A stretch of DNA of 64,000 nt from Pseudomonadota bacterium (lineage in GTDB: Bacteria; Pseudomonadota; Gammaproteobacteria; Burkholderiales; Burkholderiaceae_C): contig JAVHYA010000013.1 of assembly GCA_031119395.1 (NCBI GenBank), positions 1 through 64,000 on the forward strand. The letters run 5' to 3'. Both the position numbers and the translations under genes were made by a program. The notes beneath the pieces were generated by a model. That model saw nothing but the letters and a program-made list of their open reading frames with translations, did not search any database and was not told the origin of the DNA. Below are positions 1-64,000 of this stretch, one piece after another; the stretch's first letter is position 1, and each line of letters begins with the position of its first letter.

Positions 1-376
1 AGCGAAACGTGCCCACCAGGTTGATCTGGACGATCCGCTCGAAATTGGCCAGCGGGAAGTGCCGGATCTCGCCCGTCGCCTTGTCGCGGCTGGCCGTCTT
101 CACCGCGTTGCCGGTGCCCGCGCAGTTGACCAGCACACGCTCCTGGCCGTGCGCCGCACGGGCCCGCGCGAAGCCCGCCTCCACCTGCGCGTCGGAGGTC
201 ACGTCCACCGGGCAGAACACCCCACCGATCTCGCGCGCCAGCGCCTCGCCGGCCGCTTCATTGAGGTCGAACAGGGCCACCTTCACGCCGTGGCGCGCGA
301 GCCGCCGCGCCGTGGCCGCGCCCAGGCCGGAGGCACCGCCGGTCACGACGGCGGCAATGGAAGCATCGAGTTGCAT
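1..376 (-). CDS. SDR family oxidoreductase (3' part cut by window edge)
   Basis: Minus-strand translation from ATG at 376: MQLDASIAAVVTGGASGLGAATARRLA, the Rossmann TGxxxGxG motif of SDRs. Confidence 0.85.
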   Translation of the reverse strand, partial: MQLDASIAAVVTGGASGLGAATARRLARHGVKVALFDLNEAAGEALAREIGGVFCPVDVTSDAQVEAGFARARAAHGQERVLVNCAGTGNAVKTASRDKATGEIRHFPLANFERIVQINLVGTFR

Positions 377-539
377 ACGCGAGGTCCTGGGAGGTGAGCG
401 GAAAGAAGGTCGGCGTGACTCTAGGCATCGCCCCACCTTGCCGCCATCGTCCAAAGCGACGAAAGTGCCGGCCTGCCTGCCCCCGCGTCCGGCGTGCGAC
501 TGCGCCGCTGCGAGCGTGCCTGCACAGTGCTCCTCCTGC

Positions 540-3248
540 ATGACCTCTCCCACCGTCGACCTCACGACACGCCGCGCCGCCGTGCTGCCTGCCAAGCTCG
601 CCCCGCCCGGCGCCGAACCCGCGCAGGTGCCGCGCGACGCCATCGCCCGGCAGCTCGACGCCGCCGCGCACGCACGCCTGCTGCTGGTGCGGGCACCGGC
701 CGGCTTCGGCAAGACCACCGCCATGCGCCAGATGCACGCGCGCTGTGCGCAGGCCGGCCGCGCCGCCGCGTGGCTCACGCTCGATGCCGCCGACAACGAC
801 GTGCCGCGCTTCCTGCACTGCCTGGGCGCCGCAGTCCACCGCCTGGACGGCGCAGGCGCCAGCGCCCCGGGCTCCGGCGTCGACGCCATCGAGGCACTCG
901 CGCGCGAGGACCGGCCCTTCACGCTCTTCCTCGACGACTTCGAGATGCTCCAGAGCCCCGCCGTGCTGGGCCTGGTGCGCCAGCTGGTCGAACAGCTGCC
1001 GGCGCGCGCGCAGCTCGTGGTCGGTTCGCGCAGCCTGCCCGAGCTGGGCCTGGGTCGCCTGCGCGCGCGTGGCCAGCTGGTCGAGATCGACGCGGGCCAG
1101 CTGCGCTTCTCCGACGCCGAGGCCGATCGCTTCTTCCGCCTGCGCGGCATCGCGCTGCCGCGCGAATCGCTGGCGCAGCTGATGCGCAAGACCGAGGGCT
1201 GGATCGGGGCGCTGTGGCTGGTGGCGCTGGCGCTCGAACGGCACGGGCCCGAGAGCGACTTCGTGCAGCGCTTCTCCGGCTCCGACCGTGCCGTCGCCGA
1301 CTACCTCGCCGAGGACGTGCTGGACCACCAGCCGCCCGAGGTGCGCGACTTCCTGCTGCGCACCAGCATCCTGCGCACGCTCGATGCGGCCGTGTGCCAG
1401 GCCCTGGTGCCGCGCACGGACTGCGCGCGGATGTTGCGGCACCTGGACGCCGAGCACCTGTTCCTCACCCCACTGGACGCCGACGGCCAGGGCTACCGCT
1501 ACCACAGCCTCTTCGCCGACTTCCTGCGCGGCCAGCTGGCGCGCGAACAGCCCGACGCGCTGGCGCGGCTGCACCTGGCCGCCTCGGGCTGGTACGAGGC
1601 CGCGGGCCGGCCCGTGCCCGCGATCGACCACGCCATCGAAGGCGGCGACCACCCGCACGCGCTGCAGTTGCTGGGGCGGCATGCGGAGTCCTTCCTGGAG
1701 GACGGCCGCATGCGGCTGCTCACGCGCTGGTTCGGCAGCCTGCCGGCGGACCGGCTCGCGACGCAGCCGCGGCTGCAGGTGGTCGCCGTGTGGGCCGAGT
1801 GCTTCACCCATGGGCCGTGGCGGGCGCTGCAGCGGCTCGAAGCCAGCGGCTGCATCGGCAGCACCGACCCGGTCGTGCAGGCGCACGTCAACGCGCTGCA
1901 GCCGCTGCTCGAAGCCATGATGGACCGCGCCGAAAGCGCCTGTGCCATCGGCCGCGAGAGCCTGGCGCGGCTGCCCAGCGAACGCGCCTTCGCCGACAGC
2001 GCGCTGGCCAACGCCATGGCGCACATCGTCTCGGTGATGGGCGAGCCGCACGAGGCGCACCGCCTGCTCGACGCGGCGCGCCGCACCCAGGCCGGCAGCA
2101 TCTTCAACCGCATGTACACCGAGTCGCTCGAAGGCATGCTGGACCTGTCCGAGGGGCGGCTGCGCCATGCCGCGGCGCGCTTTCGCATGGCCGTGAGCGC
2201 CACGCCGCGCGCCGCCAGCTACCTGCCCACGCACGGCAACGCCTGGGCCGGCGTGCTGCACGCGGGCGTGGTCTACGAGCAGAACGACCTCGACGCTGCC
2301 GACCAGCTGCTCAACGTCTACCTGCCGCTGGCGCGCGACGTGGGCCTGCCCGACCACGTGATCGCCAGCCACTGCATGCGCAGCCGCATTGCCTGGCTAC
2401 GCGGCGACGTCGATGCCGCGTCGCTGCTTCTGACCGAACTCGAATACCTCGGCCACGACCGCCAGCTGCCGCGCGTGGTGTGCAGCGCGCGGCTGGAGAT
2501 GGCGCGCCTGCTGGTGCTGCAGGGCCACGGGCGGGCCGCGCAGGAAACGCTGGCGCGCGCCGACGACAGCGCGGTGTGGGCGCGCGTGCAGCGCCTGCGC
2601 CTGCCGGCCCACGAGGTGGACGACCTCGCGATCGGGCGCTGGCGCTGGGCCCTGCATTTCGGCGACGCGGCCGCCGCCATCGACGCGTTGGACGCCGCCG
2701 CCCATGCCGCCGAGGCCGCGGCGCGCCGGCATCGCGCGCTGAAGCTGCGCATCCTCATGGCCCTCGCGCAATGGCGCGCCGGCCGGCCGGCGCCCGCGGC
2801 CGACACCCTGGCCGCGGTGCTGCGCACGACGGCACAGGAAGGCTTCATGCGCCTGCTTCTGGACGAGGGGCCGCTGCTGGCCCCGCTGCTGCGGCTGCTG
2901 CAGGGCGACCGCCGGCGCGCGGACGAGGCCGGCCCGCTGTTCGCGGACCATCTGGCCCAACTGCTGGCGCAGATCGGCGAGGCCGCCGCGGACACCGATC
3001 CCGACGAGGCGCCCTCGGCCGACCCCGCCTCCGCCGCCGCCGGACTGCCGACCGAGGCGCTCACGCGCAAGGAACTGCGCGTGCTGCAACTGCTGGCCGA
3101 GGGCTACTCCAACTCGGCCATGGCCGAGAAGCTCTTCGTGTCGGACAGCACGGTGCGCACCCACCTGCGCAACATCAACCTCAAGCTCGGCGCCCACAGC
3201 CGCACCCAGGCGGTGGCGCTGGCGCGTCGGCTGGGGCTGATGCGATGA
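540..3248 (+). CDS. LuxR family transcriptional regulator, large MalT-like (LAL-type) ATPase
   Basis: Walker A APAGFGKTT, TPR-like middle, C-terminal LuxR HTH (LTRKELRVLQLLAEGYSNSAMAEKLFVSDSTVRTHLRNINLKL). Confidence 0.9.
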   Translation: MTSPTVDLTTRRAAVLPAKLAPPGAEPAQVPRDAIARQLDAAAHARLLLVRAPAGFGKTTAMRQMHARCAQAGRAAAWLTLDAADNDVPRFLHCLGAAVHRLDGAGASAPGSGVDAIEALAREDRPFTLFLDDFEMLQSPAVLGLVRQLVEQLPARAQLVVGSRSLPELGLGRLRARGQLVEIDAGQLRFSDAEADRFFRLRGIALPRESLAQLMRKTEGWIGALWLVALALERHGPESDFVQRFSGSDRAVADYLAEDVLDHQPPEVRDFLLRTSILRTLDAAVCQALVPRTDCARMLRHLDAEHLFLTPLDADGQGYRYHSLFADFLRGQLAREQPDALARLHLAASGWYEAAGRPVPAIDHAIEGGDHPHALQLLGRHAESFLEDGRMRLLTRWFGSLPADRLATQPRLQVVAVWAECFTHGPWRALQRLEASGCIGSTDPVVQAHVNALQPLLEAMMDRAESACAIGRESLARLPSERAFADSALANAMAHIVSVMGEPHEAHRLLDAARRTQAGSIFNRMYTESLEGMLDLSEGRLRHAAARFRMAVSATPRAASYLPTHGNAWAGVLHAGVVYEQNDLDAADQLLNVYLPLARDVGLPDHVIASHCMRSRIAWLRGDVDAASLLLTELEYLGHDRQLPRVVCSARLEMARLLVLQGHGRAAQETLARADDSAVWARVQRLRLPAHEVDDLAIGRWRWALHFGDAAAAIDALDAAAHAAEAAARRHRALKLRILMALAQWRAGRPAPAADTLAAVLRTTAQEGFMRLLLDEGPLLAPLLRLLQGDRRRADEAGPLFADHLAQLLAQIGEAAADTDPDEAPSADPASAAAGLPTEALTRKELRVLQLLAEGYSNSAMAEKLFVSDSTVRTHLRNINLKLGAHSRTQAVALARRLGLMR

Positions 3249-3323
3249 CCGGCCGGACCGCCCGCATCGGGAAGAAGGGGCTTGCCACGCCGCCCGGACC
3301 CCGCACCGGCCTATAGTGAACCG

Positions 3324-3527
3324 ATGAATCCTCTTCGTCCTTCGCTCACCTGGCGGCGCCTGGCTGCCGCGCTGGCCGCGGGCGCGGCCGTCCTGCTCAC
3401 CGGCTGCGCCAGCGGTGGCTCCACGTCCGGCGGCACGTCGGCCGGCACCGGCGGCAGCAGCGTCGAGGTGTTCGGCGTGATCGACGCCGGCGTGAGCCGC
3501 AGCACCAGCAAGTCCGACCGGCGCTGA
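3324..3527 (+). CDS. Small lipoprotein with porin-like C-terminal motif
   Basis: MNPLRPSLTWRRLAAALAAGAAVLLTGCASGGS... lipobox LTGC; tail SSVEVFGVIDAGVSRSTSKSDRR. Confidence 0.7.
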   Translation: MNPLRPSLTWRRLAAALAAGAAVLLTGCASGGSTSGGTSAGTGGSSVEVFGVIDAGVSRSTSKSDRR

Positions 3528-3539
3528 GGCGCGACGCCC

Positions 3540-4430
3540 TCAGCGCCGCAGCAGCGCCTGGCGCAGCATGCGCGCGGCGCGGTCGCGGATGCGGCCCGGC
3601 ATGTTGCGATGCGCACGCCGCGGCTGCACCCGCGCGGTGGCGCAGGCCCACAGGAAGTCGTGCAGGATCGGCGTGTCGTTGATCGTCTCGGTGCTGCCGT
3701 ACTTGTGGAACTCCGGGTGCCACTGCGTGGCCGCGATGTAGCCGCGCCCGCCCCGGTCGGCCTGCCGGCGGATCGCCTCGGGCACGCGGTCGGGCAGGCT
3801 CCAGGCCTCGACCTCGAAGCCCGGCGCCAGGCCCTTGATGCCCTGGTGGTGGATGCTGTTGACCCGCGCCGTCTGCACGTCCGGGTAGAGCTTGGCCAGG
3901 CGCGTGCCCGGCACGATCTCGATGGGGTGGAAGTTCTGGTCGTAGGCGACCGGATCGCGGTGGCGCAGCGTCTCGGGATGGCCGTGCTGCTCCTCGATGT
4001 CCTGGTAGAGCGTGCCGCCGAAGGCCACGTTGATGAGCTGCAGGCCGCGGCACACGCCGAAGATGGGCTTGCCGGCCTGCTCGAAGGCCTCGACCAGGGC
4101 CAGGTCGTACAGGTCGCGGATGCGGTCGCCGATCCAGGCGTCCTTGAGGGGTTCCTCGCCGTAGCTGCCGGGCCAGACGTCGGCGCCGCCGTGCATGACC
4201 ACGCCGTCGAGCCATTCGGCGTAGTGGGTCAGCGTGGTGTCGCCGCGCGCCGTGTCGCCGGTCGGGCAGGGCACCATGACCACCATCGCGCCGGCCGACA
4301 TCAGCCAGTGCGCGATCGACTGCTCCACGTATTGCAGCGTCTTGTTGGTGAACAGGGAGCGCGCCGGGTCGGCGTGCGAGAAGCAGGCGGAAAGGCCGAT
4401 CTTGAGGCGTGCTGCAACAGGCTGCGACAT
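3540..4430 (-). CDS. Class I glutamine amidotransferase-like / gamma-glutamyl-gamma-aminobutyrate hydrolase family protein
   Basis: Nucleophile motif GKPIFGVCRGLQLINVAFGGTLYQDI and TQWHPE motif. Confidence 0.88.
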   Translation of the reverse strand: MSQPVAARLKIGLSACFSHADPARSLFTNKTLQYVEQSIAHWLMSAGAMVVMVPCPTGDTARGDTTLTHYAEWLDGVVMHGGADVWPGSYGEEPLKDAWIGDRIRDLYDLALVEAFEQAGKPIFGVCRGLQLINVAFGGTLYQDIEEQHGHPETLRHRDPVAYDQNFHPIEIVPGTRLAKLYPDVQTARVNSIHHQGIKGLAPGFEVEAWSLPDRVPEAIRRQADRGGRGYIAATQWHPEFHKYGSTETINDTPILHDFLWACATARVQPRRAHRNMPGRIRDRAARMLRQALLRR

Positions 4431-4606
4431 GGAGGTGAGGTCTGGCGCGGAAGGCAAAGTTCATTCTGCGCTGCAGGGCCGGCGCGGCCTGTCGGCCAAG
4501 CCCCCGACGTGTGGAATGCGCCACAGTCGGCCCGCATCGCCGCCGGCCGGCGGCCGCGGAAACCCGTCATGTCGTGCGACGCCCGGCCAACGGCACCGCG
4601 GCTCGC

Positions 4607-4672
4607 GCTCCTTTTTCCATAGCTGTTTGCGCAGGCTGGATACGGCTTGCAGGCACTTTTGGCTTGAATCCG
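4607..4672 (+). repeat. Dispersed ~65-bp repeat, copy a (diverged)
   Basis: gctcctttttccatagctgtttgcgcaggctggatacggcttgcaggcacttttggcttgaat aligns to copies at 14146, 34450, 57015 and others. Confidence 0.6.
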
Positions 4673-5027
4673 GCACCGCCAGGCCGGCGTGCCGGTGCGC
4701 CCGCGCCCATGCGGCAGGAATTTCGGGGCGCTGCCCTCAGGCCGCTCCCACGAGGCAAGGATCGTGCCGCGCGGTTACAATCCCGGGTCTTTCGTTCGCA
4801 CGCCGCCCGAGCCCCGTCCGGGTCCGGCGCACGCACCGCCGATGCATCGGTGCGTCCACCGCCCCCTTCCTCTCTGCGTGCGGCGAAGGCTGCCCCGGGC
4901 GCCGCATCGCGGTTCGCGCCGCGCCACCGGGCATCGATCCACATTCACCGGGTGAGCCGCAGGATGCAGGCCACCCCGGCGGCCGGCCACCGTGAGGTCA
5001 GGCGCCATCCGTTTTTGAAGGACATAC

Positions 5028-5279
5028 ATGGCCAAGGAAGAACTCATCGAGATGCAGGGCGCCGTCACCGAAGTGCTGCCCGACTCCCGCTACCGCGTGA
5101 CGCTGGAGAACGGCCACGAGGTCATCGCCTACAGCGGCGGCAAGGTGCGCAAGAACCACATCCGCATCATCCTGGGCGACAAGGTCTCGCTGGAGATGTC
5201 GCCCTACGACCTGACCAAGGGCCGCATCACCTTCCGCCACCTCGAGCGCCGCGGCCCGCCGCCGACCGGCTCGCGCTGA
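5028..5279 (+). CDS. infA: Translation initiation factor IF-1
   Basis: [71 protein letters not shown]. Confidence 0.97.
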
Positions 5280-5295
5280 GCGCACGCCACCACGC

Positions 5296-5324
5296 AAAAG
5301 GGCCTCCTCGGAGGCCCTTTTTTC
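5296..5324 (+). terminator. Rho-independent terminator after infA
   Basis: aaaagggcctcc tc ggaggcccttttttctt hairpin with T-tract. Confidence 0.9.
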
Positions 5325-5340
5325 TTGGCGGCGCTGCGGC

Positions 5341-6633
5341 TCAGGCCGCCTGCAGCTGCTGCGGCGCCCTCTGCGCGGAACGCCCGGCCGCATGCGTGGC
5401 GATCGCCTCGCCCAGGAAGGCCGCGTCGCGCGCGATGCCCGAGAAGCGCCCCGAGCCCCAGGTGTGCAGCCAGGGCAGGCCGAGGAAGTACAGGCCCGGC
5501 TCGCGCGTCACGCCGCGCAGGTGCACCGGATGGCCGCGGCCGTTGAAGACCGGCGCATCCACCCAGGCGAAGTCCGGCGCGAAGCCGATGCACCACACCA
5601 CGCTGGTGATGCCCGCGGCCGCGAGGTCGAGCCGGGTGCGTTCCTCGCCCGGCGTCCACACGGGCTCGTACACCGAGGGCGGCGGCGCCTCGATGCCCTT
5701 CGCGGCGATGTGCTTGTCGATCGAGGCGTTGATGCCGTTGTAGATGCGGTCGGCATGGTCCAGGTTGTCGCGCAGGTTGGGCAGGAACTGCAGGGCGCCG
5801 TCCTCGAAGCCCTCGAGCTGGCCGTACAGCTGCATGCCCTCGCGCGCGAAGCGGCGCAGGTCGATGTCGCGCCCGCCGTCTCGGCCGGTGACGTAGTGGT
5901 TGGTGTTGTCGCGCACGCCCTCGCGCAGCGGGTGCTGCGTGACCGGCATGTCGTAGTAGCCCATGTCGGCCAGCCAGTCGACCACCTCCTTGCCGCGGTA
6001 GAAGCGCGCGCAGCGCGGGGCGTTGCCGGTGGCCAGCACCACCTGCCGGCCCGCCAGGTGCAGGTCCTCGGCGATCTGCGCGCCCGACTGGCCGCAGCCC
6101 ACCACCAGCACCGCGCCCTCGGGCAGCTGCGCGGGGTTGCGGTACTGCGCCGAGTGGTACTGCACCACCGAGGCCGGCAGCTTCTCGGCCATGCGCGGCA
6201 CCACGGGCTTGTGGTAGCCGCCCGAGGCCACCACCACCTGGTCGGCGGTGTAGAGGCCCTCGCTGGTCTGCACCTGCCAGCGCTCGTGCTCGCCGGCGCG
6301 CGACACCTTCTCCACCGACACGCCCTCGATCGCCGGCGCCTTCACCTGCGCGACGAAGCCGGCGAGCCAGTCGTTGATCTGGTCCTTGACCATGAAGCCG
6401 TGCGGATCGTCGCCCCGGTACGGCCAGCCGGGCAGCTGGCACTGCCAGTTCGGCGTGACCAGGCAGAAAGTGTCCCAGCGCTGCGTGCGCCAGCTGTGCA
6501 CGAGGCTGCGCTTCTCGATGACGAGGTGGTCGATGCCGCGCTGCTGGAGTTCATGGCTGAGCGACAGGCCGGCCTGGCCGCCGCCGACGATGACGACGCT
6601 GTAGTGGCTGCGTCCGCCGTAGGGATGGGACAT
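5341..6633 (-). CDS. MSMEG_0569-like flavin-dependent oxidoreductase (Nit1C cluster)
   Basis: [21 protein letters not shown] motif, [17 protein letters not shown] second Rossmann motif; position in cluster. Confidence 0.85.
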
Positions 6634-6662
6634 GGGGGTTCCTTGGAAGGGTTCGGTCGTTG

Positions 6663-6947
6663 TCAGTCGAAGGCCAGCACCGCGACCTCGGCGTCCGGCT
6701 GGTGGGCGAAGCGCCCGGCGATCTCCTCGATCTGCGCGAGCTGGTCCATGGCCTGCGAGCAGGCGAAGCCGTACTTGGCGCGCACCCGTTCCGACGCGAT
6801 GCCCAGCGCCTCGCGCGTGCGCGCCAGGAAATCGGGCAGCGGGTAGCGGGCGCCGGGCTGCAGGAAGTCCTGAACCACCAGCGAGGGCGAGTAGCAGCGC
6901 GTCTCGCTGGCGTCGGGCCAGCGGACGTGGAAATGCATGACGGGCAT
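6663..6947 (-). CDS. MSMEG_0570-like nitrogen starvation response protein
   Basis: [48 protein letters not shown]; cluster context. Confidence 0.75.
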
Positions 6948-6960
6948 CGAAGAGGTCCTT

Positions 6961-8160
6961 TCAGGCGGCCTGCGCCAGCACGGGCGCGGCCTGCGCCAGG
7001 CCGGCGCGGTAGAGCTGCACATGGCGCGCCGCGCTGGCCGGCCAGCTGAAGCGGCGGGCGAGGCGGGCGGCGCTGGCCGCCGTGCGCCGCGCATCGTGCG
7101 TGCGCAGCGCGTGCACCAGCGCGTCGGCGATCGACGGCGCCGACAGCGGGTCGGCCCACGACACGTCCGCGTCGGTGAGATGGTCGGTGAAGGGCGCGAT
7201 GCGCGACGCGACGACCGGCACGCCGCTGGCCAGTGCCTCCAGCACCACGAGGCCGAAGCCCTCGCGCGTGGAGGGCATCGCCACCACGTCGGCCAGGCGG
7301 TACAGGCGCGGCATGTCGGCATCGGCGATGGCGCCCAGCAGCTGCACCGGTTGCCCCGGCCCCGCGCGCCAGCCCAGCGCGGCCAGCGTTTCGTCGAAGC
7401 GGCGCGCGTAGGCGGCATGGTCGAGCAGGCTCACGCCGCCGGCCACCAGCAGTCGCGCGTCGGGCTGCGCCTCGCGCAGCCGCGCGAAGGCCTGCAGCAG
7501 GCGCACCGTGTTCTTGCGCTCCTCCACCCCACCCATGGCCAGCACGACGGGACCGCCGCCATCGATGGCCAGCCTCCGGGCCAGCACCCCGTCCTCGGGC
7601 TGCGCGACCGGCGAGAAGCGCGCCATGTCGATGCCGTTGTCGACCTGCATCGCCTCGACGCCGTGCGCTTCGGCCAGGTGCTCGCGCCACAGCCGGCTCA
7701 CGGTGAAGACCTGCGTCGCGGCCTCGAAGGCGCGCTGCTGCCACTGCATCAGTTGCGGCTCGTCGAAGCGGTCGAGGTGATGCACCGTGCGCACGAAACC
7801 GCCGATGCGCCCGCCGGCCAGCAGGTCGGCCAGCGCGTTGCCCCCGATCGAATCGTGCGTGTGCCAGACGTCGAAGTGCTCGCCGCGCGCGAGCAGGCCC
7901 CCGAGGTGCCGCGTGAACGCGTCGATGCGGCTGCGCACCATGGCGACCATGTCGCGCGGCGTGCCGGCCACGGGCACCAGCGACACGCGGCACGCCGGTT
8001 CGCGGAACAGGCGCTGGCCCGGCGCCGCCGGCGCGAACACGGTGACCGCATGGCCGGCCGCCTGCAGCGCATTCGCCAGCTCCAGCGTGTGCACCACGCC
8101 GCCGCGCGGGTTGACCGAATGCGTGAGCAGCGCGATGCGCAGGGATGCGTCTTCAGGCAT
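6961..8160 (-). CDS. MSMEG_0565-like glycosyltransferase (GT-B, group 1)
   Basis: LRIALLTHSVNPRGGVVHTLELANALQAAGHAVTVFAP; EGFGLVVLEALASGVPVVAS. Confidence 0.85.
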   Translation of the reverse strand: MPEDASLRIALLTHSVNPRGGVVHTLELANALQAAGHAVTVFAPAAPGQRLFREPACRVSLVPVAGTPRDMVAMVRSRIDAFTRHLGGLLARGEHFDVWHTHDSIGGNALADLLAGGRIGGFVRTVHHLDRFDEPQLMQWQQRAFEAATQVFTVSRLWREHLAEAHGVEAMQVDNGIDMARFSPVAQPEDGVLARRLAIDGGGPVVLAMGGVEERKNTVRLLQAFARLREAQPDARLLVAGGVSLLDHAAYARRFDETLAALGWRAGPGQPVQLLGAIADADMPRLYRLADVVAMPSTREGFGLVVLEALASGVPVVASRIAPFTDHLTDADVSWADPLSAPSIADALVHALRTHDARRTAASAARLARRFSWPASAARHVQLYRAGLAQAAPVLAQAA

Positions 8161-9160
8161 GGATCGGCTCCCGGGCGGGCAGAGGCGACGGCGGCTGGAT
8201 GAAGGGCGCCGCGTCCAGGTCCCACAGCAGCGCATCCTCGCCGCCGGCGCGCACCTGCACACGGCGCGAGGCGTCGACCTCGCCGACCACCGCGCAGGCG
8301 ATGTCGCGCGCCGCGAAGCGCGCCAGCACCGTGGCCGCGTGGGCCGGCGGCACGCTCAGCACGAAGCCGTAGCTCGGGAAGGACGCCAGCCAGCGCATCA
8401 GCGGCACCCCGGGCGGCCTCGGCAGCGCGTCGATGTGGATGCGCGCCCCCACGCCGGAGCATTCCAGCAGCATCAGCGCCGTGCCCACGGCGCCGGCCAT
8501 GCTGATGTCCTTGGCGGCGGCGCACAGGCCCTCCTCGGCCAGCGCGGGCAGCAGCTCGAGGTCGGCGCGCAGGCGTGCCGCCGGCGCCTTCGTCGACGCG
8601 TTCCAGTACGGGAAGGGTTCCTCGTAGCCGCCGCGCAGGTCCACCGCCATCAGCAGCAGGTCGCCCGGCCGCGCATCGAAGCTGGTCAGCAGGCGCCGCG
8701 CGTGGCCGAGGATGGCCACGGCCAGCTGCGGCCGCTCGCTGCGGTTGTTGCTGTGGCCGCCGACCACCGGCACGCCGTAGCGCGCCGCCGCCTCGGCCAG
8801 GCCGCGCAGCACCTCGTCGCCGGGGCTCGCGCCGGTGCTCCACAACGCGTCGACCACGGCCGTGGGCCGGCCGCCCATGGCGTAGATGTCGCTCACGTTG
8901 ACCATCACGCCGCAGTAGCCGGCGAACCAGGGCATGCGGACGATGAAGTCCTCGACCAGCCCCTCGATGGCGAAGAGCAGGTAGCCGCCATGCCCGTCGG
9001 GGATGGCCGCGCAGTCGTCGCCCACCGGCACCGCCTGCGCCAGCGCCGCCGCGCCGCCGGGCAGTGCGCGGCCGAGCGTGGCCACCACCTCGCTGATGTC
9101 GCGCTTGTGCGCGAAGCCGCGCGTGGCGCGCAGGGCCTCGGCGATCTCCTGCGCGGTCAT
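8153..9160 (-). CDS. AIR synthase-related (PurM/SelD-like) protein of Nit1C cluster
   Basis: VPVGDDCAAIPDGHGGYLLFAIEGLVEDF; MVNVSDIYAMGGRPTAVVDALW; ATGA overlaps with neighbours. Confidence 0.85.
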   Translation of the reverse strand: MTAQEIAEALRATRGFAHKRDISEVVATLGRALPGGAAALAQAVPVGDDCAAIPDGHGGYLLFAIEGLVEDFIVRMPWFAGYCGVMVNVSDIYAMGGRPTAVVDALWSTGASPGDEVLRGLAEAAARYGVPVVGGHSNNRSERPQLAVAILGHARRLLTSFDARPGDLLLMAVDLRGGYEEPFPYWNASTKAPAARLRADLELLPALAEEGLCAAAKDISMAGAVGTALMLLECSGVGARIHIDALPRPPGVPLMRWLASFPSYGFVLSVPPAHAATVLARFAARDIACAVVGEVDASRRVQVRAGGEDALLWDLDAAPFIQPPSPLPAREPIHA

Positions 9161-9717
9161 GGCGCCACCTTCGCCCGCGTGACGTAGCCGCTCACCGGGT
9201 CGTGGCAGGGCGGGTAGAGCGCCAGGTCGGCCTGCATCCGCGCATGCGGCCGGCCGTGGATGGCGGTCTCCTCGAGCACGCGCCAGCCCAGCCTGGCGAA
9301 GAGCGGCACGTTCTGCCGCTGCACCTGGGCCAGGAAGGTGGTGCAGCCCAGCGCGTGGGCGCGCGAGACGGCCAGGCGGATCAGCGTCGCGCCCAGGTGC
9401 CCCTGGCTGCGGAAGGCCGGGTGCACCGCCAGGCGCGAGCCCCACCACTCGCCAGCCGCCTCGCCGCGGTGGATGCGCACCGTGCCCACCACCTGCTCGG
9501 GCATGCCGGCGGTGCAGGACATGGCCACCAGCAGCTGCGCGTCGTCGTCGATCGCATCGCGGTCGTCACGCGCGAAGATGCCCTGCTCGATGCAGAACAC
9601 CGCGCGGCGCAGGGCCATCGCCTCGTCGCGTTCCCACGGCTGCTGGGCCTCGCGCACGAGGTACTCGACCGGGGTGTAGACGAGCGCCAGTTCGCTCAGG
9701 TCGTCGGCGTGCAGCAT
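9157..9717 (-). CDS. MSMEG_0567-type GNAT N-acetyltransferase (Nit1C cluster)
   Basis: GNAT core GEWWGSRLAVHPAFRSQGHLGATLIRLAVSRAHALG. Confidence 0.82.
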   Translation of the reverse strand: MLHADDLSELALVYTPVEYLVREAQQPWERDEAMALRRAVFCIEQGIFARDDRDAIDDDAQLLVAMSCTAGMPEQVVGTVRIHRGEAAGEWWGSRLAVHPAFRSQGHLGATLIRLAVSRAHALGCTTFLAQVQRQNVPLFARLGWRVLEETAIHGRPHARMQADLALYPPCHDPVSGYVTRAKVAP

Positions 9718-9727
9718 GGGATGCTCC

Positions 9728-10846
9728 TCAGCTTTCGTACACCGACAGCGACGAGCAGGCGCCGCACTTGCCGCAGCCGGCCTTGATGTCGCCCGAACGC
9801 AGCCCCGCCGCCGCCACGCGCGCGCCCAGCGGCTCGAGGATGCTGCGCATGAACTCGGGCGAGGGGGCCGGGTGGTCCTCCAGCGGCGTGCCGCTGATCG
9901 GCACGAAGGGCACGACGAAGGGGTACACGCCCAGCGCCAGCAGCTGGTCGCCGATGTCGAGGATGGCCTCGCGCGAATCGCCCAGGCCCGCGAGGATGTA
10001 GGTGCTGACCTGGCCGCGGCCGAAGACGCGCACCGCGGCCTCGAAGGCGCCCAGGTAGCGCTCGACCGGTACGCTGGCCTTGCCGGGCATGATCTTCTCG
10101 CGCACCTCGGGCGTCACCACCTCCAGGTGCATGCCCAGCGTGTCGATGCCGGCGGCGTGCATGCGCGCGAACCAGCGGTCGTCGTCGGGCGGCTCGCACT
10201 GGCCCTGGATGGGAATGTCGACCGCCGCCTTGATGGCGAAGGCGCTCTCGCACAGGATGGCGGCGCCGCGGTCGGTGGCGTTGGGCGTGCCGGTGGTCAG
10301 CACCATGTGCTTCACGCCGTCGAGCAGCACGGCGGCACGGGCCACCTCGGCGAGCTGCTCGGGCGTCTTGCGCGCCACGGTGCGACCGGCCGCCAGCGAC
10401 TGGCCGATCGCGCAGAACTTGCACGTCTTCTTCCGGCTCTCGTAGCGGATGCAGGTCTGCAGCACGGTGGTGGCGAGCACGTCGCTGCCGTGCAGCGTGG
10501 CGATGTGCGAATAGGGCACGCCGTCGAAGGTCTGCATCGCGTAGAAGCGCGGCTGCTTCGGGAAGCTGATGCTGGCGATCGGGATGCTGCCGCGCATCAC
10601 CCGGCTCACGCCGCGCGCATCGGGCGCCTCGGCGGTGAAGGGCGAGTGCCAGGCCGTGGAGGTGTGCACCGGCACCATGATCGTGTGGCCGTCGACGGTG
10701 ACGGCCTTGTGGTCCGACGGTCCGGCGCCGCCGCGGCGGCTGGACGCGCCGGCCGCCGGGTCAGCCAGCCGCAACCCGAAGGACTGGAGCTGGGTCATCA
10801 ACTGGCGGCTGGACAGCGTGTCGCTCGTGTCGGGGGGCGTGTTCAT
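9728..10846 (-). CDS. MSMEG_0568-like radical SAM protein (Nit1C cluster)
   Basis: [18 protein letters not shown] (CxxxxxxxCxxC cysteine arrangement) and C-terminal [13 protein letters not shown] cysteines; cluster context. Confidence 0.87.
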
Positions 10847-11807
10847 GGTCGGGGCTCCAGGCAACGGAAGGGGTGGAGGACATCGGCACCACGGGCGTGG
10901 CGGGCCGGTCGTTGAGGGCGAGCGACAGCAGTTCGGGCCGCGCGTAGTGGCCCACCGAATCCATCATTCGCTTGCGCTTGGCGATCAGCGCCATGTCGAG
11001 GTCGGCGATCACCATGCCCTCGCCCTCGGTCAGGGGCGGCGCCAGGTGCTTGCCCTCGGGCGAGACGATCGCCGTGTGGCAGCCGCCGCGCAGCGCCTTC
11101 TGCAGGCCGGCATCGGGCGTGACCGAGCGGATCTGCTCGTCGGTGAGCCAGCCGGTGGCGTTGACCACGAAGCAGCCCGACTCCAGCGCGTGGTGACGGA
11201 TGGTCACTTCCATCTGCTCGGCGAAGATCGGGCCGACCAGCGAGCCGGGGAACTGCGCGCAGTGGATCTCCTCGTGCTGCGCCATCAGGCTGTAGCGCGC
11301 GAGCGGGTTGTAGTGCTCCCAGCAGGCCAGCGCGCCGACGCGGCCGACGGCGGTGTCGACCACCTTCAGGCCGGCGCCGTCACCCTGCCCCCACACCATG
11401 CGCTCGTGGTAGGTGGGCGTGATCTTGCGGCGCTTGAGGACCAGGGCGCCGTCGGCATCGAACACCAGCTGCGTGTTGTAGAGGCTGCCGTGGTCGCGCT
11501 CGTTCACGCCGAGCACCACCACCACGCCGTGCGCCCGCGCGCTCTGCGCCACCGCCTGCGTGACCGGCCCGGGCACGACCACGGCCCGCTCCATCAGCTT
11601 CAGGTGCGGCGCACCCTGCTGCACGGGCGGCAGCACGAAGCTGAAGTAGGGGTAGTAGGGCACGAAGGTCTCGGGAAAGACCGCGAGCTGCGCGCCCTGC
11701 TTCGCCGCGCCTTCGATGGCCTCGCACACGCGCTCGAGCGTGCCCTCGGGCCGATCGAAGTCCGGCGCGATCTGGACCGCTGCGGCACGAACGATGCGCG
11801 AGCCCAT
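10761..11807 (-). CDS. Nit1-type nitrilase (Nit6803-like)
   Basis: [12 protein letters not shown] (Glu), [17 protein letters not shown] (Lys), [13 protein letters not shown] (Cys nucleophile). Confidence 0.92.
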
Positions 11808-11840
11808 GATCAGTGCCGCCCGGCCGCCCGAAGGCACTGA

Positions 11841-11888
11841 GCGCCCCCTGCGGGGGGCAGCGATACACGCAGTGATGAGCGTGGGGGC
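11841..11888 (+). repeat. Intergenic repeat of the GCCCCCT-GC-GGGGGGCAGCGA...GTGGGGGC type
   Basis: gcgccccctgcggggggcagcgatacacgcagtgatgagcgtgggggc; hairpin core ccccctgcgggggg; resembles a repeat I recall from Comamonadaceae intergenic regions. Confidence 0.5.
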
Positions 11889-11892
11889 TTCA

Positions 11893-12375
<483 letters not shown>

Positions 12376-12482
12376 GGGGTACTCCGTTGGGATTGAACAA
12401 AGAGGGGGTTGCGTGCCGGGCCGAAGCCACGTCGCCGCGCTGTTCTCTTCGCATTCGATGTGCCAGCCGCGCAGGGCCCCCG

Positions 12483-12733
12483 TGCGATCAAGCTGCGATC
12501 AACACGCAGCCGTGCGGCATGGCGCGCCGAAAAAAATCTCGCGGCCCCTCCAAGGGCCGGCCCGCGGACCTCGCACGGCGGTGCCGGTGCACCGATCCGA
12601 CGCGCCGCGCATGCGATCAATGCACCCGATCAAGGGGGTTGATCGCACCCGATCGATGCGCCGGTCTCCTCTGGCGCGGGCACGCTTTCTGCACGTTGAT
12701 CGGTGTGTGCATGCAATCAATGGATGCAATCAA
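12483..12733. promoter_or_regulatory. Cluster of TGC(G/A)ATCAA motifs, putative MocR operator region between nitB-like gene and regulator
   Basis: tgcgatcaa at 12483, 12494, 12612; inverted ttgatcgca at 12639; tgcaatcaa at 12712 and 12725. Confidence 0.55.
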
Positions 12734-14131
12734 GTGAGCTCGTCATCGATCACCACCCACTGGCGCCGGCAGCTGCGCGCCAGCGCCAAGCCGGCGTACC
12801 TGCTGCTGGCGGACCTGATCGCCGACGACATCCGCACCGGGCGCCTGGGCGTGCGCGACCGCCTGCCCACGCTGCGCGAGCTGGCGGCCGACCTGGCGCT
12901 CAACTACACGACGGTGGCGCGCGGCTATGCCGAGGCGCGCAAGCGCGGCCTGATCGACTCGCGCGCCGGCACGGGCACCTTCATCCGCTCGGGCTCGCCG
13001 AGCCTGCGCCTGCGCGGCGGCAGCGGGGCCGAGATGACGATGAACATGCCGCCCGAGCCGGCCGACGAGCATCTGCTCGCGCGCCTGCACGAGGGCATGG
13101 CACGCGCCTGCGCGCAGGCCGACTTCTACGGCCTGATGCGCTACCAGGACTTCGGCGGCGCCGCGCAGGACCGCGAGGCCGCGATGCATTGGCTGCGGCC
13201 GCACGTGCCGGACGCGGGCATCGACCGCATCCTGGTGTGCCCCGGCATCCACAGCGTGCTGACGGCGCTGTTCTCGCTGCTGGCGCGGCCGGGCGAGCTG
13301 ATCTGCGTCGAGTCGCTCACCTACCCGGGCGTGAAGGCCATCGCGGCGCAGCTGGGCGTGCAGCTGCATGCGCTTCAGCTGGACGACGACGGCCCGATCG
13401 CGGACGCCTTCGAGCACGCCTGCAAGACGCTCAAGCCCAAGGCGCTGTACTGCAATCCGACGCTGCTGAACCCGACCACCATGACCGTCTCGCGCGCGCG
13501 GCGCGAGGCGCTGGCCGATGTGGCGCTGCGCTACGCGGTGCCGATCATCGAGGACGACGCCTACGGCATGCTGCCGCGCCAGATGCCGCCTTCCCTGGCC
13601 ACGCTGGCGCCGGCGCTGACCTACTACCTCACCGGATTCGCCAAGTGCTTCGGTGCCGGCCTGCGCACCGCCTACGTGTGCGCCCCGACGGCGCGGCTGG
13701 CGCAGCGGCTGGCCGGCGCCATGCGGGCGACCACCGTGATGGCCTCGCCCGTGACGAATGCGCTGACCACGATGTGGGTGGAGGACGGCACCGCCGACGC
13801 CATGCTGCAGGCGGTGCGCGCCGAATCCGTGGCACGCCAGGCGCTGGCGGCGCGCCACCTGGGCGAGCATGGACTGCAGGCGCATCCGGAGGGTTTCCAC
13901 GCCTGGCTGCCGCTCACGCCCGGGTGGAGCCCGGTGGAGTTCGCCTCCTACCTGCGCACGCAGAACGTCGGCGTGGTGGCGAGCGCTGCCTTCTCGACCG
14001 ACGGCGACCCGCCCGACGCCGTGCGCATCTGCCTGGGCGGGCCGATGGGGCGCGAGGACTGCGACGAGGCGCTGCGGCTCATCGCCGACACGCTGACGCA
14101 CCCGCAGCATCCGCACGCGACGCTGGGCTGA
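12734..14131 (+). CDS. MocR-type (GntR HTH + class I aminotransferase fold) transcriptional regulator
   Basis: ADDIRTGRLGVRDRLPTLRELAADLALNYTTVARGYAEARKRGLIDSRAGTGTFI HTH plus aminotransferase domain with YYLTGFAKCFGAGLRTAYV (PLP Lys); GTG start proposed. Confidence 0.88.
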   Translation: MSSSSITTHWRRQLRASAKPAYLLLADLIADDIRTGRLGVRDRLPTLRELAADLALNYTTVARGYAEARKRGLIDSRAGTGTFIRSGSPSLRLRGGSGAEMTMNMPPEPADEHLLARLHEGMARACAQADFYGLMRYQDFGGAAQDREAAMHWLRPHVPDAGIDRILVCPGIHSVLTALFSLLARPGELICVESLTYPGVKAIAAQLGVQLHALQLDDDGPIADAFEHACKTLKPKALYCNPTLLNPTTMTVSRARREALADVALRYAVPIIEDDAYGMLPRQMPPSLATLAPALTYYLTGFAKCFGAGLRTAYVCAPTARLAQRLAGAMRATTVMASPVTNALTTMWVEDGTADAMLQAVRAESVARQALAARHLGEHGLQAHPEGFHAWLPLTPGWSPVEFASYLRTQNVGVVASAAFSTDGDPPDAVRICLGGPMGREDCDEALRLIADTLTHPQHPHATLG

Positions 14132-14145
14132 GTTCGGAAGGCTTC

Positions 14146-14212
14146 TTTGCTACTGATTTGATAGCTGGCTGCGCCCTGTCCACGGGCGCTGCGGGCCGAT
14201 TCGGCTCGAAAG
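14146..14212 (+). repeat. Dispersed ~65-bp repeat, copy b
   Basis: tttgctactgatttgatagctggctgcgccctgtccacgggcgctgcgggccgattcggctcgaaa. Confidence 0.8.
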
Positions 14213-14220
14213 CCGAGCGC

Positions 14221-14586
14221 TCAATGGCGCAGTGGCGGCAGGATCTGGTGGCGGTCCACCCAGCGCGCGGCTTCGCGCTCGGCGAGCCGCAGCGCCTCCT
14301 CGGCCGACGTGCACGGCACGGCATCGAGCGCGATCGCGATGCCGGCACTGGGGCCCGCGTCGGCCTGATAGAGCACCCGCGGCGCGAACAGGCCGGATGC
14401 CAGTTCGTCGGCCATGCACACGAAGCTGCAGCCGCGGTATTCGTAGGCCTGCCCTGCCGGCGGCGGCACGCGCATGGCGGCGCCCGCCGCGGCCAAGGCC
14501 TGCGCCGCGCGGCGCCAGGGCCATCGGTCGACATGCGCGTCCATCGGCAGGCTCATGGGGGCGGCGGCAGCGGGCATCAGGTCCAT
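14221..14586 (-). CDS. Hypothetical protein
   Basis: Open frame MDLMPAAAAPMSLPMDAHVDRWPWRRAAQAL... with no recognised domain. Confidence 0.6.
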   Translation of the reverse strand: MDLMPAAAAPMSLPMDAHVDRWPWRRAAQALAAAGAAMRVPPPAGQAYEYRGCSFVCMADELASGLFAPRVLYQADAGPSAGIAIALDAVPCTSAEEALRLAEREAARWVDRHQILPPLRH

Positions 14587-14806
14587 GGCGGCGAGTCTCT
14601 TCGCGCCGTGGCGGGCCGGGTTTGTGGACAAGTGCCCGCCGCCGCGAAAGCCCCTGTCCCGAAGCCGTGCAGGACAACATCCCGACCCGCGTGCGACCCC
14701 GCGCAACGGCCTTGTGCGGTGGCATCCTCACGCATCGGTCGGCAAGCCCCTGCATGCCGGCATTTCTTCAAGCAACCACCAAGAGCTGTTCCAGAGGTAC
14801 ACGCAC

Positions 14807-15439
14807 ATGATCAAGATCGGAATCGTCGACGACCACGCCGTGGTGCGCGCAGGCCTGCGCGACTTCTTCGCCACCCATGTGGACCTGCGGGTCGCGGGCG
14901 AGGCATCCTCCGGCCGCGAGGCCATCGACCTGGTGCGCAACACCGAGATCGACGTGCTGGTGATGGACCTGTCGATGCCCGGCCAGAGCGGCATCGATGC
15001 GCTGGCGATGATCCGCGCCAAGGCGCCCGACGTCGGCATCCTGATCCTCAGCGGCTACCCCGAAGAGCACTACGCGATGAACCTGATCCGCCAGGGCGCC
15101 TCGGGCTACCTGAACAAGGACTGCGAGCCCGACGAGATCGTCAAGGCCGTGCGCACCATCGCGCTGGGCCGCCGCTACATCACGCCGGCCGTGGCCGACC
15201 TGCTGGCCAACCAGCTGGGCAAGAAGGAGAACACCGCGCCGCACGAGCAGCTGTCGGAGCGCGAGTTCCAGGTCTTCCTCAAGCTGGCCAAGGGCGAGAC
15301 GGTGGGCAAGATCGGCGACGACCTGTCCCTCTCGGTCAAGACCATCAGCACCTACCGCACGCGCCTGATGGAAAAGCTCAACCTGCAGACCAACAGCGAC
15401 CTCACGTACTACGCGATGAAGTCGCAGCTCATCGACTGA
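14807..15439 (+). CDS. NarL/FixJ-type response regulator
   Basis: REC domain MIKIGIVDDHAVVRAGLRDFF...DVLVMDLSMPGQSG plus LuxR HTH LSEREFQVFLKLAKGETVGKIGDDLSLSVKTISTYRTRLMEKL. Confidence 0.93.
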   Translation: MIKIGIVDDHAVVRAGLRDFFATHVDLRVAGEASSGREAIDLVRNTEIDVLVMDLSMPGQSGIDALAMIRAKAPDVGILILSGYPEEHYAMNLIRQGASGYLNKDCEPDEIVKAVRTIALGRRYITPAVADLLANQLGKKENTAPHEQLSEREFQVFLKLAKGETVGKIGDDLSLSVKTISTYRTRLMEKLNLQTNSDLTYYAMKSQLID

Positions 15440-15493
15440 TCGCATGCCGGGGCGCCGCGCACGGGCGCGCCCCCGAGCCGCGACACTCGCGGC

Positions 15494-15832
15494 ATGACCG
15501 ATGCCTACGCCGGCGACGAATCGCAGATCCAGCCGCCGCCTTCCTTCCTCGCCCTCCACACCGACCCGCGGCGCCAGCGGCTGAGCCTGCCGCTGGCCGA
15601 GGTGCGCGCCCGCTACGAGCTGTGCGAAGACCTCGCCCAGGCGCTCACGGAGCATGCCCGCGCCCTCTCGCAGGGCGGCACCGTGTCGGACAACGAGGTG
15701 CTGCAGCGCTGCCATGCGGGCCTCGCCACCCCGGAGTCGGGCCTGTCGCCGGCCGAGGCCGAGTGGGTGGTGCGCCGCCTGGCCGAACTGCTGGATTGGT
15801 CACAGCCCGCGGATTTCCCTTCATCGCCCTGA
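15494..15832 (+). CDS. Hypothetical protein
   Basis: Open frame MTDAYAGDESQIQPPPSFLALHTDPRRQRLSLPLAEVRARYELCEDLAQAL. Confidence 0.65.
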   Translation: MTDAYAGDESQIQPPPSFLALHTDPRRQRLSLPLAEVRARYELCEDLAQALTEHARALSQGGTVSDNEVLQRCHAGLATPESGLSPAEAEWVVRRLAELLDWSQPADFPSSP

Positions 15833-15888
15833 CGGCCCGGTGCGCCGACGGCGCACCCGCGATGCGATGATGGCCGCCCGTACCACGA

Positions 15889-16392
15889 ATGACTACAGTT
15901 CGGGACGGTCTCAGGGGAATCAGGGTGAACAAGCTGCAGGCTTACATCGGCGCGCTGGAGCTCGCCATCCACGCGCTCGACAGCACCTTCGTGCGCGCGA
16001 ACGCCGCAGAGGTGATCCGGCCGCGCCAGCCGCCGACCGAGCGTTGGCGCTTGTCGCCCACCGAGCGCGCGCTGGCGGAGCGGGCCGAGACCGCGAGCTA
16101 CGACGTGACGCCCGACCACTGGGGCTCGCGGCTGGCGCTGATGTCGGCCTTCGAGGCCCTGCATGCCTCGCTGCGCGTGATCGCCTCGGGCTCGGCCCAC
16201 AGCAACCCCGGCGCCAGTGCCTGGCGCGAGGCCGCGGCCCGTGCGCGCGAGGCCGGGCGGCTCGCGATGGAGGCGGCCGCCGTGTTCGAGGACGCCAGCC
16301 TGCCGCCCCGGGTCCAGGCGCACGGGCCGATGGCGTCCGCCGGCACCACGCAGGCGAGCGACATGCCGGACGAATTGCTATCGATTCGATAG
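15889..16392 (+). CDS. Hypothetical protein (start possibly GTG at 15925, VNKLQAYIGALELAIHALDSTF)
   Basis: Open frame; C-terminus and stop lie inside repeat copy c. Confidence 0.6.
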   Translation: MTTVRDGLRGIRVNKLQAYIGALELAIHALDSTFVRANAAEVIRPRQPPTERWRLSPTERALAERAETASYDVTPDHWGSRLALMSAFEALHASLRVIASGSAHSNPGASAWREAAARAREAGRLAMEAAAVFEDASLPPRVQAHGPMASAGTTQASDMPDELLSIR

Positions 16393-16440
16393 CTGCTTGC
16401 GCAGACCGGGCGGGCGCAGCAGCCCGATTCGACCGGCAAG
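16375..16440 (+). repeat. Dispersed ~65-bp repeat, copy c
   Basis: ttgctatcgattcgatagctgcttgcgcagaccgggcgggcgcagcagcccgattcgaccggcaa. Confidence 0.75.
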
Positions 16441-16524
16441 GCCGCCGGCCTGTCGGCTGCGGCTCAGCGTGCGGCGGCCCGGCGCGGTAGGCTCGGTGCA
16501 GAGACAAGACGCCCCGCCCCGACC

Positions 16525-17826
16525 ATGAGCCTTCGCGCCCCTTCGGAAAGCGCCGCTGCCGCGCGCCCTTCCACGCCATCCGCCACAGCCCCCGCCGCCG
16601 GCCTGCGCAGCCCCTGGGGCATGCTGCTGGTGCTGAGCACGGCCTTCACGCTGAGCCAGGCCTTTCGCACCATCGCCGCCATCATGGCGGCGCCGCTGGC
16701 GGCGGAGTTCGGCCTGTCGGCGCAGGCGCTGGGCGTGTTCGCCGGCGCCTTCCACTTCGCCTTCGGCGCGCTGCAGCTGTTCATGGGCATCGGCATCGAC
16801 ATGAAGGGGCTGCGGCGCACCGTGCTGGTGGCCTTTCCACTGGCGATCGTCGGCGCCGTGGTGTCGGCGCTGGCGCCGAGCTTCGCGGTGCTGGTCGTGG
16901 GGCAGGTGCTGATCGGCGTGGGCTGCGCCCCGGCCTTCCTCGTGTGCACGGTGTTCATCGCCCGGCATTTCGCGCCCGAGCGCTTCGCCGCCGTCTCGGG
17001 CGCCATCCTGGGGCTGGGCAGCATGGGCATGCTGCTGACGGGCACGCCGCTGGCGTGGCTGATCGAGGCCAGTTCGTGGCGCATGGGCTTCTGGGTGCTG
17101 GCCGCCTGCTCGGCCCTGGCCTGGCTCGCCATCGCGGCGGTGGTGCGCGAGCCCGAACTGCCCGCCGCCGGCCCGCGCGAGTCGCTGGGCCAGGCGGTGC
17201 GCACCTTCGGCACGCTGTTCGCGCTGCCGCACACGGCCGGCATCGTGGCGCTGGCGCTGGTCACCTACGCCTCCTTCGTCGCGCTGCGCGGGCTGTGGCT
17301 GGGGCCGATGCTGATGCAGCGCCACGGCTATTCGCTGGTGCAAAGCGGCAACGTCGCCGTGCTGATGACGGTGATCGCACTGGTCGGCCCGCCCCTGTTC
17401 GGCCGGCTCGACCCCGGCCCGGCGCGGCGGCGGCGCTGGATCGTCGGCTTCACCTTCGCGGCGGCGGCGCTGTTCGGCGTGCTGGCGGTGGACGCGCATG
17501 CGGCCGTCGACGTCGTCCTGGTGCTGGCCATCGGCCTGCTCTCGGGCTACATGGTGCTGCAGTACCCGGACGTGAAGGGCGCCTACGCGCCGGCCGTCAC
17601 CGGGCGCGCGATGGCCCTGTTCACCATGGCGATGTTCCTCGGCGTGGCGCTGATGCAGTGGATCACCGGCACCATCGCGTCGGCCGCGCAGGCACACGGC
17701 ATCGAGCCCTTCCTGGCCGTGTACGCCAGCATCGCGGCGATGCTGGTGGCGGGCGTGCTGGCCTATGTGTGGCTGCCGCAACCGCCCGTGCCCGGGCTGG
17801 CCCCGCGGGTGCCCGCGGGGCGCTGA
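16525..17826 (+). CDS. MFS transporter
   Basis: About 12 hydrophobic segments; MLLVLSTAFTLSQAFRTIAAIMAAPLAAEFGLSAQALGVFAGAFHFAFG. Confidence 0.88.
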   Translation: MSLRAPSESAAAARPSTPSATAPAAGLRSPWGMLLVLSTAFTLSQAFRTIAAIMAAPLAAEFGLSAQALGVFAGAFHFAFGALQLFMGIGIDMKGLRRTVLVAFPLAIVGAVVSALAPSFAVLVVGQVLIGVGCAPAFLVCTVFIARHFAPERFAAVSGAILGLGSMGMLLTGTPLAWLIEASSWRMGFWVLAACSALAWLAIAAVVREPELPAAGPRESLGQAVRTFGTLFALPHTAGIVALALVTYASFVALRGLWLGPMLMQRHGYSLVQSGNVAVLMTVIALVGPPLFGRLDPGPARRRRWIVGFTFAAAALFGVLAVDAHAAVDVVLVLAIGLLSGYMVLQYPDVKGAYAPAVTGRAMALFTMAMFLGVALMQWITGTIASAAQAHGIEPFLAVYASIAAMLVAGVLAYVWLPQPPVPGLAPRVPAGR

Positions 17827-17836
17827 CCGGCGCTGC

Positions 17837-19351
17837 TCAGTCGCCGGCCTTCCTGCGCTTCCAGAAGGGCACGGCCTTCTTGCGCAGCCGGCGCAGCACG
17901 CGTTGCGCGTCCACCCCTGCCGCCGCGTGCCGGGCCTGCAGCCAGCCGACCGCGAACCAGGCCCGCGGGTCCTGCCCGACGCGCGCCCGGTACAGGCCCA
18001 GCGCCACGGCCTCGTCGTTGAAGCGGCCCAGGACGTCCTGCGCCGGCCGCAGCCGCTCGAGATGGCGCGCCGCGGCCTTCGGCCGGAACAGGGGCGCGGC
18101 GAACTCCGCGAGGTAGCGCAGGCGCTTCAGCCGCTTGCGCACGCGGTGCTGGGCCTCGGCGTCGAGCGTGTCGAAGCGCTCGCCGTCGCCCAGCACCTGG
18201 CGGTGCAGCCTGCGCAGGCGTGCGCGCAGGTGCCGGCGCGCATCCGCGGCGTCCAGGCCGGCGTCCGCGGCACCGGGGGGCATCGCGCCGTGGCCGATCA
18301 AATCCACCAGCACCGCCTGGAAGGCCGGGGCACGCACCGCCGCACCGGGGTCGTCGGCGGCCTGGTCCTCGTCGCCCATGTCGATCGGCGGCGCGCCCGC
18401 GGCCGCCAGTGCGGCCTGCGTCTGCGCGAGCACCAGCGCGCGGTCGCGCTGTGCGCCAAGCGTGCGGAACTGCTCGACCAGCGGCGCCTCCCAGGCCGGG
18501 TCGAGCCCGGGCGCCAGGGCGTCGAGCTCGCGCAGCGCCGTGCGCAGGCGGCGCAGGCCGACGCGCAGCTGGTGCACCTGCTCGTCGTCGCGGCTCCCGG
18601 CGGCCAGTTCGCTCGCGTTGGGCAGGATCTGGGCCAGGCAATGCGCGATCGCGGCCTGCTGCAGCGCATGGCCGTCCAGGCCCGCGAACGAGGCCGGGAC
18701 CGGCGCCGCCTTCACCGCCGGCACGGCGGCGACGTCGTGCAGCAGGCGTTCGCCCCGCTCGGCCTTGGAGACGGTGCTGAACCACAGCCCGTGCCGCTGC
18801 GACCAGGCACGCGCCAGCGCGACCAGGCCGCGCACGTCGCCGCGCAGCAGCTCCAGCTCCAGCTCGCACACCCGCGCCTCGCGCAGCGCCCCGTCGGCAC
18901 CGTGTGCTCGGATGCGGCCGGTGTCGAGCGCCAGTTCGACGGTCGCGCCGCCACTGCGCACCTCGCGCGTCAGGCGTTCGATGTCGGTGGCATAGCTCTC
19001 GCGCAGCGCTGAGTCCGCATCGCGCAGCACGGCCAGCAGCCGGTCGCCGACCGGCGTGCCGGCATGGCGCTGCGGATCGGCCACCGGCGCGTCGCCGCCC
19101 GCCTGCGGGCCGAGGTCGACGTTGTGTTCCCAGCGCTGCAGCGGGCCGTCGCCAGCGGCCTTCACCGTCTGCACCCAGCGCGGCCCCTCCTTGCGCAGGC
19201 GCAGGACCATGCCTGCCGCGGCAAGCGCACCGCCCGGCGTGTCGACGTAGCGCGCCTGCAGCCGCGTGCGCTGCACGGCGCCGCGGCGCATCGCCGCCTC
19301 GACGGCCTGGAGCCGCTCGGGCGGGATGCAGAACTTGAACTCGATTTCCAT
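17837..19351 (-). CDS. CYTH and CHAD domain-containing protein (inorganic triphosphatase-like)
   Basis: MEIEFKFCIPPERLQAVEAAM (CYTH ExExK) and C-terminal CHAD-type HQLRVGLRRLRTALREL, HRVRKRLKRLRYLAEF. Confidence 0.92.
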   Translation of the reverse strand: MEIEFKFCIPPERLQAVEAAMRRGAVQRTRLQARYVDTPGGALAAAGMVLRLRKEGPRWVQTVKAAGDGPLQRWEHNVDLGPQAGGDAPVADPQRHAGTPVGDRLLAVLRDADSALRESYATDIERLTREVRSGGATVELALDTGRIRAHGADGALREARVCELELELLRGDVRGLVALARAWSQRHGLWFSTVSKAERGERLLHDVAAVPAVKAAPVPASFAGLDGHALQQAAIAHCLAQILPNASELAAGSRDDEQVHQLRVGLRRLRTALRELDALAPGLDPAWEAPLVEQFRTLGAQRDRALVLAQTQAALAAAGAPPIDMGDEDQAADDPGAAVRAPAFQAVLVDLIGHGAMPPGAADAGLDAADARRHLRARLRRLHRQVLGDGERFDTLDAEAQHRVRKRLKRLRYLAEFAAPLFRPKAAARHLERLRPAQDVLGRFNDEAVALGLYRARVGQDPRAWFAVGWLQARHAAAGVDAQRVLRRLRKKAVPFWKRRKAGD

Positions 19352-19521
19352 GGAATGTCGCCGGTGCTGATCGCACGATGCTCGCACAGGCCGGCAGCTG
19401 CGCGATTGATCGAGATCGACGCAGCGCGGCATCGGCCCATGCCGGCGCGCGGCATTGGCCGACGCAGCGAAGCGCAAGCGGCGGCCACACTGTCGCGCCC
19501 CTTCCCACCGCCGCCGTCGCC

Positions 19522-20313
19522 ATGCGCCTCAAAGCCACCAATCTGCTGCGCGTCAGCAACGAACAGCCCTGCCCCGTCGTCGCCATGCTCCGCCCGCGCA
19601 GCGGCCTGGCGCAGTGGATGGTCAGCGAGCGCTACGAACTCAAGCCCTGGGTGCCCACCGTCGAGTACACCGATCCCTCGGGCAACCTGTGCCAGCGCTT
19701 CACCGTGCCGGCCGGCGGCATGTGCATCGAGGTCGAGGTGGTGATGGAGACCGAGGACGCGCTGGCCGTCGCGCCCGATGCGGCGCCCACGCCGGTGGAA
19801 CAGCTTCCCGACCATGCCCTCATGTACCTGCTGCAGAGCCGCTACTGCCCGTCGGACAAGATGGAAGACCGCGCGCGCGAGATCGTGAAGGGGATGCAGC
19901 CGGGCTATGCGCAGGTCGAGGGCATCCGCCGCTGGATCCACGAGAACCTGAAGTACGAATACGGCGTGAGCGACGCCAGCACCGACGCGCTGGGCACGCT
20001 GGAGAACGGCGCCGGCGTGTGTCGCGACTTCTCCCACGTGGGCATCGCGCTCACACGCGCACTGCACATCCCGGCGCGGCAGGTGGTGGGCTACCTGTAC
20101 GAGCTCGACCCGATGGACATGCACGCCTGGTTCGAGGCCTTTCTCGATGGCCGCTGGTACACCTTCGATGCCACGCAGAGCGAGCCGCGCGGCGGCCGCA
20201 TCGTGGTGGGCTACGGCCGCGACGCCGCGGACGTGGCCTTCATCTCCAACTACGGGCCGCTGGAGATCGACGAGATGCAGGTGCAGGTGACGCGCGTCGA
20301 CGGCCAGGATTGA
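19522..20313 (+). CDS. Transglutaminase-like domain protein
   Basis: GAGVCRDFSHVGIALTRALHIPARQVVGYLYELDPMDMHAWFEAFLDGRWYTFDAT (Cys-His-Asp triad). Confidence 0.9.
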   Translation: MRLKATNLLRVSNEQPCPVVAMLRPRSGLAQWMVSERYELKPWVPTVEYTDPSGNLCQRFTVPAGGMCIEVEVVMETEDALAVAPDAAPTPVEQLPDHALMYLLQSRYCPSDKMEDRAREIVKGMQPGYAQVEGIRRWIHENLKYEYGVSDASTDALGTLENGAGVCRDFSHVGIALTRALHIPARQVVGYLYELDPMDMHAWFEAFLDGRWYTFDATQSEPRGGRIVVGYGRDAADVAFISNYGPLEIDEMQVQVTRVDGQD

Positions 20314-20355
20314 CGACGGGCGCCGCACGCGCGGCGCCCGCAGCGACCGGAACGC

Positions 20356-20661
20356 TCAGTTCCAGCCGCGGTGCCAGCCGTAGCGCGGGTGGTACCAGCC
20401 CCAGCCGTAGCGCGGGTGGTAGCGCCATGCATAGCCCGGCGCGGGCAGCGCGTAGTTCGGCTCGACATACACGACACCCGGAGGCGGCGCATAGCGCTCG
20501 ATGACGACCGGCGGCGCGGGCTCGACCACCACGGGCGGCGGCCGGTGGTGAATCGGCGGCGCAGGAGGCGGCGGCGCCACCACGCAGCCGCCAAGAACCA
20601 GTGCGAGAAGGCCGGAGGCGGCCAGTGCCAGACGGGGTCTGTGTGTTGTTGTGGGTTTCAT
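20356..20661 (-). CDS. Small lipoprotein, Pro-rich with Y/W/G/R-rich tail repeat
   Basis: LALVLGGCVVAPPPPAPP lipobox; tail WRYHPRYGWGWYHPRYGWHRGWN. Confidence 0.7.
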   Translation of the reverse strand: MKPTTTHRPRLALAASGLLALVLGGCVVAPPPPAPPIHHRPPPVVVEPAPPVVIERYAPPPGVVYVEPNYALPAPGYAWRYHPRYGWGWYHPRYGWHRGWN

Positions 20662-20849
20662 GGCTCGATGGAAGTTGAACGCGGCGGGCCGGGCAAGGTC
20701 GAGGCGACGTGCCGGCCCGTCCGCTGTCGTTCAACGCCCACTGCACACGCGCGATGACAGCGCGTGTGTCAACGTTCGTATCGGCTTGTTGTCGGCCTGC
20801 GGCGCGACATCCGCATGGCCAGGCCGGTGGTCATGCAGCCGTCAGCTTG

Positions 20850-22019
20850 TCACGGGCGCACGGCCTTGCGGTGCATGCGCCGCGATGCGCGCTCGGCCTT
20901 GCGCTGGCGCTTCTGCCAGCCCGACACCACCGCGCTCGCGACCGTCGCGGCGCCCAGCCACAGCAGCTGCTTCATCAGTCCCTCGGTGGCGCGCTGCACG
21001 CGCGCATCGATCTCGGCCTGGGCCGCCGCCGTGCGCGCCAGCGCCGCGTGGTCGGGCACGTCGGTGACCACCGGCGCCGCGCCGGCCGCGGATGCGACCT
21101 GAGCGGGCGCCGCGTCGGTGCCGGCATCGGCCACCGCCGCGGCGGCCTCGGTCGCGGCCACGGCCTGCGCACCGGCCACGGAGCCGTGCGCGTGGGCATA
21201 CACCTTGGTGAACTCGGCGCCCAGGAGGAAGATCTGTGCCGCGTAGTAGACCCACGCCAGCAGCACCACCAGCGAGCCGGCCGCCGCGTAGGACTCGTTC
21301 ATCCCGCTCTTGCCCAGGTACAGGCCGATCACGAACTTGCCGATCTCGAACAGCACCGCGGTCACCGCGGCGCCGATCCATACGTCGTGCCAGGCGATCG
21401 GCGCGGTGGGCATGAACTTGAAGATCATCGCGAACAGCAGCGTGGTGATGCCGATGGACACCGCGATGTTGAGCACTTGCAGCAGCACCGCCCAGCCCGG
21501 CAGGTAGCCGCCGGCCCAGGTGCCGAAGGCGGCCACGATGGTGCTCACCAGCAGCGACACCATCAGCAGGAAGGCCAGCGCCAGGATCAGCCCGAAGGAC
21601 AGGACCCGGGCGCGCAGCAGCGACCACACGCCGCTGGGCTTGGCGGCGGCGGGCACATGCCAGATGCGGTCGAGCGCGCTCTGCAGTTCGGCGAACACCG
21701 TGGTCGCGCCGACCAGCAGCACGCCCACGCTCAGCAGCCCCGCCAGGAGGCCCTTGGACGGCTCGCTCGCGCTCTTGACCAGGCCCTGCACGGCCAGCGC
21801 GCCGTCGCGCCCGATGAAACCCGAGAGCTGCGCCACGATCTCGCCCTGCACCGCCTCGCGCCCGAACAGGGCGCCCGCCACGGCGATCACGATCACCAGC
21901 AGCGGCGCCAGCGAGAACACGGTGTAGTAGCTGATCGCGGCGCCCATGCTGGGCGCGAAGTCGTCGGACCAGGCGGTGACCGCCTTCTTGGCGAGGTCGA
22001 GGAACTGCTTGGGCTGCAT
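20850..22019 (-). CDS. YihY/virulence factor BrkB family membrane protein
   Basis: KKAVTAWSDDFAPSMGAAISYYTVFSLAPLLVIVIAVAGALFGREAVQGEI; AGSLVVLLAWVYYAAQIFLLGAEFTKVYA. Confidence 0.93.
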   Translation of the reverse strand: MQPKQFLDLAKKAVTAWSDDFAPSMGAAISYYTVFSLAPLLVIVIAVAGALFGREAVQGEIVAQLSGFIGRDGALAVQGLVKSASEPSKGLLAGLLSVGVLLVGATTVFAELQSALDRIWHVPAAAKPSGVWSLLRARVLSFGLILALAFLLMVSLLVSTIVAAFGTWAGGYLPGWAVLLQVLNIAVSIGITTLLFAMIFKFMPTAPIAWHDVWIGAAVTAVLFEIGKFVIGLYLGKSGMNESYAAAGSLVVLLAWVYYAAQIFLLGAEFTKVYAHAHGSVAGAQAVAATEAAAAVADAGTDAAPAQVASAAGAAPVVTDVPDHAALARTAAAQAEIDARVQRATEGLMKQLLWLGAATVASAVVSGWQKRQRKAERASRRMHRKAVRP

Positions 22020-22217
22020 GGCGGGCGGCGTGGTGGGCGGCGTGATGGGCGTTGATCACCGAGCATGGCCCCGCGCAATGCGCCGGACGATCCGCCGGAC
22101 GCGATGGCATGGGTAGGCCAAGAGGCTGCCCGCGGCATCGCCCCGCGCGGACACGCCGCGCCGGATGCGCCGAGAATGCGCGACCGATCCCCGAACCCTT
22201 TCCAGCATTCGCCCGCC

Positions 22218-22697
22218 ATGACCATCACCAAGGACACCGTCGTCACCCTGCGCTACAAGGTTTCCGACCCGAAGACCGGCCAGGTCATCGAAGCCGCCAA
22301 GGAGCCCATGGCCTACCTGCATGGCGGCTACGACAACACGCTGCCCAAGATCGAGGAAGCCCTCGAGGGCAAGGACACCGGCTTCCAGACCACGCTGACG
22401 CTGGCGCCCGCCGACGCCTTCGGCGAGCGCGACGAGTCGCTGCTGCGCACCATTCCCAAGAGCGAGTTCCCGCCCGGCGTGAAGGTCGGCGGGCAGTTGC
22501 AGGGCCAGCTCGACGACGGCACGCAGCACGTGTTCAACGTCGTCAAGATCAAGGGCCCGCAGGTGCTGCTCGACGGCAACCACCCCTGGGCCGGCCGCAC
22601 ATTGAAGTTCGGCCTCACCGTCGTCGGCGTGCGGCCCGCCACCGAGGAAGAGATCGCCCACCGGCATGTGCACGGGGCGGGCGGGCATCACCACTGA
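22218..22697 (+). CDS. slyD: FKBP-type peptidyl-prolyl isomerase, SlyD-like with short His tail
   Basis: MTITKDTVVTLRYKVSDPKTGQVIE...PMAYLHGGYDNTLPKIEEALEGKDTGFQTTLTLAPADAFGERDESL; tail AHRHVHGAGGHHH. Confidence 0.9.
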   Translation: MTITKDTVVTLRYKVSDPKTGQVIEAAKEPMAYLHGGYDNTLPKIEEALEGKDTGFQTTLTLAPADAFGERDESLLRTIPKSEFPPGVKVGGQLQGQLDDGTQHVFNVVKIKGPQVLLDGNHPWAGRTLKFGLTVVGVRPATEEEIAHRHVHGAGGHHH

Positions 22698-22739
22698 GCG
22701 GCCTCCTGCAAGCCGCTTGGCTGGTGATTGGCGCTCAGC

Positions 22740-22871
22740 TCAGAGGCGCGTGCCCTCGTCGTCCGCCCGCGCGCATTCCTCGCGATGGGACAACCCCAAC
22801 AGGAACACGAAGCCCAGCCCGCTGAGCACCGCGATGGCCATGAGCCAGTCGAGCGTGGTGTCGATGTCCAT
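22740..22871 (-). CDS. 43-aa predicted single-pass membrane protein (not in supplied ORF track)
   Basis: MDIDTTLDWLMAIAVLSGLGFVFLLGLSHREECARADDEGTRL*, read from the minus strand. Confidence 0.5.
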   Translation of the reverse strand: MDIDTTLDWLMAIAVLSGLGFVFLLGLSHREECARADDEGTRL

Positions 22872-22880
22872 GGCAGCGGC

Positions 22881-23402
22881 TCAGCGGGTGAAGGTGTTGG
22901 CCACGCGACGCGAGGCGATGAAGTAGGGCACGCCCACGGCGCACAGCAGCGCCAGGGGCACCGCGGCGCGCCAGGGGTTGGGCGCGGCGCCCCAGGCCAC
23001 GGGCAGCTGGCCGGCCCACAGGGCGCCGATGCCCTGCAGTCCCAAGGCCAGGCCGAAGAAGGCGATCACGCGGCCCGGCGCGCTGGCGCGGCGGCGGAAG
23101 AAGGCCACGGCGGCCCACACGCCGACCACGAAGCCGACGATGCCCGCGAGGATCTCGAAGTGCAGCAGCGAGGGCAGCAGCGGGTGATAGCCCGGCGCGG
23201 CAGGCGAGGCGAGTTGCGCCCAGGCGCCGGGCTGCAGGAGTTGGTGGACCGTGCGCACGGCATCCGCCAGCAGGTACAGCGGCGCAGCCAGCAGTGCCAG
23301 GGCCGGCAGCAACAGCCAGCCGGCCAGGCCTTCGGGCCCGGGGCCCGGTGCGGCCACGGGGGCCCGTGCCGACGGTGCGAACGAGGAGGAGGACAACAGC
23401 AT
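22881..23402 (-). CDS. DUF2569-like membrane protein
   Basis: GPEGLAGWLLLPALALLAAPLYLLADAVRTV plus further hydrophobic segments. Confidence 0.7.
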   Translation of the reverse strand: MLLSSSSFAPSARAPVAAPGPGPEGLAGWLLLPALALLAAPLYLLADAVRTVHQLLQPGAWAQLASPAAPGYHPLLPSLLHFEILAGIVGFVVGVWAAVAFFRRRASAPGRVIAFFGLALGLQGIGALWAGQLPVAWGAAPNPWRAAVPLALLCAVGVPYFIASRRVANTFTR

Positions 23403-23556
23403 GGCGGCGACTCCACGGTGACGGACGGCCCCAGCGTAGCGCGCCCCGCCATGTCCTTGCGCGGACATTGGGCATAGAACCCCTCTGCCATTGGTTCGAC
23501 GGGAGAACCCCGCGGCGCGTGCCGTGCCCGCGCAGCGCGTCGCCGCGACGCCCGCT

Positions 23557-23934
23557 TCAGTGCACCGAGAGGGTGCCGCAGTAGGCCAGGAATTCCTCCA
23601 GCTCGCTGGACTTGTCGAAGACGGCATTGGCGCCCAGCTGCGCGCAGCGCTCGCGCATGGCCGGCGTGGCGTAGTTGCTCAGCACCACCACCCGCTGGTC
23701 GGGGCGGCGGCGCTTGCAGGCCTCGACCACGCCGAGGCCCGAGCCGTCCTTGAGGAAGAGGTCGATCACCGCCAGCCGCCAGTCGGCGGCATGGTCGCGG
23801 GTGAGCCAGGCGATCGCGTCCTCCTGCCCCTCGGCGACGCCGACGACCTGCGTGTCGCCCAGCTCCTCCATGGTGGGGATGAGGCTGTGGCGGATGAGGG
23901 CGTTGTCTTCGACGAGAAAGGCGGGAGCGGGCAT
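23557..23934 (-). CDS. Stand-alone receiver (REC) domain protein, paralogue 1
   Basis: MPAPAFLVEDNALIRHSLIPTMEELG...LAVIDLFLKDGSGLGVVEACKRRRPDQRVVVLSNYATPAMRERCAQLGANAVFDKSSELEEFLAYC. Confidence 0.9.
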   Translation of the reverse strand: MPAPAFLVEDNALIRHSLIPTMEELGDTQVVGVAEGQEDAIAWLTRDHAADWRLAVIDLFLKDGSGLGVVEACKRRRPDQRVVVLSNYATPAMRERCAQLGANAVFDKSSELEEFLAYCGTLSVH

Positions 23935-24058
23935 GAGCAGACCCTGTGGTGTATGGAGCTTGTGACAGGAACTTAAGGCCGCGCGCACCGATGTCAGTGG
24001 GTGCGAGGCCGGCTGCCTGCGCAGGACCAAACCTACGCCGCGGTGCAACATGTTTCGG

Positions 24059-24120
24059 TTTGCTCCTGATTTCATAGCGCCATGCGCAAGCTGCACGGGC
24101 GCTTTGGGCCTATTCGACCG
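24059..24120 (+). repeat. Dispersed ~65-bp repeat, copy d
   Basis: tttgctcctgatttcatagcgccatgcgcaagctgcacgggcgctttgggcctattcgaccg. Confidence 0.7.
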
Positions 24121-24223
24121 GGGGATTTACGACCGCCGCCGGTACAATGCACGCTGGGTGTCCGGCAGCTTCATGCCGGGCAGGTTCATGCGCAGGTCGG
24201 GCCGCCGCGCGGTTGGACTTCGC

Positions 24224-25495
24224 ATGCACACCCTGTCGTCTCCCACGGCCGTCCAGGTCGTCGCCGCCGCGCTTTTCGCGCTGGCCCTCATCCACACCTT
24301 CGCGGCGCGCCAGTTCGAGCGCCTGGCGCACCGCTACCCCCGCCACGGCGGCCTGTTCCACCTGCTGGGCGAGGTCGAGGTCGTCTTCGGCGCCTGGGCC
24401 ATCGTGCTGGTGGCCGCGATGGCGCTGCTGCAGGGCGGCGCGCAGGCGCTGGCGTATGCCGAATCGCGCCAGTACACCGAGCCGCTCTTCGTGTTCGCGG
24501 TGATGGTGGTGGCCGCCTCGCGCCCGATCCTGGTCGCGGTGCAGGCGGGCGTCGATGCCCTGGCCCGCGTGCTGCCACTGCCCACACCGCTCGTGCGCGC
24601 CTGGCTGGGGCTGGCGGGCGTGCCGCTGCTGGGCTCGCTCATCACCGAACCGGCGGCGATGACGCTGGCGGCCCTGATGCTCGCGCCGCAGGTCTTCCAC
24701 GCCGGCGTGCCGCAGCGGCTGAAGTACTTCGCGCTGGGCGTGCTGTTCGTCAACGTGTCCATCGGCGGGACGCTGAGCGCCTTCGCGGCGCCGCCGGTGT
24801 TGATGGTCGCGGCCGCGTGGGGCTGGGACTCGCCGTTCATGCTGCAGACCTTCGGCTGGAAGGCGGCGATCGCCGTGGTGGCCAACGCCACGCTGGCCAC
24901 TTTCGCGCTGCGGCGGCACCTGCTTGCGCAGCCCGCGCCGGCCGGCCTGGCCGCGCCCGGCATGCCGCCGCTGGCGGTGGTGCTGGCGCACTTCGGCTTC
25001 CTGGCCGGCGTGGTGCTGATGGCCCACCACCCGGTGGCCTTCCTCGGCCTGTTCCTGATGTTCGTGGGCTACACCGCGGCCTACCCCCGGCACCAGAGCC
25101 CGTTGATCATCAAGGAGGCGCTGCTGGTGGCCTTCTTCCTCGCGGGCCTGGTGGTGCTGGGCGGCATGCAGCAGTGGTGGCTGCAGCCGATCGTGTCGGG
25201 GCTGTCGTCGGGCACGCTCTTCGTGGGCGCGGCCGCGCTCACGGCCATCACCGACAACGCGGCGCTCACCTACCTGGGCTCGCTGATCGAGGGCATGAGC
25301 GAATCGGCGCGCTACAGCCTGGTGGCCGGCGCGGTGGCGGGCGGCGGGCTGACGGTGATCGCCAACGCGCCCAACCCGGCCGGCGTGGCGCTGCTCAAGG
25401 CCGGCTTCGACGACGGCGCGGTGGGCGCGGGCGGCCTGCTGCTCGGGGCCTTGCTGCCCACGGCCGTCGCGCTCGCGGCGCTGTGGTGGCTGTGA
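24224..25495 (+). CDS. Putative Na+/H+ antiporter family membrane protein
   Basis: Multi-TM; SLITEPAAMTLAALMLAPQVF, SGTLFVGAAALTAITDNAALTYLGSLIEGM, VIANAPNPAGVALL. Confidence 0.85.
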   Translation: MHTLSSPTAVQVVAAALFALALIHTFAARQFERLAHRYPRHGGLFHLLGEVEVVFGAWAIVLVAAMALLQGGAQALAYAESRQYTEPLFVFAVMVVAASRPILVAVQAGVDALARVLPLPTPLVRAWLGLAGVPLLGSLITEPAAMTLAALMLAPQVFHAGVPQRLKYFALGVLFVNVSIGGTLSAFAAPPVLMVAAAWGWDSPFMLQTFGWKAAIAVVANATLATFALRRHLLAQPAPAGLAAPGMPPLAVVLAHFGFLAGVVLMAHHPVAFLGLFLMFVGYTAAYPRHQSPLIIKEALLVAFFLAGLVVLGGMQQWWLQPIVSGLSSGTLFVGAAALTAITDNAALTYLGSLIEGMSESARYSLVAGAVAGGGLTVIANAPNPAGVALLKAGFDDGAVGAGGLLLGALLPTAVALAALWWL

Positions 25496-25508
25496 GCCGG
25501 GCGCCGGC

Positions 25509-26933
25509 TCAGGGCTGCGGATCGACCGGCATCGGCGGCACGCCGCGCGCCTCGATGGCCTCGCCGGCCTCGAGCAGCAGGTCTTCGCGAAAACGCGCGG
25601 CCGTCAGCTGCACGCCGACCGGCGCGATGCCCTGCGGCCCCTCGGCCAGGCCGGTGCTCACCACCAGGCCCGGCAGGCCGACGAAGGGCAGCGCGATCAT
25701 GGTCGTCTGCGCGGCCCAGACGCGGGCATAGCGTTCCGGGCCCTGCAGGTCGGCATCGACCTCGAAGGGCAGCTCGCCCGAGGCAGGCAGCAGCACCAGC
25801 GGGTAGCGTTCGGCCAGGAAGCGCTGCCAGGCGCGCGCCACGGTGGCACGGCGCGACAGCACGGCCAGCACCTGCTCGGCCTTGACCTCACCGACCAGCT
25901 CGAACTGCCCGCGCAACGCGGCCAGCGCGCCGGCGTCACCCTCGCGCTCGGCGGTGGCCAGCTGCGCGGCGTAGCCGTCGCCCATCCACAGCGTGACCTG
26001 GTCGGCCACGGCGGCCTTCAGCGGCGGCAGCGCATCGACCTCGTCGACCGTCCAGCCGGCGTCGCGCAGGCGCGCGGCGGCTTCGCGCAACGCGGCCTCG
26101 ACCTCGGGTGCGGTGTCCATGCCGTCCGGCCGCACGCACAGCGCCGCCAGGCGCGGCACCGGCGCGCCCACCAGCGGCACGGGCATGTGCCACGCGTCGC
26201 GCGGGTCGGGCTGTGCCATCGCGGCCAGGCCCAGGCGCAGGTCGCTCACCTGGCGCGCGATCGGGCCGGAGACGGCGGTGATCTGCGGCCCGATGGCGCG
26301 CTCCGGCCCCGAGGCGTTCCACGCCGGCACGCGCCCGAGGCTGGGCCGCAGGCCGTGCACGCCGCAGGCGTAGGCCGGGTAGCGGATCGAGCCCGCGATG
26401 TCGGTGCCGTGCGCCAGCGCGCCGATGCCCGCGGCCACCGCCGAGGCCGCGCCGCCCGACGAACCGCCGGGCGTGAGGGCGGCATTGCGGGGATTGCGCG
26501 TGCGCCCGTGCAGCCGGTTGTCGGTGAACCAGCGGTAGCTGAAGGCCGGCGTGTTGGTGCGGCCCAGCAGCACGGCGCCGGCGCGCAGCAGGTTGTCGAC
26601 CACCGGGCTGTTCGTTGGCGCGACCAGGTCCTTCTGCAGGGTGACGCCGTTGGTCGTGGCGAAGCCGGCCTGGTCGGTGTTGACCTTGACGGTCACGGGC
26701 ACGCCGGCGAGCGGGCCCACCGCCTCGCCACGCGCCAGCGCGGCATCGACCTCGGCGGCGCGCTGCAGCACGGCGTCGGGCCGGTGATCGACGACGGCGT
26801 CGAGCCGCGGATTCACGGCATCGAGCCGCGCGAGCGCGTCGCGCGCGACCTCGGTGGCGGAGAGCTTGCGCTGAACGATCAGCGCGGCGAGGCGGGTGGC
26901 GGACAGGCGCCAGAGTTCGTCGGAAGAAGGCAT
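25509..26933 (-). CDS. Amidase (amidase signature family)
   Basis: PVTVKVNTDQAG (Lys), NAALTPGGSSGGAASAVAAGIGALAHGTDIAGSIRYPA (Ser-Ser-Lys signature). Confidence 0.92.
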   Translation of the reverse strand: MPSSDELWRLSATRLAALIVQRKLSATEVARDALARLDAVNPRLDAVVDHRPDAVLQRAAEVDAALARGEAVGPLAGVPVTVKVNTDQAGFATTNGVTLQKDLVAPTNSPVVDNLLRAGAVLLGRTNTPAFSYRWFTDNRLHGRTRNPRNAALTPGGSSGGAASAVAAGIGALAHGTDIAGSIRYPAYACGVHGLRPSLGRVPAWNASGPERAIGPQITAVSGPIARQVSDLRLGLAAMAQPDPRDAWHMPVPLVGAPVPRLAALCVRPDGMDTAPEVEAALREAAARLRDAGWTVDEVDALPPLKAAVADQVTLWMGDGYAAQLATAEREGDAGALAALRGQFELVGEVKAEQVLAVLSRRATVARAWQRFLAERYPLVLLPASGELPFEVDADLQGPERYARVWAAQTTMIALPFVGLPGLVVSTGLAEGPQGIAPVGVQLTAARFREDLLLEAGEAIEARGVPPMPVDPQP

Positions 26934-27076
26934 GGCCCGGGTGTAGCGGCTGGGCATGCGGCTGTCCAGCCCGGGCCCCGCACCATCGCTTTCGCGGCGA
27001 TCGTCACGAACGTGACGAATTCGGCCGCAAGGCCCGGCTGGCGGGCGCTGCAGGCCGATGGCACTTGGCGTTCCCG

Positions 27077-29191
27077 CTAGAAGGTCCAGCGCGCCGACAC
27101 GCGCACGCTGCGCGGCTCCATGGGGTGCACATGGCGGTCGTCGATGCCGCCGCCGCACAGGCCGCTGGCGACTTCGCGCGCCGAGCAGGAGGCGTACCAG
27201 TACTCGATGTCGTTGCCCTTGCGGCCCGCGAGGTTGAACACCTGCAACCCGAGCGTGAGCTGCCGGTTCACCGCGTAGCTGGTGCCGAGGTTCAGCACCG
27301 TGAGCGGGCGCGAGCGCACCGTGTTGGTCGTGTCCAGCGCCCGCGCGCCCATGTAGCGCAGGCGCAGCGAACTGGTCCACGGCCCCTGCTGCCACACCAC
27401 GCCCGCGGCGACCACGCGCTCGACGGCGTTGTCGATGAAGTTGCCCTCGCCCTCGGGCGCCGGGCCGCGCAAGCGCGCGCGGGAGATGGCGGCATCGGCC
27501 TCCACGCGCCAGTGCGGGTCGATCTGCCAGCGCAGCGTCGCCTCGATGCCGCGGCGCTTGCTGGCGCGCCCGGGCTCGGTGGTGCCGGCATCGCCGACGT
27601 AGACCAGTTCCGAATCGAGCCGCAGCTGCCACAGCGCGGCCGTCACCGTGAGCGCCTGGCTCGGCTGGAAGCGCCAACCGACTTCGGCCCCCCTGCCCTT
27701 GACCAGCGCCGGCACGCGCTCGGCGGCCTCGCCGGTCTGCGGGTCGAGCGCGATGGTGGCGCCGCGCACGTCGTTGCTGTGCAGGCCCACGCCGGCGTTG
27801 AGGTACAGCTCGTGCGATGGCGCCACGGTCCAGGCGAGGCCGGCCTTGGGGCTGAGCTGCCCGTCATGCCCGCGCCCGCTGTTGAGGGCGCCGTACACCG
27901 GCTCGCGGCCGCGCACGTCGTAGCGCAGCCAGTCGCCGCGCAGGCCCAGGTAGCCGCGGAAGGTGCCGGTGAAGTTCACGAGCTGCTGGCCATGGAGCGA
28001 CACGAGGTCCTGCGAGACCTTGTCGTTGCGCACGGTGCCGGTGCGCTGGCGCGCCACGGTCGGGTAGAGCCCCACCTCGCCGATGCGGTCGCCGCGCCAC
28101 TGGGCGCCGACGCTCAGCACGCCGTCGAGCGTGCCCAGCTTCACGGGGCGCACGTGCGCGGCCTGCGCGCCGAAGACGCGGCGCCGGTCGGTCTGCTCGA
28201 ACTGGTCGCCCTGCTCGGGGTGGTTCAGGAAGTAGGTGAAGTCCGAGAAGAGGTCGAAGCGGTAGTCGATGGCATAGGCGCTCAGCGTCGTCTCGCCCTC
28301 GGGACCCTTGTCGAACCACTGGCCCGACAGCGACAGCCGGCGCGTGCGGCCGCCGTCGGTGGGGTTCATGCTGCCGAAGCGCGAGAGCTCGCCGCTGTCG
28401 ATCAGCCGCTGGGGCACCTGGTCGGTCGAGTTCCAGCGGCTCTGGTAGGCCATGCCGGTGAGGCTGAAGCCGCGCGCGGACGTGCCCTGCGCATGGCGCA
28501 GCACCGCGTTGGCCTTGCGCAGGCGCTCGGGCACCTCCCACGGGCCGTCGTTGCCTTCGAGCTCGACAGCGCCGAGCCAGGTCTGGTCCTGCACGGTGCG
28601 CGAGCCGGCGGCCAGCAGGCGGCGCAAGGCGTGCGCGCCCAGCGTGATCTCTGCGAAGGGCCGTTCCAGCGCGCTGAGGTAGTCCAGGCTGGCGCTGCCA
28701 GCGAGCGAGAAGTCGCCGCCGTCGGCGAAGTACGGCCCCTTGCGGTAGCGCACGCCCGACACGAGCTCGGGGATGAGGAAGTTGAGGTCCGCGAAGCCCT
28801 GGCCGTGGCCGTGCGTGGGCATGTTGACGGGCATGCCGTCGACGGTGACGGCGAAGTCGGTGCCGTGGTCGAGGTTGAAGCCGCGCAGGAAGTACTGGTT
28901 GGCCTTGCCGTCGCCGGAGTGCTGCGTGGCGACCACGCCGGGCACGGCCTCGACGATGTCGCCCGGCCGCAGCTTGGGCCGCGACTGGAAGGACGCCTTC
29001 TCGGCCGCGCCCTCGCTGGCACTGTCGGCGCTGCCGATGGCTGCATCGCGCGGGCCCCGGACCTGCACCTCGGGCAGGTGCGCGGTGGCCGAAGCCGGCT
29101 CGGCCAGCGCCGTTCCCGTGGCGCCGGCGGCCCCGGCCAGCACGATGCCCAGGCGCCGCACGATGCGCCGTGCGCAAGTCATCTTCCTCAT
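27077..29191 (-). CDS. TonB-dependent outer-membrane receptor
   Basis: Plug domain LRPGDIVEAVPGVVATQHSGDGKANQYFLRGFNLDHGTDFAVTVDGMPVNMPTHGHGQGFADLNFLIPELV; C-terminal VRVSARWTF. Confidence 0.92.
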   Translation of the reverse strand: MRKMTCARRIVRRLGIVLAGAAGATGTALAEPASATAHLPEVQVRGPRDAAIGSADSASEGAAEKASFQSRPKLRPGDIVEAVPGVVATQHSGDGKANQYFLRGFNLDHGTDFAVTVDGMPVNMPTHGHGQGFADLNFLIPELVSGVRYRKGPYFADGGDFSLAGSASLDYLSALERPFAEITLGAHALRRLLAAGSRTVQDQTWLGAVELEGNDGPWEVPERLRKANAVLRHAQGTSARGFSLTGMAYQSRWNSTDQVPQRLIDSGELSRFGSMNPTDGGRTRRLSLSGQWFDKGPEGETTLSAYAIDYRFDLFSDFTYFLNHPEQGDQFEQTDRRRVFGAQAAHVRPVKLGTLDGVLSVGAQWRGDRIGEVGLYPTVARQRTGTVRNDKVSQDLVSLHGQQLVNFTGTFRGYLGLRGDWLRYDVRGREPVYGALNSGRGHDGQLSPKAGLAWTVAPSHELYLNAGVGLHSNDVRGATIALDPQTGEAAERVPALVKGRGAEVGWRFQPSQALTVTAALWQLRLDSELVYVGDAGTTEPGRASKRRGIEATLRWQIDPHWRVEADAAISRARLRGPAPEGEGNFIDNAVERVVAAGVVWQQGPWTSSLRLRYMGARALDTTNTVRSRPLTVLNLGTSYAVNRQLTLGLQVFNLAGRKGNDIEYWYASCSAREVASGLCGGGIDDRHVHPMEPRSVRVSARWTF

Positions 29192-29287
29192 CTCGTCGTG
29201 TCGTATGAATAAATCTAGATTCTTCATACATCGTGGCGGCGGAGCCATACGCCATCCGGCGAACGCGCGGCGCTCGCGCGGCGATGC

Positions 29288-30217
29288 TCAGGCCGCGGCC
29301 CGCACCGCCCGTGCGTAGGCCGTGGGCGTGTGGCCGACGTGCCGCGTGAAGGCCACGCTGAAGGCACTGCCCGAGCCGTAGCCCACGCGCTCGGCGATGT
29401 CCGCGGCCTTCAGCCGGCCCTCGCGCAGCAGCTCCCTGGCGATCTCCATGCGCCAGGCCAGCAGGTATTCCATGGGCGCGACGCCGACCGCGCGGGTGAA
29501 GCGTTCGTAGAAGCTCGAACGCGAGAGCGCCGCCGCCCGCGCCAGGCGCTCGACGGTCCAGGGCTGGTCGACACCGGCATGCATCTGCTCCAGCGCGACG
29601 GCCAGGCGCGGGTCGCCCAGCCCGCGCAGCAGGCCGGGCGGCGCCTGCTCCGGCGGCGTGGCGCGCATGGCCTCGACGAGCAGCAGCTCGACCAGCCGCG
29701 CGCGCACGAAGTCGCCGCCCGGGCGGGGGTCGGCGCTTTCCTCGGCCACCATGCGCACCAGCGCCGACAGCCGCGACGAACCCCGCACGCACACGAGGCC
29801 CGGCAGCAGCGCGACGAGCAAGGCCGGGTCCGCGCGGTCGAAGACGAAGGCGCCGCCCAGGGAGCGCATGTCCGGCGGGCCGGCGGGTTCGCCGTAGCGC
29901 AGCTCGCGGCCACCGGTGGGCAGCGCGTGCGGGTCCATGGCCACGGGCGCCGCCGCATCGCTGCTGGCCAGGGTGAAGGCCGGCGTGCGCGGCAGCAGCA
30001 CGAAGTCGCCCGCGCCGACCTCGATCGGCTCCTGCCCGTCGACGGCGAGGCGGCAGGTGCCCTCCAGAAAGATGCAGAAGGAGGGCCGGCCGTAGGCGGC
30101 GAATCGCACCGCCCAGTCGCCCTTGCCGCCGATGGCGTTGGCGAACACCGCGCGGGGGTGCAGCAGCGCCACCACCTGCGAGAGCGCGTCGGGGGAGTTC
30201 GGACGATCGCTAAACAA
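29288..30217 (-). CDS. AraC family transcriptional regulator with N-terminal cupin
   Basis: WTVERLARAAALSRSSFYERFTRAVGVAPMEYLLAWRMEIARELLREGRLKAADIAERVGYGSGSAFSVAFTRHVGHTP. Confidence 0.93.
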   Translation of the reverse strand: MFSDRPNSPDALSQVVALLHPRAVFANAIGGKGDWAVRFAAYGRPSFCIFLEGTCRLAVDGQEPIEVGAGDFVLLPRTPAFTLASSDAAAPVAMDPHALPTGGRELRYGEPAGPPDMRSLGGAFVFDRADPALLVALLPGLVCVRGSSRLSALVRMVAEESADPRPGGDFVRARLVELLLVEAMRATPPEQAPPGLLRGLGDPRLAVALEQMHAGVDQPWTVERLARAAALSRSSFYERFTRAVGVAPMEYLLAWRMEIARELLREGRLKAADIAERVGYGSGSAFSVAFTRHVGHTPTAYARAVRAAA

Positions 30218-30302
30218 TGACGGACTCTTTCATATCGAACATCCGGCCATGCTGGCCTACGCTGCAGCCTTCGTCAACCCACCCCTGCGAAGGAACCCCC
30301 TC

Positions 30303-31076
30303 ATGAAAACCGCCCTCGTCACCGGCTGCTCGTCCGGCTACGGCCTGCAGATCGCCCGCCACTTCCATGCCATGGGCTGGCGCGTCGTCGCCACCATGCG
30401 CCAGCCCCGGCCGGCCCTGCTGCCGGAGGCCGACACCATCCGGGTGCTGCCCCTGGACGTGACGGACGCACAGAGCATCGCGCGCCTGGTGGCGGCGGCC
30501 GGGCCGGTCGACGTGCTGGTCAACAACGCCGGACTCGGGCTCTTCGGCGCCTTCGAGGCGACGCCGTTGGCGACGGTGCGCGAGATCTTCGAGACCAACA
30601 CCTTCGGCACGATGGCCATGTGCCAGGCCTTCATCCCGCAGTGGCGCGCGCGCCGGTCGGGCATGGTGGTGAACGTGACCTCGAGCGCGACGCTGGCGCC
30701 CTTCCCGCTCGTGGCGGCCTACACCGCCAGCAAGTCGGCCATCGAGGGCTTCACCGAATCGCTGGCGCTCGAGCTGGCCGCCTTCGGCGTGCGTGCGCGG
30801 CTGGTCGAGCCGGGCTACTGCCCCGACACGCGCTTCGCCACCAATGGCGCCGTGCGGATGCAGGGACTGATCCCCGAGGCCTATGGCCGCTATGCGCAAG
30901 GCGTCTTCGAGCAGCTTGCCGGCGTCGGCGAAACGACGCAGCCCGCCGACGTGGCGCAGGCGGTGTGGCAGGCCGCGAACGACCCGTCGGGTCGCCTGCG
31001 CTTCGCGGCGGGCGCGGACGCGGTGGCCCTGGCCCGGGCAGGAAGCGGCGTCAGTGCCGATGCGTGCGCGGCCTGA
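30303..31076 (+). CDS. SDR family oxidoreductase
   Basis: MKTALVTGCSSGYGLQIARHFHAMGWRVVATMR; VDVLVNNAGLGLFG; AAYTASKSAIEG. Confidence 0.93.
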   Translation: MKTALVTGCSSGYGLQIARHFHAMGWRVVATMRQPRPALLPEADTIRVLPLDVTDAQSIARLVAAAGPVDVLVNNAGLGLFGAFEATPLATVREIFETNTFGTMAMCQAFIPQWRARRSGMVVNVTSSATLAPFPLVAAYTASKSAIEGFTESLALELAAFGVRARLVEPGYCPDTRFATNGAVRMQGLIPEAYGRYAQGVFEQLAGVGETTQPADVAQAVWQAANDPSGRLRFAAGADAVALARAGSGVSADACAA

Positions 31077-31097
31077 GGCGGCCCCGCGGGCCGTCGC

Positions 31098-31526
31098 TCA
31101 TCCGGCGCTGCCCAGGCGCTCCAGCGCGGCCCGGCGGCTCAACTGCTTGAGGGCGCCGAGCTGGCGCACCTGTTCGGGCCGCGGCCGTGTCTGGCCCTGT
31201 TCCCACAGGTAGACGCTGGCACCGCTCATGCCCACCAGCCGGCCGTAGTCGGCGGCGGACAGGCCCAGCTTCCTGCGGTGCGCCGCCAGCCGCGTCGCGC
31301 TGAAGCGGTACTGGCGGTCTTCGGCGGGTTGCACCTTGACCTCGGCCGAGCGGGCGCGGCCGGCCTGGCGCAGTTCCTTCTGCAAGGCCGCCACCTCGCG
31401 CCGCAGGGCCGCGATCGCGCTGCGCTGCTGGGCGCTGGCTTTCTTGAGGCTCTCGATTTCCGACCGGACTTCCTTGCGCGCGACGCGTGCAATCTCCGCC
31501 TTGAGGATGGATGCGATGTTGGCCAT
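31098..31526 (-). CDS. Coiled-coil plus XRE-like HTH DNA-binding protein
   Basis: N-terminal heptad-rich EIESLKKASAQQRSAIAALRREVAALQKEL; C-terminal LGLSAADYGRLVGMSGASVYLWEQGQTRPRPEQVRQL. Confidence 0.82.
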   Translation of the reverse strand: MANIASILKAEIARVARKEVRSEIESLKKASAQQRSAIAALRREVAALQKELRQAGRARSAEVKVQPAEDRQYRFSATRLAAHRRKLGLSAADYGRLVGMSGASVYLWEQGQTRPRPEQVRQLGALKQLSRRAALERLGSAG

Positions 31527-31581
31527 GGTCCACGATTGTCTCAGGCCGGCCTGCCCGGGCCGCCGCGGCGGCGCCGGGCGC

Positions 31582-32085
31582 TCAGTTCAGCGGCCTGAAA
31601 TGCGTGTGCGCATGGCCGCCGTGGGCATGCGCGCGGCCGGCGGCCCCCAGCGGCACCAGGTGGATGTTCCCGTGCCTCACGCCGCGCAGTGCGACGAGCT
31701 GCTGCGCGCAGGCCTGCACCGCGGGCGTCGGGCCGCGCAGGACCACCGTCTCCAGGCAGTGGTCGTGGTCGAGGTGGGTGTGCAGGCTGGTGATGACGAG
31801 GTCGTGGTGGTCGTGCTGCAGGTCGAGCACGCGGGCCGTCACGGTCTGCTCGTGGTGGTCGTACACGTAGCTCACGTTGGCCACGCACCACGGCGCTTCG
31901 CCGCGGCCCTTGCGTGCGCCGGTGGCCTGGGCGGGCCCGTCGGCGGCGCCGAGCGACGCGCGTCCCAGGCGCGACCGGATCAGGTCGCGCACGGCCTCGG
32001 ACCGGTTGTCGTAGCCCTGCTCGGCGATGAAGGCATCGAACTGCTGGGCGAGCGCATCGTCGAGGGAGATGGTGAAGCGTTGCAT
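31582..32085 (-). CDS. nikR: Nickel-responsive regulator NikR-like (RHH + ACT-like)
   Basis: MQRFTISLDDALAQQFDAFIAEQGYDNRSEAVRDLIR; SLHTHLDHDHCLETVVLRG metal-binding signature. Confidence 0.92.
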   Translation of the reverse strand: MQRFTISLDDALAQQFDAFIAEQGYDNRSEAVRDLIRSRLGRASLGAADGPAQATGARKGRGEAPWCVANVSYVYDHHEQTVTARVLDLQHDHHDLVITSLHTHLDHDHCLETVVLRGPTPAVQACAQQLVALRGVRHGNIHLVPLGAAGRAHAHGGHAHTHFRPLN

Positions 32086-32339
32086 GGCGGACTCGTCGCG
32101 CGGCGGGATGCCGGCGCGCCATGTTAGGGGTTGCGGCGAGCCGGTGCCTGCGCCTTCGGCGTCGCGCTCGATCCAGGGCACGGGGCGCCGCGTCGCCTGC
32201 ACCCGCAGGTCGAACGGGGCGCGGACCCGGGCCATGCGGCCGGGTGTCGAAGGGGCATGGCGGGCCCGGCCTCGCCTCGCCCTCAGCCGGCGCTTCTTTG
32301 CCGCCGTCCCGGGTCGAGCGTGCGCGGGCTCACGCGCGC

Positions 32340-32726
32340 TCAGGCCAGCCCGGGTGCCGCCAGGCGGTTGCAGTAGTCGATGAAGGCCTCGAGCTCGTTC
32401 GATTTGTCGAAGACGGCATCGGCGCCGGCCTCGCGGCAGCGGCGACGCATGTCGGCGGTGGCGTAGTTGCTCAGCACCACCGCCCGCTGCGAGGGGCTGC
32501 GCGCACGCAGGTGGCGCAGCAGGCCCAGGCCGGAGCCCTGGGCCAGGAAGAGGTCCACCACCGCGAGGTCCCAGCCGCCGGCATGCGCGGCCAGCCACCT
32601 CGCCGCGTCGTCCTCACCACCCGCGTCGGCCACCACGTTCGCGGCAGCCAGTTCTTCGAGGGTGGGGATCAGGCTGTCGCGGATGGTGGCGTTGTCTTCG
32701 ACGAGAAAAATGCGGAGGGCGGGCAT
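32340..32726 (-). CDS. Stand-alone receiver (REC) domain protein, paralogue 2
   Basis: MPALRIFLVEDNATIRDSLIPTLEEL...LAVVDLFLAQGSGLGLLRHLRARSPSQRAVVLSNYATADMRRRCREAGADAVFDKSNELEAFIDYC. Confidence 0.9.
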   Translation of the reverse strand: MPALRIFLVEDNATIRDSLIPTLEELAAANVVADAGGEDDAARWLAAHAGGWDLAVVDLFLAQGSGLGLLRHLRARSPSQRAVVLSNYATADMRRRCREAGADAVFDKSNELEAFIDYCNRLAAPGLA

Positions 32727-32837
32727 GGACGAGGAAACGAGAGTGGACGTTAACCTCGATGTCCACCGCGCCGTGGGCGCCGCGCGCGCTGACTGGAGTC
32801 GGACGCCGCCTACGACGGGCGGCCGGTCCGCAGTGCT

Positions 32838-33131
32838 TCAGCCCTTCCTGGCAGGCGGGGCGCTGCCGGCGCTCTGCCCCAGTTCGTCGTGCACCTGCTG
32901 CAGCCGGTCGACCGACTCGCTGAGCTGCTTCTCGACTTCCACGCTCTGGTCCAGCGCCTGCGCGACTTCGCCGACCTGCACGTGGTCGGGCAGGTTTTCC
33001 TCGAGCACCGTGTTGACCACGGCCAGGTTGTCCGCCGCCTGGCGGATCTCGGCGGCCACTTCCTTGGCCTTGTCGATCGTCTGTTCCAGCGAGGCCTGCG
33101 CGTCGGCGGCCTGCTTCTTCTCAGGGCTCAT
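32838..33131 (-). CDS. Hypothetical coiled-coil protein
   Basis: MSPEKKQAADAQASLEQTIDKAKEVAAEIRQAADNLAVVNTVLEENLPDHVQVGEVAQAL. Confidence 0.7.
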   Translation of the reverse strand: MSPEKKQAADAQASLEQTIDKAKEVAAEIRQAADNLAVVNTVLEENLPDHVQVGEVAQALDQSVEVEKQLSESVDRLQQVHDELGQSAGSAPPARKG

Positions 33132-33371
33132 TCATGCTCCTGCAGCGGCGCATCGCCGTGCGAAGGGGCGATGGTAGCGCTGCGCCCGCGCCGGGGATAC
33201 CTCAAAAGACGCACCTCCCGCGCGCCGCAGCGGCCGCGCGACGGCGCCATCGTTCCATGGGTGGACCGCCCCGTCCTGCCCACGGGGCTTCCACAATCGG
33301 CGCCGAAGCCCCATCTTCGGGACATGGCGCGGCGCTCCGGCTGCGCAGTCCCGACTTCCAGGATCATTGCC

Positions 33372-34421
33372 ATGTCCAGTTCCCCCGTGCTCCAGGTGCG
33401 CCCGCTCGGCTTTCCGTGGGCCACCGTCGACCCCTTCCTCTTCTGCGCCTACCACGACGACGCCTACCCGCGCGCCGACGCGCAGATGCGCCCGGACGCG
33501 CCGCTCGAAGGCCGCGAGATCGGCGCCGACTTCAGCCGCAAGGACGGCTGGAGCATGTACCACGGCGAGGCGGTGCCCGGCTTTCCCGGCCACCCGCACC
33601 GCGGCTTCGAGACCGTGACCATCGTGCGCCGCGGCCTGATCGACCATGCCGACTCGCTCGGCGCGGCGGCGCGCTTCGGCCGCGGCGACGTGCAGTGGCT
33701 CACCGCCGGCCGCGGCATCCAGCATTCGGAGATGTTCCCGCTGCTCAACCAGGACGAGGACAACCCGCTGGAGCTGTTCCAGATCTGGCTGAACCTGCCG
33801 GCGCGCAACAAGATGGTCGAGCCGCACTTCACGATGTTCTGGGCCGACCGCATCCCGCGCCTGACGGCCACCGACGCCGGGGGCCGCCACACCGACGTGA
33901 GCGTGATCGCCGGCCGCCTGCAGCCCGAGGCCGATGGCGCCGCCCCGATCGACCCGCTGGCGCCGCCGCCCGATTCGTGGGCCGCGCAGGCGGATTCGGA
34001 CGTGGCCATCTGGACGCTGCGCATGGACCCCGGCGCACGCTGGACGCTCCCGGCTGCGGCGGGCGAAGGCACGCGCCGCACGCTGTACTTCTTCAAGGGC
34101 CGGCAGGTGACGCTCGGCGGCCAGGTGGTGCAGGGGCCGGCGGCCATCGCGCTGCGGGCCGACGTGCCGGTGGAGCTGGTCAACGGCGACGCGGCCGAGG
34201 GCGAGTTCCTGCTGCTGCAGGGCCGCCCGATCGGCGAGCCGGTGGCGCAGTACGGCCCCTTCGTGATGAACACGCAGGCCGAGATCATGCAGGCCATGAA
34301 CGACTACCGCCGCACCCAGTTCGGCGGCTGGCCCTGGCCCGACCACGCGCCGGTGCACGGGCGCGACCCGGCGCGCTTCGCCCGCCATCCGGACGGGCGG
34401 CGCGAGGAAGCGGCGGCCTGA
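33372..34421 (+). CDS. Pirin family protein
   Basis: HPHRGFETVTIVRRGLIDHADSLGAAARFGRGDVQWLTAGRGIQHSEMFP. Confidence 0.92.
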   Translation: MSSSPVLQVRPLGFPWATVDPFLFCAYHDDAYPRADAQMRPDAPLEGREIGADFSRKDGWSMYHGEAVPGFPGHPHRGFETVTIVRRGLIDHADSLGAAARFGRGDVQWLTAGRGIQHSEMFPLLNQDEDNPLELFQIWLNLPARNKMVEPHFTMFWADRIPRLTATDAGGRHTDVSVIAGRLQPEADGAAPIDPLAPPPDSWAAQADSDVAIWTLRMDPGARWTLPAAAGEGTRRTLYFFKGRQVTLGGQVVQGPAAIALRADVPVELVNGDAAEGEFLLLQGRPIGEPVAQYGPFVMNTQAEIMQAMNDYRRTQFGGWPWPDHAPVHGRDPARFARHPDGRREEAAA

Positions 34422-34449
34422 AGCCTCGCGGCGGCGACCGGGCCGCCGC

Positions 34450-34510
34450 GATGCTCCTGTTTTCATAGCTGCCCACGCAGGCAGGATGGGCGCTTGCGGC
34501 CGATTCGGCG
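34450..34510 (+). repeat. Dispersed ~65-bp repeat, copy e
   Basis: gatgctcctgttttcatagctgcccacgcaggcaggatgggcgcttgcggccgattcggcg. Confidence 0.75.
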
Positions 34511-34539
34511 CCCCGGCGCCCTCCGCCTGCATTTTTCGC

Positions 34540-34570
34540 TTGACCTGGAGTGCACTCCAACTCCTAGCAT
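34540..34570 (+). promoter_or_regulatory. MerR-type promoter with 19-bp spacer and palindromic operator
   Basis: TTGACC-tggagtgcactccaactcc(19)-TAGCAT; palindrome tggagtgcactcca in the spacer. Confidence 0.75.
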
Positions 34571-34576
34571 GCGGGC

Positions 34577-35104
34577 ATGACTTCTTCCCTCGCCCCCTGC
34601 CAAGCTTCCGCCCTTCCTGTCGGCGCCTCGCCGCCGGGTGGCGTCAATCCTTCCCCCTTGCTGCACATGACCATCGGCCAGGTGTCGCGCGCGACCGGGA
34701 TGTCGGCCGACACCCTGCGCTACTACGAGCGCATGGCCCTGCTGGCGCCGCCGCGCGACGCCGGCCGCCGACGCCACTACGGCCCGCAGGACCTGCTGAC
34801 CCTGAGCTTCGTCGCACGCATGCGCGCCACGGACATGCCGCTGGCCGAGATCCGGACCTACCTGGCGCTGGCGGCGCAGGGCGACGCCACCGCCGAGGCG
34901 CGCCGTGCCCTGCTCGAAGCGCACCGCCTGCGCGTGCAGACCCAGCTCAAGGCCTCGGCCGAAGCGCTGGAGGTGATCGACTTCAAGCTCCAGCACTTCG
35001 ACGAGCTCTCGCGCAAGATCAAGCTGGCCACGGCCGATGCGCAGCCCGGCGCCTTCACCCTGCCGGCGCCGCACAGCCCGCGCGGCGAGGCGGCGGCCGC
35101 CTGA
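34577..35104 (+). CDS. MerR family transcriptional regulator
   Basis: MTIGQVSRATGMSADTLRYYERMALLAPPRDAGRRRHYGPQDLLTLSFVARMRATDMPLAEIRTYL. Confidence 0.93.
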   Translation: MTSSLAPCQASALPVGASPPGGVNPSPLLHMTIGQVSRATGMSADTLRYYERMALLAPPRDAGRRRHYGPQDLLTLSFVARMRATDMPLAEIRTYLALAAQGDATAEARRALLEAHRLRVQTQLKASAEALEVIDFKLQHFDELSRKIKLATADAQPGAFTLPAPHSPRGEAAAA

Positions 35105-35183
35105 GACCGTCGCACATCGGTCCCCGCCGCTGGCGGTGTCCACTGACGCCGGCCGGCCCCGCGAGTCGCGACAATCGAGGGCG

Positions 35184-35657
35184 ATGTCCCCCTCCCTCTA
35201 CGCCACCCTCGACCCGCTGCGTGCAGCGCTCCAGCGCGAGGGCCTGGCCGGCGGCCTGCGCTTTCTCAACGCGCGCGTGCCGCACCGCTACACGGCCGCC
35301 TACCGGGTGCAGCAGGACACGCTGGTCAACCTCGACCTGTTCGACAAGGCCGGCGAAGTGCGGCCCGAGTTCCTCGCGTCCGTGCCCTTCGAGGACAGCT
35401 TCTGCCAGTTCGTCCTGCGCGACGGCGAGTTCCGCACCGAATGCACGGCGGAGGACGGCCGGCTGGACGGCCACCGCTACCAGGGCGTGATGGGCGCCTA
35501 CCACGGCGTGCCGCTGGTGGACGACCACGGCGGCCTGTTCGGCACGCTGTGCCATTTCGACACGGCCGACCGCACGCTGCCCGACGAGGAATTCGCCTTC
35601 CTGCAGAAGGCCGCGCGCCTGATGTCGGCGGTGGTGACGCGCCAGGCGGCGCGCTAG
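35184..35657 (+). CDS. GAF domain-containing protein
   Basis: GAF-like: EDSFCQFVLRDGEF...YQGVMGAYHGVPLVDDHGGLFGTLCHFDTADRTLPDEEFAFLQKAARLMS. Confidence 0.8.
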   Translation: MSPSLYATLDPLRAALQREGLAGGLRFLNARVPHRYTAAYRVQQDTLVNLDLFDKAGEVRPEFLASVPFEDSFCQFVLRDGEFRTECTAEDGRLDGHRYQGVMGAYHGVPLVDDHGGLFGTLCHFDTADRTLPDEEFAFLQKAARLMSAVVTRQAAR

Positions 35658-36976
35658 AAGCCGCCCAGCACCGAGGCGACCAGCCACACGTTGGCGGCGC
35701 CGATGGTCCCGAAGAGTCCCCAGGCCACCGCACGCAGCACCGGGCCGTTCGTGAAGTCGCCCATCAGGGCCCGGTCGCTGGTGAAGCGGATCAGCGGCCA
35801 GATCGCGAAGGGCAGCTGGAAGCTCAGCACCACCTGGCTGAGCACCAGCATCTTGCCCACGCCGCCGTCGCCGAACCACCACACGCCCACGAAGGCCGGC
35901 ACCAGCGCCAGCGCACGGGTGATGAGGCGGCGCTGCCAGCAGGGGATCTTCAGGTCGAGGAAGCCCTCCATGATGATCTGGCCCGCGATGGTGCCGGTGA
36001 AGGTGGAGCTCTGCCCCGAGGCCAGCAGCGCGATGCCGAAGAGCGTGGCCGCCAGCGCGCTGCCGACGATGGGCTCGATGAGGCGGTAGGCATCCTCGAT
36101 CTCGGCCACCTCGCGGTGGCCGCTGCCGTGGAAGGCGCTGGCGGCCAGGATGAGGATGGCGGCGTTGACGAACAGCGCCAGCGTGAGCGAGATGACCGCG
36201 TCGAGGGTGCCCAGGGTGACGGCCTCGCGCCTGGCGGCCTCGGTCTTCGCCACCAGGCGCGTCTGCACGATGGACGAATGCAGGTACAGGTTGTGCGGCA
36301 TCACCGTGGCGCCGACGATGCCGATGGCCAGGTACAGCGCGCCGGGCTGCTGCAGCCGCTCCAGGCTGGGGCCGAAGCCCATCGCGACGCCGAACCAGTT
36401 GGGCTGCGACATCGCCAGCTCGACCACGAAGCAGCCGGCGATGGTCGTGACCAGGCCCAGCACGATCGCCTCGACGCGGCGAAAGCCCGCGCCCTGCAGG
36501 CCGAGCACCAGCAGCGTGTCGAAGGCCGTGATGGCGATGCCCACCGGAATCGACACGCCGAACAGCAGGTGCAGCGCCAGCGCGCTGCCCAGCACCTCGG
36601 CCAGGTCGCAGGCCACGATGGCGAGTTCGGCGCCGAGCCAGAGGAAGCGGTTGGTCCGCGGGCCGTAGTGGTCGCGGCAGGCGCGGGCCAGGTCCTTGCC
36701 GGCCACCAGGCCCAGGCGCACGCACAGGGTCTGCAGCAGCATCGCGGCCAGGCTGGCCAGCAGCACGACGAAGAGCAGGCCGTAGCCGAAGCGCGAGCCG
36801 GCCTCGATGTCGGTGGCCCAGTTGCCGGGGTCCATGTAGCCCACCGACACCAGCAGCCCCGGCCCCGCGAAGCGCAGCAGCTTCTTCCACAGCGGCAGGC
36901 CCGGATCGACCGCCACGCTGCCCTTGACTTCGGACGGGCAGAACGGGGCGGTGGCGGTGCGGGGCAGGCGGTACAT
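35654..36976 (-). CDS. mntH: Nramp family divalent metal transporter
   Basis: GPGLLVSVGYMDPGNWATDIEAGSRFGYGLL (Nramp DPGN), LDAVISLTLALFVNAAILILAASAFHGSG, MPHNLYLHSSIVQTR. Confidence 0.95.
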   Translation of the reverse strand: MYRLPRTATAPFCPSEVKGSVAVDPGLPLWKKLLRFAGPGLLVSVGYMDPGNWATDIEAGSRFGYGLLFVVLLASLAAMLLQTLCVRLGLVAGKDLARACRDHYGPRTNRFLWLGAELAIVACDLAEVLGSALALHLLFGVSIPVGIAITAFDTLLVLGLQGAGFRRVEAIVLGLVTTIAGCFVVELAMSQPNWFGVAMGFGPSLERLQQPGALYLAIGIVGATVMPHNLYLHSSIVQTRLVAKTEAARREAVTLGTLDAVISLTLALFVNAAILILAASAFHGSGHREVAEIEDAYRLIEPIVGSALAATLFGIALLASGQSSTFTGTIAGQIIMEGFLDLKIPCWQRRLITRALALVPAFVGVWWFGDGGVGKMLVLSQVVLSFQLPFAIWPLIRFTSDRALMGDFTNGPVLRAVAWGLFGTIGAANVWLVASVLGGF

Positions 36977-37020
36977 CGGCGCCGATGATAGGAGCGCGCG
37001 CGGCGGCCATGGCTTGGCGA

Positions 37021-37087
37021 TCGCTATGGTTTCGATAGCTGATGGCGCCCGTCCCGCGGGCGCCGCAGGCCGGTTTCGCCTGGAATC
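37021..37087 (+). repeat. Dispersed ~65-bp repeat, copy f
   Basis: tcgctatggtttcgatagctgatggcgcccgtcccgcgggcgccgcaggccggtttcgcctggaa; hairpin gcgcccgtcccgcgggcgc. Confidence 0.8.
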
Positions 37088-37089
37088 GC

Positions 37090-37686
37090 TCAGCGCGCCC
37101 GGCGCGCGGCCGCGGGGAAGGGCCGGCTCAGGAAGCGCGAGCCCTGCTCGCCGAAGCGCCAGGGCATCTCGACCGCCTTGCTGATGCCGATGCGCGGGCC
37201 CGCCTGCACGAGCACGGGCGGTGCGGCATCGGCGGCCAGCAGCTCGAAGGGCGGCGCGTCGAGCCGGTGGCCGTTGAAGCTCGCGTCCACGCCCAGCGCC
37301 TGCCCCACCCGGCCCGGGCCGGCGGCGAGCAGCCGCTCGTCTTCCACGCCGCGGCGGCGGCGCATCGTGGCCAGGCCGTGCGTGGGCTGCAGCGCGCGGA
37401 TCAGCACGCCGGCGCCGTGGCCCTCCTCGCGGCAGACGAAGTTGAGGCACCAGTGGATGCCGTAGGAGCGGTACACGTACGCCCGCCCCGGCGGGCCGAA
37501 CATGGCGGCATTGCGCACCGTGGGGCCGCCGTAGGTGTGCGAGGCCGGGTCGTCGCGGTCGTAGGCCTCGGTCTCGACGATGCGGCCGCCCACGCCGTCG
37601 ACCAGCACGGTGACGCCGATGAGCGCGCGGGCGACTTCTTCGGACGGACGGCCGAAGTCCAGGCCGGCCAGGAGCTGCCCGCTCAT
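37090..37686 (-). CDS. DNA-3-methyladenine glycosylase (MPG/AAG family)
   Basis: VGGRIVETEAYDRDDPASHTYGGPTVRNAAMFGPPGRAYVYRSYGIHWCLNFVC. Confidence 0.95.
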   Translation of the reverse strand: MSGQLLAGLDFGRPSEEVARALIGVTVLVDGVGGRIVETEAYDRDDPASHTYGGPTVRNAAMFGPPGRAYVYRSYGIHWCLNFVCREEGHGAGVLIRALQPTHGLATMRRRRGVEDERLLAAGPGRVGQALGVDASFNGHRLDAPPFELLAADAAPPVLVQAGPRIGISKAVEMPWRFGEQGSRFLSRPFPAAARRAR

Positions 37687-37799
37687 GCGCTGCCCGCCCC
37701 GGTGGCGCCAAGGCCCATCCATGCGGCCTGCCATGGTGGCGCGGTCCGCGTGAATTGGGCTAGATTGCCCACCTTGGCAACCATGGGGAAGGCAGCACG

Positions 37800-38387
37800 A
37801 TGAAGCAGGTCCGGGTCTGCCGCGGTGCCCGCGTCAAGCACTTCCACCAGGACGTGCTGCTTTACGGCGAATGGGTCGAAGCCACGGCCGAGGCCCTCGA
37901 GGACTGCGGCTCCATCGAACTGCTGGGCAACGAGCTCTTCGGCCCCGGCAGCCACTGGATCGAGCACCGCGAGATCGACCCGCAGCGGGTGCTGCCCGAG
38001 CAGGCGGTGCTCCGGGTGATCGACGAGAGCCTGCGGGCGTGGCTCGACGACCGCATGGACCTGCACATGCGCTACTTCACCTCCGGGGCGACGCTCGTCA
38101 CGCCGCTGGGGGGCTGCCACCGGGGCCACGCCGACGTGCGCGCCGCCTTCACGCGCGAGCGCGCGGCCATGCCCGGGCTGCGCATGGTGGTGGACGAACG
38201 GCAGCTCAGCCATCCGGGGACGGACACCTGCATCGTGATGATGGAAGGCTCCATCGTCCACTCCGGCATGCCGCACGCCGAGCGCTGGGCCAGCACGCAG
38301 ACGCTGGTGCTCGAGGCCGACGGGCAATGGCGCATCGCCTCGCACCAGGTCCATCATGTGCGCCGGGAGGTGGGCGCCATCGCGTAG
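37800..38387 (+). CDS. Hypothetical protein with SnoaL/NTF2-like C-terminal region
   Basis: MKQVRVCRGARVKHFHQDVLLYGEWVEATAEALEDCGSIELLG; C-terminal TQTLVLEADGQWRIASHQVHHV. Confidence 0.65.
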   Translation: MKQVRVCRGARVKHFHQDVLLYGEWVEATAEALEDCGSIELLGNELFGPGSHWIEHREIDPQRVLPEQAVLRVIDESLRAWLDDRMDLHMRYFTSGATLVTPLGGCHRGHADVRAAFTRERAAMPGLRMVVDERQLSHPGTDTCIVMMEGSIVHSGMPHAERWASTQTLVLEADGQWRIASHQVHHVRREVGAIA

Positions 38388-38395
38388 CGAGGCGC

Positions 38396-38788
38396 TCACC
38401 CCAGCGGCGCCATCTGCGAGGGCCGGTCCTGGCTGCAGTAGTCGAAGAAGGCGTCGAGCTCGTTCGACTTGTCGAACACCGCGTCGGCGCCCAGTGCGAG
38501 GCAACGGGCGCGGATGTCGGGCGTGGCGTAGTTGGTCAGCACCACCACGCGCTGGTGCGCGCGGCGCGGCGTGCAGGCATTCAGCACGCCCAGGCCCGAA
38601 CCCTCGCGCAGGAACAGGTCGATCACCGCCAGGTGCCACAGGTCGGCATGGTCCTGCAGCCAGGCGGTGGCCTGGGCTTCCGTCTCGGCCACGCCCACCA
38701 CGGGCGCGTCGGCGAGGTCGGACAGCGTGGGGATCAGGTTGTCCCGGATGGTCGGGTTGTCTTCGACGAGAAAGGTCAGCAGGGCCAT
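38396..38788 (-). CDS. Stand-alone receiver (REC) domain protein, paralogue 3
   Basis: MALLTFLVEDNPTIRDNLIPTLSDL...LAVIDLFLREGSGLGVLNACTPRRAHQRVVVLTNYATPDIRARCLALGADAVFDKSNELDAFFDYC. Confidence 0.9.
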   Translation of the reverse strand: MALLTFLVEDNPTIRDNLIPTLSDLADAPVVGVAETEAQATAWLQDHADLWHLAVIDLFLREGSGLGVLNACTPRRAHQRVVVLTNYATPDIRARCLALGADAVFDKSNELDAFFDYCSQDRPSQMAPLG

Positions 38789-38922
38789 GCAGCGTACCGG
38801 GCGACTGTGAGCGGCAGTGTACGCATCGGGCGGGACGGCGCCCAAGGCCCGCCCGGCAGACCCCAGAATCGCCGGGTGCACCGTCGCCCATCGGGCCGCC
38901 CGCGCGCAACCAGGAGATGCCG

Positions 38923-40359
38923 ATGACCGCCGCCCTTCCGCCCGAGGACCCCGCCGCCCTGCTCGACCAGGGCGCCGGCGCCTGCGCGCGCGCCATGGCC
39001 GAGGGCCGCACCACCGCCGCGGCGCTGTGCGAGACGGCCATCGCCCGCATCGAGGCGCGCGACGGCACGCTCAACGCCGTGGTGCTGCGCGACTTCGCCC
39101 GCGCCCGCGAGCAGGCGCGCGAGGCCGACGCGCGGCGCGCCCGCGGCGAGCGTCCGCCGCTGCTGGGCGTGCCGATGACGGTGAAGGAGTCCTTCAACAT
39201 CGCGGGCCTGCCCACGAGCTGGGGATTGCCGCCCTTTCGCGGCTTCATGCCCGGCGCCGACGCATCCGCGGTGCAGCGGCTCAAGGCCGCCGGCGCGGTG
39301 ATCCTCGGCAAGACCAACGTGCCGCCTGCGCTGGCCGACTGGCAGAGCGCCAACCCGATCCACGGCCGCACGCTGCATCCGCTGGACGCATCGCGCACGC
39401 CGGGCGGCTCGTCCGGCGGCAGCGCCGCGGCGCTGGCGGCCGGGCTGGTCGCCCTGGAACTCGGTTCGGACCTGATGGGCTCGCTGCGCATCCCGGCGCA
39501 TTTCTGCGGCGTGTGGGCGCACAAGCCGAGCACGGGCGTGCTGCCGATGCGCGGCCACGCCTTTCCCGGCACGCCGGACACACTGGGGCCGCCGCCCGAC
39601 CTGCCCACCGTCATCGGCCCCCTGGCACGCAATGCAGACGACCTGCGCCTGGCGATGCAGGTGCTGGCCGGCCCCGAGATGCCGATGGCCCAGGCGTGGC
39701 AGCTTCGGATGCCGATGCCGCGCAGCGCCGATCCCGCGCAGTGGCGGGTGCTGGTGCTGGACCGCCATCCGATGGCCTCGGCCTCGCAGGCGGTGCTGGG
39801 TGCGCTGGACGAAGCCGCCGCGCGCCTCGCCCGCCTGGGCAGCAGCATCACAGGGGTGGCCGATCTGCCCGCCGGCGTGCTGCCCGACCTCGCGCACCTG
39901 CACCGGACCTACCTGCGCCACGTGCAGACCGTGCTGGGCGCCTTCGAGCCCGGCGCCTCGTGCGATATGACGGCGCACGAATGGATCCGTCTCTCGGCCG
40001 AGCGCGCTCAACTGAGAGGGCAGTGCTTCGCGTTGCTGGAACGTTTCGATGCGGTCATCGCCCCGGCCTTCGGCAGCGCGGCCTTCCCGCACATCGACGA
40101 GCCGGACTGGGAGCGGCGCACCCTGGTGATGGATGGCGTGGCCACGCCCTACGGCGCCCAGGGCGCGTGGTCGAGCCTGGCCTCGCTGGCCGGGCTGCCC
40201 GCCACCGTGGTCCCGGTCATGCAGGACGCGCAGGGCCTGCCGCTGGGCGTGCAGGTGATCGGCCCCTGGCTGCACGACCTGGGCGCGATCGAAGTCGCAG
40301 CACGCATCGGCCAGGGTGGCGCGCACCGCGACGTGGTCAATACACGCCGAAGAGCTTGA
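38923..40359 (+). CDS. Amidase (amidase signature family)
   Basis: PMTVKESFNIAGLPTSWGLPPFRGF; ASRTPGGSSGGSAAALAAGLVALELGSDLMGSLRIPA. Confidence 0.92.
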   Translation: MTAALPPEDPAALLDQGAGACARAMAEGRTTAAALCETAIARIEARDGTLNAVVLRDFARAREQAREADARRARGERPPLLGVPMTVKESFNIAGLPTSWGLPPFRGFMPGADASAVQRLKAAGAVILGKTNVPPALADWQSANPIHGRTLHPLDASRTPGGSSGGSAAALAAGLVALELGSDLMGSLRIPAHFCGVWAHKPSTGVLPMRGHAFPGTPDTLGPPPDLPTVIGPLARNADDLRLAMQVLAGPEMPMAQAWQLRMPMPRSADPAQWRVLVLDRHPMASASQAVLGALDEAAARLARLGSSITGVADLPAGVLPDLAHLHRTYLRHVQTVLGAFEPGASCDMTAHEWIRLSAERAQLRGQCFALLERFDAVIAPAFGSAAFPHIDEPDWERRTLVMDGVATPYGAQGAWSSLASLAGLPATVVPVMQDAQGLPLGVQVIGPWLHDLGAIEVAARIGQGGAHRDVVNTRRRA

Positions 40360-40414
40360 GCAGGATGATCACGCTGATGGGCACGCCGAGCAGCCAGAGG
40401 ACGATGGATTTCAT
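40337..40414 (-). CDS. 25-aa hydrophobic small protein
   Basis: MKSIVLWLLGVPISVIILLKLFGVY*; overlaps the amidase 3' end on the opposite strand. Confidence 0.5.
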   Translation of the reverse strand: MKSIVLWLLGVPISVIILLKLFGVY

Positions 40415-40533
40415 GCAGGTCTCCGTGTGAAAACAGTGGGATGCATGATCCGCAGCACCGCCTGCATGGACGTGCCGGCGCGCACAGGCTCGGCCCGTAG
40501 GAGCGCCCGCCGCGTCGATGCGGGTGGGCACCT

Positions 40534-40595
40534 CTGCTACTAAAAAGATAGCTGCCGAAGCAGGCGGGACGGGCGCTGCAGGCCGAATCGCCCTG
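40534..40595 (+). repeat. Dispersed ~65-bp repeat, copy g
   Basis: ctgctactaaaaagatagctgccgaagcaggcgggacgggcgctgcaggccgaatcgccct. Confidence 0.8.
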
Positions 40596-40639
40596 CAAGC
40601 ACGATGCCGCTGCAATCCGCCGCCAGGAGGGCGCGGCTC

Positions 40640-40672
40640 AAAGAAAAACGCGCCCGAAGGCGCGTTTCTTTT
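40640..40672 (-). terminator. Rho-independent terminator of gap
   Basis: Minus strand: AAACGCGCC TTCG GGCGCGTTTTTCTTT, TTCG tetraloop stem with T-rich tract. Confidence 0.88.
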
Positions 40673-40695
40673 TCTGTTCTTGCGCGGGGCGCCGC

Positions 40696-41703
<1,008 letters not shown>

Positions 41704-41745
41704 CTAAGTCAGTTGAAAACCTTGAATGCGGGAGCGGGCAGCCGG

Positions 41746-41845
41746 AACGCGAAGAGCGCGAGGATCACGCGAAGGACGCGACAAGGAAATCATCATCTCG
41801 ATGTTCCTTTGCGGCCTTTGCGAAACCTTCGCGTCCTTCGCGTCT
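41746..41845. repeat. Imperfect long inverted repeat between tkt and gap (cgcgaaggacgcga family)
   Basis: Left arm aacgcgaagagcgcgaggatcacgcgaaggacgcgacaaggaa; right arm ttcctttgcggcctttgcgaaaccttcgcgtccttcgcgtct. Confidence 0.6.
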
Positions 41846-41858
41846 GGCTGTCCGTATG

Positions 41859-43961
<2,103 letters not shown>

Positions 43962-44126
43962 CAGGGGCTTTCGGGGGAGAGGGAAAGAAGGAGAGCCCTC
44001 AATTTTAGCGAGCGGGGTGAACGGCACCCTGCAAGGCCTTCCGGACCCTGCGCGGGCGTCGCGTATTGCCGCGCGTTCGCCCTGCGCGGCCGGACCCGGG
44101 CAGAGCGGGCTGCTAGAGTCCGCGGC

Positions 44127-44516
44127 ATGCAGGGCCTGCACCTCACCGCCGACCTCCACGACTGCCAGTGCCAGGCGCACTGGCTCGTCGATGCCGAGGC
44201 GCTCGGCGCCCGTTGCACGGCCGCGGTGCGCCACGCCGGCCTGCAGCCCGTGGGCCAGCTCTTCCACCGCTTTCCCGACACGGCCGAGGGCCCGGGCGGC
44301 GTGACGGCGACCGTGCTGCTGGCCGAATCGCACCTGTGCGTGCACACCTGGCCGGAGCGGCGCGCCGTGACGCTGGACGTCTATGTGTGCAACTTCGGCG
44401 GCGACCATTCCGCCCGGGCCCGGCAGCTGCTCGAGACGCTGGTGGCGCTGTTCGCCCCGCGCGAGGCGGTGCGCCAGTCCCTGCAACGCGGCCAGGTTCC
44501 GGTGCATGCCGGCTGA
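44127..44516 (+). CDS. speD: S-adenosylmethionine decarboxylase proenzyme
   Basis: [36 protein letters not shown] (Glu-Ser cleavage site). Confidence 0.93.
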
Positions 44517-45252
44517 ACGCGTGCCTGCCAGCGCCATGCTGCTGGCCGCCGGCCGCGGCGAGCGCATGCGGCCGCTGACCGACCACACGCCCAAGCCGCT
44601 GCTGCCGGTGCGCGGCAAGCCGCTGATGCAGTGGCCCATGGAGGCGATGGCGGCCGGCGGCGTCACGCGGCTGGTGGTCAACACGGCGTGGCTGGGCGAG
44701 CAGATTTCAAGCCATTTCGGCCCGCAAGCCCCATGGGACGGGCGCGAAGCGCTATCGATTTCATACTCCGACGAGGGCCGCGACTTCGGCGGCGCGCTGG
44801 AGACCGCCGGCGGCATCGTGCGCGCCCTGCCCCTGCTCGACGATGTGTTCTGGGTGGCGGCCGGCGATGTGTTCGCGCCGGATTTCCGCTTCGACCCCGC
44901 GGCGCTGGCGCGCTTTCGCGCCGGCGACGCACTGGCCCACCTGTGGCTGGTGCCCAACCCCGCGCACAACCCGAAGGGCGACTTCGGCCTGGGCGAGGAC
45001 GGTCGCGCGCGCAACGTGCCGGCCGATGCCGGCGTGCCGCGCTACACCTTCTCGACCATCGGCCTGTACCGCGCCGCGCTGTTCGCGCCGCCCTACTGCG
45101 GCATCCCGCCCGGCAACCCGGAGGGCGTCAAGGCGGCGCTGGCGCCGATCCTGCGTGCCGCCATGGACGAAGGCCGCGTCACGGCCGAGCTCTACACCGG
45201 CGGCTGGACCGACGTCGGCACGCCGGAGCGGCTCGCGCAGCTCCAGCGCTGA
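44506..45252 (+). CDS. Nucleotidyltransferase (MurU-like), carrying an in-frame repeat insertion
   Basis: [58 protein letters not shown]. Confidence 0.92.
44703..44766 (-). repeat. Dispersed ~65-bp repeat, copy h, inside the nucleotidyltransferase CDS
   Basis: Reverse complement: tatgaaatcgatagcgcttcgcgcccgtcccatggggcttgcgggccgaaatggcttgaaat. Confidence 0.8.
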
Positions 45253-45282
45253 TGCGGCCCAGCCGTCGGCCGCGCCGGGGGC

Positions 45283-47322
45283 TCAGGGGATGTTGGCCGA
45301 GGTGACCTGGAAGGCGCCCCCCGGCAGGCCGAACTCGCCGCCGTACTCGAAGGGATCGGCGTTGTTGCTTCCCACGCCGCAGCCGTTGGGCGCGCCGCAG
45401 GCGCTGCCGCCGTAGTTGTGCATGATCACCGGCCCGTAGCGGTAGTTGCGCAGCGCCCGCCCGCCGTAGTCGGCCACCGAGACCACGTACGACTCGGTGC
45501 CATGGTTGTCCGTGTCCTCGGCCGCGATCGGATCGACCAATCGGCTGTCCTTGAGCGTGCGCACCACCTGCCCGCTGTTGCCGTTGGCGGCGAAGCGCAC
45601 CCACTGGAGCTGACGGTCGCCGCGCGAGGTGACGATCACCTCGCGGGTGATGTCCGGGTAGATGGCGTTGCCCGCCTTCTCCTTGACCAGCGCGATGCCG
45701 GTGGGGTTGCGTCCCACCGCCACGGCGCCGACCTCCACGATGCTCGCGGCCGAGCCGTTGCCGGCGGTGGGGTAGTCGCCCAGGTTGAAGATGTGCAGCT
45801 GCCCGTCCTGCGTGGCCACCCAGGCGCGCCGGCTGTTGCCCCAGGCGTAGGTTTTCACGGCCGTGGGCCGGTTGGCCATCGCCACCGTCTTGATGACCGT
45901 GGGGGTCTGCCCGGGTGCGGCGGCGAAGGTGCGCGGCCATTGCGAATCGGCCGGGCCGACCGAGGTCGTGACGCTGTAGTCCGCGTCGCTGCCGAAGTAC
46001 ATGCGCTGGTAGTACGCGAACAGGGGCCGCAGGTCCAGGAAGGCCACCTTCTGCTCGGACTTGGAAGCCACGACCGCCACGCCGCCCTTGGCGTAGGTGT
46101 TGAAGTTGCGGCCGCCGGACTTGAAGGTCGCGCGATTGTTCGCATTGCTCAGCGGCAGGGAATAGGCCTGCTCGCGGGTGCCCTCTCCGAGGTAGGCGTT
46201 GCGGTCGACGCCCGTGGTGACCGAGATGTCGGTGGGCGCCTTCATGTCCGACGGCAGCGGGATGTAGCCCAGCACCTTCATGTAGCCCGTGTTGCCGATG
46301 TTGGGCAAGCCCGGGTAGAGGCCGTTCCATTCACCCCAGTAGTTCGAACCGGAGGGATTGCTCGGCGTGCAGCGCTCGCACAGCCCGGCCAGTGCGACCA
46401 CCGCCACCTCGCCGCGCAGGTTGACCGTGTCCCACACCGTGATCAATGCGAACTCGTTGCTGTTGGTCACCGCCACCGCCGTGGGCACCTTGCCCGACGC
46501 GAGTTGGGCGCTGGCCCTGTTGGTCGAGGTGTCGGTCTGGGCGGAGCCGATGAAGCCGCTGTCGAACACCATGAGGCTGTTCATGCACCAGCCGGGCCGG
46601 CCCAGGCACCGGGCCACGCCGACCGGGTTGCCGACCCCCGCGCCGGACGCCCGGTACACGGCGCCATTCACCTCGTCGAGCCCGCCGCCGTAGTACACCC
46701 ACCTCAGCTCGGGCCGCTGCGAGAAGACCGCGTTGCTGACCGAGCTGATGGCCAGGTCGGCCACCCCCAGGCGCAGCGCCGGCACATCGGGAATGAAGGC
46801 GACGTGGCCGCTGTTCGAAGAGAAATCGCCCACGTTGTTGCTCAAGGCGCCGACCTGCCAGGTCCCGCAGGCAATCGGGTCGCAGGGGCGCTGCCCGCCG
46901 CTGCGGTCGGACACGAAGGCGATGTCGTTGCGTTTGAACCAGGTGGGCACGCCGCTGTTGCCGGTGGTGCCGTAAGCCGACGGGGCGGGTCCGTAGCGGT
47001 AGTCCACCCCCCCGGCCTTGCCCATGGCCGCAGCCACGGCGCGGTAGCCAGCCGCGTCGATGGTGGTCGTGCCGCCCGTCACGGGGTCCGGGCCGCCGGG
47101 TGCGGGCGCCGGAGCCGGCGCGGGCGCCGCGGCGCCGGATCCCGTGGACGGCGCGGCCGTTGCGGGCGCGGCGTCTCCGCTGCCCGTCGTTCCGGCCGAA
47201 GAACCGGTAGCCAGCGCGGCGAGGCCGATGCCGCCGCCTCCACCACCGCCACCACCTCCGCCACAGGCCGTCAGGATCATGCCTGCCACGGCCAGGGCCC
47301 CTCCAAGCGTTATTACTTTCAT
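45283..47322 (-). CDS. Large secreted/surface lipoprotein of unknown function, paralogue A (propeller-like)
   Basis: MKVITLGGALAVAGMILTACGGGGGGGGGGG lipobox and Gly linker; repeated VAVVALAG / KVAFLDLRP / GQLHIFNLGDYP strands. Confidence 0.8.
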   Translation of the reverse strand: MKVITLGGALAVAGMILTACGGGGGGGGGGGIGLAALATGSSAGTTGSGDAAPATAAPSTGSGAAAPAPAPAPAPGGPDPVTGGTTTIDAAGYRAVAAAMGKAGGVDYRYGPAPSAYGTTGNSGVPTWFKRNDIAFVSDRSGGQRPCDPIACGTWQVGALSNNVGDFSSNSGHVAFIPDVPALRLGVADLAISSVSNAVFSQRPELRWVYYGGGLDEVNGAVYRASGAGVGNPVGVARCLGRPGWCMNSLMVFDSGFIGSAQTDTSTNRASAQLASGKVPTAVAVTNSNEFALITVWDTVNLRGEVAVVALAGLCERCTPSNPSGSNYWGEWNGLYPGLPNIGNTGYMKVLGYIPLPSDMKAPTDISVTTGVDRNAYLGEGTREQAYSLPLSNANNRATFKSGGRNFNTYAKGGVAVVASKSEQKVAFLDLRPLFAYYQRMYFGSDADYSVTTSVGPADSQWPRTFAAAPGQTPTVIKTVAMANRPTAVKTYAWGNSRRAWVATQDGQLHIFNLGDYPTAGNGSAASIVEVGAVAVGRNPTGIALVKEKAGNAIYPDITREVIVTSRGDRQLQWVRFAANGNSGQVVRTLKDSRLVDPIAAEDTDNHGTESYVVSVADYGGRALRNYRYGPVIMHNYGGSACGAPNGCGVGSNNADPFEYGGEFGLPGGAFQVTSANIP
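45386..46113. repeat. 728-bp tract identical to 48967-49694
   Basis: Line-by-line comparison at constant offset 3581; first mismatches flanking are 45385/48966 and 46114/49695. Confidence 0.9.
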
Positions 47323-47449
47323 GCGATCAACTAAAGTTCCAAATAACTATTTGTACATTGGCTCCTGTCCTACAGGCAAACATCCTTGCAAATCTTTTCC
47401 GAGTCGTTGTGGAAATGCGCTCCAGTTGTTACGTACGTATAGTGACTCC

Positions 47450-48835
47450 ATGAACAGCGCCCCCTACGCACAACGCCGCGCCCGTCTGGCGGCGCAGCTC
47501 GGCCCGGACGGCATCGCGATCGTGCCGACGGCGCCCGAACGCCCGCGCAACCGCGACACGGATTTCCTGTACCGGCACGACAGCTACTTCTATTACCTGA
47601 CCGGCTTCACCGAGCCCAACGCCTGGCTGGTGCTGGCCGGCGACGGCCGTGCCACGCTGTTCTGCGCCCCCAAGGACCTCGAACGCGAGATCTGGGACGG
47701 CTACCGGCTCGGCCCCGAGGCGGCGCCGGGCGTGCTCGGCGTCGACGAGGCCTTCTCCGTCGCCACGCTCGACACCACCCTGCCCCGCTTGCTGGAGAAC
47801 CGCGGCACCGTGTGGTACCCCTTCGCCACGCACGCGGGGCTGGAGACGCGCGTGGACGGCTGGCTGCAGAAGGTGCGCGCCCGCGTGCGCTTCGGCGCGC
47901 TGTGCCCCGAGCAGCAGCGCGACCTGTGCGGCCCGCTCGACGAGATGCGCCTGGTCAAGGACGCCCACGAGCAGGACATCATGCGGCGCGCCGCCGACAT
48001 CAGCGCGCGCGCGCACGTCCGCGCGATGCAGACCTCGGCCCGCATGCTGCGCGCCGGCCAGGAGGTGCGCGAATACCACCTCGACGCCGAGCTGCTGCAT
48101 GAATTCCGCCTCGGCGGCTCGCAGTACCCGGCCTACGGTTCCATCGTCGCGGCCGGCGCCAACGCCTGCGTGCTCCACTACCGCGCCGACGCGGCCCCGG
48201 TGCGGGCCGGCGAGCTGGTGCTGATCGACGCCGGCTGCGAACTCGACAGCTACGCGAGCGACATCACGCGCACCTTCCCGGCCGACGGCAAATTCACCGG
48301 GCCGCAGCGCGCCCTGTACGACCTGGTGCTGGCGAGCCAGGATGCGGCGGTGGCGGCGACACGTGCGGGCCAGCGCTTCAACGACCCGCACGAGGCGACC
48401 GTGAAGGTGCTGGCGCAGGGCCTGCTCGACCTGGGCCTGCTCGACGCGAACAAGGTGGGCTCGGTGCAGGACGTGATCGACAACCGCAGCTACTTCTCCT
48501 TCTACATGCACCGCACCGGCCACTGGCTGGGCATGGACGTGCACGACTGCGGCAGCTACGTGGAGCCCACGCAGGTGGGCGAGGTCAGCGAACGCAAGGA
48601 CCCGCTCTCGGGCGAGCTCATCAAGAACCGCCCCAGCCGCATCCTGCAGCCGGGCATGGTGCTGACCATCGAGCCCGGCCTGTACGTGCGGCCTGCCGAG
48701 GGCGTGCCCGAGCGGTTCCACAACATCGGCATCCGCATCGAGGACGACGCCATCGTGACCGAGACCGGCTGCGAACTGATCACGCGCGGCGTGCCGGTCC
48801 ACGCCGACGAGATCGAGGCGCTGATGCGCGCGTGA
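47450..48835 (+). CDS. pepP: Xaa-Pro aminopeptidase (aminopeptidase P)
   Basis: DTDFLYRHDSYFYYLTGF; LIDAGCELDSYASDITRTFP; HRTGHWLGMDVHDCG; LTIEPGLYV metal ligands. Confidence 0.95.
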   Translation: MNSAPYAQRRARLAAQLGPDGIAIVPTAPERPRNRDTDFLYRHDSYFYYLTGFTEPNAWLVLAGDGRATLFCAPKDLEREIWDGYRLGPEAAPGVLGVDEAFSVATLDTTLPRLLENRGTVWYPFATHAGLETRVDGWLQKVRARVRFGALCPEQQRDLCGPLDEMRLVKDAHEQDIMRRAADISARAHVRAMQTSARMLRAGQEVREYHLDAELLHEFRLGGSQYPAYGSIVAAGANACVLHYRADAAPVRAGELVLIDAGCELDSYASDITRTFPADGKFTGPQRALYDLVLASQDAAVAATRAGQRFNDPHEATVKVLAQGLLDLGLLDANKVGSVQDVIDNRSYFSFYMHRTGHWLGMDVHDCGSYVEPTQVGEVSERKDPLSGELIKNRPSRILQPGMVLTIEPGLYVRPAEGVPERFHNIGIRIEDDAIVTETGCELITRGVPVHADEIEALMRA

Positions 48836-48863
48836 TTCGCCGCGGGCCCGTCGGCGACGGTGC

Positions 48864-50861
48864 TCAGGGGATGTTGGCGGACACGACCCGGAAGGGTCTG
48901 CCGGGCAGGGCGAATTCGCCGCCGTACTCGAAGGGGTCGGCGTTGTTGCTTCCCACGCCGCAGCCCTTGGGCGCGCCGCAGGCGCTGCCGCCGTAGTTGT
49001 GCATGATCACCGGCCCGTAGCGGTAGTTGCGCAGCGCCCGCCCGCCGTAGTCGGCCACCGAGACCACGTACGACTCGGTGCCATGGTTGTCCGTGTCCTC
49101 GGCCGCGATCGGATCGACCAATCGGCTGTCCTTGAGCGTGCGCACCACCTGCCCGCTGTTGCCGTTGGCGGCGAAGCGCACCCACTGGAGCTGACGGTCG
49201 CCGCGCGAGGTGACGATCACCTCGCGGGTGATGTCCGGGTAGATGGCGTTGCCCGCCTTCTCCTTGACCAGCGCGATGCCGGTGGGGTTGCGTCCCACCG
49301 CCACGGCGCCGACCTCCACGATGCTCGCGGCCGAGCCGTTGCCGGCGGTGGGGTAGTCGCCCAGGTTGAAGATGTGCAGCTGCCCGTCCTGCGTGGCCAC
49401 CCAGGCGCGCCGGCTGTTGCCCCAGGCGTAGGTTTTCACGGCCGTGGGCCGGTTGGCCATCGCCACCGTCTTGATGACCGTGGGGGTCTGCCCGGGTGCG
49501 GCGGCGAAGGTGCGCGGCCATTGCGAATCGGCCGGGCCGACCGAGGTCGTGACGCTGTAGTCCGCGTCGCTGCCGAAGTACATGCGCTGGTAGTACGCGA
49601 ACAGGGGCCGCAGGTCCAGGAAGGCCACCTTCTGCTCGGACTTGGAAGCCACGACCGCCACGCCGCCCTTGGCGTAGGTGTTGAAGTTGCGGCCACCGGA
49701 CTTGAAGGTCGCCCGGTGGGCCGCGTTGCTCAACGACAGGTCGTAAGTCGATTCCCGGCCCGGAACGCCGGCAGGCAGGTAGGCCTCACGGCTCAGGCCC
49801 GTGGTGACCGAGATGTCGGTCGGCGCCTTCATGTCCGCCGGCAGCGCGACGTAGCCCAGTACCTTCATGTACGCGGTGTTGCCGAGGTTGGGCAGGCCGG
49901 GGTAGAGCCCTTGCCACTCTCCCCACCATGACGTGGGGGAGGCCGGCTTGGCCGGCGTGCAGCCTTCGCACAGGCCGGCCAGCGCCACCACGGCGATCTC
50001 GCCGCGCAGGTTGACCGTGTCCCAGACGGTGATCAGCGCGAACTCGTTGCTGTTGGTCACCGCCACCGCCGTGGGCACCTTGCCCGGCGCCAGCCGGGCG
50101 CTGGCCTTGTTGGTCGAGGTGTTGGACTGCGCGAAGCCGATGAAGCCGTTGTCGAACACCATCAGGCCGTTCATGCACCAGCCGGGCCGGCCCTCGCACC
50201 GCGCCACGCCGACCGGGTTCCCGACCGGCGCACCGGCACGGCGGTACGCGAGGGCGTTGATCTCGTCCAGGCCCGCGCCGTAGTAGACCCACATCAGCTC
50301 CGGGCGCTGCGAGAACACCTCGTTGCTGCTCGAGCTGATCCCCAGGCCGGCCATGCCCAGGCGCTGCGACGGCGACTCCGGGATGTAGGCGACGTGGCCG
50401 ACGTTGGAGGCGAAGTCCCCGACCTCGTTGCTCCATGTGCCGACCTGCCAGGTGCCGCAGAAGGCCGGATCGCAACCGCGCTTGCCGCCCTGGCGATCGG
50501 ACACGAAGGCATGGTCGACGCGCTTGGACCATGTCGGCAGGCCGCCGTTGCCGGTGGTGCCGTAGGCCGAGGGCGCGGGACCGTAGCGGAAGTCGATGCC
50601 CGCGGCCTGCCCCATCGCGGCCGCCATGGCACGGTAGGCGGCCGCGTCGTCGACGCTGAAGGCACGTCGATCGTCCCCGCTCCCGCCCGGCGCCGTGCCC
50701 TCGGCGTTTCGCGCTGCAGGGGCCTGAGCCACTGTCGTCGACACCGTCCCGGCCGCCTGCGCGGCAGCGATGCGCGGCGGCGTGCCGACCGCGACTGCGC
50801 CGCAGGCGGCCAGCACGATGCCTGCCACCGCGAACGTCTTGCCCATGCCCATTGCTTGCAT
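48864..50861 (-). CDS. Large secreted/surface lipoprotein of unknown function, paralogue B
   Basis: MQAMGMGKTFAVAGIVLAACG lipobox; C-terminal third almost identical to paralogue A. Confidence 0.8.
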   Translation of the reverse strand: MQAMGMGKTFAVAGIVLAACGAVAVGTPPRIAAAQAAGTVSTTVAQAPAARNAEGTAPGGSGDDRRAFSVDDAAAYRAMAAAMGQAAGIDFRYGPAPSAYGTTGNGGLPTWSKRVDHAFVSDRQGGKRGCDPAFCGTWQVGTWSNEVGDFASNVGHVAYIPESPSQRLGMAGLGISSSSNEVFSQRPELMWVYYGAGLDEINALAYRRAGAPVGNPVGVARCEGRPGWCMNGLMVFDNGFIGFAQSNTSTNKASARLAPGKVPTAVAVTNSNEFALITVWDTVNLRGEIAVVALAGLCEGCTPAKPASPTSWWGEWQGLYPGLPNLGNTAYMKVLGYVALPADMKAPTDISVTTGLSREAYLPAGVPGRESTYDLSLSNAAHRATFKSGGRNFNTYAKGGVAVVASKSEQKVAFLDLRPLFAYYQRMYFGSDADYSVTTSVGPADSQWPRTFAAAPGQTPTVIKTVAMANRPTAVKTYAWGNSRRAWVATQDGQLHIFNLGDYPTAGNGSAASIVEVGAVAVGRNPTGIALVKEKAGNAIYPDITREVIVTSRGDRQLQWVRFAANGNSGQVVRTLKDSRLVDPIAAEDTDNHGTESYVVSVADYGGRALRNYRYGPVIMHNYGGSACGAPKGCGVGSNNADPFEYGGEFALPGRPFRVVSANIP
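48967..49694. repeat. 728-bp tract identical to 45386-46113
   Basis: See 45386-46113. Confidence 0.9.
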
Positions 50862-50940
50862 GGCGAAAGTGTCCCGTCGAAGAACCCGACCGTCCAGCAA
50901 AGCCCCGCCGAAGCCACGGGCGCCCGGACCAGGCCTGTGC

Positions 50941-52188
50941 TCAGTGGCGCGTCAGAAAACGGAGCGCCGAATACGGCGCCGGGTCGACCACCGGGGCCTT
51001 GCCATCGATCAGCTCGGCCAGCAGACGCCCGCTCACGGGGCCGAGCGTGAAGCCCTGGTGCGCATGGCCGAAGTTGAACCACAGCCCTCGATGGCGCGGT
51101 GCCGGGCCGATCACGGGCTTCATGTCGGCGGTGCAGGGCCGCGCGCCGAGCCAGGGCTGGGCCTCCACGGGCTCGGACAGCGCGAGCAGTTCGCGGGCAT
51201 GCCCCTCGGCGCGTCCCAGCTGCCAGGGTGTGGCCGGCGCGTCCTGCTTCGCGAATTCGGCGCCGGTGGTGATGCGTATGCCGCGCTGCATGGGCGCGAT
51301 CACCAGCCCGCGCGCGACGTCGTACAAGGGCAGGCGCGGTGCCGCGCCGCCACGGTAGTGCCGGTGGTAGCCGCGCTTGACGAACAGCGGCAGCCGGTAG
51401 CCCAGCGGGCGCAGCAGCGCATCGGCCCACGGCCCCAGCGCGATCACTGCGTGCTCGGCTTCGAGCGGTCCGCCCGCGGTCTGCACGGTCCAGCCGGTCG
51501 CGGTCTGCCGCAGCGTCGAGGCGTCGCCCTCGGCCAGCGCGCCGCCCAGGCGCTGGAAATGCGCCGCATAGCGTGCGACCAGTTCGCCCGGATCGCTCAC
51601 GCTCCACGGATCACGCCAGTGGATCGCACCGGCCAGGCGCGTGCGCAGCGCCGGCTCGGCAGCCGCCAGGGCGGCGCCGTCGAGCAGGTCGGTGCGCAGG
51701 CCGTGGCGGCTCGAGAGCGACTGCGCCTCGGCCGCCGCGAGCGCCATCGACGCGGCGTCGCGGAAGATGTGCAGGTAGCCCTCGCGGCGCACCAGGTCGT
51801 CGGCACCGGCGGCGGCGATGAGCGGCGCGTGCTCGTCGGTCGCGTGGGCGATCAGGCGCGCATAGGCCTCGGCGATGGCGGGGTAGCGCCCCGCGCCCGA
51901 GTTGCGCCAGTAGCGTGCCAGCCCGGCGGCCACGTGCGGCAACGCACCCAGGTGGTAGTTGACGTCGGCTCCGCGCTTGAGCGCCACGCCGGCCAGCTTG
52001 GCGATGCTGCGCGGAAAGGCGTAGGGCGCCACCGCCTCGCGCTGGATGATGCCGGCATTGCCATAGGAGGTCTCGCGCCCGGGCGCGCGGCGGTCGACCA
52101 GCACCACCGCATGGCCGCGCATCGCCAGGTGCACGGCGGTGCAGGTGCCGACCATGCCGGCGCCCAGCACGAGCACGCTGCGGCTCAT
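50941..52188 (-). CDS. FAD-dependent D-amino-acid dehydrogenase-like oxidoreductase
   Basis: MSRSVLVLGAGMVGTCTAVHLAMRGHAVVLVDRRAPGRETSYGNAGIIQ; DMKPVIGPAPRHRGLWFNFGHAHQGFTLGPVSGRLLAEL. Confidence 0.9.
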   Translation of the reverse strand: MSRSVLVLGAGMVGTCTAVHLAMRGHAVVLVDRRAPGRETSYGNAGIIQREAVAPYAFPRSIAKLAGVALKRGADVNYHLGALPHVAAGLARYWRNSGAGRYPAIAEAYARLIAHATDEHAPLIAAAGADDLVRREGYLHIFRDAASMALAAAEAQSLSSRHGLRTDLLDGAALAAAEPALRTRLAGAIHWRDPWSVSDPGELVARYAAHFQRLGGALAEGDASTLRQTATGWTVQTAGGPLEAEHAVIALGPWADALLRPLGYRLPLFVKRGYHRHYRGGAAPRLPLYDVARGLVIAPMQRGIRITTGAEFAKQDAPATPWQLGRAEGHARELLALSEPVEAQPWLGARPCTADMKPVIGPAPRHRGLWFNFGHAHQGFTLGPVSGRLLAELIDGKAPVVDPAPYSALRFLTRH

Positions 52189-52538
52189 CGCGCGCGGCTC
52201 GCCACCACCGTCAGTTCGAGCAGCGCGCCGGGCAGCATGAGGTCGGCGCGGACCGTGGTGCGCACCGGCCGGGGCTCGGCGAAGTGCTCGGCATAGACGC
52301 GGTTGAAGCCGGCGAAGTCGGCCGCATCCACGAGGTAGGCGGTCACGCTCACCACGTCGTTCAAGCCCAGGCCTTCGCCCGCCAGCGTGGCCGCGATGCG
52401 CTGCAGGGTCAGGGCGGTCTGCGCCTCGATGCCCTCGGGCATGGCGCCTTCGGGCACGAGCGGCAGCTCGCCCGAGAGGAACACGAGGTCGCCCACGCGG
52501 CGGGTCTTGGAAAAGGGAAGTGCGGGCGCTTGCGGCAT
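52185..52538 (-). CDS. RidA family protein
   Basis: MPQAPALPFSKTRRVGDLVFLSGELPLVPEGAMPEGIEAQTALTLQRI...PVRTTVRADLMLPGALLELTVVA. Confidence 0.9.
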   Translation of the reverse strand: MPQAPALPFSKTRRVGDLVFLSGELPLVPEGAMPEGIEAQTALTLQRIAATLAGEGLGLNDVVSVTAYLVDAADFAGFNRVYAEHFAEPRPVRTTVRADLMLPGALLELTVVASRAR

Positions 52539-52649
52539 GGCGGTGAAGAACGGGGGGAAGGACGATGGCCGGATTATTCGGCAGGCCCCGCACCGCAGCG
52601 ATCGCCGCCGTCGAATGTTGCGTTGCCAATCAGGCAACGCTTCGCCGCG

Positions 52650-53606
52650 TCATCCCTCGCGCGCGAGCGTCTCGCGCAGATGATCGATGAAGGCGCGTGC
52701 CGCGTCGGGCAGGTGGCGGCCCGCCATGGTCTGCACCTCGAAGTGGCGCTCGTTCATCTCGCGGTCGCGCAGCGGGATCGCGACGATGCTGCCGTTGCGC
52801 AGCTGCTGGCGCAGCGCGAGTTCGCCGCAGAAGGTGACGGCGCGCGTGCAGGCCGCGTACTGGATGAGCGGGTAGAGGTGGTCGCTGGTGATGACCGGCT
52901 CCAGCGGCAGGCCCTGGCGGCTGCAGCTGATGTCGAGCAACTGCCGCAGCGTCGACGTGCCGGCCGGCAACGCCAGCGGATGCGCCACCACCTGCGCGAG
53001 CGAGACCTGGCGCCGCAGGGCCAGCGGGTGGCCCGGCGCGACGATGGCGAGCACGGGCGCCGGGTGGCGCAGCTCGACGTTCAGGCCGCGCTCGGAGCTC
53101 AGGCTCACGGTCACGCCGATGTCGGCGATGCCTTCACGCACGCGCCGCGCCACCTCGCGCTGCACGCACATGTCGAGCGTGAAGCAAATGCCGGGACAGC
53201 GGCTTTGGAAATCGGCCACCAGCGCCGGCAGGAATTCGTAGGCGAAGCCTTCGGTGGCCACCACGCGCACCTCGCCCTGGCGCAGGCCGCGCAGCGCGAG
53301 GATGTCGTCCGCCACGCGCTCGATGTCGAGCCACGCACGCCGCGCGTGCGCCGCCAGCAGCTCGCCGGCCGAGTTGAGTGCCATGCCGCGCGCGCGGCGC
53401 TCGAAGAGCAGCGTGTCGAGCTCGCGCTCGAGCCGCCCGATCTGGCGGCTGACGGCCGAGGGCGCCACCTCCAGCCGCGCCGCGGCCTCGGTGACCGAGC
53501 CGGCGCGCGCCACCTCGAGGAAATAGCGCAGCGCAACCTCCTGCAGCACGCGCTGGTCGAAGGAGCGGCGGGCGGTGGTGCGCGAGCGGGAACGGGCGGC
53601 GGGCAT
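52650..53606 (-). CDS. LysR family transcriptional regulator
   Basis: LRYFLEVARAGSVTEAAARLEVAPSAVSRQIGRLERELDTLLFERRARGMALNSAG. Confidence 0.95.
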   Translation of the reverse strand: MPAARSRSRTTARRSFDQRVLQEVALRYFLEVARAGSVTEAAARLEVAPSAVSRQIGRLERELDTLLFERRARGMALNSAGELLAAHARRAWLDIERVADDILALRGLRQGEVRVVATEGFAYEFLPALVADFQSRCPGICFTLDMCVQREVARRVREGIADIGVTVSLSSERGLNVELRHPAPVLAIVAPGHPLALRRQVSLAQVVAHPLALPAGTSTLRQLLDISCSRQGLPLEPVITSDHLYPLIQYAACTRAVTFCGELALRQQLRNGSIVAIPLRDREMNERHFEVQTMAGRHLPDAARAFIDHLRETLAREG

Positions 53607-53662
53607 GGCTGGCGTGGGCTCTGCGTTGCCGTTCAGGCAACGAAACTTTATGAAGCTTGTGC

Positions 53663-53691
53663 TTGCTGCACGGCAGGCGCGTTTCTAGCAT
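53663..53691 (+). promoter_or_regulatory. Sigma70-like promoter upstream of Bug gene
   Basis: TTGCTG - 17 nt - TAGCAT, followed 6 nt later by ATG of a micro-ORF. Confidence 0.6.
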
Positions 53692-53723
53692 GGGCCGATG
53701 TCGTCGTCCAAAGGTGCCCTGTG

Positions 53724-54749
53724 ATGAAGCTCCCGCCTCCCCGTCCCGCCCCCGCCGCGGGCGCGCGCCGCCGCGCCCTCGCGCGGACCGCGGCCGGCCT
53801 GCTCGCCGCCGCCGGCCTCGCCCTGCCCTTCGCGGCGCTGGCGCAGACGGCCTGGCCCGCCAAGCCGATCACGCTGGTCATTCCCTTCCCGCCGGGCGGC
53901 AGTGCCGACGTCATCGGGCGCCTGGTCGGGCAGCGGATGTCGGACGAACTGGGCCAGCCGGTGGTCATCGACAACCGGCCCGGGGCCGGCACCGCCATCG
54001 CTGCCGGCCTGGTGGCCAAGGCGCCGGCGGACGGCTACACGCTGTTCCTCGGCTCGGGCTCGACCTTCACCGCCAACCCGGCGATCCGCAGCAACCTGCC
54101 CTACGACACGCTCAAGAGCTTCGACCCGATCGCGATCGTCGCGCGCATCCCGCTGATCGTGCTGGCCAACAAGGACGTGCCGGTCAACAACGTCAAGGAG
54201 TTCGTCGCCGCCATCAAGGCCGCGCCGGACAAGTACGCGTATGCCTCCTTCGGTGCCGGCACCACCTCGCACTTCACCGGCGAGATCGTGCTGCACGCCG
54301 TGGGCGCTAAGCTCATGCACGTGCCCTACAAGGGCAGCGCGCCGGCGATGACCGACCTGATCGGCGGGCAGGTGCCCTTCTCGGTCGACACCGTCACCGC
54401 GGCGATCCCGCAGCTCAAGGCCGGCAAGGTGAAGGCCATCGCCGTGACCACCGCCAAGCGGTCCTCGCAGCTGCCCGACGTGCCGACCTTCGCCGAGGCC
54501 GGCTACAAGGACATCGACGCCGACACCTGGATCATGCTGGTCGCGCCCAAGGGCACGCCGGCCCCCGTGCGCGAGCGCCTCGAGAAGACGGTGGCGAAGA
54601 TCGTCGCCACGCCCGGCGCCAGGGCCGCGCTGCAGGCACAGGGCGCAGAGCCCGCCTTCGCCGGCGCCGCGGCCTCGCTGGCGCAGATCGAGAGCGAACT
54701 GCCGCTGATGCGCGCCGTCGCGCAGCGCGCGGACATCAAGGCGGATTGA
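53724..54749 (+). CDS. Bug family tripartite tricarboxylate transporter substrate-binding protein
   Basis: WPAKPITLVIPFPPGGSADVIGRLVGQRMSDELGQPVVIDNRPGAGTAIAAGLVAKAPADGYTLFLGS. Confidence 0.95.
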   Translation: MKLPPPRPAPAAGARRRALARTAAGLLAAAGLALPFAALAQTAWPAKPITLVIPFPPGGSADVIGRLVGQRMSDELGQPVVIDNRPGAGTAIAAGLVAKAPADGYTLFLGSGSTFTANPAIRSNLPYDTLKSFDPIAIVARIPLIVLANKDVPVNNVKEFVAAIKAAPDKYAYASFGAGTTSHFTGEIVLHAVGAKLMHVPYKGSAPAMTDLIGGQVPFSVDTVTAAIPQLKAGKVKAIAVTTAKRSSQLPDVPTFAEAGYKDIDADTWIMLVAPKGTPAPVRERLEKTVAKIVATPGARAALQAQGAEPAFAGAAASLAQIESELPLMRAVAQRADIKAD

Positions 54750-56284
54750 CGGTGGCGGACCTCGTCGAAACCTCCGCCGTCGAGCTGCGCCGCCTCATCG
54801 GCGCGCACCAGCTCTCGCCCGTCGAGCTGCTCGAGGCCTGCATCGCGCGCATCGAGCGGCTCAACCCCTTCGTCAACGCCATCACCGCCACCTGCTACGA
54901 GCGTGCGCATGCCGAGGCGCGGGCGGCCGAGCGGGCCGTGATGCGCGGCGAGGCGCTGGGCCTGCTGCATGGCCTGCCGCTGGGCGTGAAGGACCTGGAG
55001 CCCACGGCCGGCCTGCTGTCCACCATGGGCACGCCGAGCCTGCGCAACCACGTGCCGGCGCAGGATATCGAGCTGGTGCGCCGCCTGCGCGCGGCCGGCG
55101 CCATCGTGGTCGGCAAGACCAACGTGCCCGAGATGGGCGCCGGCGCCAACAGCCGCAACCCGGTGTGGGGCGCGACCGGCAACCCCTTCGATCCCCACCT
55201 CAACGCCGGCGGCTCCTCGGGCGGATCGGCCGCGGCGCTGGCGCTGGACCTGCTGCCGCTGGCCACCGGCTCGGACACCGGCGGCTCGCTGCGCATCCCG
55301 GCCGCCAAGTGCGGCGTGGTGGGCCTGCGGCCCTCGCCCGGCGTGGTGCCGAGCGTGCGCAAGCCGCTGGGCTGGTCGCCGATCTCGGTCGTCGGGCCGA
55401 TGGGCCGCGACGTGGCCGACGCCTGCCTGCAGCTGGCCGCCAGCGCCGGCCCGCATCCGGGCGACCCGCTCAGTCATCCGCTCGATCCAATGGCCTTCCT
55501 GCGCCCGGCGGGCGTGGACCTCTCGCGCCTGCGCGTGGCCTGGACCGAGGACTTCGGCCTGTGCGACGTGGACCCGGCCATCCGCGGCACGATGCGCGAG
55601 CGCATGGCCGCGATGTCGGGCCTGTTCGCGGCCTGCGACGAGGTGCGCATCGACCTCGGCGCGCCGCAGGACGTGCATCGCTGCTTCGACGTGCTGCGCG
55701 CCGAGGCCTTCGTGGCCGGCATGCGCGAGGCCTACGAGCGCGACCCGTCCAGCCTGGGGCCCAACCCGCGCGCCAACTACGAAATGGGCGTGGAGATGAG
55801 CCTGCTGGACAGCGCCTGGGCACAGACCGAGCAGACGCGCATCCTGGCCCGCTTCCAGAAGGTGTTCGAGGGCTACGACCTCGTGCTCTCGCCGACCACG
55901 CCGGTGTCGCCCTTTCCGTGGACGCAGGCCTTCGCGGCCGAGATCGACGGACGGCCGCAGGCCAACTACTACCGCTGGCTGGCGCTGACCTACGTGGTGA
56001 CGCTGACCACGCACCCGTCGATCACGCTGCCCTGCGGCGTCGATCCGAAGGGCCTGCCCTTCGGCCTGCAGGTGACCGGGCGCTTTCGCGGCGACCTGGC
56101 GCTGCTCGGTGCGGCGCAGGCGATGGAGTCGGCCTTTGCGGCCGACGCGACGCTGCGCCGCCCGCGGCCCGACATCGAACGCCTGAAGCCCCCGGTGCCG
56201 GCGCTCGATTCGATCGTCACGGCGCCGCCGGACGACCGGCACGCCCACGCACCCACCGAAGCGGCGGCCGCGTCGGTGGTGTGA
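54746..56284 (+). CDS. Amidase (TTG 54746 or GTG 54752 start)
   Basis: LPLGVKDLEPTAGLLSTMGTPSLRNH; NAGGSSGGSAAALALDLLPLATGSDTGGSLRIPA. Confidence 0.92.
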   Translation: MTVADLVETSAVELRRLIGAHQLSPVELLEACIARIERLNPFVNAITATCYERAHAEARAAERAVMRGEALGLLHGLPLGVKDLEPTAGLLSTMGTPSLRNHVPAQDIELVRRLRAAGAIVVGKTNVPEMGAGANSRNPVWGATGNPFDPHLNAGGSSGGSAAALALDLLPLATGSDTGGSLRIPAAKCGVVGLRPSPGVVPSVRKPLGWSPISVVGPMGRDVADACLQLAASAGPHPGDPLSHPLDPMAFLRPAGVDLSRLRVAWTEDFGLCDVDPAIRGTMRERMAAMSGLFAACDEVRIDLGAPQDVHRCFDVLRAEAFVAGMREAYERDPSSLGPNPRANYEMGVEMSLLDSAWAQTEQTRILARFQKVFEGYDLVLSPTTPVSPFPWTQAFAAEIDGRPQANYYRWLALTYVVTLTTHPSITLPCGVDPKGLPFGLQVTGRFRGDLALLGAAQAMESAFAADATLRRPRPDIERLKPPVPALDSIVTAPPDDRHAHAPTEAAAASVV

Positions 56285-56387
56285 GCCGAGGGCGCCGGCC
56301 GGTCCGGGGGCCGCCGCACCGAGAAGCCCTGCGCCACCTGCGGGGTTTGGCGCCGCGCCACGGCGGGCCTGCGGGAAGAATGCCGCC

Positions 56388-57002
56388 ATGAGCACACGCA
56401 CTCCCTCCCGATCGATCGCCCTCGCCGCCGCACCGGCCCGCCAGGCCGCCCTGCGCCGGCGCGTGGCACTGTCCGCCCTGGCCGGGGCGCTGCTGTGCGG
56501 CGCGGGCTGGCTGGCCGCCCCGCGTGCCGAGGCGGCCGAGCCCGCCGTCCTCGCGGCCGTTGCCGCACGCGCCACCCTGCCGTTGGCCGAGGCGATCGCC
56601 AGCGTGGAAAAGAGCGCTGCGGGTCGCCTGGTCGAGGCGGAACTGGAAGACGATCGCACCGACGCGCAGGGCGCGCCGCTGTACGAGATGGCGCTGGCCA
56701 CGCCGCAGGGCCAGCGTGAGGACCTGATGGTCAGCGCCGCCACGGGCCAGGTCGTCAGCCGCAAGGCGGACGGCGCGCTCAAGCGCAAGGAGGCCGACCG
56801 GCTGAAGGCCGCCACGCTGGCGATGCCGCAGGCCGTGCGCACGGCGCTGGAGCGCCAGGGCGGGCGCGCGGTCAAGGCCGAGCTGGACAGCCACTTCGGC
56901 ACGGTCGTCTACGAGGTGGAGATCCTCACGCCGCAGGGCACCCTCGCCGAGGTGAAGGTGCATGCAGGCAACGGGCAGATCGTGAGCGTGGCCGGCAAGT
57001 AG
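56388..57002 (+). CDS. PepSY domain-containing secreted protein
   Basis: N-terminal signal; LPLAEAIASVEKSAAGRLVEAELEDDRTDAQGAPLYEMALATPQGQREDLMVSAATGQVV (PepSY). Confidence 0.85.
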   Translation: MSTRTPSRSIALAAAPARQAALRRRVALSALAGALLCGAGWLAAPRAEAAEPAVLAAVAARATLPLAEAIASVEKSAAGRLVEAELEDDRTDAQGAPLYEMALATPQGQREDLMVSAATGQVVSRKADGALKRKEADRLKAATLAMPQAVRTALERQGGRAVKAELDSHFGTVVYEVEILTPQGTLAEVKVHAGNGQIVSVAGK

Positions 57003-57014
57003 CGGCCGGCGGAC

Positions 57015-57075
57015 TGCTCCTTTTTCCATAGCAGCTCACGCCCGTGGGACGGGCACCGACGGCCGATTCGACTCG
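57015..57075 (+). repeat. Dispersed ~65-bp repeat, copy i
   Basis: tgctcctttttccatagcagctcacgcccgtgggacgggcaccgacggccgattcgactcg. Confidence 0.8.
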
Positions 57076-57084
57076 CAACGCGGC

Positions 57085-58737
57085 TCAGGCGGCCGAGCCC
57101 GCCAGATGCCCGCGCGTGAAGGCCTCTTCGAAGATGGAGTAGCCGGCCCAGTCGGCATGCGCGAAGCTCAGCCGCCCGGCGACGGGCGCCGGTTGCTCCT
57201 CTCCCGACCGCTGCTCGCGCCCGTGGGACGGGCGCAAATGGCCGATCTGGCTCAACAGTCCGGGGACAGGCATCGCCATCGCGTGGCCATAGCGCGTGAT
57301 GTCGATGCGCGTGGCGAGCCGCGGCAGGTCGGGATGCGGCACCGACAGCTCGGCCAGCAGTTCGTCGCGCCAGGCGCTCCAGGGTGCATCGAGCAGGCGC
57401 CGGCGCCCCTCGGCCGCGGTGGCGCCGTCGAAGCCGCTGGGACCGAGCGGCCGGTACCAGCTGAGCACGGTGGCGCGCGGCGTCGGGTCCAGCGTCTGGT
57501 GGCGCGCATCGACGTAGCCCAGGCCGCGCGTGCCGTAGACGACGTTGTCCCAGCTCGGCGCGGCGCCGGGCCGGTCCTGCAGCGGGGCGCGCAGGTGCAC
57601 GTTGGCCACCAGCCACGGCGCGTATTGCAAGCGGGCGGCGGCCTGCCGCAGGAAGTCCGGCGCCTGCGCCACCACGCGGGCGGCGATGAAGGCGGGCAGG
57701 GCGACGATGCAGCGCTCGGCCTGCCAGCGCACGACGCGCCGCGTGGCGGCATCCCAGGCGTCGACCTCCACCCCGTGCCGGCCCTCGGCGATGCGCAGCA
57801 CCGCATGGCCGGTGCGCAGGCGGTCGCCCAGCGGCGCCGCCAGGCGCTGGGTGAGCCAGCCGTTGCCCTCGGGCCAGGTGAGGACGGCGTCGCGCTCGCC
57901 GCCGTCGGCGCCCGGGTCGCCGGGCGGATGGAAGCCGTGCCGGCTCGCGAAGTAGTGGATGCCGGCCCAGGCCGACACGTGCGCGATGCCGGCGCCGTAG
58001 TCGTCGCGGCAGCAGTAGTCGAGGTACCAGCGCAGCTGCGCATCGCTCAGCCCTTCGCGGTCGAGCCAGGCGGCGAAGGGTTCGGCATCCAGCGCCCGCG
58101 CGACGGCCATCGCGTCGGCCGTGGCGGACGCGCGGAACGCGGGGATGGTGAAGTGCGCCTCGCGCTGCAGCGCGTCGACGCGGCGGCCGAAGCGCTGGTA
58201 CTGGTCCAGCGTGGCGGCGCCCACGCCCTGCAGGGGCAGCAGGCCGTCCTGCCACTCGCCGCGGAAGAAGAGCCGTTCCTGCGGGCTGTGGCACAGGTGG
58301 CGCTCGTCGTACTCCCAGCGGCCGGCGACGCGGCGGCGCAGGCCCAGTTCCTCGAGCAGGTCCTGCACCTCGTGGGCCGGGTCGGAGGGTGTCGGCAGGT
58401 AGTGCGCGCCCAGCGGGCAGGCGATGCCGTGCACCCGGCCGCCGCGGGCGTTGCCGCCGGCGCCGTCTTCCAGCTCGAGCAGCACGAAGTCCTCCGTCCC
58501 GCCCAGGCGCAGCGCCCGTGCCGCAGCCAGCCCGGCCACGCCGCCGCCGGCGACGACCACGCGCGTGCGGCGTGTTTCGGCCGGCACGGCACCGCGCCCC
58601 GCGCCGTCGCGCCACGCATGGCCGCGTCCGACGTCGATGCCGGTGAAGCCGCCGTCGATGGGCGGGCCCGACTCGCAGCCGGCCAGCGCCAGCGCGCCGG
58701 CGGAGGCGCCGATGAAATCGCGGCGGCGCAACGTCAT
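57085..58737 (-). CDS. FAD-dependent amine oxidase-like oxidoreductase
   Basis: RVVVAGGGVAGLAAARALRLGGTEDFVLLELEDGAGGNARGG; C-terminal FAHADWAGYSIFEEAFTRGHLA. Confidence 0.87.
   Translation of the reverse strand: MTLRRRDFIGASAGALALAGCESGPPIDGGFTGIDVGRGHAWRDGAGRGAVPAETRRTRVVVAGGGVAGLAAARALRLGGTEDFVLLELEDGAGGNARGGRVHGIACPLGAHYLPTPSDPAHEVQDLLEELGLRRRVAGRWEYDERHLCHSPQERLFFRGEWQDGLLPLQGVGAATLDQYQRFGRRVDALQREAHFTIPAFRASATADAMAVARALDAEPFAAWLDREGLSDAQLRWYLDYCCRDDYGAGIAHVSAWAGIHYFASRHGFHPPGDPGADGGERDAVLTWPEGNGWLTQRLAAPLGDRLRTGHAVLRIAEGRHGVEVDAWDAATRRVVRWQAERCIVALPAFIAARVVAQAPDFLRQAAARLQYAPWLVANVHLRAPLQDRPGAAPSWDNVVYGTRGLGYVDARHQTLDPTPRATVLSWYRPLGPSGFDGATAAEGRRRLLDAPWSAWRDELLAELSVPHPDLPRLATRIDITRYGHAMAMPVPGLLSQIGHLRPSHGREQRSGEEQPAPVAGRLSFAHADWAGYSIFEEAFTRGHLAGSAA
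57194..57255 (+). repeat. Dispersed ~65-bp repeat, copy j, inside the FAD oxidoreductase CDS
   Basis: tgctcctctcccgaccgctgctcgcgcccgtgggacgggcgcaaatggccgatctggctc. Confidence 0.7.
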
Positions 58738-58744
58738 CGGGCGC

Positions 58745-60328
58745 TCAATGGGTGACCCCGACCTTGCCCCACTCCTGCTCGTAGGTCGTGACCAGCACCT
58801 GGTTCGACAGCCGGTTGACCTCGGCCGGCACGCGGGCCATGTCCCTGGGAAAGTCGAAGAGCAGCGGCACGGTGTCGGCCGAGAGGAAGCGCAGGCCGGC
58901 GGGCAGCGCCTCGGGCCGCCGCCAGGGCCGGTGGCTGGCGATGACGTAGCCCCACTCGCCGAAGCTCGGCACGTGGGCGTGGTAGGGCGTGGCGACGAGG
59001 CCGACGGACTCGATGGTCTGCGCCACGGTCCAGAAGCTCTTGCGCGCCACCAGCGGCGAGGTGGTCTGGATCACCGCATAGCCGCTGGCGGCCAGGCGGC
59101 GGTCGAGCAGCGCATAGAAGCTGTTGGTGTACAGCTTGCCGATGGCGAAGTTGGTGGGGTCGGGGAAGTCGACAACCACCACATCGAAGGTGTCGTCACC
59201 CTCCTGCAACCACTTGAACGCATCGGTGTTGACGATCCTGACCTTGGGCGACGACAGCGCATGCCCGTTGAGCGCGGCCAGCGTCTCGTGCCCGGCGAAG
59301 AGCCTCGTCATGTTCGGGTCGAGTTCGACCAGCGTGACCGACTCGACCGAGGGGTACTTCAGGATCTCGCGCACCGCCATGCCGTCGCCGCCGCCGAGCA
59401 CGGCCACCTTCTTGGGCGCGCCATGCGCGGCCATGACGGGGTGCACCAGCGCCTCGTGGTAGCGGTACTCGTCGCGCTCGGCGAACTGCAGGTTGCCGTT
59501 GAGGAACAGCCGGTGCCCGGCGCTGCCGCGCGTGACGACGATGCGCTGGTAGGGCGAGGTGGCGGCGAAGACGATGCGGTCCTGGTAGAACCTGTCTTCC
59601 GCCAAGGTCGTGATGCGGTCGGCGAAGGCGAAGGCAGCCGCCAGTGCGGCCAGCGTGAGCACGCAGGCCACCGCATGTGCGCCGAGGCGCCGCAGCTCGT
59701 GCCGGAACAGCCACAGCGCCCAGGCGCCCACGGCGGCGTTCATCAGGCCGAAGAGCAGTCCGGTGCGGATCATGCCCAGCTGCGGCACGAGCAGCAGCGG
59801 AAAGGCCACCGACACCGCCAGCGCGCCGAGGTAGTCGAAGGTCAGCACCTGAGAGACCAGGTCCTTGAGCACGATGTCGCGCCTGAGGATGCGCATGACC
59901 AGCGGGATCTCCAGCCCCACCAGCGTGCCGACCACCACCACGAGGCCGTACAGCAGCAGGCGGAAGGCGCCCGGCACGTAGGCGTTGGCGATGAAGAGCA
60001 GCGCCGGCAGGAAGCCGCCGACGAGCGCGACCATGAGCTCGATGCGCAGGAAGTGCGCGGGCAGCTGGCGCTCGAAGTAGCGCGACAGCCACGAGCCCAC
60101 CCCCATGGCGAAGAGGTAGGTGCCGATGATGGTGCTGAACTGCAGCACCGAGTCGCCGAGCAGGTACGAGCTCAGCGCTGCTGCGCTCAGTTCGTACACC
60201 AGCCCGCAGGCGGCGACGACGAAGACGCTGGCGAGCAGGGCGATGGCGACGGGAGAAGGGCCGGCGCGGTGGACGGGTGCGGCAGGAAGCGCGGCCGCAT
60301 CGATCGGCGGCGCGAGGGGTTCGTTCAT
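58745..60328 (-). CDS. Membrane-anchored polyamine aminopropyltransferase (spermidine synthase-like, N-terminal TM region)
   Basis: N-terminal multi-TM; KVAVLGGGDGMAVREILKYPSVESVTLVELDPNMTRLF; DTFDVVVVDFPDPTNFAIGKLYTNSFYALL. Confidence 0.93.
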   Translation of the reverse strand: MNEPLAPPIDAAALPAAPVHRAGPSPVAIALLASVFVVAACGLVYELSAAALSSYLLGDSVLQFSTIIGTYLFAMGVGSWLSRYFERQLPAHFLRIELMVALVGGFLPALLFIANAYVPGAFRLLLYGLVVVVGTLVGLEIPLVMRILRRDIVLKDLVSQVLTFDYLGALAVSVAFPLLLVPQLGMIRTGLLFGLMNAAVGAWALWLFRHELRRLGAHAVACVLTLAALAAAFAFADRITTLAEDRFYQDRIVFAATSPYQRIVVTRGSAGHRLFLNGNLQFAERDEYRYHEALVHPVMAAHGAPKKVAVLGGGDGMAVREILKYPSVESVTLVELDPNMTRLFAGHETLAALNGHALSSPKVRIVNTDAFKWLQEGDDTFDVVVVDFPDPTNFAIGKLYTNSFYALLDRRLAASGYAVIQTTSPLVARKSFWTVAQTIESVGLVATPYHAHVPSFGEWGYVIASHRPWRRPEALPAGLRFLSADTVPLLFDFPRDMARVPAEVNRLSNQVLVTTYEQEWGKVGVTH

Positions 60329-60431
60329 GGCAAGGGCCTCAGCCGTTCGGGCCGGGCCTGTCCCAGGCCCTGGCACGGCGCTTCGACGGGCTCAGCGTGG
60401 ACGGCGGTGGGGCAACAGGCGCGGCCCGCCG

Positions 60432-60653
60432 TCAATGGATCGCTGCGGCGACGATGATGCTGATGCCCAGGCACATGGCAGCCACCACCATGGCCAGCGC
60501 CTTGTTGTGCTTCTCGACGATCTCGCCCCACAGGTCATACGGGGTGATCTTGTCGATGACGATGAAGGCGATCCAGAAGATCGCCACGCCGATCAGGGCA
60601 TACAGCAAGGTGCCCAGGATCGCCATCGGCTGGAGCCATTCGATTTTCGGCAT
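60432..60653 (-). CDS. DUF350 family membrane protein
   Basis: MPKIEWLQPMAILGTLLYALIGVAIFWIAFIVIDKITPYDLWGEIVEKHNKALAMVVAAMCLGISIIVAAAIH. Confidence 0.88.
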   Translation of the reverse strand: MPKIEWLQPMAILGTLLYALIGVAIFWIAFIVIDKITPYDLWGEIVEKHNKALAMVVAAMCLGISIIVAAAIH

Positions 60654-60692
60654 GCGGTCTCTCCGGTAGGTGGTTGGGGTGTGCGCGGGGCG

Positions 60693-62195
60693 CTACTTGT
60701 GGCCGCCGCCGCTCGAGTAGCCGCCGTAGGAGCCGCCCGAGCTGCGGTAGCCGCTGCCCGAGGAGCTCGAGCAGGTGGACAGGATGATCAGCAGGATGAT
60801 GATCACGACGACGATGAGGATGATGGTGCCGCAGCCCAGGCTGGACGCGGCGCTCACGGGCAGCGCATCGGTGCGCTTGAACATGTCCTTCTTCGCATCG
60901 AGCTTGAAGGCCGACGCCACGGCGTTGCTGTCGATGCGGCTGCCGTAGGACCAGGTCAGCTCGTTGGCGCTGCGCTCCATCGACAGCAGGCCGCCCTTGG
61001 GCTCGCCGTAGTCGCGGTTGCTGGTTTTCTGCCCGCGCTGGACCTGCCAGTAGAACTCGCCGGCGACGTAGGTGGTCTCGGCCTCGTAGGCGTACTGCTG
61101 CCTGTAGACACGGCCCAGGTAGCGGGCGGTCTGCCCGCCGTCGGACACCACCGGCGCGCCGGTCGCGGGCTTGACCATGCTCCAGCCGTCGCTCGCGTCG
61201 ACCAGGAAGCTGAAGCCGCGCTTCCTGTTGTAGAGCAGGTACTCGTCCCAGCCGAAGTGCTCGTCGTCGCCGGGCTCCACGCCCATGCGGTGCTGGAAGC
61301 CCACCACCTGCCACTGCGCGCCCTGCAGCGTGCCGAGCGAGCCCAGCGCGATGAGCGGCTGCACCGGCTCGTTCTGCGTCGCGTACTTCAGCTCGCCGCC
61401 GATGCCGCTGCTGGTGTCGATGATGCTCTTGCACGACGGGCAGGTGATGCTCTTGCTGTCGGCGAAGTTGAGCGTGACCGGGGAGCCGCAGTGGGGGCAG
61501 GCGAAGCTGCGGCCCTTCTCCTCCTTGGCGGATTCGTCGCGCAGGCCGGCCATCTTGAGGTCGTCCAGCTCGACGGAGCGGCCCAGGTACGCCGTGGGCG
61601 GCGCCGAGTCGTGGTCCAGGCTCAGCACCAGGCCCTTCTCGTTGCGCAGCTCGACGACGCGGAAGGGCTTGCCGAGCTCGGGCAGGCGCGGGAGTTCGCC
61701 CTGCGCCGACACCAGCTTCACCTCCTCGTTGGAGGCGACCGTGTAGCCCTGCCCGTTGATGGTGTGGGTGGCGCCCAAGCGCAACTGGTCGGCGGGCGGC
61801 GCGGGCTGCTGCAGCGCATAGGGCAGCGAGAAGACGTAGGCGCCGTTGTCCTCGCTCAGGACGCCGGTGCGGTCGTCGGTGCCGTCGATCTGCGCGATCC
61901 ATTCGGTCCAGCGCCCGCCCTCGTAGGCGTACTGCAGCCGGCCGACGAGGGTGAAGGCCTTGTCCTGGATGCGGCCGGTGGCGAACAGCTGCAGCGGGCT
62001 GAAATCGTCGAACAGCTCCGCCATCTTGCCGATGCGCGCGAGCTGCTCGCCCTGGCGCACGACGGTGCTCTGGCAGTACGGGCAGACGGCGAAGGCCGAC
62101 TGCGCCGAGCGGAACTCGACCGGCGCCCCGCAGCCGGGGCAGGGGGCGCTGTACGTGCGCTGGGGAGACGGCGGGGTGCCGCCCGCCTCAGCCAT
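60693..62195 (-). CDS. DUF4178 domain protein with two zinc ribbons, TM segment and Gly/Ser-rich tail
   Basis: CPGCGAPVEF...CPYCQSTV and CPHCGSPVTLNF...CPSCKSII; tail GSGYRSSGGSYGGYSSGGGHK. Confidence 0.85.
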   Translation of the reverse strand: MAEAGGTPPSPQRTYSAPCPGCGAPVEFRSAQSAFAVCPYCQSTVVRQGEQLARIGKMAELFDDFSPLQLFATGRIQDKAFTLVGRLQYAYEGGRWTEWIAQIDGTDDRTGVLSEDNGAYVFSLPYALQQPAPPADQLRLGATHTINGQGYTVASNEEVKLVSAQGELPRLPELGKPFRVVELRNEKGLVLSLDHDSAPPTAYLGRSVELDDLKMAGLRDESAKEEKGRSFACPHCGSPVTLNFADSKSITCPSCKSIIDTSSGIGGELKYATQNEPVQPLIALGSLGTLQGAQWQVVGFQHRMGVEPGDDEHFGWDEYLLYNRKRGFSFLVDASDGWSMVKPATGAPVVSDGGQTARYLGRVYRQQYAYEAETTYVAGEFYWQVQRGQKTSNRDYGEPKGGLLSMERSANELTWSYGSRIDSNAVASAFKLDAKKDMFKRTDALPVSAASSLGCGTIILIVVVIIILLIILSTCSSSSGSGYRSSGGSYGGYSSGGGHK

Positions 62196-62220
62196 GGGCA
62201 GCGCACACCGGCACGCGCCG

Positions 62221-62289
62221 GCATTTCGAACGTTTTGAGGCCGCAGCGCCCGTCCCGCGGGCGCGGACCGCTATCGAAAACATAGCAGC
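62221..62289 (-). repeat. Dispersed ~65-bp repeat, copy k
   Basis: Reverse complement: ggctgctatgttttcgatagcggtccgcgcccgcgggacgggcgctgcggcctcaaaacgttcgaaa. Confidence 0.8.
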
Positions 62290-62296
62290 CGACGGC

Positions 62297-63349
62297 TCAG
62301 ACGAGCTTCTTGAGCAGCTCGGCCTTCTTGGCGTCGAACTCTTCCTGCGTGAGGATGCCCTTGGTCTTGAGCTCGCCGAGCTTCTCGAGCGTGGCCATGA
62401 CCTCGTTCGGGCTCACGGTGGCGGCCGGCGCGGTGGCGGCGACGGCAGCTTGCGCGGCGGCGTTGGGATTCAGGCCCTGCTGGAGGTTCTGCGCCAGCAC
62501 CTGGCCCAGCGCCACGCCGGCGCCCAGCCCCATCGCGTCGCCGGCGATGCCGCCGCCCTGGCCCGCACCCTCGGCGAACTTGGGGATGGCCTGCGCCGTC
62601 TGGTACTGCATGAACTTGCCCATGTCGTTGCCGACCATGCCCATGCCGATCTTCTGGTCGAGGATCTTCTGCAGTTCCTCGGGCAGCGAGACGTTCTGGA
62701 CGGTGATGGTCTCGAGCTGGATGCCGAGCTTGCCGAACTCGGGGTTCAGCTGCGCCGCCAGCGCCTTGGCGAACTCGATCTGGTTGGCCGCCAGGTCGAG
62801 GAAGGGCACGCCGCTGGCCGCGATGGCGGTGCTGATGTTCTGCAGCACCAGGCCGCGCAGCTGGCCGTCGAGGTCGGCCACGGTGTAGGTGTCGCGCGTG
62901 CCCGAGATCTCGGTGTGGAAGAGCTTGGGGTCGGCGATGCGGAAGGCGTAGTTGCCGAAGGCACGCAGCCGCACGGCACCGAAGTCCTTGTCGCGGATGG
63001 TGATGGGCTGCGGCGTGCCCCACTTCTGGTCGACCTGCTGGCGCGTGCTGAAGAAGTAGACGTCGCTCTTGAAGGGCGACTCGAAGAGCTTGTCCCAGTT
63101 CTTGAGGTACGTGAGGACGGGCAGGGTCTGCGTCGTCAGCTTGTACATGCCGGGACCGAAGACGTCGGCCACCTGGCCTTCGTTGACGAAGACGGCCTTC
63201 TGCGACTCGCGCACGGTGAGCGAGGCGCCGTTCTGGATTTCCATCTCCTGCATCGGGAAACGCCAGGCGAGCGTGCCGTCGCCGGTTTCCGTCCACTGGA
63301 TGATGTCGATGAACTGCTTCTTGATGAAATCCATCAGGGCCATGTCCAC
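62297..63349 (-). CDS. SPFH domain protein with C-terminal SHOCT-like domain (YdjI-like)
   Basis: MALMDFIKKQFIDIIQWTETGDGTLAWRFPMQEMEIQNGASLTVRESQKAVFVNEGQVADVFGPGMYKLTT; tail LEKLGELKTKGILTQEEFDAKKAELLKKL. Confidence 0.92.
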   Translation of the reverse strand: MDMALMDFIKKQFIDIIQWTETGDGTLAWRFPMQEMEIQNGASLTVRESQKAVFVNEGQVADVFGPGMYKLTTQTLPVLTYLKNWDKLFESPFKSDVYFFSTRQQVDQKWGTPQPITIRDKDFGAVRLRAFGNYAFRIADPKLFHTEISGTRDTYTVADLDGQLRGLVLQNISTAIAASGVPFLDLAANQIEFAKALAAQLNPEFGKLGIQLETITVQNVSLPEELQKILDQKIGMGMVGNDMGKFMQYQTAQAIPKFAEGAGQGGGIAGDAMGLGAGVALGQVLAQNLQQGLNPNAAAQAAVAATAPAATVSPNEVMATLEKLGELKTKGILTQEEFDAKKAELLKKLV

Positions 63350-63557
63350 TCTCCTCGTCGGTCGGGTTGTCGAGCGCGGGATATTGCCATACCGGGGCGC
63401 AGATGCAGCGCGCCGAAGCGCCGGCGCGCATCGGCCAGGCGAACTATGCCGCCGAAGTCGCCTTCGCGACCGAGGTCTAGAATCGGCGCCCCTCTAAAAC
63501 AGCGCCCTGGGCGGGCCCGCGGCGGGCCACGCACCAACGGTTTCAGGAGCCAGTTCC

Positions 63558-64000
63558 ATGTCCGAGACACAAATCTTGAGCGCCGAAGACAAACGCGCGC
63601 AGCTTCGCCGCGCGGCGCTCGAGTACCACGAGTTCCCGGTGCCGGGCAAGGTGGCCATCACCGCCACCAAGCAGATGACCAACCAGCGCGACCTGTCGCT
63701 GGCCTACTCGCCGGGCGTGGCCGCACCTTGCGAGGAGATCGTCAAGGACCCGCTGAACGCCTTCAAGTACACCTCGCGCGGGAACCTGGTCGGCGTCATC
63801 AGCAACGGCACGGCCGTGCTGGGGCTGGGCGACATCGGGGCGCTGGCGTCCAAGCCGGTGATGGAAGGCAAGGGCGTGCTGTTCAAGAAGTTCGCCGGCG
63901 TGGACGTGTTCGACATCGAGATCGACGAGAAGGACCCGGCCAAGCTGGTCGAGGTCATCGCCGCGCTGGAGCCGACCTTCGGCGCCATCAACCTCGAGGA
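63558..64000 (+). CDS. maeB: NADP-dependent malic enzyme, partial (runs off window)
   Basis: [84 protein letters not shown]. Confidence 0.95.

Follow-up and report, generated by a model that had tools for sequence, protein, structure and literature searches.

Polyamine-linked, Psp-type envelope-stress loci have been described in several forms, among them a variant with a band-7/SHOCT protein standing in for the CesT/PspA dyad, together with DUF350, DUF4178, TM-SpeE, SpeD and a polyamine oxidase, the band-7 protein itself carrying two C-terminal TMs (Ravi et al., 2024; mSystems, PMC11237479). A Shewanella-type operon made up of a lipoprotein, DUF350 (8TM), TM-SpeE, the PspA dyad, DUF4178 and RHH is set out in the same paper (PMC11237479), and loci L172-L177 of our own set resemble it. 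In E. coli, yjfIJKLMC likewise joins a DUF350 protein (YjfL) to a polyamine enzyme, the peptide-spermidine ligase YjfC, next to the PspA-like YjfJ. Li and colleagues reportedly described, in Biochem J in 2019, an MFS-like part fused to a SpdSyn domain and linked to AdoMetDC and DUF350, and the combination of AdoMet decarboxylase and membrane SpeE fusion is said by them to occur in thousands of bacterial genomes. Here we compare a five-gene operon with these systems; the new point to come out of the comparison is that the catalytic side of its polyamine-making enzyme appears, from sequence, to be the outer face of the cell membrane.

The operon and its class

Within the window, by which we mean the whole 64,000-nucleotide stretch of DNA analysed, five co-directional genes occupy 57085-63349 on the minus strand and encode SPFH-SHOCT, DUF4178, DUF350, TM-SpeE and FAD oxidase (Pfam, NCBIfam), with gaps along the operon of 101, 39, 55 and 7 nt. 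The host genome measures 5.14 Mb, and the nearest named relatives of its TM-SpeE are, among the matches listed, Xenophilus-type Comamonadaceae at 95-96% amino acid identity (L041-L043). An earlier note on this DNA had read five same-strand genes of these families with 7 nt between the last two, and the family matches confirm it throughout, although the Tat signal and lipobox of the FAD enzyme were not mentioned there. The features are:

62297..63343, minus strand: SPFH/Band_7_1 protein with C-terminal SHOCT (Band_7_1 5.7e-79; SHOCT at 62312-62392, 1.9e-08)
60693..62195, minus strand: DUF4178 protein (Pfam DUF4178 twice, 5.4e-32)
62073-62141, minus strand: zinc ribbon 1 of the DUF4178 protein
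61569-61979, minus strand: DUF4178 copy 1
61431-61499, minus strand: zinc ribbon 2
60930-61346, minus strand: DUF4178 copy 2
60783-60839, minus strand: C-terminal TM of the DUF4178 protein, followed by a Gly/Ser tail
60432..60653, minus strand: minimal DUF350, 73 aa, one 2-TM hairpin unit (Pfam 3.8e-14 over half of the model)
58745..60376, minus strand: TM-SpeE (NCBIfam NF002956, PRK03612, membrane aminopropyltransferase, 9.4e-207, full-length)
59627-60253, minus strand: seven TM helices of TM-SpeE, predicted N-in/C-out
58928-59593, minus strand: spermidine-synthase domain of TM-SpeE
57085..58737, minus strand: FAD amine-oxidase-family protein (Amino_oxidase 1e-17; NAD_binding_8 7e-11)
58675-58737, minus strand: Tat signal and lipobox of the FAD protein (twin-Arg/lipobox in orthologues)
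44127-44516, plus strand: SpeD, S-adenosylmethionine decarboxylase class 1b, 129 aa (AdoMet_dc 4.6e-24 in the genome search, 1e-24 as protein)

The SPFH gene most likely starts at ATG 63343 rather than GTG 63349, since homologues begin MALMDFIKK, and the TM-SpeE start is ambiguous between GTG 60376 and ATG 60328. An Rfam scan returned no matches, and scans for promoters and terminators gave signals at or near chance level.

With a band-7 and SHOCT protein and no PspA, and with DUF350, DUF4178 and TM-SpeE together, the operon is a member of the PspA-lacking band-7/SHOCT polyamine-operon class of Ravi et al. (2024), not a new one; its Amino_oxidase-family protein is the candidate counterpart of the polyamine oxidase in that variant. 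The earlier view that the assembly had not been worked out thus holds for its chemistry but not for the gene assembly and the variant, which were already in print (Ravi et al., 2024). Its further suggestions, that the cluster belongs with polyamine-linked envelope-stress loci and is a PspA-independent variant, are both upheld: no PF04012 match was found anywhere in the host genome, and the absence of PspA/IM30 is also what separates the locus from the Psp system. Several features differ from the published variant: the DUF4178 protein has two copies of its domain, two zinc ribbons and a C-terminal TM, DUF350 consists of one 2-TM unit, and SpeD lies outside the operon, 12.6 kb off on the other strand, whereas in other class members it is in or near the operon. 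The band-7 protein may differ too, as hydropathy showed no 2TM in it. Since SpeD is nonetheless present in the host genome, its position tells against a fully identical gene set and leaves the class assignment as it is.

The Shewanella-type operon shares the TM-SpeE family, DUF350, DUF4178 and an exported lipoprotein with the present one, but has PspA and DUF2170 and a long multi-unit DUF350, and is without SPFH and the FAD enzyme. The E. coli operon differs in its ATP-grasp ligase, which is not an aminopropyltransferase, in a YjfL of about two units, and in being without DUF4178 and SPFH. To the MFS-spermidine synthase fusions, TM-SpeE is alike in its N-terminal MFS-like membrane part followed by a SpdSyn domain.

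Conservation and gene neighbourhood

A contig profile scan listed 80 matching loci, essentially all from Comamonadaceae, and in 74 of the 80 listed the order SPFH-SHOCT, DUF4178, DUF350, TM-SpeE, FAD oxidase is found on one strand, at per-gene identities across the listed loci of 56-100%. The remaining six are mostly contig ends, two showing the other genes of the block but no FAD gene within the sequence covered; the SPFH gene is kept in 76 of the 80 loci listed. By comparison, the PepSY, amidase and LysR genes on the flank are present in 2, 4 and 8 of the 80, half of the LysR matches being just 26-35% identical, so that the conserved unit is 57085-63343, as the earlier note had supposed of the cluster, and chance is excluded as the source of an order that is kept while its flanks are not. 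A divergent malic-enzyme gene is retained at 61 of the 80 listed loci. At about eight of them, mainly of Acidovorax and Comamonas types, SPFH-DUF4178-DUF350 lies several kb from SpeE-FAD, and three sampled genomes (G202, G263, G649) have the same separation; the two blocks can therefore part while both are kept. Of the genomes sampled, 83 of 151 from the family have DUF4178 vs just 4 of 184 from the class.

A wider sample consisted of the 44 of 398 Pseudomonadota genomes in which NF002956 scored above its cut-off. DUF350 was found no further than 10 kb from TM-SpeE in 41 of the 44, and DUF4178 in 27 by Pfam, a count that rises once the divergent gamma form f6 is included; PspA was found within the same distance in 18, SpeD in 16, FAD in 15 and Band_7_1 in 13. 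The FAD gene occurs in 15 of these genomes, in each case near TM-SpeE and in no case with a local PspA, an exclusion with a Fisher p of 4.6e-5 among genomes that are related and so not independent. Beside the present architecture there is a beta one, in which SpeD-DUF4178-SPFH faces a SpeE-FAD pair; a gamma one of lipoprotein, DUF350, SpeE, DUF2170, PspA, DUF4178 and f8, a small protein that could correspond to the RHH gene in Ravi et al.; and an alpha-type one with separate DUF4178 genes, DUF350 and SpeE. These forms agree with what Ravi et al. (2024) describe.

Topology of the membrane aminopropyltransferase

The AF2 model of TM-SpeE (medium quality, pLDDT 71.9, pTM 0.60) places seven membrane helices ahead of the SpdSyn domain, and a family-averaged hydropathy profile has exactly seven peaks. 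AF2 carries no membrane orientation, and the structure predictions were built on Comamonadaceae alignments only, which limits the SpeE model. K/R residues average 8.1 in loops 2, 4 and 6 vs 2.0 in loops 1, 3 and 5, even exceeding odd in 41 of 41 membrane SpeEs, and TM7 is as hydrophobic as the other helices (mean 2.00, 39/41 above 1.4). By the positive-inside rule, the K/R-rich even loops would put the N-terminus inside, and with TM7 crossing the membrane the catalytic domain would fall outside. The catalytic core is, furthermore, almost free of Cys, as would be expected of a periplasmic domain, at 0.07% in TM-SpeE vs 1.35% in soluble SpeE (Mann-Whitney p=2e-10, which the relatedness of the sequences overstates). 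A periplasmic placement of the TM-SpeE catalytic domain is thus supported by sequence statistics.

The longer MFS-SpeE fusions (13 TM, 850-1150 aa) were intended as a cytosolic control for the Cys comparison, but they too have an odd TM count and so became support for an outside domain, which leaves soluble SpeE as the Cys comparison. They show 13 hydropathy peaks and the same charge alternation in 11 of 11, with no Cys across the ~375-388 residues past TM13 in 9 of 11. Both SpeE families look like an MFS-type bundle of 6 or 12 helices with one extra helix, an arrangement that would carry the enzyme domain to the outside.

Against a periplasmic domain, K/R are not scarce in the first stretch beyond TM7 (2.98 vs 3.56 for DE), and the Cys argument is weakened by the operon's SPFH protein, which is thought to be cytosolic and by eye has no Cys either. 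We also know of no AdoMet-type donor established in the periplasm. To our knowledge, neither Li and colleagues in 2019 nor Ravi and colleagues place the catalytic domain there. In a fold search with SpeE, matches to the SpdSyn domain prevailed and the membrane half drew nothing informative.

A location at the outer face could explain why at no point has TM-SpeE acted as a standard spermidine synthase would. Were the catalytic domain periplasmic, product searches among cytosolic polyamines would be made in the wrong compartment, the candidate targets being instead lipids, LPS, peptidoglycan, lipoproteins and periplasmic diamines; an AdoMet-derived group would then be transferred outside the cytosol.

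A predicted exported oxidase and a separate donor gene

The N-terminus of the FAD protein, MTLRRRDFIGASAGALALAGC, reads as a Tat signal with lipobox. Among 75 orthologues a twin Arg (or Arg-Lys) is found in 74 and a lipobox in 70, and distant members keep the twin Arg, the lipobox being missing in some. Because of this signal and lipobox, the enzyme is strongly predicted to be exported and is expected at the periplasmic face. Its best PDB relatives are MAO-B and putrescine and polyamine oxidases, at a weak 1e-4 to 1e-3. In PspA-type loci the neighbour f9 has a canonical lipobox in 10 of 12, so that an exported partner in the FAD-type and in many PspA-type loci is in line with chemistry at the outer face. 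The earlier proposal had a polyamine-like product made at the membrane and then oxidised or modified by the FAD enzyme. Taken as a product of the cytoplasmic side, it finds no support here, since the oxidase carries an export signal and a periplasmic position is predicted for the aminopropyltransferase domain as well.

SpeD, the enzyme that makes the donor, sits 12.6 kb from the operon in the same window and is the genome's only AdoMet_dc match; the earlier note missed it. In 25 of the 80 related loci listed, SpeD lies within a flank of ~10 kb on the opposite strand. It is the probable source of dcAdoMet for TM-SpeE; in 10 of the 44 TM-SpeE genomes no PF02675 SpeD match was found.

Active site of TM-SpeE

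Aligning the 41 membrane SpeEs with 17 usable soluble SpeEs, we find the Asp of GGGDG, Tyr306, His307, Asp403 and Asp406 invariant in 41 of 41, and Asp353 and Asp385 are also invariant in the membrane enzymes. A further set is constant in the membrane SpeEs and different or variable in the soluble ones, namely Phe298, Pro405, Ala444 and Phe472 (41/41 each) together with Ser440, Trp475 and Gly476. Specifically, position 472, the Tyr of the IPTY motif, is Phe in 41/41 membrane vs Tyr in 17/17 soluble enzymes, Pro405 stands against Thr, and Ala444 against mostly Gln/His. Thermus 1uir likewise has Phe at 472, so Phe472 alone is not decisive against polyamine acceptors. The invariant dcAdoMet and catalytic residues, taken with the family-specific acceptor positions, indicate that TM-SpeE is a putatively live aminopropyltransferase whose acceptor pocket differs from that of the soluble enzymes. 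One pairwise alignment had hinted at a Glu-to-Lys switch on the acceptor side, but soluble enzymes do not conserve that position and the idea was given up. TM-SpeE is the sole SpeE over the family cut-off in the host genome. The MFS-SpeE fusions reportedly do not replace E. coli speE, according to Li and colleagues (2019), who are said to have seen no spermidine activity in them and to have noted that their hosts lack spermidine. For aminopropylation of other substrates, Ravi et al. (2024) cite Li et al., 2019, their ref. 89 (PMC11237479).

Proposed mechanism and alternatives

We lean, by a little, towards a PspA-lacking operon, in a host close to Xenophilus aerolatus, that would act in the following way. 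SpeD, whose family is plain from its match, would make dcAdoMet in the cytosol, and the MFS-like 7-TM half of SpeE would carry or expose it across the inner membrane, where the aminopropyltransferase domain, on the periplasmic face according to the sequence statistics, may aminopropylate an envelope amine other than free putrescine. The Tat-exported FAD lipoprotein could then oxidise the product, or a competing amine, at the periplasmic face. On the cytosolic side, SPFH-SHOCT, tail-anchored DUF4178 and DUF350 hairpins, probably oligomeric, would form a scaffold, a place that may be held by CesT/DUF2170 and PspA in other lineages, and the net effect would be an envelope stabilised under membrane stress. 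The more general proposition, that 7-TM and 13-TM SpeEs alike are extracytoplasmic, with an MFS-like part delivering dcAdoMet and an envelope amine aminopropylated and then oxidised by a Tat flavoprotein, we put at an even chance.

The same operon could be built around a cytosolic transferase domain if TM7 did not cross, with an inner-leaflet substrate (e.g., a lipid headgroup) modified and then flipped by the membrane half, in the manner of the synthase-flippase MprF, and the FAD enzyme in the periplasm acting on what has been flipped. Its donor is made in the cytosol by SpeD, the joining of a transferase to a membrane part resembling a transporter suits such a make-and-flip scheme, and a 7TM transporter-like fusion is the wording of Ravi et al.; yet TM7 matches the other helices in hydrophobicity, the K/R-rich loop 6 would be cytosolic, so that a crossing TM7 places the domain on the outside, Cys is all but missing from this domain, unlike soluble SpeE, and the odd helix count recurs in the 13-TM relatives, which together make this reading rather unlikely in our judgement. 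We give still less credence to TM-SpeE as simply the host's membrane-anchored synthase of spermidine or a related polyamine, paired with a turnover oxidase and with the other genes as passengers. The genome does hold one SpeE over the cut-off and one SpeD, the dcAdoMet-binding and catalytic residues are all kept, and the NCBIfam family is an aminopropyltransferase equivalog; set against this are the systematic changes at acceptor-side positions (Phe472, Pro405, Ala444, Phe298), the company of DUF350 in nearly all TM-SpeE genomes, the export of the oxidase, and the reports that the fusions do not replace E. coli speE and that their hosts lack spermidine.

An anti-phage defence or other accessory island we regard as highly improbable. 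SPFH and Psp-type neighbours are stress-related, and PADLOC gave a mad2 match to the Rossmann part of SpeE (1.6e-14), but this match spans only a generic methyltransferase-like fold, no other component has a convincing defence-model match, and across Comamonadaceae the locus keeps its place next to the malic enzyme gene in a highly syntenic setting. The defence-system reading was rejected.

The accompanying SPFH, DUF4178 and DUF350 proteins

In the earlier note these three proteins were suggested to form a membrane microdomain that may sense or use the polyamine-like product. Hydropathy of the SPFH-SHOCT protein peaks at 1.38 over 19 residues, and no TM or signal peptide was found in it. The DUF4178 protein carries its two CxxC...CxxC ribbons at residues 19-41 and 233-255, and its AF2 model (pLDDT 77.7) is all-beta with a C-terminal helix; nothing significant came out of a PDB fold search with it, the weak CYTH/TTM-like matches standing at E of about 0.1.

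DUF350, here one 2-TM repeat unit and half the Pfam model, has more units in its relatives. An HMM of the single unit finds four copies ~71 aa apart in several relatives of 279-284 aa (among them L163, L166, L169, L179, L182) and two to four copies, some weak, in those of 298-309 aa. In E. coli YjfL (132 aa) it finds two, of which one is strong and the other weak; other betas have full-model, two-unit matches in frames of ~140-215 aa. The simplest reading is that the present protein would be a single unit of a homo-oligomer, fused to two or four units elsewhere, for which a tetramer is predicted, and the series of one, two and four units predicts an oligomeric membrane assembly.

Gene neighbourhood and variants of the cluster

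Four genes in the window are considered here:

44127-44516, plus strand, SpeD, a class 1b AdoMet decarboxylase
56388-57002, plus strand, PepSY-domain gene, convergent to the FAD amine oxidase gene
58745-60376, minus strand, membrane SpeE
60432-60653, minus strand, DUF350

The sole SpeD found in the genome lies 12.6 kb from the cluster and on the opposite strand, where it adjoins the gapA/tkt region and an ORF that resembles nucleotidyltransferases; among the 80 related Comamonadaceae loci listed, 25 contain SpeD within the ~10 kb flank of the cluster. A PepSY gene adjoins the FAD gene in just 2 of these 80 listed loci, and we therefore place it outside the conserved unit.

Several Comamonadaceae retain both the SPFH-DUF4178-DUF350 block and the SpeE-FAD block but carry them several kb apart (loci L186, L188, L100, L102, L104, L113, L114, L118 and L119). 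The ~70-aa, two-TM DUF350 unit occurs in one, two or four copies across loci of the same kind (the window gene and loci L163, L166, L169, L179 and L182). Adjoining DUF350 in PspA-type loci (L168, L170-L177, L183) is a lipoprotein family of ~310-390 aa, f9, which is probably the Ctha_1186 lipoprotein named by Ravi et al. (PMC11237479); its L177 member has no match in Pfam.

The Rossmann part of SpeE matches the PADLOC mad2 profile (1.6e-14), which we take as generic methyltransferase-fold similarity. Long MFS-spermidine synthase fusions from other genomes (L213-L223) also appear extracytoplasmic from their sequences, given 13 predicted TM helices and a C-terminal domain almost without Cys.
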